42,446 bases of DNA from Microcaldota archaeon (lineage in GTDB: Archaea > Micrarchaeota > Micrarchaeia > Micrarchaeales > CABMGC01). Shown piece after piece: positions 1 to 42,446 of this stretch. The translations under genes were made by a program, and so were the position numbers. Within the stretch, counting starts at the first letter, position 1. Each line of letters starts with the position of its first letter. A model generated the notes under the pieces. That model made no database searches and was not told the origin of the DNA. It was given only the letters and a program-made list of their open reading frames with translations. Location: the NCBI GenBank assembly GCA_021801225.1, contig JAJYYF010000014.1:1-42446 (forward strand), written 5' to 3'.

Positions 1-586
1 GATGCTACGGTTTAATTGAATTCAACGTCGGAAATATCACCTGGAGAGACGGCAGGATGAAGGTCAGACTAAAGATCTTGCCTAACAAGCCGAGAGGTGT
101 TGCATGGCGATCGTCAGTTCGTGGTGTGAACTATCCGGTTAAGTCCGGTAACGAACGAGATCCTCACTTACAGTTGCTACCAATACAGAGATGTATTGGG
201 CACTCTGTCGGGACCGCCTGCGTTTAAGCAGGAGGAAGGAGAGGGCCACGGTACGTCAGTATAGCCCGAACCTCCAGGGCTACACGCGGCATACAAAGGT
301 TGGCACAGTGGGCTGCCACTCAGAAATGAGGAGCCAATCCCAAAAACCAATCTAAGTTCGGATTGAGGGTTGAAACTCACCCTCATGAAGTTGGAATCCC
401 TAGTAATCGCTTGTCACTATCGAGCGGTGAATATGTCCCCGCTCCTTGCACACACCGCCTACCAAGTCATCCAAGTGGGGCCATAGTGAGGCAGTATCCT
501 AATAGACACTGTCGAACTAAGGTCTCGTGAGGGGGGCTAAGGTATAACAAGGTATCCGTAGGGGAACCTGCGGATAGATCACCTCG
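1..586 (+). rRNA. 16S rRNA, 3' portion (5' end outside window)
   Basis: Conserved 16S segments: TTTAATTGAATTCAACG, CGTCAGTTCGTG, GGAATCCCTAGTAATCGC, GCACACACCGCC, AACAAGGTATCCGTAGGGGAACCTGCGGATAGATCACCTC. 3' end placed at the ATCACCTC tail; exact terminus uncertain. Confidence 0.97.
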
Positions 587-773
587 AAACATTTTTTAAA
601 AATTGTTTCCCTAAACTTATTAAGTGTGCGTTTAAAACTAGTTGCGGCCTCGCACTATTTCTCAAGACTACAATCCATTCTATTTTTATCTACTTTATTT
701 TAATTAAAAAATAAATTATTTACAAAAGAAAAGTAACACATTCATCTAAATATCTGTATTTTAATATACTACT

Positions 774-1268
774 GTGCTTTTGATGAAAGTAAAACTCTCA
801 AGAGAATTATGTTACCTTGCCGGTTTACAAAGTAGATTCAAAACTGAAAACGGTGAGGTAGGTATAAAAACAAATAAACAATCTTTAGAAGAGCACTTCG
901 TTAGTATGTCTTTGAATGCCTTTAAGATACCATCAAATAAAATACTAATTGAAGAAAATGAAAATGGATCACGTCATATATTTTTTTATCATTCTCATTT
1001 AAACAAAGAACTCAAGTATATAATAAAATCACAAACGAGTATCTTTAAACTTCCTACTCCTGAAGCTAGGAGTTTTATTGCAGGTATTTTTGATGCATCT
1101 GGACATTTTAGAGAGGGCTCCTTCTTTATTAACAGACTTTCAAAAGGAGATCAAGTAATGTTACAAACTCTTGGAATACATCTAAGAGGTAATAAAATAC
1201 TAAACAACAAAGCCTTCCTTTCATTGATTAAAGGCTTCAGTGTTGTTGTAGAAGAATATGTAAATTAA
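774..1268 (+). CDS. LAGLIDADG homing-endonuclease-like protein, apparently catalytically dead (start may be ATG at 783)
   Basis: Two LAGLIDADG-type helices: 'LCYLAGLQSRF' near the N terminus and 'FIAGIFDASGHF' in the second half, the latter followed by 'MLQTLGIHLRG' typical of the fold. Confidence 0.75.
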   Translation: MLLMKVKLSRELCYLAGLQSRFKTENGEVGIKTNKQSLEEHFVSMSLNAFKIPSNKILIEENENGSRHIFFYHSHLNKELKYIIKSQTSIFKLPTPEARSFIAGIFDASGHFREGSFFINRLSKGDQVMLQTLGIHLRGNKILNNKAFLSLIKGFSVVVEEYVN

Positions 1269-1297
1269 AAATAAAAAATTACTAATTATACACTTTA

Positions 1298-1924
1298 TTA
1301 CGGCGGAGTACTAAGGTGCGGATATAATGCCAAACCTGCTATCATAAAAGCTAATACCGATGCAATTATTAAAAATATCCAGAACATAAGTACAAAGAAG
1401 AACCATACTCTAGGATGTGAGGAAGTTTTACCTGGTTGATTATCCAAAACTAAAGATACTGGAAAAGCAAATACTCCTACTAATCCAAACGCTACAAACA
1501 AACCCATAAAGCCTAACGGACTCTGAGTGAGGTTTAATAAGTATCCTGTAATACCATAATCTATTGTCATTAATCCTACTAACAATGAGAATAAACCAAC
1601 ATAATGCATTTTGTGTTTAGTTTTAACTGCCCAAGCAAAACCTATCAAAACAATTGACAGTGACATTAAAGGGTCAAAGAATAAAATATTATAACTACCG
1701 GGAAGTGGCCATGTTAACTGACCCCATAACGATATAATAAAAAGATAAATTCCTATTGCTCCAATAGGTAAAAGACCACCACTTATTATGCTGTATATAT
1801 CTATATTATCTTTTTTCTTAATATTTTTCCTGTAATTGTAGTAAACACTTACTGTCATATATAAAGTAAGTATTCCTACAAACCCAATTGCAAACAAAAC
1901 ATACGCTATTTCGTCTATGAACAT
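1298..1924 (-). CDS. Multi-pass membrane protein, DUF981-like
   Basis: Several hydrophobic TM segments; overall pattern recalls the archaeal DUF981 membrane family. Confidence 0.6.
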   Translation of the reverse strand: MFIDEIAYVLFAIGFVGILTLYMTVSVYYNYRKNIKKKDNIDIYSIISGGLLPIGAIGIYLFIISLWGQLTWPLPGSYNILFFDPLMSLSIVLIGFAWAVKTKHKMHYVGLFSLLVGLMTIDYGITGYLLNLTQSPLGFMGLFVAFGLVGVFAFPVSLVLDNQPGKTSSHPRVWFFFVLMFWIFLIIASVLAFMIAGLALYPHLSTPP

Positions 1925-1994
1925 ATATACTCCTATTTAATATTATCTAACATAAATTATTTAAATATACTCTACTATTCTTATATGTGATTTT

Positions 1995-2441
1995 GTGTTG
2001 CTTGGCATAAAAAGAATTTATGAAAAATCAAGCATTACCGATGGCCGTAGAATTCTTATTGATCGGTTATGGCCCAGAGGAGTTAGAAGAAGTACTGCCA
2101 ATATAGACTCATGGATACGAGATGTTGCCCCTAGTAAAGAACTACGTACTTGGTTTCTTCATGATCCTAATAGATGGACTCAGTTCGAAAAAAAATACAG
2201 AAAAGAATTAGAAGCTAATGAGTATGTCAGAGTAATAATTAACAAATCAAAGAAGGATGACATTACTTTAGTTTATTCATCAAAAGAAAAACACAACAAC
2301 GCAGTTGTACTATTAAGATTCCTAAAGGAAAAATTAAAAGAAGACCATAAACAAGAGTTAAGATTACTAAAAGAAAAGGAGAGGCTTAAAAAACAACGTC
2401 AAAATCAAAGGAATTTAAAGTTAAACGTTAATTATTCTTAG
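1995..2441 (+). CDS. DUF488 family protein
   Basis: 'IKRIYEKSSITDGRRILIDRLWPRGVRRSTANIDSWIRDVAPSKELRTWFLHDP' matches the DUF488 signature; likely GTG start. Confidence 0.88.
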   Translation: MLLGIKRIYEKSSITDGRRILIDRLWPRGVRRSTANIDSWIRDVAPSKELRTWFLHDPNRWTQFEKKYRKELEANEYVRVIINKSKKDDITLVYSSKEKHNNAVVLLRFLKEKLKEDHKQELRLLKEKERLKKQRQNQRNLKLNVNYS

Positions 2442-2470
2442 GTCTATTTTTAAAATCTTTACTTATTTGA

Positions 2471-3034
2471 TTATAACTCTACTCTTTTTATCTCTAATCT
2501 TGTAAGTGGAGTTATGTTACTAACTTTTTTAATTGCTTCCTTTTGAATTGAACCATCTACCATCTCCTTTATTACAGTTTCTTTATCTGTACTCTGGACA
2601 TGTTCCTTCAAGAAGTTAGATAACTCTTTTCTTATTGCCATTCTTTTCTTTGTTGTTATTCTTGTATTTGTTGTTGCAATAAGTTTTATTATAATACCTG
2701 AGTTATTCTTATCGGTTAATTTATCTATTGTGTAAATAACACTTCCGTGTCTTTTTACAAATGAGTGTAAATAACTGAACGTTTGTTCTAAATATTTTAA
2801 TTGCGTATGTGCTGCATTTCCATTGACACTATTTATCTTTAATCCTACTACCATAAACGAGTGCATAGGATTATTTGTTATCCAGGACATACTCACTTTG
2901 ATCATTCTTCCAGGAGCATTCTTTTCATCATTGATTGGCATCTCCCCTATCGTATTTTTTCCAAACAACTCAGGAGTGTATATATTTAACCATTTTTTGG
3001 CCTTCCAATTTTCTAATCCTTTTCCTGTTGCCAT
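2471..3034 (-). CDS. rps3ae: Ribosomal protein S3Ae (eS1)
   Basis: 'NWKAKKWLNIYTPELFGKNTIGEMPINDEKNAPGRMIKVSMSWI' is the S3Ae N-terminal signature; ATG at 3034 preferred over the upstream TTG. Confidence 0.92.
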   Translation of the reverse strand: MATGKGLENWKAKKWLNIYTPELFGKNTIGEMPINDEKNAPGRMIKVSMSWITNNPMHSFMVVGLKINSVNGNAAHTQLKYLEQTFSYLHSFVKRHGSVIYTIDKLTDKNNSGIIIKLIATTNTRITTKKRMAIRKELSNFLKEHVQSTDKETVIKEMVDGSIQKEAIKKVSNITPLTRLEIKRVEL

Positions 3035-3038
3035 CAAT

Positions 3039-3500
3039 TCATCTCTTTACAATAAGTGCTGCTTTTTCTGGATCATACTTCCAATCCTTATCAAGCCTGC
3101 CCTCCTTTTTATAATATTTAGTTAATCTCCAAATCTTAGACTCTATTCTGTTTAATCTAAGTTTATTGTGAACATCTTGTTTATTATTTGATAAATGTAC
3201 TCTTACATTTACTGCTCTCTTCATTAAGTCCATTAAATCCTGAGGAAATTCTGGCTCATAGCCTTTTTCATTCATCACTATCGTTAATCTCTTGCCTAAA
3301 ACTTGTTTTATGTATGGTACTTTGTGTTTATCCTTTAAGTACTGGCCTATTAATCTAGGCTCAATTCCTTTTTTAATGTATTCTGATATTTTTTCCTCTA
3401 CTTCTTCCTTCGGCATAACTTCTTTAGGGTGAACTCCCATCTCTACTACTGGCTTTCTTGATTTTGATTTTCCTCTTTTTTTAGTATGCATCCTTGCCAT
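3039..3500 (-). CDS. rps15: Ribosomal protein uS15
   Basis: 'MARMHTKKRGKSKSRKP' N-terminus and 'LMKRAVNVRVHLSNNKQDVHNKLRLNRIESKIWRLTKYYKKEGRL' core; start trimmed from the ORF track to ATG 3500. Confidence 0.95.
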   Translation of the reverse strand: MARMHTKKRGKSKSRKPVVEMGVHPKEVMPKEEVEEKISEYIKKGIEPRLIGQYLKDKHKVPYIKQVLGKRLTIVMNEKGYEPEFPQDLMDLMKRAVNVRVHLSNNKQDVHNKLRLNRIESKIWRLTKYYKKEGRLDKDWKYDPEKAALIVKR

Positions 3501-3688
3501 TAAATCACAATAAATTAATGTGTCATTTTTATAATACAAAGCTAAAAGAAAAACACGCTTAGCTTGTCTATATTAAACTATATATTTATCAGCAATATTT
3601 ATAAGGGTATTGTTATTACTAAATACTTATTATATAAAGTAAAATGTCCAATAATTAAAAGTTACATATTTAAATGCAAATCCTGAAG

Positions 3689-6040
3689 CTATAAATTTAC
3701 CGTAACTTTGAAATGTGTCTCTGGTACATCTAAATTAGCTTTTTCTAATTTTATCTCATTTATTTTCATTATGCCCTTTATATCATTTAAGTATCCCTTA
3801 TCTATATTTCCCTCTATTATTACCTCTTTTACTTCAGCGTTCAAGGCAAGTTTATTATCATGCTTCCACGCTCTTATATAATTTATTAATTTTGAAATCT
3901 CCTCACCGTTTTCTAAGGATTTTTTATCAAATAACTCTTCTTCGAAAACAGGCCAATCACTTAAATGTATAGAGCTTCTCTTTTCTTGTACTTTATATAA
4001 ATTTTGATAAATTTCTTCTGTTACATATGGCATATAAGGTGCAAATAGTTTAATTATAGATAAGAATACCTTGTTCAATACATATCCTGGGCTGTCTATG
4101 TTGTTATAAACCCTATGTTTAATATACTCCATGTAATTGTCAGTAAAGTTCCAGAAAAATGCCTCTATTTCTCTTTTAGCTCCAGCATAATTATACTGGT
4201 CAAACATATCTGTTGCTTTTTTTATTGTATCATTTAACTTAGAGAGAATCCATTTATCAAATAAATTATTTACTTCTGTATTATCACTTTTTATTTTAGC
4301 TGTAAACTTTGCGACATTCCATAATTTATTTACCATTCTTGAACCGGTAATCAAATCCTTTTCTTGAAATAATGCCTCATCTCCTAATTTAGAAGAACTA
4401 GCCCAGTATCTTAACGCATCAGCTCCATATTTTTCTATCATTGGCATTGGTTCTACTATATTGCCTACTGATTTATGCATAGGTTTTCCTTTTGAGTCTA
4501 GCCCATGTCCAGATATCATAACATCCTTCCAAGGGAGTTTTCCTGTATGCAAGTAACACTTAACTACAGTTGTGAACAACCAAAAAGATATTATGTCATG
4601 TGCCTGTGGTCTTAATGACATCGGGTAAATATCATACTTTATCTCATTACTCAAACTCCATTTTTTATTTATCAAAGGTGTTAATGATGATGTTGCCCAT
4701 GTGTCTAATACATCCTCCTCAGGGTATACCTCTGTAGAACCACAATTTTTACATGGTTTTTTCGGCATATCCTTTAATGGATTTACTGGAAGATCCTCTT
4801 TTTCAGGAAATATGGGCTCATTACATTTTTTACAGTACCAGATAGGGAAAGGTATTCCATAATATCTTTGTCTAGATATGGACCAATCCCATTGTAACCC
4901 ATTTACCCAGTTATCATATCTTACTTTCATATATTCTGGTTTCCAGTTTAATTGATTTCCTAACTCTATTAGTTTCTCCTTCAAATCTAAGTATTTTATA
5001 TACCACTGTTTTTTTACCAAGAACTCTATCTCAGTATCACATCTTTCGTGCACATTTACTGTATGCTCTATATCTTTTTCTTCTATCAAAAAGCCCTTTT
5101 CTTTTAACTCCTCTATTATAGCTTTTCTTGCATCACGCACCTTCATATCCTTAAAATGAGGGTGTATCATGTTAGCCTTTTCATCTATTATTATCTTTAA
5201 CGGTAAATTGTATGCCTTGTACCATTCAATATCAGTTAAATCACCAAATGTACATGACATTACAACGCCAGTTCCTTTTTCAGGATTCACTCTTCTGTCT
5301 GTTTTAATCTCAACTTCCTGTCCAAATATAGGAACCTTCACTTTTCTTCCAACTAGCTTTGCATTTTTTTTATCATCTGGGTTGACAAATATTATTACAC
5401 AAGCAGGAAGAAGTTCAGGCCTTGTTGTAGCAATTATCACATCATCTGCAAACTTAATCTTAACAAATTTTGTGTTAAGCATTTTATCTTTCAGTTCCAT
5501 TTGTGAAAGTGCAGTTTTACACTTCGTACACCATATAGTCGGGGTTTCCTTTCTATATGCCCTATTCATTTTATAAAGTTCAATAAACGAGTACTGAGAT
5601 ATGTGTTGTACATCTTTGCTTATAGTTGTATAAAAATATGACCAGTCTACAGAGACTCCTAATGTTTTCCATATATTTATATAAAGCTCTTCGTACTCTT
5701 TTATGCTATTTTCAACAAGTTCGATAAACTTTTCTCTTCCTACCTTTTCAGATAACACATTATTTTTCTTTTCAACTAAAATTTCAGTTGGCAATCCATT
5801 GTTATCTAAACCAAACGGATAAAAAACATCATAGCCTTTCATTCTTCTATATCTAGCTACAAAATCGGCCTGTGAGTAAGAAAATACGTGTCCTACATGT
5901 AAAAATCCTGAAACTGTCGGAGGAGGCGTATCTATTGCAAAAATTGGTTTTCCATTCTTCTTAAATTTATTTATTTCATTAACTTCCCAATAACTGCGTA
6001 TTTTTTGCTCTACTTCCTTTGTTATATATTTATCATCCAT
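3689..6040 (-). CDS. valS: Valyl-tRNA synthetase
   Basis: Class Ia HIGH motif 'PPTVSGFLHVGHVFSYSQADFVARYRRMKGYDVFYPFGLDNNGLPTE'; KMSKS-like 'KPMHKSVGN'; C-terminal anticodon-binding domain. Confidence 0.95.
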   Translation of the reverse strand: MDDKYITKEVEQKIRSYWEVNEINKFKKNGKPIFAIDTPPPTVSGFLHVGHVFSYSQADFVARYRRMKGYDVFYPFGLDNNGLPTEILVEKKNNVLSEKVGREKFIELVENSIKEYEELYINIWKTLGVSVDWSYFYTTISKDVQHISQYSFIELYKMNRAYRKETPTIWCTKCKTALSQMELKDKMLNTKFVKIKFADDVIIATTRPELLPACVIIFVNPDDKKNAKLVGRKVKVPIFGQEVEIKTDRRVNPEKGTGVVMSCTFGDLTDIEWYKAYNLPLKIIIDEKANMIHPHFKDMKVRDARKAIIEELKEKGFLIEEKDIEHTVNVHERCDTEIEFLVKKQWYIKYLDLKEKLIELGNQLNWKPEYMKVRYDNWVNGLQWDWSISRQRYYGIPFPIWYCKKCNEPIFPEKEDLPVNPLKDMPKKPCKNCGSTEVYPEEDVLDTWATSSLTPLINKKWSLSNEIKYDIYPMSLRPQAHDIISFWLFTTVVKCYLHTGKLPWKDVMISGHGLDSKGKPMHKSVGNIVEPMPMIEKYGADALRYWASSSKLGDEALFQEKDLITGSRMVNKLWNVAKFTAKIKSDNTEVNNLFDKWILSKLNDTIKKATDMFDQYNYAGAKREIEAFFWNFTDNYMEYIKHRVYNNIDSPGYVLNKVFLSIIKLFAPYMPYVTEEIYQNLYKVQEKRSSIHLSDWPVFEEELFDKKSLENGEEISKLINYIRAWKHDNKLALNAEVKEVIIEGNIDKGYLNDIKGIMKINEIKLEKANLDVPETHFKVTVNL

Positions 6041-6114
6041 AATTGTTTTTATGTGTTAAAATATATAAAAGTAGTGAATTTTAAAAGTTTAAAAAAAAGT
6101 TAAAAAATAAATCT

Positions 6115-6471
6115 TTACTCGTAAACAGAATGGTAAGTACTTCCAGCTTCATCATTTATTACTATGCATTCTCCTTCACATTGCACTAAACATGCTTGGC
6201 ACAATATACATGAAGGTCCATTTACTGCAACTGAGATTCCTCCTGTCTTTCCATCGTTCGAGTTTGCAAAGTGATTATGTCCATCATCTTTACCTGACCA
6301 TTTATCCTTTACTGTTTTATCAACAGTTCCGTTCCATTGTGCATCAGCAGGAGCAGAATCTGTGTTAACATCATTTCCATCTCTATTCTTCATCTCAAAA
6401 ACTCCCACTGGGCAAACATCATGGCAATGTGAGCAACCTGTACATTTCTGTTTTTCTACATATACTTGCAT
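6115..6471 (-). CDS. Ferredoxin, 2x[4Fe-4S], with a long inter-cluster insertion
   Basis: 'CTGCSHCHDVCP' and 'CILCQACLVQC' cluster motifs. Confidence 0.9.
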   Translation of the reverse strand: MQVYVEKQKCTGCSHCHDVCPVGVFEMKNRDGNDVNTDSAPADAQWNGTVDKTVKDKWSGKDDGHNHFANSNDGKTGGISVAVNGPSCILCQACLVQCEGECIVINDEAGSTYHSVYE

Positions 6472-6483
6472 AAATTACACCTT

Positions 6484-6660
6484 TTATTTTTTAGCCCTCT
6501 TTTTCCTAAGGACTAACTCATAATTATCTAAATCTTTATAAGCTTTTTCAATATGTTTATTTGGAGCTTTTCCTGAGATCATTGCTTTATGTGCATTAAG
6601 TGCCTCTATCATTTTTTTATGATGTTTAATTCTCTTCTCAATAAACTCTTCATGTTTCAT
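6484..6660 (-). CDS. Small basic hypothetical protein
   Basis: ORF 'MKHEEFIEKRIKHHKKMIEALNAHKAMISGKAPNKHIEKAYKDLDNYELVLRKKRAKK'; GTGTTTAC-ATG start context. Confidence 0.55.
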   Translation of the reverse strand: MKHEEFIEKRIKHHKKMIEALNAHKAMISGKAPNKHIEKAYKDLDNYELVLRKKRAKK

Positions 6661-6766
6661 GTAAACACAATACACTCTAAACTAAAAAACTATTTAAATA
6701 TTAATAAAAAACAATTTAACAAAGTAAAAGTAATTAAAAAATCTTTAAAATCAAGGAACTATATCT

Positions 6767-7831
6767 TTACTGTGGATTATCCTGATAAATATCTTGTCCT
6801 GTAGTAATAAAAAAGTTCGAACTACTATCAACATATGTTTTATTTAAATGAATCATTTCAGCTGAGGTAGAAACTGGGACTAGAAAATCTTTGAACTGAG
6901 ATTTATTTAAACCGGTGTAAGATAACCTCCACATCTCATTTGTAAATGTAGGAATAGCAACAAATCTATCTTCAAAAACTAAACCATCTACTTGTTTTTT
7001 GGACATATTAACATACGATTGGTAACTTAATTGTTGTGGTTTAAAGTTAAGTTCCGAGTAAGTCTCTGTCATAAGGCCGGTGAACTGTCCTTTATTTTCA
7101 CTTCCAGAAAAAATATCTCCTACTGCATTAAATGAAATCTCTGCAGTTCCACCATTATTAAGATCTTCGGCAAACATACTTACCCTGCCTTTTGAGATAC
7201 TTAGGTGCATTTTAATCTTATCATTTTCATTTACTTTTTTAGAAAAATCTACAGCTCCTTCGTAAATCAACTTTGTATTCTGGTTATATACATTATAAAT
7301 TAAGTTGAATTTATCATTGCCATAATTAGTTAATGATTCTTGGTACCACCACCCTTTGTTTGTTAACCCATTTAATTCATATCCTATCCACGTAACATCT
7401 TTTTGTTTTTTAGCAATAACTTCATACTCTAATGAGTGTGTTTTATTATTGAACATTTCACCTACTTGGGTATAAGTCGGTATTAGGGGGTAACCATAGT
7501 ATAGCGGTATTCCTACTCTACCTGCAATTATAGGCATTGCAAACAAAGATACACCAAAAATAACTTTTTTAATCGAACCTGCTTTCTTTTTAGGCACAGG
7601 CGGTACGTGAAGCTCTTCCTTATCATCCTTAGATCTTTTCAGTACTTTAAAATCAACTACATTAGAATGTTGAGTAGTCTCTGACTTTTCTAAATTTTCT
7701 TGTGTTTTATATTTAATATCCGCAGTAACTACTCGTAGCCTTTTCTTTTTTCCATTTTTAATGTGTTTTACTTTGAGACCATTGTATATTAAATTAAATT
7801 TTTGGGCCTTTTTAGCACCTATCTTATTCAT
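6767..7831 (-). CDS. Hypothetical membrane-anchored protein with extracytoplasmic beta-rich domain (N-terminus probably incomplete, see findings)
   Basis: One hydrophobic segment 'KKVIFGVSLFAMPIIAGRVGIPLYYGY' followed by a 'WWYQESLTNYGNDKFNLIYNVYN' beta-rich region. Confidence 0.7.
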   Translation of the reverse strand: MNKIGAKKAQKFNLIYNGLKVKHIKNGKKKRLRVVTADIKYKTQENLEKSETTQHSNVVDFKVLKRSKDDKEELHVPPVPKKKAGSIKKVIFGVSLFAMPIIAGRVGIPLYYGYPLIPTYTQVGEMFNNKTHSLEYEVIAKKQKDVTWIGYELNGLTNKGWWYQESLTNYGNDKFNLIYNVYNQNTKLIYEGAVDFSKKVNENDKIKMHLSISKGRVSMFAEDLNNGGTAEISFNAVGDIFSGSENKGQFTGLMTETYSELNFKPQQLSYQSYVNMSKKQVDGLVFEDRFVAIPTFTNEMWRLSYTGLNKSQFKDFLVPVSTSAEMIHLNKTYVDSSSNFFITTGQDIYQDNPQ

Positions 7832-8105
7832 CGTTCCAAAAAGTAGGTTTATCTGGTTAAAATATGAGCTTTCTGAATCTATTCCTGCATCATTAATCTT
7901 GTTCAGTAACTCATTAATACTATCATTAAATGAATCAATATCTTCATTAATAGGATTTATAGAGCTAAGTAGTTCAATGTGCTTCTCTAAACTTACTACT
8001 AGATTTTTTGTCCCTATGGAATCATCACAATTAAAGTAATATTAAGTATTAAATTATTAAAACTATATGTAAAAAAAGTTTTAGTGGTCAAGTAAGCCGT
8101 AAGCT

Positions 8106-8831
8106 TTACTCTCCCCACATCTCTGCTTTTATTTCCTTTTCATCTACTCCTAGCCCTACTAAAGCGGCCTTGAGTGCTTTTACGAAAGCAGGAGGTCCAC
8201 AAATATAACTTACTCTGTCTTTAAAATCCGGAACGTATTTCTGTATCATTGTAGCATCAACGTGTCCTTTTTCTCCGGTCCATCCATCGCCTTCCTTTGG
8301 TCTAGTGACTGTTACTATAGTTTCGATGTCTAAATCCTGTTTAAACCTTTCTAGCTCTTCTTTTTGTATTATTTCATCGGGGAACTTAACACTATAGATA
8401 ACCTTGCAATTAGTTTCTGCCTTAATGCCTTCAATATGTTTGATCATAGACATAAAAGGAGCTATTCCAGTACCACCCGCTAGAAACAATAACTTATCTT
8501 TATTATTAACATCAAACTTGAACTGACCATATGGAGCAGATATATAATACCTGTCATTAACCTTTGCGGTATCTAACTTACTAGTGAACTTTCCATGTAT
8601 TAATGATATTAAGAACTCTAAGGTGCTGCTTGGAGGTGCATTTGCTATTGAAAAGGCTCTTGAAATCCTTTCTCCTGTGCCTTCATTTCTATACTCTACC
8701 ATAGCAAACATTCCTGGAACAAAATCTATACTTGTTCCATCTTCTGCTTTAAACTTAAATGATGTTACTGTAGGGGTGCATTTTGTTATTTCACTTATTA
8801 AGTATGGTTTGCCCACTATCATATTATCCAC
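8106..8831 (-). CDS. Ferredoxin-NADP(+) reductase-like FAD/NAD-binding oxidoreductase
   Basis: 'RAFSIANAPPS' (FAD), 'LLFLAGGTGIAPFMSMIKHI' (NAD), 'YICGPPAFV' and C-terminal 'EMWGE'. Confidence 0.9.
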   Translation of the reverse strand: MDNMIVGKPYLISEITKCTPTVTSFKFKAEDGTSIDFVPGMFAMVEYRNEGTGERISRAFSIANAPPSSTLEFLISLIHGKFTSKLDTAKVNDRYYISAPYGQFKFDVNNKDKLLFLAGGTGIAPFMSMIKHIEGIKAETNCKVIYSVKFPDEIIQKEELERFKQDLDIETIVTVTRPKEGDGWTGEKGHVDATMIQKYVPDFKDRVSYICGPPAFVKALKAALVGLGVDEKEIKAEMWGE

Positions 8832-8855
8832 TAATCCAATAAAAATAAAATTTAT

Positions 8856-9194
8856 TTACTGCTTGCCTTTTGCTCCTGTCATATTCTCTAACGTTTTTTC
8901 AAACTTTTCAAGATTTTTAATTACTTCTTTTAATTTAGGGTTTATATTATAACCTAAATCATAACCTCTCTCAGTTCTAATATGTGTAGGTTGCAGTACA
9001 TTCAAAGACATAGATAAATTTCTCAATGTGAGTATAAGTGTTTTTCTTGTAAAACTTTTACCCAACATATTATAAAGTTCTCTTGTAGTTCTTGGCGACT
9101 TAACCATCAATAATTTGAGAACTGCATAATTAGGTTTACTGAGTATTCTCCTCATAAGCCATATTTCATCATCATCTTTTTCCTTCCTTACCAT
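8856..9194 (-). CDS. Winged-helix DNA-binding protein
   Basis: 'NYAVLKLLMVKSPRTTRELYNMLGKSFTRKTLILTLRNLS' resembles an archaeal wHTH. Confidence 0.65.
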   Translation of the reverse strand: MVRKEKDDDEIWLMRRILSKPNYAVLKLLMVKSPRTTRELYNMLGKSFTRKTLILTLRNLSMSLNVLQPTHIRTERGYDLGYNINPKLKEVIKNLEKFEKTLENMTGAKGKQ

Positions 9195-9364
9195 TTAATC
9201 ATACCTATTATTGTAAACAAAACTTTATAAATCCTATTATACCTGTTACAATTTTGTTAACTTTAATTAAATTTATTATATTGCTATACATTCAAAAGGT
9301 ATAAAAAGCAATTTGTTGTATTATAGTATATGATATTATACTTTAGTAAATATGTTGTGATGCG

Positions 9365-10153
9365 ATGAATAACTTTTTATCAAAAATTTTATCAAAAAAT
9401 AAAAAAGAAAATTATATACAAACTGAAATATTATTTAATGATTTAAGTTTAAAAAATAATATATTGCTTTTTTGTTATTTACACATGTGTATATTTCTAG
9501 ATTCATCTGTTGTATTCTTATCAAATGATGATAACTCATTAAACAATATTTGTTATTATTTATCTAGAATGTTTCCTCTTAACGCAAATTTATTTGGAGT
9601 AAATACTATTCAATTCTTGAACTCTTCCCATAAAGTATTCGGCATACAAACAAAAAATCTGAATAAAATTAATCTTCCAAAAGAAAATAACAGAATCTTC
9701 ATTTCAAAGTTTAGTACAATAAATGATTATAAAAATTCAGAAACTGTTTTATATTCTGCAAACTCCTCGTATTCTTTTATTAAATTACAACTTAATCCTG
9801 ATTTATTTATTGAGAGTATTTTAGATAAGTCTTCAGTATTAAACTCCATAAATAAATTAAGTTCATTAATTTACATAAAAGATGATACATTTGATATATA
9901 TGAATTTTCCTGGTTAAGTAATGCTGAAATACTTAACGGTCAATCAATAAATGATTTAGATATGTTTAACCTTAAAAAATTATCCGGTTTATCTGATACA
10001 TTCATAACTGAATCAAATATTCTAGAAAAATATACAATAGAAAGAGGCATAAATAAAGATTATTGTACTAAGTACTTTAAAAAATTATTAGATAAATACA
10101 AAACTTCTAAAAATTTCGGTATATTTAACTTTAATTCATTCTCAGATATTTAA
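9365..10153 (+). CDS. Hypothetical protein (N/S/F-rich, no recognised domain)
   Basis: 262-aa ORF with AT-rich promoter and TGTGAT-GCG-ATG start context. Confidence 0.7.
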   Translation: MNNFLSKILSKNKKENYIQTEILFNDLSLKNNILLFCYLHMCIFLDSSVVFLSNDDNSLNNICYYLSRMFPLNANLFGVNTIQFLNSSHKVFGIQTKNLNKINLPKENNRIFISKFSTINDYKNSETVLYSANSSYSFIKLQLNPDLFIESILDKSSVLNSINKLSSLIYIKDDTFDIYEFSWLSNAEILNGQSINDLDMFNLKKLSGLSDTFITESNILEKYTIERGINKDYCTKYFKKLLDKYKTSKNFGIFNFNSFSDI

Positions 10154-10184
10154 TCTTAAATATATGATTTTATAAAATGGTAAT

Positions 10185-10967
10185 CTACACTTCTTCATTT
10201 TTACTTCCAACGCCAATTTTTTTAGTTAATATTTGCGAAGCAATCTCTGCAGGATTCATTACATTTATCTTAGAGTTAAGGCTCATTACATTTTTCTGTT
10301 CCTCTTCACTATGGACAACAGTTGTTACTCTTGCATTTTTTGCAAGATTTCTTACTATTAAAAGTAAATATATCATCTTTGATTTATCACGCATATCTAC
10401 TATTATATCCTTAGCAGTACTCATTTCAAATTTAGACATGTCCATCTCACTTGTTTCATCAGCAATATACGCTCTATATCCTAAATCTCTTAATCTATCT
10501 GCAACTGTCTTGTCTGAAGTTATCATTATAAACTTTTTACCTTCTGACTTAAGCTTTTTAGCTATCTGCATATTTACGGTATCTGTTCCTATCAATAAAA
10601 TATGCTCCTTTAAAAATCTTCTTTCAAAATTTGTTATTCTACCTGATAATTTTTCAACTCTATCTCCCATTAAATCACTTGATAAAACAGTAACGGCACT
10701 TAAGAATACAGCTAATCCTGTAATAATAAGGATCATCACAAATAATCTAGCAATTTCTGTAACTGGAACTATATCTCCATAGCCTACTGTAGAAACTGTT
10801 ATTAGTGTAAAGTACGCAGCATCAAATAAATTATTTATTTTTATATTAAAGTTATTTCCATAATGCCCTAAAATATATGTCCCTACTGTTCCAAAAACGA
10901 ATACTGCAGTTATTGCAATAAAATAAATTAAAGCTTTAGCCGTTAAGCGCATAAAATCAATTATCAT
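10185..10967 (-). CDS. Potassium channel with cytoplasmic RCK/TrkA-N-like domain
   Basis: Selectivity filter 'TLITVSTVGYGDIVPV' flanked by TM helices, then 'EHILLIGTDTVNMQIAKKLKSEG' nucleotide-binding fold. Confidence 0.9.
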   Translation of the reverse strand: MIIDFMRLTAKALIYFIAITAVFVFGTVGTYILGHYGNNFNIKINNLFDAAYFTLITVSTVGYGDIVPVTEIARLFVMILIITGLAVFLSAVTVLSSDLMGDRVEKLSGRITNFERRFLKEHILLIGTDTVNMQIAKKLKSEGKKFIMITSDKTVADRLRDLGYRAYIADETSEMDMSKFEMSTAKDIIVDMRDKSKMIYLLLIVRNLAKNARVTTVVHSEEEQKNVMSLNSKINVMNPAEIASQILTKKIGVGSKNEEV

Positions 10968-11136
10968 AACATTGAAAGCAATTTAAACAATACTTATATT
11001 ATCTTATATCTCTTTTCAAAGAATCTTTTAATTTTTTTATAATTTTTTATAATATTTATTCATTATTTAAAAATTCTATTTTTTTAAAATACGTATTTTA
11101 AGTAAGGTATTTAAATTTTAAAATGAATTACTTACT

Positions 11137-11769
11137 ATGTTCATCGGTCATTTTGCAATAGCATACATTATAACTTATTTATATCCATCAATTCCATTAT
11201 GGGTAGCGCTTCTAGGCGTTAGTTTTCCTGATTTGCTATGGCCTATTCTTGTTTTTCTCGGTGTTGAAAAAGTTAAAGTTAACTCAGATTCCCCTCTTCA
11301 AAAGGATTTAAAATTTATTAATTATCCTTACTCGCACTCTCTTGTTCTTTCTACTATGCTAGCGTTTATTTTTGGAGGTGCATTATCTATTTTATTGAAT
11401 AATAGTCTAATATTATTTGTATTTCCAATACTTTCAGCTTCACACTGGTTTCTTGATGTTATAGTTCATCAAAAGGATCTCCCTTTATTGGGCTTTTCAA
11501 AAAGAGATATAAAGGTAGGGTTGGGGCTATGGAACTACGGAAAGGTGGCTTTTATAACAGAATATATCTTTTATATTATAATTACCTTGATTTTTGCTCC
11601 AACAAATTTATTACCGTTACTCCTTATACTTGGAACAATTTTCCATATTTTAAACATGAACTCATTTTTAGGTATTACAAAAAACAACATATTTGCAAAA
11701 GGAAAGTACACCTATCCTATTATTACTCTGTTGGGATTTACTTTGTTTATAATACTTGCCTCTTTATGA
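11137..11769 (+). CDS. Membrane-bound hydrolase-like protein, DUF457/YbcI-like
   Basis: 'MFIGHFAIAY', 'FPDLLWP', 'YPYSHSL', 'SHWFLDVIVHQKDLPL' conserved His/Asp motifs. Confidence 0.75.
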   Translation: MFIGHFAIAYIITYLYPSIPLWVALLGVSFPDLLWPILVFLGVEKVKVNSDSPLQKDLKFINYPYSHSLVLSTMLAFIFGGALSILLNNSLILFVFPILSASHWFLDVIVHQKDLPLLGFSKRDIKVGLGLWNYGKVAFITEYIFYIIITLIFAPTNLLPLLLILGTIFHILNMNSFLGITKNNIFAKGKYTYPIITLLGFTLFIILASL

Positions 11770-12022
11770 TATCTAAAACATAGTAGCCGGAATTCAGTGA
11801 GATAATAACTCTTATCCTTATTAATGAGAAGTTCTATGCATTATTAATGCAAATGCATTGGCCGAATTATACTGGTTTTATCCATCGCCCATGCAATTTC
11901 TATTTCTTGTATGTTCTTGTTTGTTTTCATTCCATTACATTGTAATTTACTTTTTGACCCTAGACTCGTATTTTTCTTCGAGTGTTTTTTTGAGTATATT
12001 ATATTTTGACATTTTTATGATT

Positions 12023-12430
12023 TTACTTTTTCATCTTATGTTTTTCATCAACCAGTTCTTTAATCTGTTTTTTAAGTGATCGTAAAGTTTTCACATCATC
12101 TTTAGCATTTGTAGTATTAATAAAAATATGTGCATCAAGTCTTTCCATCAGCTCATCTAGCGGAGTTTTCTTTGCTTTCTCAGCTCTCCATCTAGCCGTT
12201 TCCTTCTCTTCGCGTTCCAGGAGTGCCTTGCCTCCAGGCGTATTCAGAAACCACATCTCGTCGTTTTTGCTAACTTTCTTAGGGTCTACAATATATGACC
12301 CTATACTCCAGCCGTATCTGCTGATGTATCGCTTTGCGAATGCATTTGCCTTAGCCTTTGTTGAAAAGTTGTAGACAACTGGCAAGTCATGGGCAGCAAG
12401 ACTTAGTACATATATTCTCTTAGCCATCAT
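12023..12430 (-). CDS. Hypothetical protein, candidate integrated-element cargo
   Basis: 135-aa ORF between the integrase and the DUF457-like gene; composition less AT-rich than neighbours by eye. Confidence 0.6.
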   Translation of the reverse strand: MMAKRIYVLSLAAHDLPVVYNFSTKAKANAFAKRYISRYGWSIGSYIVDPKKVSKNDEMWFLNTPGGKALLEREEKETARWRAEKAKKTPLDELMERLDAHIFINTTNAKDDVKTLRSLKKQIKELVDEKHKMKK

Positions 12431-12653
12431 ATTACCTATTTTATCAAGAGTAAAACCTTTTCCTTAATAAAGTTATTGATTTGGAAGGTACAGACATTCA
12501 TAAAATCTTTTATCTGTAAGTACTTTTCTGTCAAGCATGTTTTCTATTTCTTTCACAGTTTCTATATTTTGAGCATTGATTATTTACCTCGTTCTGATTC
12601 CAATAATCTTATTGTTTCTAAAGAAATTAATATTATATTTTCTATCCCTTTTT

Positions 12654-13751
12654 TTACCTTTTTTTCATCTGCAAGTGTATATATCGTAGTTGAACCTGTA
12701 ACTCCTTCTCATCCAGAGGAGTCTGGCATCTTTGACAGTTCTTGCAGAAATGAAGATTAGTTTCGTTGCATTTTGGACATACTCTAAGTTCTTCAGGCTG
12801 AGTTTTGCTAGCAGGTTTAATACCATATATCTTTTCCAAAAAACTGTCTTCTACATCAGCATTACTGAGGTTAATGTACGTTTTTACCATTTTAGAGTCA
12901 TCTGACCAGCCTGCAAGTCTACGCATATTGCTTTCTCCTAAGCCTCGTTTTGCGTATTCTGTAAATCTCTGATGTCTTAAAAGGTGCCAATGAACACGCT
13001 TTTTGATACCGGCCTTCTTACATATTCTACGTAGTCTAGTCCTCATAACTTCATAGCTCATTGGGAATATGTCTTCTCCTTGTCTAAAATACCAGAGATT
13101 TGCTTCAGGATCTTCTTTGAATGGGTGACTTGCTATAAATTTACGCAGTTTATTAGCGCACCACACAACTGGTACTACTCTCTGGCCTGTTTTTCCTTTC
13201 AAGAATAGCCTAGCTCCATAAGCGTTGAACTCAGCATTTTGGATCTTAAGCTGCAGTATCTCAGATATCCTCGCTCCAGATTCATACACGAGATTCAGGA
13301 ACAGCTTAGTCTGCTCTTCTTCTGTACCATTCAATATAAGTTCAAGTTCCTCCTGGCTTAAGAGGTACTCTGGCATAACTGAGTTCTTAGGGGTTCTACG
13401 CTTTATTTTTATGGTCAAACCAAGTTTATATTTAGTATTAAGCCAACCAGTAAAGTTACTCAGAATGCCAATATATGTGTATTTAGTCCATTCTTTCCAG
13501 TCGGGATTACTGTTGATCCATATAACTATTTCGTCTATACGCTCTTCAGAAAGCTCATTGAAGTCATAGTTGAATTTGCTTAGCACATGCCATAGAAAAT
13601 CAAGCACTCTATTAAGTCTGTGGCACGTTATGTTTTCTGCTTTCTTAGCTTGTATATATTCGAGAACAAGTTTTTTGTTCGTTTTGTTAAAGGCATTATT
13701 ACTACTAAGCCTCTCTAGCTTATTACCGAAGTTTGTCTCCCATTTATCCAT
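12654..13751 (-). CDS. Tyrosine recombinase / integrase with C-terminal zinc ribbon
   Basis: 'YESGARISEILQLKI' (Arg I), 'HWHLLRHQRFTEYAKRG' (HxxR), 'LAGWSDDSKMVKTYINLS' (catalytic Tyr), C-terminal 'CPKCNETNLHFCKNCQRC'. Confidence 0.92.
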   Translation of the reverse strand: MDKWETNFGNKLERLSSNNAFNKTNKKLVLEYIQAKKAENITCHRLNRVLDFLWHVLSKFNYDFNELSEERIDEIVIWINSNPDWKEWTKYTYIGILSNFTGWLNTKYKLGLTIKIKRRTPKNSVMPEYLLSQEELELILNGTEEEQTKLFLNLVYESGARISEILQLKIQNAEFNAYGARLFLKGKTGQRVVPVVWCANKLRKFIASHPFKEDPEANLWYFRQGEDIFPMSYEVMRTRLRRICKKAGIKKRVHWHLLRHQRFTEYAKRGLGESNMRRLAGWSDDSKMVKTYINLSNADVEDSFLEKIYGIKPASKTQPEELRVCPKCNETNLHFCKNCQRCQTPLDEKELQVQLRYIHLQMKKR

Positions 13752-13810
13752 AAATGAATAGACATTCCCTACCTTTTTAAGGACGTCGGGATTCGGACAA
13801 TTAAAGATTC

Positions 13811-13882
13811 GCCTTGGCCGGGATTCGAACCCGGGTCACAAGCGTGACAGGCTCGTATGCTAGACCGCTACACTACCAAGGC
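13811..13882 (-). tRNA. tRNA-Asp (GTC)
   Basis: Reverse complement GCCTTGG...CGAGC-CTGTCAC-GCTTG...CCGGGTTCGAATCCCGG-CCAAGGC; anticodon loop CTGTCAC gives GTC. Confidence 0.93.
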
Positions 13883-14012
13883 ATGTTGCAGATATATTGT
13901 TACGAAAGATATATATATTTTCAAATTAAAGTACTACTGAAATATCATATCTGCTGTTATTTTCTATTTTTTAGTTGATTTGCAGTAAGTAATGATATAA
14001 GGGGTAATTTAA

Positions 14013-14225
14013 ATGAGCACAAAGAATAGTAGAAATAAACCGAGTAAAAAAAGAATGGATACAGGTACTTTTGACATAAACAAAGATGTAGAAGATCAGA
14101 AAAACTCAAAAAGATCTGAATTCATATCTCAACTTAGACCTTCAAACAAAAAAAAGGATTCTAAAGATAGTAATGTAGAAACTTCAAGTTTTGAGTCATT
14201 CACGGATGAAATATTTGAGTTTTAA
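14013..14225 (+). CDS. Small highly charged hypothetical protein
   Basis: 70-aa lysine/serine-rich, probably disordered ORF. Confidence 0.5.
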   Translation: MSTKNSRNKPSKKRMDTGTFDINKDVEDQKNSKRSEFISQLRPSNKKKDSKDSNVETSSFESFTDEIFEF

Positions 14226-14345
14226 TAATATAAAACTACAATAATATAGTAAAACTCTAAAAACCTAATATTATTAAATATTTATGTTATATAATAATTT
14301 GTATTAAGCTTAATTTAGCTTGTTTTAATACTTCAAGGTCTTAAT

Positions 14346-14522
14346 ATGAATTATACACGATTTGAAAAAGCCAGAATTATAGGCGCAAGAGCTTTGCAGT
14401 TAGCATATGGTGCACCTCCTTTAATAGAAGTTCCAAAAGATATAACCGAACCATTGCAGTTAGCAGAAATAGAGTTTGATAAAGGAGTAATACCAATAGT
14501 AGTATTAAAAGAAAAAGATTAA
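14346..14522 (+). CDS. rpoK: DNA-directed RNA polymerase subunit K (omega/Rpb6-like); absent from ORF track
   Basis: Translation MNYTRFEKARIIGARALQLAYGAPPLIEVPKDITEPLQLAEIEFDKGVIPIVVLKEKD has the diagnostic 'TRFEKARIIGARALQL..GAPPLIEVP' motif. Confidence 0.95.
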   Translation: MNYTRFEKARIIGARALQLAYGAPPLIEVPKDITEPLQLAEIEFDKGVIPIVVLKEKD

Positions 14523-14534
14523 ATAGGTATTTCT

Positions 14535-15974
14535 ATGAATTCAGAATATGATATAGTTGTCGCAGGAGCAGGAATAGCAGGTTCATTGGCAGCAGCCGCA
14601 GCATCAAGAAAAGGAGCAAAGGTCTTAATGTTAGACAGAAATGATGAATCAGAGGTCGGTAAAAAAACAAACTGGGGCTGGGTATGCGGAGATGCAGTTG
14701 CAAAAAGCCACTTAGATTTTATATCAGATCACATAGACTTAAAGTTCGGTGATCCAGAGTTAGATTTAAAAGTAGACGGAGTTTATGCATTTAGTCCTGA
14801 TCTTGAACATAAGTTTCTTTTCGATGGAGAGGGCTACAGCTTAGATAGACCAAAGCTAGCTAAAAAACTATACCAATATGCAATTAAACACGGCGCTGAG
14901 TATGTGCCTAAATTCAATGTAGAAGGACCTATCCTAGAGGATAATAAAGTAGTAGGTGTTTACGGAAGAGATGGAAAAAATGAGCAGGTAAAAATAAAAG
15001 CTAAACTAGTTATAGACGCTTTAGGGATAGCTAGCATGATTAGAAGAAAGCTCCCTGTAAATAATTATATAGAAAAAGAGGTAAGCACTGATGATATAGA
15101 GTCAACAGGAAGGTATATCTTCAACTTTGAAGCTACTCACGATGACTTAAGATACTATGATCCTCACAACGCTCTTATACATCTAAATCAAGTTCTAGCC
15201 CCTGGTGGATACGGCTGGGTATTTCCAAAAAGAGGAAATAGAATGAATATAGGTTTAGGAGTAGAGAAGAAAAGTCTTGAGATAAGGAACTCTAAGCTAA
15301 ACAAGAAAGACACTCTTCACATGTTAATAGAAGATTATATAAAATGGGTACCAATAATAAAAAACACATCTTTAGATGAAACTGATTCAAACGGAAAAGG
15401 TTACTGGTCAGTAACTGTAAGAAGACAGTTTGATAGTTTGGTATATCCGGGTTATTTAGGAGCAGGAGATAGTATGGCAATGCCTAATCCAATAAGTGCA
15501 GGAGGAATAGGTCCTGCTATGGTAGCCGGAGTTCTTGCAGGAGAGGTTGCAGGAGAAGCTATAGCAAAGAAGGATACATCTCTTGAGTCTATTTGGGATT
15601 ATAACATTAAATACAATAAAGATTATGGAAATAAAACCGCTGGTCTTGAGGTATTTAGAGTATACCTTCAATCAATGAACAATGATCTTATAAATTATGG
15701 AATGGCCCACTTCTTAACAGAAGAGGAAGCTATAGAGATAAGCTATGGTAGAATACCTAAACTTACTTTAAGAAGTACATTTAACAAATTATTAAGCGGA
15801 ATAGCAAACATAAATGCATTTAGGAACCTTCTTTTCGTTGTTGATAAGATGAAAACGCTTAATGAGATTTATAATCAGTATCCTAACTCTCCAAAGGAGT
15901 TCGATGCATGGAAAGCAAAGGTATCTACAGAGATGTCTGGAGTTAAGGAGAAGTTCAAGCCTAACCCTGTGTGA
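14535..15974 (+). CDS. Geranylgeranyl reductase family FAD-dependent enzyme (archaeal lipid saturation)
   Basis: 'YDIVVAGAGIAGSLAAAAASRKGAKVLMLDR' Rossmann motif, 'GYGWVFPKRGNRMNIGLGV', 'GAGDSMAMPNPISAGGIGPAMVAG'. Confidence 0.92.
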   Translation: MNSEYDIVVAGAGIAGSLAAAAASRKGAKVLMLDRNDESEVGKKTNWGWVCGDAVAKSHLDFISDHIDLKFGDPELDLKVDGVYAFSPDLEHKFLFDGEGYSLDRPKLAKKLYQYAIKHGAEYVPKFNVEGPILEDNKVVGVYGRDGKNEQVKIKAKLVIDALGIASMIRRKLPVNNYIEKEVSTDDIESTGRYIFNFEATHDDLRYYDPHNALIHLNQVLAPGGYGWVFPKRGNRMNIGLGVEKKSLEIRNSKLNKKDTLHMLIEDYIKWVPIIKNTSLDETDSNGKGYWSVTVRRQFDSLVYPGYLGAGDSMAMPNPISAGGIGPAMVAGVLAGEVAGEAIAKKDTSLESIWDYNIKYNKDYGNKTAGLEVFRVYLQSMNNDLINYGMAHFLTEEEAIEISYGRIPKLTLRSTFNKLLSGIANINAFRNLLFVVDKMKTLNEIYNQYPNSPKEFDAWKAKVSTEMSGVKEKFKPNPV

Positions 15975-15976
15975 TT

Positions 15977-16681
15977 TTAATATTTTATTTCCTTACCACT
16001 TAACGTAAAGACCTTTTTATTCTCAAAGGAAAATATGTTATTTCTAAAAATAGGCATAAAATCACCAACCTTTTCTAACTCCAATCCATTAAGCAACGGA
16101 TTAAAATGTGGTACTAAAATCAACTTTTCTTTTTCATTTATTTTTTTATATGCCTTTTTGGCATTTTTTCCAATACTTGTTTTTATCCAAACCGATTCTC
16201 CATTATATACTGCATGTGCATGTGCAACTACTAAATACTTTTTTAACATTGCCTCTTGAGAAGGCAATGCATTTCCATGCATAAAGACAAAATCTCCTAG
16301 AAATAATTCTTTATTTATGGTGACATTTATCTTTATTTGTTTAAAAACCTCCTCTAAATGTCCATCATGATTTCCTTTTGCTATAAAAATCTCAATCTTG
16401 TTTTCTTGAATACTTTCAAAAAATCTTTTCAATAATAAATATTCATTTCTATCCGGGTACATTATACTTTCTTTAACATCTCCCAAAATCATAATTTTTT
16501 TAACTTTTCTTTTAGAAAAAACATCAGTTAAAGTTTTTGATATTTTCTCATTAATATTAACGAATGTAATGCCTTTGTTTTCAAACTTAAGTTCTTTGCC
16601 TAAATGAAGATCTCCTATCACCAAACAAGAAGAATTTTTAATATAACCTACTGGTAGTCCATTTACAAACTCAAAGTTCAT
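15977..16681 (-). CDS. Calcineurin-like metallophosphoesterase
   Basis: 'LVIGDLHLGKE', 'ILGDVKE', 'AKGNHDGHLE', 'FMHGNA', 'VAHAHA' metal-binding motifs. Confidence 0.9.
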   Translation of the reverse strand: MNFEFVNGLPVGYIKNSSCLVIGDLHLGKELKFENKGITFVNINEKISKTLTDVFSKRKVKKIMILGDVKESIMYPDRNEYLLLKRFFESIQENKIEIFIAKGNHDGHLEEVFKQIKINVTINKELFLGDFVFMHGNALPSQEAMLKKYLVVAHAHAVYNGESVWIKTSIGKNAKKAYKKINEKEKLILVPHFNPLLNGLELEKVGDFMPIFRNNIFSFENKKVFTLSGKEIKY

Positions 16682-16726
16682 AAATATATAAAGATTGTTA
16701 TGTATTAAATAAGTATAGGAGTTCTA

Positions 16727-17800
16727 ATGGCTAGCGGATTTAAAATAGGAAAAATTTTTGGAATAGATGTAAGTATACATTGGACACTCGCTCTTTTATT
16801 TTTTATATCCTTAATACCAATATCCTATGGAAATTATCTTTTATTCTTAATAATAATTCTTCTTTTTATCTGTGTATTTTTACATGAACTGGCTCACTCA
16901 TTTACAGCTATAAAAAACAATATCCCTGTAAGGGAAATAACCTTAAACATAATCGGAGGAGCTTCAATAATAGATACAACTAAAGTAAAACCGGATACTG
17001 AGTTTAGAATAGCATTAGTCGGTCCTATTGCAAGTATCTTTATAGGCTGTATTTTTGGAATATTTTCAGTACTTTATACATATGGAGGAACGTTGGCATA
17101 TATTCTTCAAATAATGTTTGAAATTAATATATTATTAGGCGTATTTAACCTAATACCTGCTTTTCCAATGGATGGTGGGAGAGTTTTAAAAAGCTACTTA
17201 CAGAAAAAAAGAACAGAGTTTAATGCAACAATGCTAACTGCAAAAATAAGCAATGTAGTCATAGGTCTATTCCTTCTTTTTTCATTTGTATACACTTTAA
17301 TTATAACTGGTTCAATACTTTACAAAGAGTTTGAGTTCTTTATTTTATTATTTATAGCAGTATTTCTTTACGGTGGCTCTGAAGCTGAAAAAGAAGCTGC
17401 AATAATTAAAAATGAGTGCAAATCACTATCAGCTTTTGATATAATGGGAAACGATTTTTCAATAGTCTCTCCAAAAATGTCATCATCAGATGTATATAAA
17501 CATGCACTTTCAAAGAGACAAGATATTCTTTTAATAAAAGATAAAAACTCATTTAATTACATTGATCCGTTCAAAGCAAGAAATTATGCATCAAAAACTG
17601 CAAAAGATTTATCATCAAAAGCAATAGCAGTTAATTATAAAGAAACGGCATTCAATACTCTTTCAAAGTTGCAATCAAATAATGTAAGTCTGGCAGTGGT
17701 TTTAAAAAATAATAAAATTATAGGAGTTATAACTACTCAACGAATACAAAGTTTTATATACTTACACATGCTTGCTAATAAATCGAAGAAAAGAATTTAA
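16727..17800 (+). CDS. Site-2 protease (M50) with C-terminal CBS-like region
   Basis: 'FLHELAHSFTAI' (HExxH) and 'NLIPAFPMDGGRVL' (third ligand). Confidence 0.93.
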   Translation: MASGFKIGKIFGIDVSIHWTLALLFFISLIPISYGNYLLFLIIILLFICVFLHELAHSFTAIKNNIPVREITLNIIGGASIIDTTKVKPDTEFRIALVGPIASIFIGCIFGIFSVLYTYGGTLAYILQIMFEINILLGVFNLIPAFPMDGGRVLKSYLQKKRTEFNATMLTAKISNVVIGLFLLFSFVYTLIITGSILYKEFEFFILLFIAVFLYGGSEAEKEAAIIKNECKSLSAFDIMGNDFSIVSPKMSSSDVYKHALSKRQDILLIKDKNSFNYIDPFKARNYASKTAKDLSSKAIAVNYKETAFNTLSKLQSNNVSLAVVLKNNKIIGVITTQRIQSFIYLHMLANKSKKRI

Positions 17801-17835
17801 TAATTACAGTTTAATGTATATTTTGACCAGTAGTT

Positions 17836-20800
17836 GTGTTTATGCTTTATATTGATTCACTAATAATAGATAAATTTAAGTCTGTAAATCATGCTGCATT
17901 GCGTTTCAGCAAGGGGTTTAACTGTATAGTTGGTCCAAACGGAAGCGGTAAAAGCACTATTTCTGATTCTTTACTTTTTGGGCTTGGAGAATCATCTTCA
18001 CGAAGATTGAGAGTAGAAAAATACGATCAACTAATTAGAGGAATCTCTTCTGAGAATGATAAAAAATTAAAAATAGCTCAAGTTAAATTAGATTTCAAGG
18101 GCGATGCAAATATCTCTGTAGTTAGATATATCCGAAGTGATGGAAAAACAGCGTATAAGCTTAATGGCAAAACAATGAAGAAAAATGAGGTAATGACTAC
18201 ATTATTGAAGTACGGAATAAAAGCAGACGAGACGAATACAATATCTCAAGGAGAAATAATAACTTTAGGTAATATGAACTCTACAGAATTGAGAGAATTA
18301 ATTGACCTAGCTTCAGGAATAAAAGAATTTGAAAATAAGAAAAATGAGTCTATAAAAGAGTTAGGAAAGGTAGACCAAAAGATAAATGAATCAAATGTTG
18401 CCTTTAGTACTCAAAAAGGTTTTCTCGAAGAGCTTAAATCAGATAAAGATTTGGCAGAAAAATACCTTTCAATGGCTTCAAGGTTAAAGATACTTAATTT
18501 CAATGTGCTTTTATTAAAAAAGAAAACTGCTGAGTCATACTTAAATGAGTTTTCAAAAAATATTTCTAGTTATGAAACAAAACTTCAAGAAATAAATAAA
18601 AAGTTAGAAGATATAAGCAAAAAACTTGATTCAAATACTAAAGAAAGAACTGATTTAACCAGAAAACTGAGTGAAAGTAATCAAGAAATGGGCTCTACAA
18701 ATGCAATACTAGAATCAGTTAATATACAAACAGTAAAACTAGAAGGCGAGATGACCTCATTTTCTAATTCGATCAAAGAATTTGAAAATTCAATAAAAGA
18801 GTTAACTGAAGAAAAAGTCACTACTACTCAAACCATAGAAAAAAATGTGCTTTCGATAGCTTCTGTGCTAAAAAAATTAGCACCAATTGAAGAAAGACTA
18901 TCTAAAATAAAATTAAAGCCAGAAGAGTTAAAATCAAATCCTAAATTAATAGAAAATTTAAAGTTAAAAGAGGAAGATCTTAATAAATCATTGGAATCTC
19001 TTTCAATTGAAATATCCAAATTAAATAACGAAATATATTCAGATAAAGCATCACTCGAGGCAAAGATGCAAGAGTTTAACTTTAATAAAAAAGAGTATGA
19101 TCTCAAAAATAAAGAACTAAAAGAAATAACTCAGAAAATAGAAAATGTTTCAAAAACATTGTCAGAATCTTCTTCAACAACAAAGAAATTAGAACTTGAA
19201 ATAAATAAACTTGAAAAGTATTCTTTGGAATTAGATGAAAAGTTGATAATTCTTAGGGAACAAAGAGCATCAATAAGGCAAAGATCTTCTTTGAATTATG
19301 ACTATATCTCTCAAAAATTCAGTTCCTCAAAAAGTTTTTTTGGAAAAATTTCAGAGCTGATAACTTATGATGATAAATATGCATACGCAGTAGAAGCAGC
19401 GGCTGGTTCTAGACTTGACTATATAGTTGTTGAGGACATATCTACTGCAAATACTATAATAAATTTCATGAGGGATAACTCTTTAGGAAGAGCTGCGTTT
19501 ATACCAATTAATGAAATTCGTGTTAATGATTCACGTTCTGATGAAAAATCTCTTACTCCATTAATTGAAACAATAAAATACGAAAAAAAATATCAAAAAG
19601 CAATACAGTATATATTTAACAACACTTACTTGATAAACAACATAAATGATTCTAAAAAATATGGTGTAGGTAGTAGAAGATACGTTACAATAGATGGAGA
19701 TATAGTAGAACAATCCGGAGTAGTTTCAGGAGGTTCGGTTAACAAAAAAGTCTCATCAGCTTCAATAGAAAATCAAATCAAAAATACAAATGATGAAAAA
19801 ACAATTACAAGGAAAAAAATAGATGAGCTAAATGATTCTATAAAAAATTCAAGAAAAGCAGAAGCATTTGCAGAAATGGAAATAAAATCATTAAAAGAAA
19901 GCTCTAATCTGACATCTACAGAGTTTCAAAGATATTTGTCTTCTGTGGAAACATTAAATTCTGAAATTTTAAAACTTAAAGAAAAAATATCTTTGAATGA
20001 GACAAGGTTTGCAAAACTTTCAAAAGATAGAGACTCAACACAAAAAACGTTGTTCGAAAGCAAAGAGAAGTTAGATGCTGCATTCAAGGAAGCTATGGAA
20101 TTTTCAAAAAGAATAGCAGAAAGTGGTTTAAATGATGAAGAAATAGCAAAAATAGAAGCACTAAGGAAAGAAGCAGAAGGATTAAAAATGGAAAATGTAT
20201 CCTTTGAAAAAGAAAACGAACTTCTTAAAAAAAGAATAGCAACTATAGAAAAGGAAATAACTTCAAAATCAAAATCAATTGATTCTATAGCAAACAATAT
20301 AAAACTATTAAAAACTAAAAAAGAAAAACTTATTCAAGAAAGAGCAGATATTGAAAAGAAAATTTCATCTGGAAGCGATGAAAGTAAAAAAGTATACAAA
20401 CAACTTAATGAACTTGATGAAAGGATTAGTAATTTAGCAAATGAAAAAGGCAGAATGTCTTCTGAAAAAGCAATTCAAGAAAGACAAATTTCAGAAGCAA
20501 AGATAAGAAGATCTCAGTATGAAACAAGTTTTGCAGACCTTACTGCGGAGCTTTCAACTTATAGAGAACAAATCGAAGTAATAACTGGCAATATAAATGA
20601 TATGGAAAAGGAAGCAACAGTTCTATCATCAAAATTAAAGGACATGGGAAATATTAACTTAAAAGCACCAGAGATGTATTCTGAAAGATTGAAAGAAGTA
20701 GAAGATGCTTCTAGTAAATTAGAGACACTAAAGACAGAAAGACAGGCAGTCATGCGTATGATTGAAGAGATTGATTCAAAAAAGCTCCAAACATTCATGA

Positions 20801-21249
20801 GTACATTAAATGACGTTGTAACCAATTTTAATAAACTGTGTGGGTATTTATTTCAAGACAAACCTGAAATAAATTTGTCAAATCAAAAAGAACCTTTCAA
20901 AAGTGGTTTAGTTATAACGGTAAAAGAAGGCAAAACAAAAAAACTTCTTACTTCTATGTCTGGCGGTGAGAAATCATTAATATTATTAATTTTGATATTA
21001 GCAATACATATGTGCAAACCTTCATCCCTTTACCTTTTTGATGAGGTAGATTCTGCATTGGATAAAGAAAATTCTAAGAAGTTATCTCATCTGCTCAAAC
21101 AAATGAGTTCAGATGCACAATTTATTGTAATAAGTCATAATGATTCATTAATATCTAGTGCAGATACTGCAATAGGGGTTGCAAAATCAAATAATGAATC
21201 TAAAGTTATTGGTTTAGAAATATCTAGTATAATGAACAAAAAGGAATAG
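17836..21249 (+). CDS. smc: Chromosome segregation protein SMC
   Basis: Walker A 'GPNGSGKSTISD', long coiled coils, hinge, C-terminal 'SMSGGEKSLILLILILAI' and 'SLYLFDEVDSALD'. Start GTG 17836 or ATG 17842. Confidence 0.95.
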   Translation: MFMLYIDSLIIDKFKSVNHAALRFSKGFNCIVGPNGSGKSTISDSLLFGLGESSSRRLRVEKYDQLIRGISSENDKKLKIAQVKLDFKGDANISVVRYIRSDGKTAYKLNGKTMKKNEVMTTLLKYGIKADETNTISQGEIITLGNMNSTELRELIDLASGIKEFENKKNESIKELGKVDQKINESNVAFSTQKGFLEELKSDKDLAEKYLSMASRLKILNFNVLLLKKKTAESYLNEFSKNISSYETKLQEINKKLEDISKKLDSNTKERTDLTRKLSESNQEMGSTNAILESVNIQTVKLEGEMTSFSNSIKEFENSIKELTEEKVTTTQTIEKNVLSIASVLKKLAPIEERLSKIKLKPEELKSNPKLIENLKLKEEDLNKSLESLSIEISKLNNEIYSDKASLEAKMQEFNFNKKEYDLKNKELKEITQKIENVSKTLSESSSTTKKLELEINKLEKYSLELDEKLIILREQRASIRQRSSLNYDYISQKFSSSKSFFGKISELITYDDKYAYAVEAAAGSRLDYIVVEDISTANTIINFMRDNSLGRAAFIPINEIRVNDSRSDEKSLTPLIETIKYEKKYQKAIQYIFNNTYLINNINDSKKYGVGSRRYVTIDGDIVEQSGVVSGGSVNKKVSSASIENQIKNTNDEKTITRKKIDELNDSIKNSRKAEAFAEMEIKSLKESSNLTSTEFQRYLSSVETLNSEILKLKEKISLNETRFAKLSKDRDSTQKTLFESKEKLDAAFKEAMEFSKRIAESGLNDEEIAKIEALRKEAEGLKMENVSFEKENELLKKRIATIEKEITSKSKSIDSIANNIKLLKTKKEKLIQERADIEKKISSGSDESKKVYKQLNELDERISNLANEKGRMSSEKAIQERQISEAKIRRSQYETSFADLTAELSTYREQIEVITGNINDMEKEATVLSSKLKDMGNINLKAPEMYSERLKEVEDASSKLETLKTERQAVMRMIEEIDSKKLQTFMSTLNDVVTNFNKLCGYLFQDKPEINLSNQKEPFKSGLVITVKEGKTKKLLTSMSGGEKSLILLILILAIHMCKPSSLYLFDEVDSALDKENSKKLSHLLKQMSSDAQFIVISHNDSLISSADTAIGVAKSNNESKVIGLEISSIMNKKE

Positions 21250-22316
21250 TGATTTATTTGAATAAAAGATTAAAAAATAAAGAAATTCAGAGCAAAAACA
21301 TTCAACAAAAAAAGAACAAAAATAGTGATTTACTAATTTATTCTTTATATGCGTTAATATTAATTTTTATATTTTTATACATAATAACTCAAAATTCTTT
21401 GTTTGGCTTTGGAGCATTTGTATTTATCGTTATCACTTTATTTTTTGAGTTTAAATCTAGTATCAGTACAGACGGAACTAAAAAAACACTAAGAGATTTG
21501 GGTATAGCAGTTATAGTTGTAATAATTATATTTTGGATTTTTCCCACATTACTACTTCAATCATCCTCTCCAATAAACGTTGTAGCAAGTTGCAGTATGC
21601 TTCCTACTCTTCAGAGAGGAGATTTAGTTTTTGTACATGGTATTTCAAATATGTCAGAGTTCTTAAAACAAAACAATATTCCTATAATAAATATCTCTAA
21701 TGTTGAATTTAAAAAAATAACAGAAAATATTTCTCAACAGTTTATAGAGCCTCTTCCATATGTACCAAATAATCCATCTGAAATAGTATTTAACAATTAT
21801 TATAGTAAAAGTTCTAATTATAGCATAGGACTTTACAACATTGCATGTATAGAAAATTATCTTTCAAAAGGTTTCAAAAGTTTAATTGGCTTATGTTTAA
21901 TAAATGCTTCAACATCAAATCCTATCAAATATACTTATTCAATTGGTAATCTGTCATATCAAAATAATACATATAAAGAGGCATATATCTCAGGATTTAC
22001 CTTAAATAATATCACAGTATATGAAAATTATAGCAATCCAATAATCGTGTATAAAACTGTCCCTGGAGATAGTTTTACAGACTCACAAATAGTGCACAGA
22101 ATTTTTGCAGCAATTCATGTTAATAATACCTATTATATTCTTACTAAAGGAGATAATAATCCAATTTTAGATATGCAGGATATGAATTATCCGGTTAATC
22201 AAAGTGATGTAATAGGTTATGTTGTATTTAAAATACCTTACATCGGATATCCATCTTTGATATTAAGAGGACAGTTCGGACCAGTTTCAGGTTGCAATCA
22301 AACATTAACTAGATAA
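21249..22316 (+). CDS. Signal peptidase I (Sec11-like) with large insertion between catalytic boxes
   Basis: 'ASCSMLPTLQRGDLVFV' Ser box; 'DSQIVHRIFAAIHVNNTYYILTKGDNNPILD' later boxes; GTG start overlapping the smc stop. Confidence 0.87.
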   Translation: MIYLNKRLKNKEIQSKNIQQKKNKNSDLLIYSLYALILIFIFLYIITQNSLFGFGAFVFIVITLFFEFKSSISTDGTKKTLRDLGIAVIVVIIIFWIFPTLLLQSSSPINVVASCSMLPTLQRGDLVFVHGISNMSEFLKQNNIPIINISNVEFKKITENISQQFIEPLPYVPNNPSEIVFNNYYSKSSNYSIGLYNIACIENYLSKGFKSLIGLCLINASTSNPIKYTYSIGNLSYQNNTYKEAYISGFTLNNITVYENYSNPIIVYKTVPGDSFTDSQIVHRIFAAIHVNNTYYILTKGDNNPILDMQDMNYPVNQSDVIGYVVFKIPYIGYPSLILRGQFGPVSGCNQTLTR

Positions 22317-22476
22317 AATATTTAAATGATCTTTAGTTTGTTGCATAGAAAAATTTTAAAATACAAGGTTAAAGTATTTTCTTATCTCTTCAAGTGCATG
22401 TATATTTTACGTATTTTTACAAAGTTTTAATTAAGTATTAGAATTATTTCTTATCTAAGACTAATCAATTTTTAAT

Positions 22477-23226
22477 TTATAGTGGAAAAACTTCCCTGTG
22501 CTTTTCCAAAAAAATCTTTTTATAGGAATCTACAGTTCCTATATCCGCCCAGGTTCCTTCGCAAACAACTCCATATACACTGGTGTTTTTTATTAACCAC
22601 TGTATAAGATATCCTGGTGAATCAGGATTATTATTATCTGATAAGTATTTATCTATCAATGAAATCTCATCTTTTCTAAAGGCGTATATTCCTGTACTTA
22701 TTAATGTGCTTTCTGGTTTTTCAGGTTTTTCACAAAAATTTGTTATAACTCCATTATTTAATTTAACTACGCCAAATCTTTTTGCATCTTCATTTGATCT
22801 TATGTCATATACACAAATTATAGGGGCTTTTTGTGAGTTAAATTTTTCGACAACGTCGCCTAAACTAAAATCATAGTAATTATCTCCTGCAATAACAAGT
22901 AAGTCCTCATTAAGCCCAGCCTTTTCTACCGAGTACTTCATACCTTTTATTGCTCCTTGTTTTACGTTATTACTAAGCGCTGGTTCTACAACCAACTCTA
23001 TCTTCTTTTCTCTACTCTTATTTTTATTATTTACCCAATACTCGAACTGATCCTCGAATCTTTTATTTGTAGCTATGACTATTCTGTTTATATCTAACTT
23101 ATCTAAATCCTGTATTATATAATCTACTAAAGGCTTTCCACCTACGGGCAAAAGTGGCTTTGGCATAAATAATGTTATTGGTTCTAGTCTAGTAGCAAAT
23201 CCTCCACATAATATTAAGGCATCCAT
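22477..23226 (-). CDS. Sugar-phosphate nucleotidyltransferase
   Basis: 'DALILCGGFATRLEPITLFMPKPLLPVGGKPLVDYII' signature. Confidence 0.92.
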   Translation of the reverse strand: MDALILCGGFATRLEPITLFMPKPLLPVGGKPLVDYIIQDLDKLDINRIVIATNKRFEDQFEYWVNNKNKSREKKIELVVEPALSNNVKQGAIKGMKYSVEKAGLNEDLLVIAGDNYYDFSLGDVVEKFNSQKAPIICVYDIRSNEDAKRFGVVKLNNGVITNFCEKPEKPESTLISTGIYAFRKDEISLIDKYLSDNNNPDSPGYLIQWLIKNTSVYGVVCEGTWADIGTVDSYKKIFLEKHREVFPL

Positions 23227-23407
23227 TATGTTACCAAAAATTAATATGTTATTATTAATTTAAGATATATAAACGTTATGATTTATTAAGTATTGGGAAA
23301 TATTGACATTTATCTCTAATTTAATCAAGCTAAAAACAAATACTTAAGGCAATCTTAAAATTAAAAATTTATTTATAAACTATTATCAAATTAGTATATG
23401 TGATAAT

Positions 23408-23878
23408 ATGATTGAAATAGGAACAAAGGTACCGGAAATTAAGCTTGTTGATACTGAATTAAAGTTATCTAACTTAATACCTGAACATGGCAAACCAACA
23501 TTAATTGCATTTTTTCCAGGAGCCTTTACTGGTGTATGTACTAAGGAAATGTGCACATTTAGAGATAGTATGGCAAAGCTTAACTCTGTAAATGCAAAGG
23601 TAGTTGGTATAAGTACAGATGGCCCATTTTCAAATAAAGCTTTCAAAGAACAAAATAAACTAACATTTTCAATACTTAGTGATTATAATAGAGAAGCTGT
23701 AAAAAGATTTGGTATAGAGCTTAAAAACTTTGCAGGATTAAACGGCTACACAGCAGCTAAGCGTTCAATATTCATAGTTGATAAGACAGGAACTATAAGC
23801 TACGTTTGGATTTCAGACGATCCTACAGTAGAGCCTGATTACAACATAATCATGTCAGAGATCTCAAAATTAAAGTAA
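23408..23878 (+). CDS. Peroxiredoxin (AhpC/TSA family)
   Basis: 'FFPGAFTGVCTKEMCTFRDSMAKLN' peroxidatic Cys motif. Confidence 0.93.
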   Translation: MIEIGTKVPEIKLVDTELKLSNLIPEHGKPTLIAFFPGAFTGVCTKEMCTFRDSMAKLNSVNAKVVGISTDGPFSNKAFKEQNKLTFSILSDYNREAVKRFGIELKNFAGLNGYTAAKRSIFIVDKTGTISYVWISDDPTVEPDYNIIMSEISKLK

Positions 23879-23934
23879 TTAAGATTTAGGGGGCTTTCTT
23901 AAGCTTGTCTTAATACTTATGTGGATTTAGATTT

Positions 23935-24019
23935 GCAGGGGGTGAGATTTGAACTCACGAATCCACAAAGGAAACAGGCCCTGAACCTGTCACATTTGAC
24001 CAAGCTCTGCAACCCCTGC
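23935..24019 (-). tRNA. tRNA-Leu (CAG)
   Basis: Reverse complement GCAGGGG...ACAGG-TTCAGGG-CCTGT, long variable arm, GTGAGTTCAAATCTCAC, CCCCTGC. Confidence 0.92.
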
Positions 24020-24069
24020 TTTAAGATAGAGATTTATATATTACTTTATATTTAAATATATCTGATTTT

Positions 24070-25236
24070 ATGTTTATAGGCTTAATAGGTGCTCCAAACA
24101 AAGGGAAGAGCACATTATTTTCAGCTATAACTACCTTAGACGTTGAGATAGCCGAGCATCCGTTCACAACGATTAAACCTAATATTGGGAATACATACTT
24201 TATTAAAAAATGTCCAGATACCGAACTAAACTTAAAATGCAAACCAAAAAATTCACTATGCATAAATGGGAGTAGAAGAATCCCTATAAAAATAGTTGAT
24301 GTTGCAGGTCTAGTTCCAGATGCTAGTTCTGGAAAAGGAATGGGAAATCAATTCCTGAATAATCTATCTGGTGCTGATGCATTGATTTTAGTTGTAGATA
24401 TAAGTGGAGAAACTGATGAGTTTGGCAATCCAAGCAAAAATCATGACCCTTTTTTAGATATAAAATTTATTCAAAATGAGTTAATTACATGGTTATCAGA
24501 TATTTTAGCATCGCACGTATCATCATTGTCTAAATTACAAGACGGTGCATCTGCCTTAAAATCTATATTATCATCATTCAAAGCAACAGACTCACAAATC
24601 AAAAAAGCAGCAAATGAAGCAAATTTATCATTATCATACATAGCATGGAGCGATGTTAGCATAAAGAAATTTTCAGAATATTTTATAAAACTTAATAAAC
24701 CTTTAGTTGTAGTTGCAAACAAGTTAGATAAATCTTCAACAGAAAAACTCGAAGAACTTTCAAGTAAATTAAAAGATATAAAAGTAATAGGATGTTCAGC
24801 TGCAATTGAGTTAGCTTTAAGAAAGGCTATGAACTCAGGCGCAATTTCTTATACCTTCGGTGAGTCATCCTTTAGTATAAATACTACAGACAAAGAAAAA
24901 GTAAAGGCCTTGCAATATATCAAAAAATACCTGGAAAAAAATAATGATACTGGCGTACAAAAAACAATTAATTATGTAGTAGAAACACTTTTAGATCAAA
25001 TTGTGGTTTATCCTGTAGAAAATGAAAATAAATTTACAGATCATTTTGGCAATGTATTACCAGATGCAATTCTTATAAAAAAAGGAAGTACGGCTATTGA
25101 TTTAGCTGCAAAAATTCATACAGAGTTAGCTGAAAAAATGATATATGCTGTAGACGCTAGGACAAAAAATAGGGTATCAAAAGAGTATATCTTAAAAGAC
25201 AACGACATTATAAAAATAGTCAGTGCAGCCAGATAA
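24070..25236 (+). CDS. Archaeal YchF/Obg-like GTPase with TGS domain
   Basis: 'GLIGAPNKGKSTLFSAIT' G1, 'DVAGLVPDASSGKGMGNQFL' G3, 'VANKLD' G4, C-terminal TGS-like region. Confidence 0.93.
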   Translation: MFIGLIGAPNKGKSTLFSAITTLDVEIAEHPFTTIKPNIGNTYFIKKCPDTELNLKCKPKNSLCINGSRRIPIKIVDVAGLVPDASSGKGMGNQFLNNLSGADALILVVDISGETDEFGNPSKNHDPFLDIKFIQNELITWLSDILASHVSSLSKLQDGASALKSILSSFKATDSQIKKAANEANLSLSYIAWSDVSIKKFSEYFIKLNKPLVVVANKLDKSSTEKLEELSSKLKDIKVIGCSAAIELALRKAMNSGAISYTFGESSFSINTTDKEKVKALQYIKKYLEKNNDTGVQKTINYVVETLLDQIVVYPVENENKFTDHFGNVLPDAILIKKGSTAIDLAAKIHTELAEKMIYAVDARTKNRVSKEYILKDNDIIKIVSAAR

Positions 25237-25292
25237 CAACCACTTTTAAACAAACTAATTTAAGCTTTAATCACTAATATTACTGTGATAAA

Positions 25293-26222
25293 ATGAAGTT
25301 AAACAAGCAAAATAATAAATTGTTCGTATATCTTTCATCAGATATTATAAATTCTTTAAATTTAAAAGAAAACGATGAAGTAGAGTTCCTGCCGTATAAT
25401 AACTCCTCATTTTTAATAGCAAAAAAATCTGATTTAGCAAAATTACTTACTGGTTCTATGGCACAATCAATAAAAACTCAAACTCAAACAATAAAACAGC
25501 AAACACAACCAGAAACCTATTCGCAAAATAATCTTTCAAAACTTTCTGATGAAGAAATAATTATTCTTAAAAAATTAGATCAATTACGTTATAACATGCG
25601 CACTGCTGAAAATATAAGTAAAATATTAGATCAAACATCACTTCCTATACTGGATCAGCTTCTTAAAAAACGTGCAATAATCATACTAAAGACAAAAGAA
25701 GGAAAGGAATTATACAGTATTACAAAGTATGTTTACGATACATTTTTAATGAAAAAAAGGAACAATATAAGTTTAGATAAACCAAGCACAACCCAAATAC
25801 AAGCTCCTGTTAAAAAATTCACACCACAATATAAAAATATAAATTCTAAGTTTTTTTTCCAGAAAACAGCGCCAAAAGAAACTGAAAACATGGAAATAGA
25901 GGAGTTAGACAAAAATGGTTTTGTTGTTTTACAAACTGAAGCAGAAGCAGCAGGATTATCAATTCAATTGGAAGATAGCATAAAACATGGCATGGTCTTA
26001 GGAACTCGTGCATTCAATAAGAAATTTTATATCATAACGAGATTATTTTTTGAAAAGCACTCTCCAGGAATAATTAAGACATTAAGGCAAGGCCCTATGA
26101 CTGTATTTGAGATAGCCAAAAATCAAGGTCTTGATGAAGAAGCAGTACGCGGAATACTTTACTTACTTGCAGAAGCCGGAGATATACGAGAAAGAAGAAA
26201 AGACGTTTTTGCATTAGCCTAA
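25293..26222 (+). CDS. Hypothetical protein: AbrB-like N-terminus and C-terminal winged-helix-like region
   Basis: 'KLFVYLSSDIINSLNLKENDEVEFLPYNNSSFLIA' resembles an AbrB/SpoVT fold; C-terminal 'TVFEIAKNQGLDEEAVRGILYLLAEAGDIRERR'. Confidence 0.65.
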   Translation: MKLNKQNNKLFVYLSSDIINSLNLKENDEVEFLPYNNSSFLIAKKSDLAKLLTGSMAQSIKTQTQTIKQQTQPETYSQNNLSKLSDEEIIILKKLDQLRYNMRTAENISKILDQTSLPILDQLLKKRAIIILKTKEGKELYSITKYVYDTFLMKKRNNISLDKPSTTQIQAPVKKFTPQYKNINSKFFFQKTAPKETENMEIEELDKNGFVVLQTEAEAAGLSIQLEDSIKHGMVLGTRAFNKKFYIITRLFFEKHSPGIIKTLRQGPMTVFEIAKNQGLDEEAVRGILYLLAEAGDIRERRKDVFALA

Positions 26223-27926
26223 TTAAATATACTTTTTATTTTCTACAAAATAATTTCCTATAAACAAGTATCTTGTTTTAGTATCTATAGCGGCATAAAT
26301 TATATCTTTAGGCTCCATTGCTATTGGCATTCCGTGTATATTCAAACTTGTATTTAGGACAACACCCAATCCCTCTAATTTTTTAATATACTTTAACAGT
26401 TCCATATAACTTTTATTTTCAGATCCTACCATTTGTGGTCGTGCTGTCATGTCTACATGTACTACTGATTTCATATTTTCTTCAAACTCCTTTTTAACTT
26501 TATATGCAGTTGTCATGAATTTATTATACTTCCCTCTTGCGTTCTGAAGTATCCTATCCCGTTCTTCTTCTAAAATCGAAGGTGCAAAAGGCTGAAACCA
26601 CTCCCTTTTTTTAACAAATAGATTTAACCTATCCTTGACTGTATCAGAACTTGGTTTAGCTATTATACTTCTATTTCCAAGAGCTCTTGGTCCATACTCC
26701 ATTCTTCCTTGAAACCAGAATAAGTAATTATCTTTACTTATGAGCTCAGCAGCATGCTTTGATTTGTTTTTATCTAATTCAAAATCGAATTGTTTGTATT
26801 TTTTTAGCTCTGTTCTTATGTACTCATCGTCATACTCATTCCCTAAATATGCATTATCAAAATCATAACTCGAAATTTGATTTAACTCATAATTAACACA
26901 CATAGCGGCTCCAAGCGCAATACCTCCATCTCCCATGTGCGGGAATATATACATATCCTTTATACCAGTTTCTTCTCTTATGCGCATATTTGCCTTAACA
27001 TTAGACATAGTTCCTCCTGAAGTAGATATATACTCATATCCATACTCCTCATTAAGATTTGAAAAGTATTTAACTAATACCTCTTCTAATAGCTGTTGTG
27101 CCATATATGCTAACTGCTCCCTAGGTGTGTTCCATGCAATATCAGATAAAATTTTATACTGTTTTATTGGACCAAATCTTGCTTTAATATCAGTTTTATT
27201 AACCTCAAATAATTCTTTAAGTTTGTTTTCTTTAAATGGAAATGGATACGAATAGTCTGCCATTGCCATTATCTTACCTTCATCCTCAAGTTCCCGCATG
27301 CCTAATATGTTTGTTATCTGTTCATAAAATATCCCTATCGAATTTCTTGCCGGTATTGTCTTTTTTATTTCTAAATTATTATTTTCAAATGTTGAAACTG
27401 ATGAACATAAGCCATCTCCAACGCCATCTAAAGTCACTACTAATTGTTTTTTAAATCCAGATGTAAAAGCCGCTGTTGCAGCATGTGCCTTATGGTGATC
27501 AATACCATAAAGTTTAAAATTTACAAATCCCATTTCTTTTAACTTTTTGGATATTTCATACCTACTTATCTGAGAACATAAGGGCAAAACTCCTATACTT
27601 GTCATTGCATATTTTTGATAATACATTAATGTTTCAAAACGAGGTTTCGGAATTTTTCTTCGCCTAAATTTATAATAATACTCTTTCTGCGAAGGAAAAA
27701 CTCTTGATATAGTTTTTGTTAATTCCAATGTAGGAAAAGCTATTGTTTTTACATCAGATGGTTTTATTCCTTCGAACTTCAATGCTGCATTTATCGAGTT
27801 ATATGGGAATTTTATCTCTAATTTTCTTTTAGTAAACCTTTCTTCATTTGCAGCGTAAATTATTTTATTATTTTTAATCAGTGCGGCTCCAGAATCGTGT
27901 CCGTCCCACAAACCAAGTATATACAT
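26223..27926 (-). CDS. Carbamoyltransferase (NodU/CmcH family)
   Basis: 'ILGLWDGHDSGAALIKNNKIIYAANEERFTKRK', 'GIDHHKAHAATAAF', 'WFQGRMEYGPRALGNRSIIAKP'. Confidence 0.93.
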   Translation of the reverse strand: MYILGLWDGHDSGAALIKNNKIIYAANEERFTKRKLEIKFPYNSINAALKFEGIKPSDVKTIAFPTLELTKTISRVFPSQKEYYYKFRRRKIPKPRFETLMYYQKYAMTSIGVLPLCSQISRYEISKKLKEMGFVNFKLYGIDHHKAHAATAAFTSGFKKQLVVTLDGVGDGLCSSVSTFENNNLEIKKTIPARNSIGIFYEQITNILGMRELEDEGKIMAMADYSYPFPFKENKLKELFEVNKTDIKARFGPIKQYKILSDIAWNTPREQLAYMAQQLLEEVLVKYFSNLNEEYGYEYISTSGGTMSNVKANMRIREETGIKDMYIFPHMGDGGIALGAAMCVNYELNQISSYDFDNAYLGNEYDDEYIRTELKKYKQFDFELDKNKSKHAAELISKDNYLFWFQGRMEYGPRALGNRSIIAKPSSDTVKDRLNLFVKKREWFQPFAPSILEEERDRILQNARGKYNKFMTTAYKVKKEFEENMKSVVHVDMTARPQMVGSENKSYMELLKYIKKLEGLGVVLNTSLNIHGMPIAMEPKDIIYAAIDTKTRYLFIGNYFVENKKYI

Positions 27927-27963
27927 AAAAATCAATATCTAATTTAAAATTAAATATCTAACC

Positions 27964-28116
27964 TTAAATAAGAAAATGATCTAAAAGTAATACTATTACT
28001 CCAAATGCAAATACAGCAATTAATACAATTTTTGGATTTAATAAAGGCCCTCTTTCTGGCGCATCATAAAAACTCAATATTCCTGCTTGCTGTGTTGGTG
28101 TTGATAATGTTGCCAT
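27964..28116 (-). CDS. Preprotein translocase subunit Sec61-beta (SecG-like); absent from ORF track
   Basis: Translation MATLSTPTQQAGILSFYDAPERGPLLNPKIVLIAVFAFGVIVLLLDHFLI: 'AGILSFYDAPERGPLLNPKIVLI' plus single TM matches archaeal Sec61beta. Confidence 0.85.
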   Translation of the reverse strand: MATLSTPTQQAGILSFYDAPERGPLLNPKIVLIAVFAFGVIVLLLDHFLI

Positions 28117-28176
28117 GCAAATCAATTATATATAATGACTTAATTATAAAAACCTTCTTAATCGAATTAAATTAAC

Positions 28177-28746
28177 CTATTTATCCTTTATCGAAGCAAA
28201 AAACTTCTCCATCTCTATTAATTTTTTTCTATCATCTAATTTTCCTATAATTGTATTTTCGTGTTTATACGGATCTATCAAGAAAACTTTTCCATTATTA
28301 TCTAATAAAATGTTTTTTGGGTCAATATCTCCATGGGGTATTCCATTTTTATGTAATATATGTATCCCTGTTTTTATTTGTTTAAATATGTCTGAAAGGT
28401 TTTTAATAATATGAGTTTTATTTACATTTATTAATTCCTCTAAAGTTTTACCATTTATCTTTTCCATTATGTAACCACCAATATCTCCAATTTTAAAAAA
28501 AACAAATGGTTTTGGCACCGAGATTCCATCTATTCTCCTTGATTTCTTTAACCATCTATATTGATATAAAAGTTCTTCTTTACTATTGTGTGACCATGCT
28601 TCGCCCTTTTTAAAAAATAAATCATTGCCATTAACTTGTACTGGTCCCTGTTCATCCTTTATTTCTCTCAAAATCTTTTTTATTTCTTTGTAATCTAATC
28701 CTTTAGGAACGTCGTTCAATTCAAATAACTGCAGCCTGGTCTTCAT
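28177..28746 (-). CDS. Small protein-kinase-like protein (Bud32/RIO-like catalytic core)
   Basis: 'IMEKINGKTLEELI' and 'HKNGIPHGDIDPKNILLDNNGKVFLIDP' (HGD...N / DP motifs). Confidence 0.7.
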   Translation of the reverse strand: MKTRLQLFELNDVPKGLDYKEIKKILREIKDEQGPVQVNGNDLFFKKGEAWSHNSKEELLYQYRWLKKSRRIDGISVPKPFVFFKIGDIGGYIMEKINGKTLEELINVNKTHIIKNLSDIFKQIKTGIHILHKNGIPHGDIDPKNILLDNNGKVFLIDPYKHENTIIGKLDDRKKLIEMEKFFASIKDK

Positions 28747-28862
28747 AAAAATATATTTTTAACATTCTCATTTAAATATCTTTTCAAATACTATTTCCTT
28801 GAAAATAATCTAAATTAATAAAATATTTATATTAATTTAATCAATATAACTTTGTTGAATAT

Positions 28863-30569
28863 ATGTTACTTGGATACGCTATTACAATTTCAGTGATTTT
28901 TTCTTTTTTAGCACTAATAATCTCAATTATTTTATATAAAAAAAAGTTATTAGAGATTTTAAAAAGACAAATAACCTTTAAAACTACATTATTGTTATTT
29001 GCAATATTAGCCTTCTTTTTGTTCTTCTTACTTTTATTCGTGCATCCAGTCGAGCAACTTTACTTTGACGAAAATATTTATCAAGGAATTGCACTTAACA
29101 TAGTGCATAGCGGGAATAGTCTATGGTGTCAATTTGGGACAGGTCATTTGACACATTGTTATAACAATCAATTATATCATGATCCTGTTGGTTTAGAACT
29201 GTTTTTAGGAATAGCACTTGTTCTATTTGGCTCTAATCCCGGAACCGCATACGCATTTGAATTATTTTTAGGAGTACTTTCAATAATAGGTGTTTTTCTA
29301 TTATCGAGTCTACTTACCGAGAGAAAAATGCTTGCTCCGATATCCGCTGCGGTTTTTGCATTAATTCCAGAAGTTATAATTTGGAGTAGGACACAGGCAG
29401 CTCCGGATATTCTTTTCATGATGCTTACAATATACGCATTCTTCTTTTTTGTCGTTTTCACAAAAAAAGAAAACAGATTAACTGGAATAATGTTTCTTTC
29501 ATCATTATCTCTTGTATTTTACTCAAGAATAGAGGCATTAGTCTTACTACCAATATTTTTTATCCTATACTTTATTTTCGGACAATTTGGTGTTAAACAC
29601 ACTATAAAAACCCGTTTAAAAACAATTAAAAAAATTTTAGATGACTGGAAGGCATTATCTATATTATTTATTTTTGTAATAATTTTTATTCCTCAAATTT
29701 TGTATATTTATACAGAAAATACTTCACCACAGTACGGCCAATCTTCAGGTCAAAAAATAATTTCAATTAGTAACTTTCTTCAAAATAAATCTCCAAACAT
29801 AAATTTCTTTTTAGGTACAACCTCTAATTATCCATCTATTTCATCAATAAATCTACTTATTTTGTCTATTTTAGGAATTATTTTTATAATTTCTTTTAAA
29901 AAAATAAGAAATAAGGTAGGATTACTATTCATGCTTTTAATTACTGCTTTGGCATTTTTTGTTTTTTATACATCATTCTATGCAGGTTCAGTAAATTATG
30001 GAGTAGATGTAAGATTTATGCTAGAAATAATGCCATTTCTTGCAATTTTATCTGGCTTTGGAATATTGGGCCTTTCAGATATACTTTCAAAAATTTTCAG
30101 AAAAATTACAAAAAGTAAAAAGGATATATCATCAATTTTTATATCATTGATAGTTATCTTTTCAATAATTTTACCATTTTACTTCTTAATACCATTTCTT
30201 ACGCTTCCTGTGTCTCAAATGCCACAGGAGTACTTTAACTCACAAGCAACTAGTTTTATCTATAATAATTATCAAAAAGTTCCTACAAGTTGTCTGGTAT
30301 TCTCATTTACTCCTGATATTTGGTATGAACTAAATAGAAGTGCAGCACAGGTCTCTTACTTTACACAATCAAATAATGAAACAATAAACACAATCTTTAA
30401 AAATTACTCATGTTTTGTATTTGATTATGGCTATTGGTGTACTATATCAAGTTATAAAAACTCTACATGCGGTGCAAATCTATATTCTTACAATCTTTCG
30501 GTAATTGCTACTAATAGAACTACAGAAGGCTCTAACTTTACATTATATAGAATAAATAATTTTACTTGA
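28863..30569 (+). CDS. Multi-TM GT-C-type glycosyltransferase (PMT/ArnT-like)
   Basis: About 10 TM segments; lumenal 'PVEQLYFDENIYQGIALNI' acidic motif after the first loop. Confidence 0.78.
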   Translation: MLLGYAITISVIFSFLALIISIILYKKKLLEILKRQITFKTTLLLFAILAFFLFFLLLFVHPVEQLYFDENIYQGIALNIVHSGNSLWCQFGTGHLTHCYNNQLYHDPVGLELFLGIALVLFGSNPGTAYAFELFLGVLSIIGVFLLSSLLTERKMLAPISAAVFALIPEVIIWSRTQAAPDILFMMLTIYAFFFFVVFTKKENRLTGIMFLSSLSLVFYSRIEALVLLPIFFILYFIFGQFGVKHTIKTRLKTIKKILDDWKALSILFIFVIIFIPQILYIYTENTSPQYGQSSGQKIISISNFLQNKSPNINFFLGTTSNYPSISSINLLILSILGIIFIISFKKIRNKVGLLFMLLITALAFFVFYTSFYAGSVNYGVDVRFMLEIMPFLAILSGFGILGLSDILSKIFRKITKSKKDISSIFISLIVIFSIILPFYFLIPFLTLPVSQMPQEYFNSQATSFIYNNYQKVPTSCLVFSFTPDIWYELNRSAAQVSYFTQSNNETINTIFKNYSCFVFDYGYWCTISSYKNSTCGANLYSYNLSVIATNRTTEGSNFTLYRINNFT

Positions 30570-31368
30570 TTAATTTCTTTCTGCTTTTTAAAAAAGCTCG
30601 AATTATCAAAATTAACAAAACAAATAAAACAACACCTATTGCTATAAAAATTGGACTGATATTAAAAACAGGCTGAACTGATATGGTATTTTGATTTTGT
30701 AATAAAATGAGCGTACTATAACTTGAATAATGCAATCCGTCGCTAACATATGTGGCACTAACTCCTCCAGAATAGCTTCCAATTCCTGGTTGTCCTTTAA
30801 CAACAAATGTAATATTTTTACTTTGATTTGATTTTATTGAGGTTATATTATAACTACTTGAAATATAGCTAAATGAATCCGGCAGCATAAGAGATACGTT
30901 AATTATCTTTTCTGAACTACCTTTGTTAAAAACAGTAACGTTTATATAATATATATTATTTTTTTCTGTTATATTTGTGTTTAATGATATATTACTATTC
31001 GTATCAGTGTAAAAATTATTTATACATGGAAATATTGCGTAAAAGGTACTATTTGATTGTTGATAACTTACTTTAAAATAATTTACATATGTTCCATTCC
31101 CTGTAATATTGTTCAATAATAACTTTATTTTGTAATTATTTTTTGGATTAAGCACAAGCTCTGAGAAATTTGTATTGTTTATTGTAGCATTTGTTATTGA
31201 TGGAAGTATACTTACTGAGTAAGCAGCTTGATCTCCACTATTATTTAAATTAAATGTAATTGTATTTCCTATTAATGACTGAGTACATGTTCCAGTAAGA
31301 GTAACAGTTCCAGCATAGGAAAAACTAAGAATCGATAAGATAACGCATACAATTAAAAGATATTTCAT
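30562..31368 (-). CDS. Exported, C-terminally membrane-anchored surface protein
   Basis: Signal peptide 'MKYLLIVCVILSILSFSYAG', many N-x-S/T sequons, C-terminal TM plus 'KSRKKLIK'. Confidence 0.7.
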   Translation of the reverse strand: MKYLLIVCVILSILSFSYAGTVTLTGTCTQSLIGNTITFNLNNSGDQAAYSVSILPSITNATINNTNFSELVLNPKNNYKIKLLLNNITGNGTYVNYFKVSYQQSNSTFYAIFPCINNFYTDTNSNISLNTNITEKNNIYYINVTVFNKGSSEKIINVSLMLPDSFSYISSSYNITSIKSNQSKNITFVVKGQPGIGSYSGGVSATYVSDGLHYSSYSTLILLQNQNTISVQPVFNISPIFIAIGVVLFVLLILIIRAFLKSRKKLIK

Positions 31369-31419
31369 ATAGATTCATTTAAGTATTTATTACATTAAAT
31401 ATAAAATACTACTAATTCA

Positions 31420-32235
31420 GTGTTGATGTTAATGGCAAGAAAACTTAGCAAAAGAAAACAATCAGACAAAGCAGAGTATCCATTAAAAGAAAAAGAGAAA
31501 ATAGAAAATAGAGTTTTTGATAAAAAAACATTAATTACATTATCTAAATTTTTTAATCACCGTATAATATCTGAAATATTACATATTATCTCTACAGGAA
31601 AAGAAGCAGACGTTTTCATTGCAAAATCCGGTTCAGCAATAGAAAAACCTTTTGTAGCAGTAAAAATATTCAGGGTAAAAACATCAAGTTTTCATAAAAG
31701 AGTAGAATACATGTATGGTGACCCAAGAGTCGGCAGACTAAATAAAAAAATGTCATACATTGTTGATATATGGTGTAAAAAGGAATTTGGTAATCTTAAA
31801 TTAGCTAATGAATTAGGAGTTAGAGTTCCTGTTCCAATAAAAGCAATAAATAACATTCTTTCTATGGAGTTTATTGGTAACGATGAAGGCATTCCTGCAT
31901 CAATGTTAAAGGATGTAAAACTGAATGATCCTAAAAAAGTTTTATTTAAAATATTAGACAACATCTTACTCCTCTACAACGGTAAGTTAGTTCATTCTGA
32001 TTTAAGCGAGTATAATATATTAATTAATGGAGAGAATGAAGATGTATACTTTATTGATTTTGGGCAGGCGGTAATAGAAGGACATCCAAAATTTAATGAA
32101 TTTTTAAATAGAGATTTATCTATAATTCTAAAGTATTTTTCAAGAAAGTACAGTATAAACATTGATGCTGAAAAAATAGAGGATAATATTAAAAATAATA
32201 ACTTAAAAGAAATAGAACGTGAATTATCTAACTAG
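31420..32235 (+). CDS. rio1: RIO1-type serine kinase
   Basis: 'STGKEADVFIAKSG', 'VAVKIFRVKTSSFHKRVEYMYGDPR', 'LVHSDLSEYNILI', 'YFIDFGQAV'. Likely start at an internal ATG (31426 or 31432). Confidence 0.93.
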   Translation: MLMLMARKLSKRKQSDKAEYPLKEKEKIENRVFDKKTLITLSKFFNHRIISEILHIISTGKEADVFIAKSGSAIEKPFVAVKIFRVKTSSFHKRVEYMYGDPRVGRLNKKMSYIVDIWCKKEFGNLKLANELGVRVPVPIKAINNILSMEFIGNDEGIPASMLKDVKLNDPKKVLFKILDNILLLYNGKLVHSDLSEYNILINGENEDVYFIDFGQAVIEGHPKFNEFLNRDLSIILKYFSRKYSINIDAEKIEDNIKNNNLKEIERELSN

Positions 32236-32237
32236 GG

Positions 32238-32543
32238 TTAAACCGGTATCTCAAATCCTTTCTGTTTTAGTAAACTTTTATCCATTATACTATATCTCCA
32301 GATTATATCCCCGCGCTCATTCGATTGAACTACCCAAGGTTTAACTAAAACGGTATCCCCTTCTTTTATCCAAAATTTTCTTTTTAATCTTCCAGGTATT
32401 GAACATGTGCGTTCATTTTTATCCGAACAAAAAACAACAAAGTTAGTTGCTCCTAGAGATTTAGTTATTACACCCAACATCTCTCCATTTCTAGGTAACA
32501 TAAGTCTATGTTGTTCTTCCGGAGCTCCCTTTTTTTTCTGCAT
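32238..32543 (-). CDS. Translation initiation factor aIF-1A
   Basis: 'RLMLPRNGEMLGVITKSLGATNFVVFCSDKNERTCSIPGRLKRKFWIKEGDTVLVKPW'. Confidence 0.94.
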   Translation of the reverse strand: MQKKKGAPEEQHRLMLPRNGEMLGVITKSLGATNFVVFCSDKNERTCSIPGRLKRKFWIKEGDTVLVKPWVVQSNERGDIIWRYSIMDKSLLKQKGFEIPV

Positions 32544-32551
32544 TTAATCAT

Positions 32552-32986
32552 CTAATATATCTTTACAGTATACCTTGCACCACACGCTTCGCAAACTACC
32601 GTAACATAACCTCGTTCTCTCTGTTCAAATTTGGTGTCAGGCTTACCACATTCCTTACATACTACATAAGTTTTGAAGTAGTTTTCAATCTTTAGATTTA
32701 AAGATTGTTGATTTACCTTTGCACTTATTTCAAGTGTATGGTTGTTTATACTTACAGGTGCTGCTAGTTCCTTACTTAAGTACTTAGCTATGTCCTCTTG
32801 TGGTCTTCTAGCTTTATCCGATAGCTGGTCAATATTTTTTAATATAGTCTTACTACCTTGTATCAAGCTATCTGCAACTGGTATTTGAAAGTCAGATTTT
32901 TCTACTGACAAAGTAGGTAGCTCTTTAAACGCTTTATCTAATAACTGTTCATAATTCAAGTAAGCACCAATACATTTTAACAGCAA
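32552..32986 (-). CDS. Translation initiation factor aIF-2 beta
   Basis: Zinc ribbon 'YVVCKECGKPDTKFEQRERGYVTVVCEACGARYTVK' and 'RPQEDIAKYLSKELAAP'. Confidence 0.92.
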   Translation of the reverse strand: MLLKCIGAYLNYEQLLDKAFKELPTLSVEKSDFQIPVADSLIQGSKTILKNIDQLSDKARRPQEDIAKYLSKELAAPVSINNHTLEISAKVNQQSLNLKIENYFKTYVVCKECGKPDTKFEQRERGYVTVVCEACGARYTVKIY

Positions 32987-33060
32987 ACCTATTAATACAT
33001 TACCTTAAAAGCAACGAGAGCTAGAATATAAGTATATTAATCTTAAGTTAAATATATTAC

Positions 33061-33356
33061 TGCAGCAGAAAGGCGGGAAGCTAGGGGTTTCCCATCCACA
33101 AATCCCCTTTAGGTGGGCCGTATGCCGTTACAGTGTCAATACTTTATGTATGGCCTACACTTAAGCATTGAAGCCATGCCTTCAGTGGTGGTCTTATATA
33201 TAAACCGGGCCAGGCCGGAAGGAGCAACCCTAAGTATATAATAATACAGTAATTTTACTGTATTGTGTACAATAGGCTATGCTCTGAAGATACAGGGCTG
33301 AGCAGATGTGTAGACAACTATACATCGAGTATTGTTGCAATTCGGCTTCTGCTGCA
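33061..33356 (+). ncRNA. SRP RNA (7S)
   Basis: Helix-8 signature CCGGGCCAGGCCGGAAGGAGCAACCC, and perfect terminal complementarity TGCAGCAGAA (33061-33070) with TTCTGCTGCA (33347-33356); T-rich stretch follows. Confidence 0.92.
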
Positions 33357-33431
33357 CTATTTATTTTTGTCTTTTTGAAGAACCTTAATAACTCAGTTAT
33401 ATTTATATATCTAAAAAAACAAAAGTTTACC

Positions 33432-34301
33432 ATGACCAATATAACTTTGACCTCTAATCATAGCTTTGATAGTGGTACTATAACCCCCAAAGGTAAACTT
33501 ATAAAAAGAAATACACATTTAGAAAAAAGAGATAGTGTAGCGAGTATACTTAAAAATCATAGATGTCATAGACGTCATAGCACTAACACTCAATTAGATT
33601 TAATTATGGATACTTATTCGTGTTCTGAAGAAAAAGCAAAAAGCCTTCTAAAGTCACATCCTCAATTTTTAACATATGGTCACAAAACTAAAATAGAATC
33701 GATCTCCGAACTTTATAAACTAGGAAAACAAGAAGTTATTGATATAATATTAAAGTTTCCACAATTTGCAGGATATGATCATAAAAAAGCAATAGAAAGT
33801 ATGGTGTCAAATTTCAATTGGAGCTCAGAACAAATTTCAAATGGAGTTAAGAGAAATCCTCAAATAACACGTAGAGACCATAAACGAATATTGGATAAGA
33901 TATGTTCTGTTTATTCTTGTACACCTGCTCAAGCTTCAGAAGCTATCTACATATTCCCACAATTTGCAGGATATGATCATGATAAGAAATTAAAACGTTT
34001 TACAAAATTAGCATCTTATGTTAAAATAAGCGAGGAAACCGTAAAAAAACTTTTAATAGAAAAGCCAGTATGTGCAAGTTACTCTACTAAACGATATATT
34101 GCATGTTTAGATATTTTTAGACATCTAAAACCAGAAGAACAAGTTCCTGAAACATTTATCAAATCTTTCATTGGACATATTTCAAAATCGCCATTTATAG
34201 ATGAGAAGCGTTTAACACATGCGTTAAGATCTGGTAATACTGAAAAACCTCCACTTGCAGTTGCACTTGGAAAAGCATTAGGTACTATAAAACGTAAATA
34301 A
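33432..34301 (+). CDS. Tandem helical-repeat protein, mTERF-like ~33-aa repeats (start corrected from 33306, which lies inside SRP RNA)
   Basis: Repeated 'hhxxPQFAGYDHxKxhxx' units; ATG 33432 preceded by TATA-like TATTTATATATC. Confidence 0.7.
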   Translation: MTNITLTSNHSFDSGTITPKGKLIKRNTHLEKRDSVASILKNHRCHRRHSTNTQLDLIMDTYSCSEEKAKSLLKSHPQFLTYGHKTKIESISELYKLGKQEVIDIILKFPQFAGYDHKKAIESMVSNFNWSSEQISNGVKRNPQITRRDHKRILDKICSVYSCTPAQASEAIYIFPQFAGYDHDKKLKRFTKLASYVKISEETVKKLLIEKPVCASYSTKRYIACLDIFRHLKPEEQVPETFIKSFIGHISKSPFIDEKRLTHALRSGNTEKPPLAVALGKALGTIKRK

Positions 34302-34369
34302 AGTTGCGAAGATTACTCTTTTTTAAAATGCAATATCCTTAAATATAGTTCTATACAAATACATACTGT

Positions 34370-34490
34370 GCCTGGGTCGCCTAGTGGTACAAATTTTTAT
34401 TGCAGAAAATACTTTTTGCACTAAATGGCGGCAGCCTGCTAAGCTGTTCGGCTAGTAATGGCCCCTGCGAGTTCGATTCTCGCCCCAGGC
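34370..34490 (+). tRNA. tRNA-Ser (GCT) with ~36-nt D-loop insertion (probable intron)
   Basis: GCCTGGG/CCCAGGC acceptor, CGCC/GGCG D-stem separated by 45 nt, GCAGC-CTGCTAA-GCTGT anticodon arm, long variable arm, GCGAG-TTCGATT-CTCGC T-arm. Confidence 0.88.
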
Positions 34491-34570
34491 GTTTTATATA
34501 TTATCCCAAATGTTATCTCTGCAGATAACTTTTATTTCTTTATTCGATAATTCAGAAATTGTTTTTTCAA
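34463..34570. repeat. Direct repeat copy A (108 bp): tRNA-Ser 3' end plus ksgA 3' fragment
   Basis: Identical by eye to 36740-36847. Confidence 0.97.
34494..34570 (-). pseudogene. Duplicated fragment of ksgA C-terminus
   Basis: Encodes the same C-terminal tail (...ELSNKEIKVICRDNIWDNI) as intact ksgA, then homology stops. Confidence 0.93.
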
Positions 34571-34684
34571 TTTCTAGTGTTTTGAATTCCGTTTTAATTA
34601 ATTTAAATAATTTGTGTTATACTTTAAATAAATTATATTTACCTAAACTACTTTATTAATTACTTATTTATTTAATTTGGTTTT

Positions 34685-35272
34685 ATGAAGCTTATATTTG
34701 TAAGGCATGGCGAAACTTTCGGCAATGCTGAAGGAGTTATACTTGGACAGCACGATGGACATTATGGTCAATTAAATGCAATTGGAATTAAACAAGCAAA
34801 GAATGTTGCAAATAAATTAAAGTCTGAAAATATAAACGCAATTTATTCTAGTGATTTAAGTAGAGCAAAAGATACTGTTTTTGAAATAGCGAAATACCAT
34901 AAAGGTATTAAAATTTCGTTATTAAAAGAGTTAAGAGAAAGATATTACGGTGCCGATGAAGGTAAAAAACTAACAAAAGAGGAACGTGAGGAACGTGCTA
35001 AAATTTTGTATAACTTAAATTTTAGACCCGGTGGTGGGGAAACCGTAGCTGAACTTTATAATAGGATATTTAGAATTTTAGATTCAATTTATAAAGAAAA
35101 TATTGATAATACTGTACTAATAGTTGGTCATGCAGGAATGGGTCGAATAATCACTGCGATTTCAGAAGAAATAAATCTTGATGAAATAGGTAGTAAAGTA
35201 TCAAAAGCTGAAAATACTGAAATACGTATTTTTGAAATAAAAAAATTACAGTATTTGGGCAATTCTAACTAA
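34685..35272 (+). CDS. Histidine phosphatase (phosphoglycerate mutase-like)
   Basis: 'MKLIFVRHGETFGNAEG', 'IYSSDLSRAKDTV', 'VLIVGHAGMGR'. Confidence 0.92.
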   Translation: MKLIFVRHGETFGNAEGVILGQHDGHYGQLNAIGIKQAKNVANKLKSENINAIYSSDLSRAKDTVFEIAKYHKGIKISLLKELRERYYGADEGKKLTKEEREERAKILYNLNFRPGGGETVAELYNRIFRILDSIYKENIDNTVLIVGHAGMGRIITAISEEINLDEIGSKVSKAENTEIRIFEIKKLQYLGNSN

Positions 35273-35275
35273 TTT

Positions 35276-36234
35276 TTATTTGCTCCTTAGAACTTCAAGT
35301 ATCGCAGGATTTAATTTATATAATTTAATTGATTTTTGTAATTCTACAAAATTTAATCCAGTAAATTGTTTTGGATTTAGTAATGCTCTCAGAGAAAAAG
35401 AAGCAGCATCTTCAACATATTCTAATAGGTCTACACATCGTTCAATTGTTTTTTCTCGTATGAGGACTCCGTGATGACCCCAAATCACTACTCTGTGATT
35501 ATTAATAGCTGCTAAACTTTCCTTTATTAGTGCTTTAGATCCTGACGGCTCATACTTTGTAAGTCCTATTAATTCAGGTATATTTGTAACAAGTCCCTCT
35601 TTCTGTGTGTAAAGGATTTTATTAAGTTCTTTATAAGAATTATTTATTTTTATATGGGAAGCCGTAGCTATTAATGATATTGGATGTGAATGAAATACTG
35701 CTGATGATGGTAATTTGTTACAAATATTTATGGAATTAGCTATCAAGTGTATTCCTACTTCTATAGATGGAATTATACCCCACTCCTTATTTCCAAACAT
35801 TATGTGAAAACCATCTAATTTGGGACTCATTTTAAGAATACATATTCTTTTATCCGGATTCCTTTCAATATCCCATAGTTTTGCGCCTGTTGCTGTAATA
35901 ATTATTAATCTTTCATCTAACTTTTCAACATATTTTTTAATAAATCTTTCTCTAGAGATTCGACATTATAATGAGTTCTTCCATCTCTTCGTAATTTTTT
36001 AAGACTCGGTAAAGAGTCAAAACTTATCTTATCTGTCTGATATTTAACTTTGCGTAATACTTGTTCAGATGCATCTGAACTTAAAAGAATACTTGCATTT
36101 CCAGAATTGGCAGGCAAATAACCTTTCATAGATAACTGTTTACCAAAAAAATTTAAATCATTTACGAACATATTTATCTCAGGATGTATATCCTTTAATT
36201 TAATCCCCATATTTATCAAACTATTTATGGACAT
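35276..36234 (-). CDS. Class II aldolase (RhaD/FucA-like), interrupted by a -1 frameshift; ORF pieces 36234..35917 and 35830..35276
   Basis: N-part 'FFGKQLSMKGYLPANSGNASI'; C-part 'LIIITATGAKLW', 'VFHSHP', 'VVIWGHHGVLI'; the frames join at the A6 tract at 35933-35938. Confidence 0.78.
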
Positions 36235-36289
36235 AAAAAATTAAAAACTTTTCCGTCTAATTATATTTGGGAGTTTTCTCTTCTCCTTT

Positions 36290-36530
36290 GTCATATTAAG
36301 ACGGATTACGACACGTTTTCTGAGCAATAGATACAACGAGTGTATCGATAGCCTGCCAGAAGACTATATATAGAAATATATAAGATAAAATATAACATAC
36401 CGGAGGTTTGGGTTGCTTCACGAGTAATAGTGCAGAAGTATGGGCATATGAAGAAATTTACGAAACATCTTGTTACGTTTGCAATAAGACAGATTGAAAA
36501 TTTTACTTATTTAAACTTAGTAGAATTTTA
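36290..36530 (+). pseudogene. Possible decayed coding remnant in several frames
   Basis: Frame-shifting protein-like segments 'ILRRITTRFLSNRYNECIDSLPEDYI*', 'IPEVWVASRVIVQKYGHMKKFTKHLVTFAIRQIENF', 'NSAEVWAYEEIYETSCYVCNKTD*'; less AT-rich than surroundings. Confidence 0.3.
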
Positions 36531-36739
36531 GGTTATGGGGTGGGTAGGTGTAAATGCCATGTCTCTAAAATTATTTTTAAATAAATAAATATATACTCCT
36601 GTTCTTTTAAATTTAATTTTAGGCAACTTTAATTTTTTTCTGTTAATCTCTTATTAGAAATTAATAATTGCTTTAACAAAAATAAAATATAATTATTCTG
36701 TAGCTTGTGTAACTGCTTTATTATTTCTTGAAGTAATAA

Positions 36740-36847
36740 CCCTGCGAGTTCGATTCTCGCCCCAGGCGTTTTATATATTATCCCAAATGTTATCTCTGCA
36801 GATAACTTTTATTTCTTTATTCGATAATTCAGAAATTGTTTTTTCAA
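36740..36847. repeat. Direct repeat copy B (108 bp): 28-nt tRNA-Ser 3' fragment plus native ksgA 3' end
   Basis: Identical by eye to 34463-34570. Confidence 0.97.
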
Positions 36848-37598
36848 GTATTTTCTCATATTTTTTCTCAATATTTTTTAAAAGTTCTTTCACTTGCCTT
36901 TTTGTATACTTATTTTTTCCTGTTTTATCCTTTAAATTCCATAGTAAACTAAAAATAATATTTTTAAGCTTTTTATTCTTAAAAATAAAAAATTCTCTAA
37001 GCATTTGTTTTAAAAATTCGTTATCTTTAGTTGGAGTTATTTTTATCATATACGAAAGAACTCTTGGCATAGGGTCGAAAGCCTCTCTAGGAACTTTTTC
37101 TAAAACAGTAACATCAAAAAAACCTAGAAATAAAGAAGAAAGAACACTGAACTCACTATCATTTACTTTTGCCGTTATTATTTCCTTAAAATTACTCGGA
37201 ACTGTAATAATGCATAAATCAAAGTCATATCTTTTTTGATTTATTAATAATAAAAAAATTTGTTCCAATACTTGATATGGTGGATTAGAAAGTATTTTGT
37301 TAAATTTGGGAAGCTTACTATTAAGTATGTCCCCGCAATTAACCTGAACATTTTCATAATTGTACTTTTCTTTAAGTATTTTGCAAAATTCTAAATCTTT
37401 TTCATAAACAAAAAGTTTCTTTACCTTTTTATAAATTTCAGAGGTTAAGTTTCCAGAGCCTCCTCCAATTTCTAATACTTCATCATCTTTTTTTAAATCA
37501 GAGTACTCTACCAATTTTTTAATAAAATACTCATTAATCATGAAGTGTTGATCCTTTAGTTTATCTTTGGAATAATTATCCATATCGTAACCTTTCAC
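36771..37598 (-). CDS. ksgA: rRNA small-subunit dimethyladenosine transferase KsgA/Dim1
   Basis: 'QHFMINEYFIKKLVEY', 'VLEIGGGSGNLTSEI', 'ILSNPPYQV', 'VPREAFDPMPRVLS'. Start probably ATG 37583. Confidence 0.93.
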   Translation of the reverse strand: MKGYDMDNYSKDKLKDQHFMINEYFIKKLVEYSDLKKDDEVLEIGGGSGNLTSEIYKKVKKLFVYEKDLEFCKILKEKYNYENVQVNCGDILNSKLPKFNKILSNPPYQVLEQIFLLLINQKRYDFDLCIITVPSNFKEIITAKVNDSEFSVLSSLFLGFFDVTVLEKVPREAFDPMPRVLSYMIKITPTKDNEFLKQMLREFFIFKNKKLKNIIFSLLWNLKDKTGKNKYTKRQVKELLKNIEKKYEKILEKTISELSNKEIKVICRDNIWDNI

Positions 37599-37637
37599 AA
37601 CATTATTATATCTGAATTTTTAAATAACTAACTTGTT

Positions 37638-38357
37638 GTGTTATTAATGAACAACGTACAAAGTTTATTGGTTGCTCATGCTCCTAGTTTTGTAAAACGT
37701 CGTCTTATATCTTCAAAAAGAGATAATCAAGAACTACATGAAAAACTATGTAACTCTAAAGATATATCTGTTTTGACTACCTTAGCAATGTATACACCTC
37801 ACAAATCAGTTCAAGAAGCTCTTTTCAACATTTCACGAGATAGACCTATCAGAGAAGATGGAGAAAGTATACTTCTTTCTTTAGCAAATAATAATGCTCT
37901 TAATTATACTACAAAATCAAAATTTAACAAATTTATAGATAATGAAGATGAAGGCAAAGTATTAAGATTATCAGCATTGGAATTTGTCTATGCACATGAA
38001 CTCATAAATAGAAATTTAGGAAATAACATTATAAGTAGGATGTTTTACATTTCAACGTTAACTGCCCTTAACAGAAATATTAGTCCAACAACGCATCAGA
38101 GGTTATTAAGCTATGTTAAAGATTTTCTTGAAGCTTTTCCTATTGAAACATGTCCAAAAATTATTAATGACAGAAATAATCTTCCCTATATATATTATCC
38201 ACCAGCCACAAAAAATATTTACAGGCTATTAAGGGCATTTAAGATGAATACCTCATTAAATCCTTATACTCTTGATATGTTTAAAGAATCAGAAAAATTC
38301 CTAACAAGTATATTAACTTTAAGATATATTATTAAAAATCCATCAATTATGGATTAA
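37638..38357 (+). CDS. Hypothetical alpha-helical protein
   Basis: 239-aa ORF, no recognised motif; likely start ATG 37647 after GTGTTATTA. Confidence 0.6.
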   Translation: MLLMNNVQSLLVAHAPSFVKRRLISSKRDNQELHEKLCNSKDISVLTTLAMYTPHKSVQEALFNISRDRPIREDGESILLSLANNNALNYTTKSKFNKFIDNEDEGKVLRLSALEFVYAHELINRNLGNNIISRMFYISTLTALNRNISPTTHQRLLSYVKDFLEAFPIETCPKIINDRNNLPYIYYPPATKNIYRLLRAFKMNTSLNPYTLDMFKESEKFLTSILTLRYIIKNPSIMD

Positions 38358-38418
38358 CAGTAACTTTAATTTTTTAGAACACTTTTTATAATCTAATACT
38401 CAAAAAGCTAATGATAAT

Positions 38419-39216
38419 ATGGAAAGAATAGGTATAATCGGAGGTTCTGGTTTTTATTCATTATTGGAGAGTCCTGAAGTTGTTGAAGTAGATACTAAAT
38501 TTGGAAAACCTAGTGATAAAATAGCATTAGGAAAAATAAATAACTGTGATGTAGCATTTTTACCAAGACATAACTCTAAACATAATATTCCTCCACAAAA
38601 AGTTCCTTATAAAGCAAACATCGCAGCTTTAGAATCACTAAATGTTAAAAGAATAATTGCAACAAATGCAGTGGGTTCTTTACGTCCTGATTATGCTCCC
38701 GGGGAGTTTGTGCTTTTTGACCAATTTGTAAATATGACAAACAATAGAGAAGATACATTTTTTGATGAAAACATAGTAGCACACGTTAGTATGGCTGATC
38801 CTTACTGTAGTGAATTAAGAGAGCTTGCAGGAAAAACATTAGAAAAGCTTTCAATACCTTATCACAAAACTGCTTCTGTTGTTGTAATAAATGGTCCAAG
38901 ATTTTCTTCAAAAGCAGAATCAAAATTTTTCTCTAAACAAGGTTTTGATGTAATAAACATGACTCAATATCCTGAAGTTGTTTTAGCAAAAGAAAAAGGC
39001 ATGTGTTATTTAGGGATTGGTATTGTTACTGATTATGATGCAGGTTTAGAAGGAAATCCAGAAATAAAACCAGTACGTAGCGATGAAATGCTTGCTGTTT
39101 TCGGTAAAAATATAGAAAAAGCAAAAGATGTAGTAAAGGAGTTATTTCCTAGTGTTTATGAAAAGCCAAAATGCAACTGTGTGGATTCATTAGACGGTTC
39201 AATAATTACAAAGTAG
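38419..39216 (+). CDS. S-methyl-5'-thioadenosine phosphorylase / purine nucleoside phosphorylase
   Basis: 'IGIIGGSGFYSLLE', 'LPRHNSKHNIPPQKVPYKANIAAL', 'ATNAVGSLRPDYAPGEFVLFDQFVNMT', 'INGPRFSSKAESKFF'. Confidence 0.94.
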   Translation: MERIGIIGGSGFYSLLESPEVVEVDTKFGKPSDKIALGKINNCDVAFLPRHNSKHNIPPQKVPYKANIAALESLNVKRIIATNAVGSLRPDYAPGEFVLFDQFVNMTNNREDTFFDENIVAHVSMADPYCSELRELAGKTLEKLSIPYHKTASVVVINGPRFSSKAESKFFSKQGFDVINMTQYPEVVLAKEKGMCYLGIGIVTDYDAGLEGNPEIKPVRSDEMLAVFGKNIEKAKDVVKELFPSVYEKPKCNCVDSLDGSIITK

Positions 39217-39299
39217 TTTTATTTTTTATTTTCTATTTAATTAAGCAACCAAATCCTCTGAAAACAAATATATACTAATATACATAAAATAAAATAGAT

Positions 39300-40019
39300 T
39301 TGAGTGAGTCCGTGGAAGGAGCTGCAATACTTGCAAATAACATTAAGAAAACATATACTTCTAAAAAAATAGAGTATGTTGCCTTAAAAGGTGTTACATT
39401 AAATGTTAAACAAGGGGAGTTTGTAGCTATTCTTGGTGCGTCAGGTTGTGGAAAGACCACCCTTATGAATATCTTAGGCACTTTAGATAGACAAACTACA
39501 GGTGAGTTATTCATTGATGGAGTTGATACATCTACATTAGATGATAATGAGTTATGTACAATAAGAAATCAGAAAATAGGTTTCATATTTCAATCATATA
39601 ATCTTGTTAATTATTTATCTGCTTTAGATAATGTCCTAATACCTTTAATGATATGTAATGCAGACACTCCTGAAAAAATGAACGATGCAAAAAATCTTTT
39701 AACCAAGCTGGGGTTGGAAGGGAAGTTTCAGAAAAAACCTTTAGAGTTAAGCGGAGGAGAACAACAAAGAGTTGCAATAGCAAGGGCATTAATTAACTCA
39801 CCATCCATTATTCTTGCTGATGAACCTACTGGAAATCTTGATTCAAAAACTTCTGATACAGTTTTAGAAATATTAACAAATATGGCAAAGCAAAGTAAAA
39901 TAACCATAATTATGGTTACACACGATCCAGACATAGCAAAACTTGCAGATAGAGAGATACATATGAAAGACGGTTTGATAATAAAAGAGTCAAAATCAAG
40001 TATTAAAAAATCAAAATAA
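39300..40019 (+). CDS. ABC transporter ATP-binding protein (MacB/LolD type)
   Basis: Walker A 'GASGCGKTT', 'ELSGGEQQRVAIARAL', 'IILADEPTGNLDS'. Confidence 0.94.
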   Translation: MSESVEGAAILANNIKKTYTSKKIEYVALKGVTLNVKQGEFVAILGASGCGKTTLMNILGTLDRQTTGELFIDGVDTSTLDDNELCTIRNQKIGFIFQSYNLVNYLSALDNVLIPLMICNADTPEKMNDAKNLLTKLGLEGKFQKKPLELSGGEQQRVAIARALINSPSIILADEPTGNLDSKTSDTVLEILTNMAKQSKITIIMVTHDPDIAKLADREIHMKDGLIIKESKSSIKKSK

Positions 40020-40043
40020 TAAATTATCTTTAAGGGTTATTCA

Positions 40044-41729
40044 ATGAATGTAAAAAATAGGAAATACGGAGCAATTTTATTGGCTATGAGTTTAATGTTC
40101 TTATTATTTGGAACAACATCAGCTGCAGGTACTTCATGTAATTTGATTCCAACAACTAATTACTTTAAAATAATAAGCACAACATGGGGTAACTCCACGC
40201 ACCCCATCTCAGCAGGACCTGGTCTAAATGATGTTCCGGTAACAGTAACCCTTGAAAACTTTGGAGGTTCATGTACATTTATTGACTTAAAGGGTTATGT
40301 AGAACTTTATGGCGGGATAACAAACTTTAATGGTTCTTCATACTCTACTTATTATGTTGATTCATTACCCCCATACTCGACATTTAATATGGTATTCAAT
40401 GTTAACATAGCAAAGAACTTATCAGTTGGTAAAAATACAACAATGTCATTTCCTTTCTATATCTCATGGAATTATACAAATGATACAATAAGATCAACAC
40501 AAGAGTACAACTTAACCGTTCCTTTATACGGAAGTCCAGATCTTTCATTTAGCATAAAAAATCAACCTTTAATCGCAGGAGAACTTAACAATGTAACGTT
40601 ACAAGTTCAAAACTCAGGTTCTGGGTATGCTTACTACTTAACACCTAAAATATCATTATCAAGCGGAGGTATTCTTTCACAACCAACTACAATAAACAGC
40701 ATAGCGCCTAACTCATATGAAAACACATCCTTTATGGCTTACTTGCCATCTAGTTCTTCTGGACAACCAATACCTTTAACCTTAAATTACAATTACATTT
40801 CTCCATATGGTTACAATACCTCAGTTACTGAAGTTGTGGATACATATGCAGTTCCAAACTACAATAATGGACTTTCACTTTCATTGCAAAATACAAGTAT
40901 TGAATCTGGAAATATTCAGAATACAAGTATAGTTGCTTACGACTCAACAAATTATCCTATACAAAACTTGACACTTACATTAACACCTTCGAGTACAATA
41001 AGTCTAATTAACTCAGATGGTATAATAAAATTCCCAGAAATAAAACCTCATTCTGAAGTTAAGGTTCCGATATCATTGTACTTAACACCATCTTCTGGAA
41101 GTGTTGGAAGTATATCTTCTGCAACTTCATATATATTAAATGGTCAACCTGAAACGTCTACATTGTTGCTAAACTTTCTTACTCCTAGCGATATAAATCT
41201 AATAAACTTAAACACTGTAATTCTTCCATCTAATCCAACAGCAGGTTCATTATTTACATTAACCTCAACATTAAACAATATGGGTTCGGGTACAGCGTCA
41301 TCTGTTTTCATAACACCTAAACCACCACAAGGCATATCAGTTGTTGGACAAGATACGACATCATTAGGTAGTATACCTGTTGCAACGCCTACTGCGTTTA
41401 CGGTAAGTTTTACAGCATCGCCATCAATCAAACCAGGAGTTTATAAAATACCTGTAGTCGTTTCTTACTCTAATAATTTAAATCAACAAATAAATCAAAC
41501 AATAGATTTCTCAGTTAATATTTCAAAGGGATTAAGCATAATAAGTGCTGCTTCTGGAAATCAGTCAGCGACTCAAAATGCAGCCTCATATCAACAATAC
41601 AGAAGATCAACTGGAGGAATCCCCGTATTTTTGATAGTAATAATCCTAATTATTATAGTTGTCATAGTTTATCTGTTTAGAAGAATGAGAAAGAAAAATA
41701 CAGCTAAAAAAGCAAAGGTTCATCAATGA
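40044..41729 (+). CDS. Exported C-terminally anchored protein with CARDB/NEW3-like repeats, associated with ABC transporter
   Basis: N-terminal signal sequence, repeated 'L.N.GSG.A....' Ig-like segments, C-terminal TM; lies between the ATPase and permease genes. Confidence 0.78.
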   Translation: MNVKNRKYGAILLAMSLMFLLFGTTSAAGTSCNLIPTTNYFKIISTTWGNSTHPISAGPGLNDVPVTVTLENFGGSCTFIDLKGYVELYGGITNFNGSSYSTYYVDSLPPYSTFNMVFNVNIAKNLSVGKNTTMSFPFYISWNYTNDTIRSTQEYNLTVPLYGSPDLSFSIKNQPLIAGELNNVTLQVQNSGSGYAYYLTPKISLSSGGILSQPTTINSIAPNSYENTSFMAYLPSSSSGQPIPLTLNYNYISPYGYNTSVTEVVDTYAVPNYNNGLSLSLQNTSIESGNIQNTSIVAYDSTNYPIQNLTLTLTPSSTISLINSDGIIKFPEIKPHSEVKVPISLYLTPSSGSVGSISSATSYILNGQPETSTLLLNFLTPSDINLINLNTVILPSNPTAGSLFTLTSTLNNMGSGTASSVFITPKPPQGISVVGQDTTSLGSIPVATPTAFTVSFTASPSIKPGVYKIPVVVSYSNNLNQQINQTIDFSVNISKGLSIISAASGNQSATQNAASYQQYRRSTGGIPVFLIVIILIIIVVIVYLFRRMRKKNTAKKAKVHQ

Positions 41730-42446
41730 AGCTGAAAGACATACTATTATTGGGTATTAAGGGAATTTCAGAGCGCAAAGTTAGGACTGGATTGACTATA
41801 CTCAGTGTAGTTATAGGTATAGCTGCAATAGTTTCACTTATATCATTAGTAACTGGTATTTCAGTAAGTATCTCAAAATCTTTGGAGAGTATAGGGCCAT
41901 CTGCAATTTTTTTAATCCCTTCAGGTACTCATATTTTTACAAATGCTGATATAGCCCAAATAGAATCTTTACCAAATGTAAGTGTTGCTATTCCCATAAT
42001 ACGATTTCCGGCAAATATAACAACCGGAGGTGTACAACAAACAGTTACTGTTTATGGTGTTTCTAATGCTGTACTTTCTAATGCACTAGGCAGTATAAAC
42101 CTATACTCTGGTTCTGTTTATAATGACTCAACACTTCCTACAGCATTAGTTGGGTATGATATCGCGTTTCCAACATCTACTCAAAGTTCTTCATCAGTTT
42201 TACTAAATCAACCAATATATCTGACAGAACATACACAAAGTTCAGGAACAAAAAGTACTACATTGTTAGTTCAGGGCATATTAAATCAATATGGCTCTTC
42301 TTTATTATTGGATCCTGATACCTCAATTTTCATACCTTTACAAAATGCGATAAGTATAACTGGAAAATACTCTTATAACATAATACTGGTTGAAGCTACA
42401 TCATCATCAAGTGTTTCTGCATTATCATCATTGCTTAAAAGCATTT
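41726..42446 (+). CDS. ABC transporter permease (MacB/FtsX-like), truncated by window end
   Basis: ATGA overlap with upstream gene; translation MKLKDILLLGIKGISERKVRTGLTILSVVIGIAAIVSLISLVTGISVSI. Confidence 0.88.
   Translation, partial: MKLKDILLLGIKGISERKVRTGLTILSVVIGIAAIVSLISLVTGISVSISKSLESIGPSAIFLIPSGTHIFTNADIAQIESLPNVSVAIPIIRFPANITTGGVQQTVTVYGVSNAVLSNALGSINLYSGSVYNDSTLPTALVGYDIAFPTSTQSSSSVLLNQPIYLTEHTQSSGTKSTTLLVQGILNQYGSSLLLDPDTSIFIPLQNAISITGKYSYNIILVEATSSSSVSALSSLLKSI

Follow-up and report, generated by a model that had tools for sequence, protein, structure and literature searches.

The U1406·U1495 mismatch in helix 44 (h44) of 16S rRNA, together with its neighbours, is counted among the near-invariant elements of the decoding site. 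The window, by which we mean the whole analysed stretch of 42,446 bases, shares with the canonical archaeal h44 (Rfam family RF01959) the helix itself, the decoding adenines, and the positions of the pairs, but three pairs in the neck of the helix are replaced, with a Watson-Crick pair standing where the U1406·U1495 mismatch would be.

The closest engineered counterpart is the U1406C/U1495G double mutant of Hobbie et al., which, as described in PMC3140962, carries the same C1406-G1495 pair as the window in a bacterial laboratory strain, without the changes at 1404-1497 and 1405-1496. Since this double mutant was examined experimentally (PMC3140962), the C1406-G1495 pair is tolerated. Among natural sequences, the archaea G312, G314, G319, G340, G360, and G374 (CAT/TTG or TAT/TTA, states being written here as the bases at 1404-1406/1495-1497) have a compensated 1405-1496 pair, joined in G314 by a compensated 1404-1497 pair, but unlike the window they keep the U1406·U1495 mismatch. 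The six-base state of Ca. Micrarchaeum sp. A_DKE (NZ_CP060530, genome G156) is identical to that of the window. This archaeon belongs to the same order, has a CCUCA tail, and carries the order's flip of the 18-917 pair, a position beyond the 16S fragment of the window, but it differs from the window genome in family and genus. We found no description of an h44 change in Micrarchaeota in the literature searched on the decoding site or helix 44.

A rewritten helix 44 neck in a 16S rRNA fragment

The window is the entire contig C9 of a 965-kb genome (G000) that is 91% complete. It starts with the 3' part of an archaeal 16S rRNA gene (positions 1 to 585, plus strand), whose 5' part is missing at the contig start and which terminates in GATCACCTC at positions 577 to 585. 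Rfam matches positions 1 to 587 to RF01959 with 538.6 bits, compared with a gathering score of 50, covering model positions 891 to 1478 and cut only at the contig start. When G000 itself was searched with RF01959, nothing matched, apparently owing to the truncation of the gene at the contig start. No 23S rRNA follows the 16S rRNA in the window (positions 586 to 42446), whereas the two genes are linked in the canonical relatives L267, L268, and L270.

The 5' strand of the rewritten neck, U1404 A1405 C1406 in place of the canonical C G U, is found at positions 460 to 462 of the plus strand, and pairs with G1495 U1496 A1497, in place of U C G, at positions 542 to 544 of the same strand. U1404-A1497, A1405-U1496, and C1406-G1495 thus replace C-G, G-C, and U·U. 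The sequence, the Rfam alignment, and a direct check all give this registration, confirming the E. coli numbering used in the initial annotation. C1407 and A1408 (positions 463 and 464, plus strand) are retained, as are G1494 and the decoding monitors A1492 and A1493 (positions 539 to 541, plus strand; sequence and direct check), so that the C1407-G1494 pair and the three adenines are kept in the window sequence, as had been claimed.

Distribution of h44 states

A search of about 85,000 species genomes with CACCGCCTACCA plus AAGGTATAACA, spaced as in h44, located the exact window state in 16 contigs, one of which is the complete chromosome of A_DKE. Twelve of them are titled Micrarchaeota or Micrarchaeum and four "Marsarchaeota", and all 16 belong to the group of the window. 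The four records titled Ca. Marsarchaeota (L032, L040, L042, and L045) match the order members G004, G151, G155, and G160, and their titles look wrong.

A second survey covered all states: the order, the phylum, and about 94 further archaea were searched with patterns that leave the six bases free, and the bases were then read from the matching sequences. The order, which contains Ca. Micrarchaeum, shows six states among 113 genomes: TGC/GCA (59), TAC/GTA (21), CGC/GCG (17), TGT/TCA (14), CGT/TCG (1), and CGG/CCG (1). Among 46 other Micrarchaeota, 45 are CGT/TCG and one is TGT/TCA, and the other archaea comprise 22 CGT/TCG, five CAT/TTG, one TAT/TTA, and one TGT/TCA (a match in G351, which is not 16S, was excluded). 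The 1406-1495 pair is something other than U·U in 98 of the 113 order genomes (97 C-G and one G-C), compared with none of 74 others (46 Micrarchaeota and 28 archaea; this comparison omits G326, itself also U·U). A strict need of A1405 for C1406 is ruled out, as A1405-U1496 coexists with U·U in other archaea.

Every combination in the tabulated genomes of the order, the other Micrarchaeota, and the other archaea is compensated. The initial annotation had described all three pairs of the window as compensated and had proposed tabulating these positions across relatives. The same six bases recur in the 16 contigs, and the opposite strand carries the matching change in 113 of the 113 order genomes, which places the feature well outside chance or error. 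Three near-universal pairs beside the decoding site have been replaced repeatedly, on both strands at once, and the rewrite of h44 is a trait of the whole order with several intermediate states rather than a one-off. In five order genomes (L164 to L168, from G020, G042, G048, G037, and G046), C1400, which stacks on the P-site anticodon, is a U.

Number of changes in the 16S tree

A maximum-likelihood 16S tree was built without the six bases from 137 rows and 1,475 columns, using a quick search. The order forms a single clade (100), in which G000 groups with G002 and G001. The tree requires at least 21 state changes, with 13 at 1404-1497, seven at 1405-1496, and five at 1406-1495, these counts being guides and not exact values because 41 forks are weakly supported. 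Even when only strongly supported branches are counted, TAC/GTA needs at least three changes, and for this reason A_DKE and the window lineage have probably reached this state separately. The h44 neck shows what is expected of pair-conserving rRNA covariation: both strands changed, pairing kept in 113 of 113 genomes, six states, and several independent events.

Changes in the rest of the 16S core

The h44 rewrite is one part of a broader rewrite of the 16S core in the order. We screened for columns with a conservation of 93% or more outside the order that are changed within it; the numbers 14, 18, 527, and 917 used below were assigned by sequence context and read from relatives such as L157, as they lie outside the window fragment. 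In the central pseudoknot, G18-C917 replaces C18-G917 in 63 of 63 order genomes and also in two of 23 other Micrarchaeota. Further pair flips are found at 354/361, 126/239, 940/949, and 1030/1177 (G306 positions). This breadth is the main reason to prefer recurrent compensation over an adaptation specific to decoding. Two further changes, G527A in the 530 loop (77 of 77, with C522 kept) and U14C, are of the unpaired type and not pair flips, indicating that simple compensation does not cover everything. Many order members additionally have 16S insertions (introns) near G306 positions 1072, 1340, 885, or 766, for example, L157, L146, L149, and L023.

Proposed recurrent pair-preserving compensation

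We propose, with a probability of roughly 0.7, that the six bases of the window represent the most derived form of a rewrite of the h44 neck that preserves pairing and has recurred in one Micrarchaeota order, arising by near-neutral compensation in a relaxed 16S core. Near-universal sequence identity is lost while pairing persists without exception, and a Watson-Crick pair takes the place of the U1406·U1495 mismatch. Selection would act on the geometry and stability of the helix and not on base identity, and in these mostly symbiotic cells with reduced genomes compensated double changes may be about neutral, becoming fixed repeatedly. Codon monitoring by A1408, A1492, and A1493 would stay normal.

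The register-shifted "excited" conformation of the A-site was described to contain the pairs G1494-U1406, A1493-C1407, and A1492-A1408 (PMC12314911). The additional C-G pair may stiffen the neck and suppress this conformation. In a nearest-neighbour calculation for the A-site hairpin, the gap between ground and excited state rises from 1.5 kcal/mol for CGT to 5.9 kcal/mol for CGC, TGC, and TAC, and the stability goes from -11.1 (CGT) to -17.2 (CGC), -15.7 (TGC), and -13.7 (TAC). The subsequent C1404U and G1405A changes would return part of the added stability. A more rigid A-site neck is thus predicted by simple energy rules, and an altered local A-site geometry is plausible. That C1406-G1495 has persisted in 97 genomes could reflect adaptation instead of neutrality.

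Possible translation retuning and the anti-Shine-Dalgarno tail

A functional retuning, in which the h44 changes adapt the A/P-site neck to the loss of the anti-Shine-Dalgarno sequence, to the loss of a modified C1404, or to altered initiation, is a tentative and rather unlikely alternative. The 16S 3' tail of the window (positions 577 to 590, plus strand) reads GATCACCTC followed by GAAAC and is missing the CCUCC anti-Shine-Dalgarno core, as are the tails of 113 of 113 order genomes. These tails all consist of GATCACCT, then C, A, or T, and then a base other than C. Nearly all other Micrarchaeota have CACCTCC (the exception being G236), and other archaea have mostly CACCTCCT.

Start-site motifs in A_DKE are in line with such a retuning: the Shine-Dalgarno-like motif GAGG precedes 4.6% of the first ATGs, close to background (internal control, 3.9%), compared with 23% (control, 8.2%) in the canonical relative G253, whose tail is CCTCCT; these counts, from 400 kb of A_DKE with simple start calling, are indicative only. 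GGTG is enriched before starts in both genomes. C1404 was tentatively described as hm5C in Pyrococcus abyssi, where it contacts the N-terminus of eL41 (PMC7005279), and the U1404 found in 94 of the 113 order genomes removes this target. However, U-A at 1404-1497 and A-U at 1405-1496 are also found in archaea whose tails are normal, and the order member G021 combines a canonical h44 with a tail lacking CCUCC, showing that the two changes are separable and ruling out the h44 change and the anti-Shine-Dalgarno loss as a single event.

Introns and homing endonucleases

A second alternative is escape from introns or homing endonucleases, with the change at 1495-1497 destroying an insertion target or exon pairing and the change at 1404-1406 then restoring the helix. 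Mobile elements do target this region in close relatives. Two SSU/1498 group I introns have been described in Micrarchaeota, and LAGLIDADG genes are found in many archaeal group I introns (PMC6125680). In our data, six Micrarchaeota from outside the order (L268 to L273) have an intron following position 1498, and Rfam RF00028 confirms the group I identity of both that were checked (L268 and L270). In four further genomes outside the order, about 43 extra bases separate G1494 from U1495. All of these genomes have the canonical six bases. The 1494/1495 inserts (L260 to L263, from G219, G180, G226, and G176) interrupt the decoding site at its centre and are probably small introns. The 3' exons are interrupted there in none of 119 cases in the order and in about 11 of 98 outside it (Fisher p about 1e-4, phylogeny ignored).

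This difference may have the reverse causal direction, an intron being unable to enter a site that had already changed. The h44 state also kept changing many times after any escape, the rewrite reaches elements such as 18-917 that have no demonstrated intron pressure, and order members with canonical or TGT/TCA states are likewise free of these introns. We therefore regard escape from insertion as a genuine alternative of minor weight, and quite unlikely as the explanation of the six bases. It is equally doubtful that the 16S core was recoded pair by pair at least partly as a guard against invasion by introns or homing endonucleases, for example at 1494 or 1498, with a Watson-Crick-locked neck that would rarely enter the excited state.

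A degenerate LAGLIDADG-like protein of 161 amino acids is encoded at positions 783 to 1268 of the plus strand, 197 bases downstream of the 16S rRNA, as a neighbour and not a part of h44. The catalytic acidic residue is missing from both of its motifs. The family is found in 210 of 301 Micrarchaeota, almost always as a single copy, and many copies in the order lie just downstream of the 16S rRNA or within a 16S intron.

Aminoglycosides and artefacts

The initial annotation had regarded aminoglycoside resistance as probable, and selection by drug-producing neighbours might be imagined as its cause. The rewritten positions lie within the drug-binding pocket, and ArmA-type resistance enzymes methylate G1405; G1405A could be relevant to gentamicin-type drugs. 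G1491U is a strong determinant of aminoglycoside resistance in bacteria. Position 1491 is, however, already U in 46 of 46 tabulated phylum members outside the order, leaving little to gain, and the A1409-U1491 pair, being common to all 46, is not part of the h44 change. A1408 is unchanged, and no replacement of this drug-contact adenine (A1408G or similar) is found. According to PMC3140962, the U1406C/U1495G mutant of Hobbie et al. had almost no effect on the MIC. The claim of resistance is left unsupported by the kept A1408 and this nearly unchanged MIC, and we consider it very improbable.

A sequencing, assembly, or alignment artefact or a pseudogene, as might be suspected in a metagenome-type contig beginning within the 16S gene, has a negligible probability and is ruled out by the recurrence of the six-base state in 16 contigs (one a complete chromosome), the perfect compensation across 113 genomes, and the fit of the remaining fragment to the family model over its full length, so that the covariation invoked in the initial annotation against sequencing error holds.

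Implications for the order

The rewritten h44 neck has a practical consequence for surveys of these archaea. As had been predicted for common 16S reverse primers, the window has three mismatches to the 1392-1406 target and four to the 1492R target, and three of the latter four are in the bases adjoining the primer 3' end. Primer mismatches have been described in DPANN archaea generally (PMC8407392), and the rewrite explains why standard 1492R primers should miss this Micrarchaeota order.

The order shows that a part of the ribosome thought to be almost unchangeable can be rewritten, provided that pairing is kept. As a natural lineage with a fixed C-G pair (once G-C) at 1406-1495, many intermediates, and a co-cultured member, it offers a ready-made test of the role of the U1406·U1495 mismatch and the excited state in decoding fidelity.
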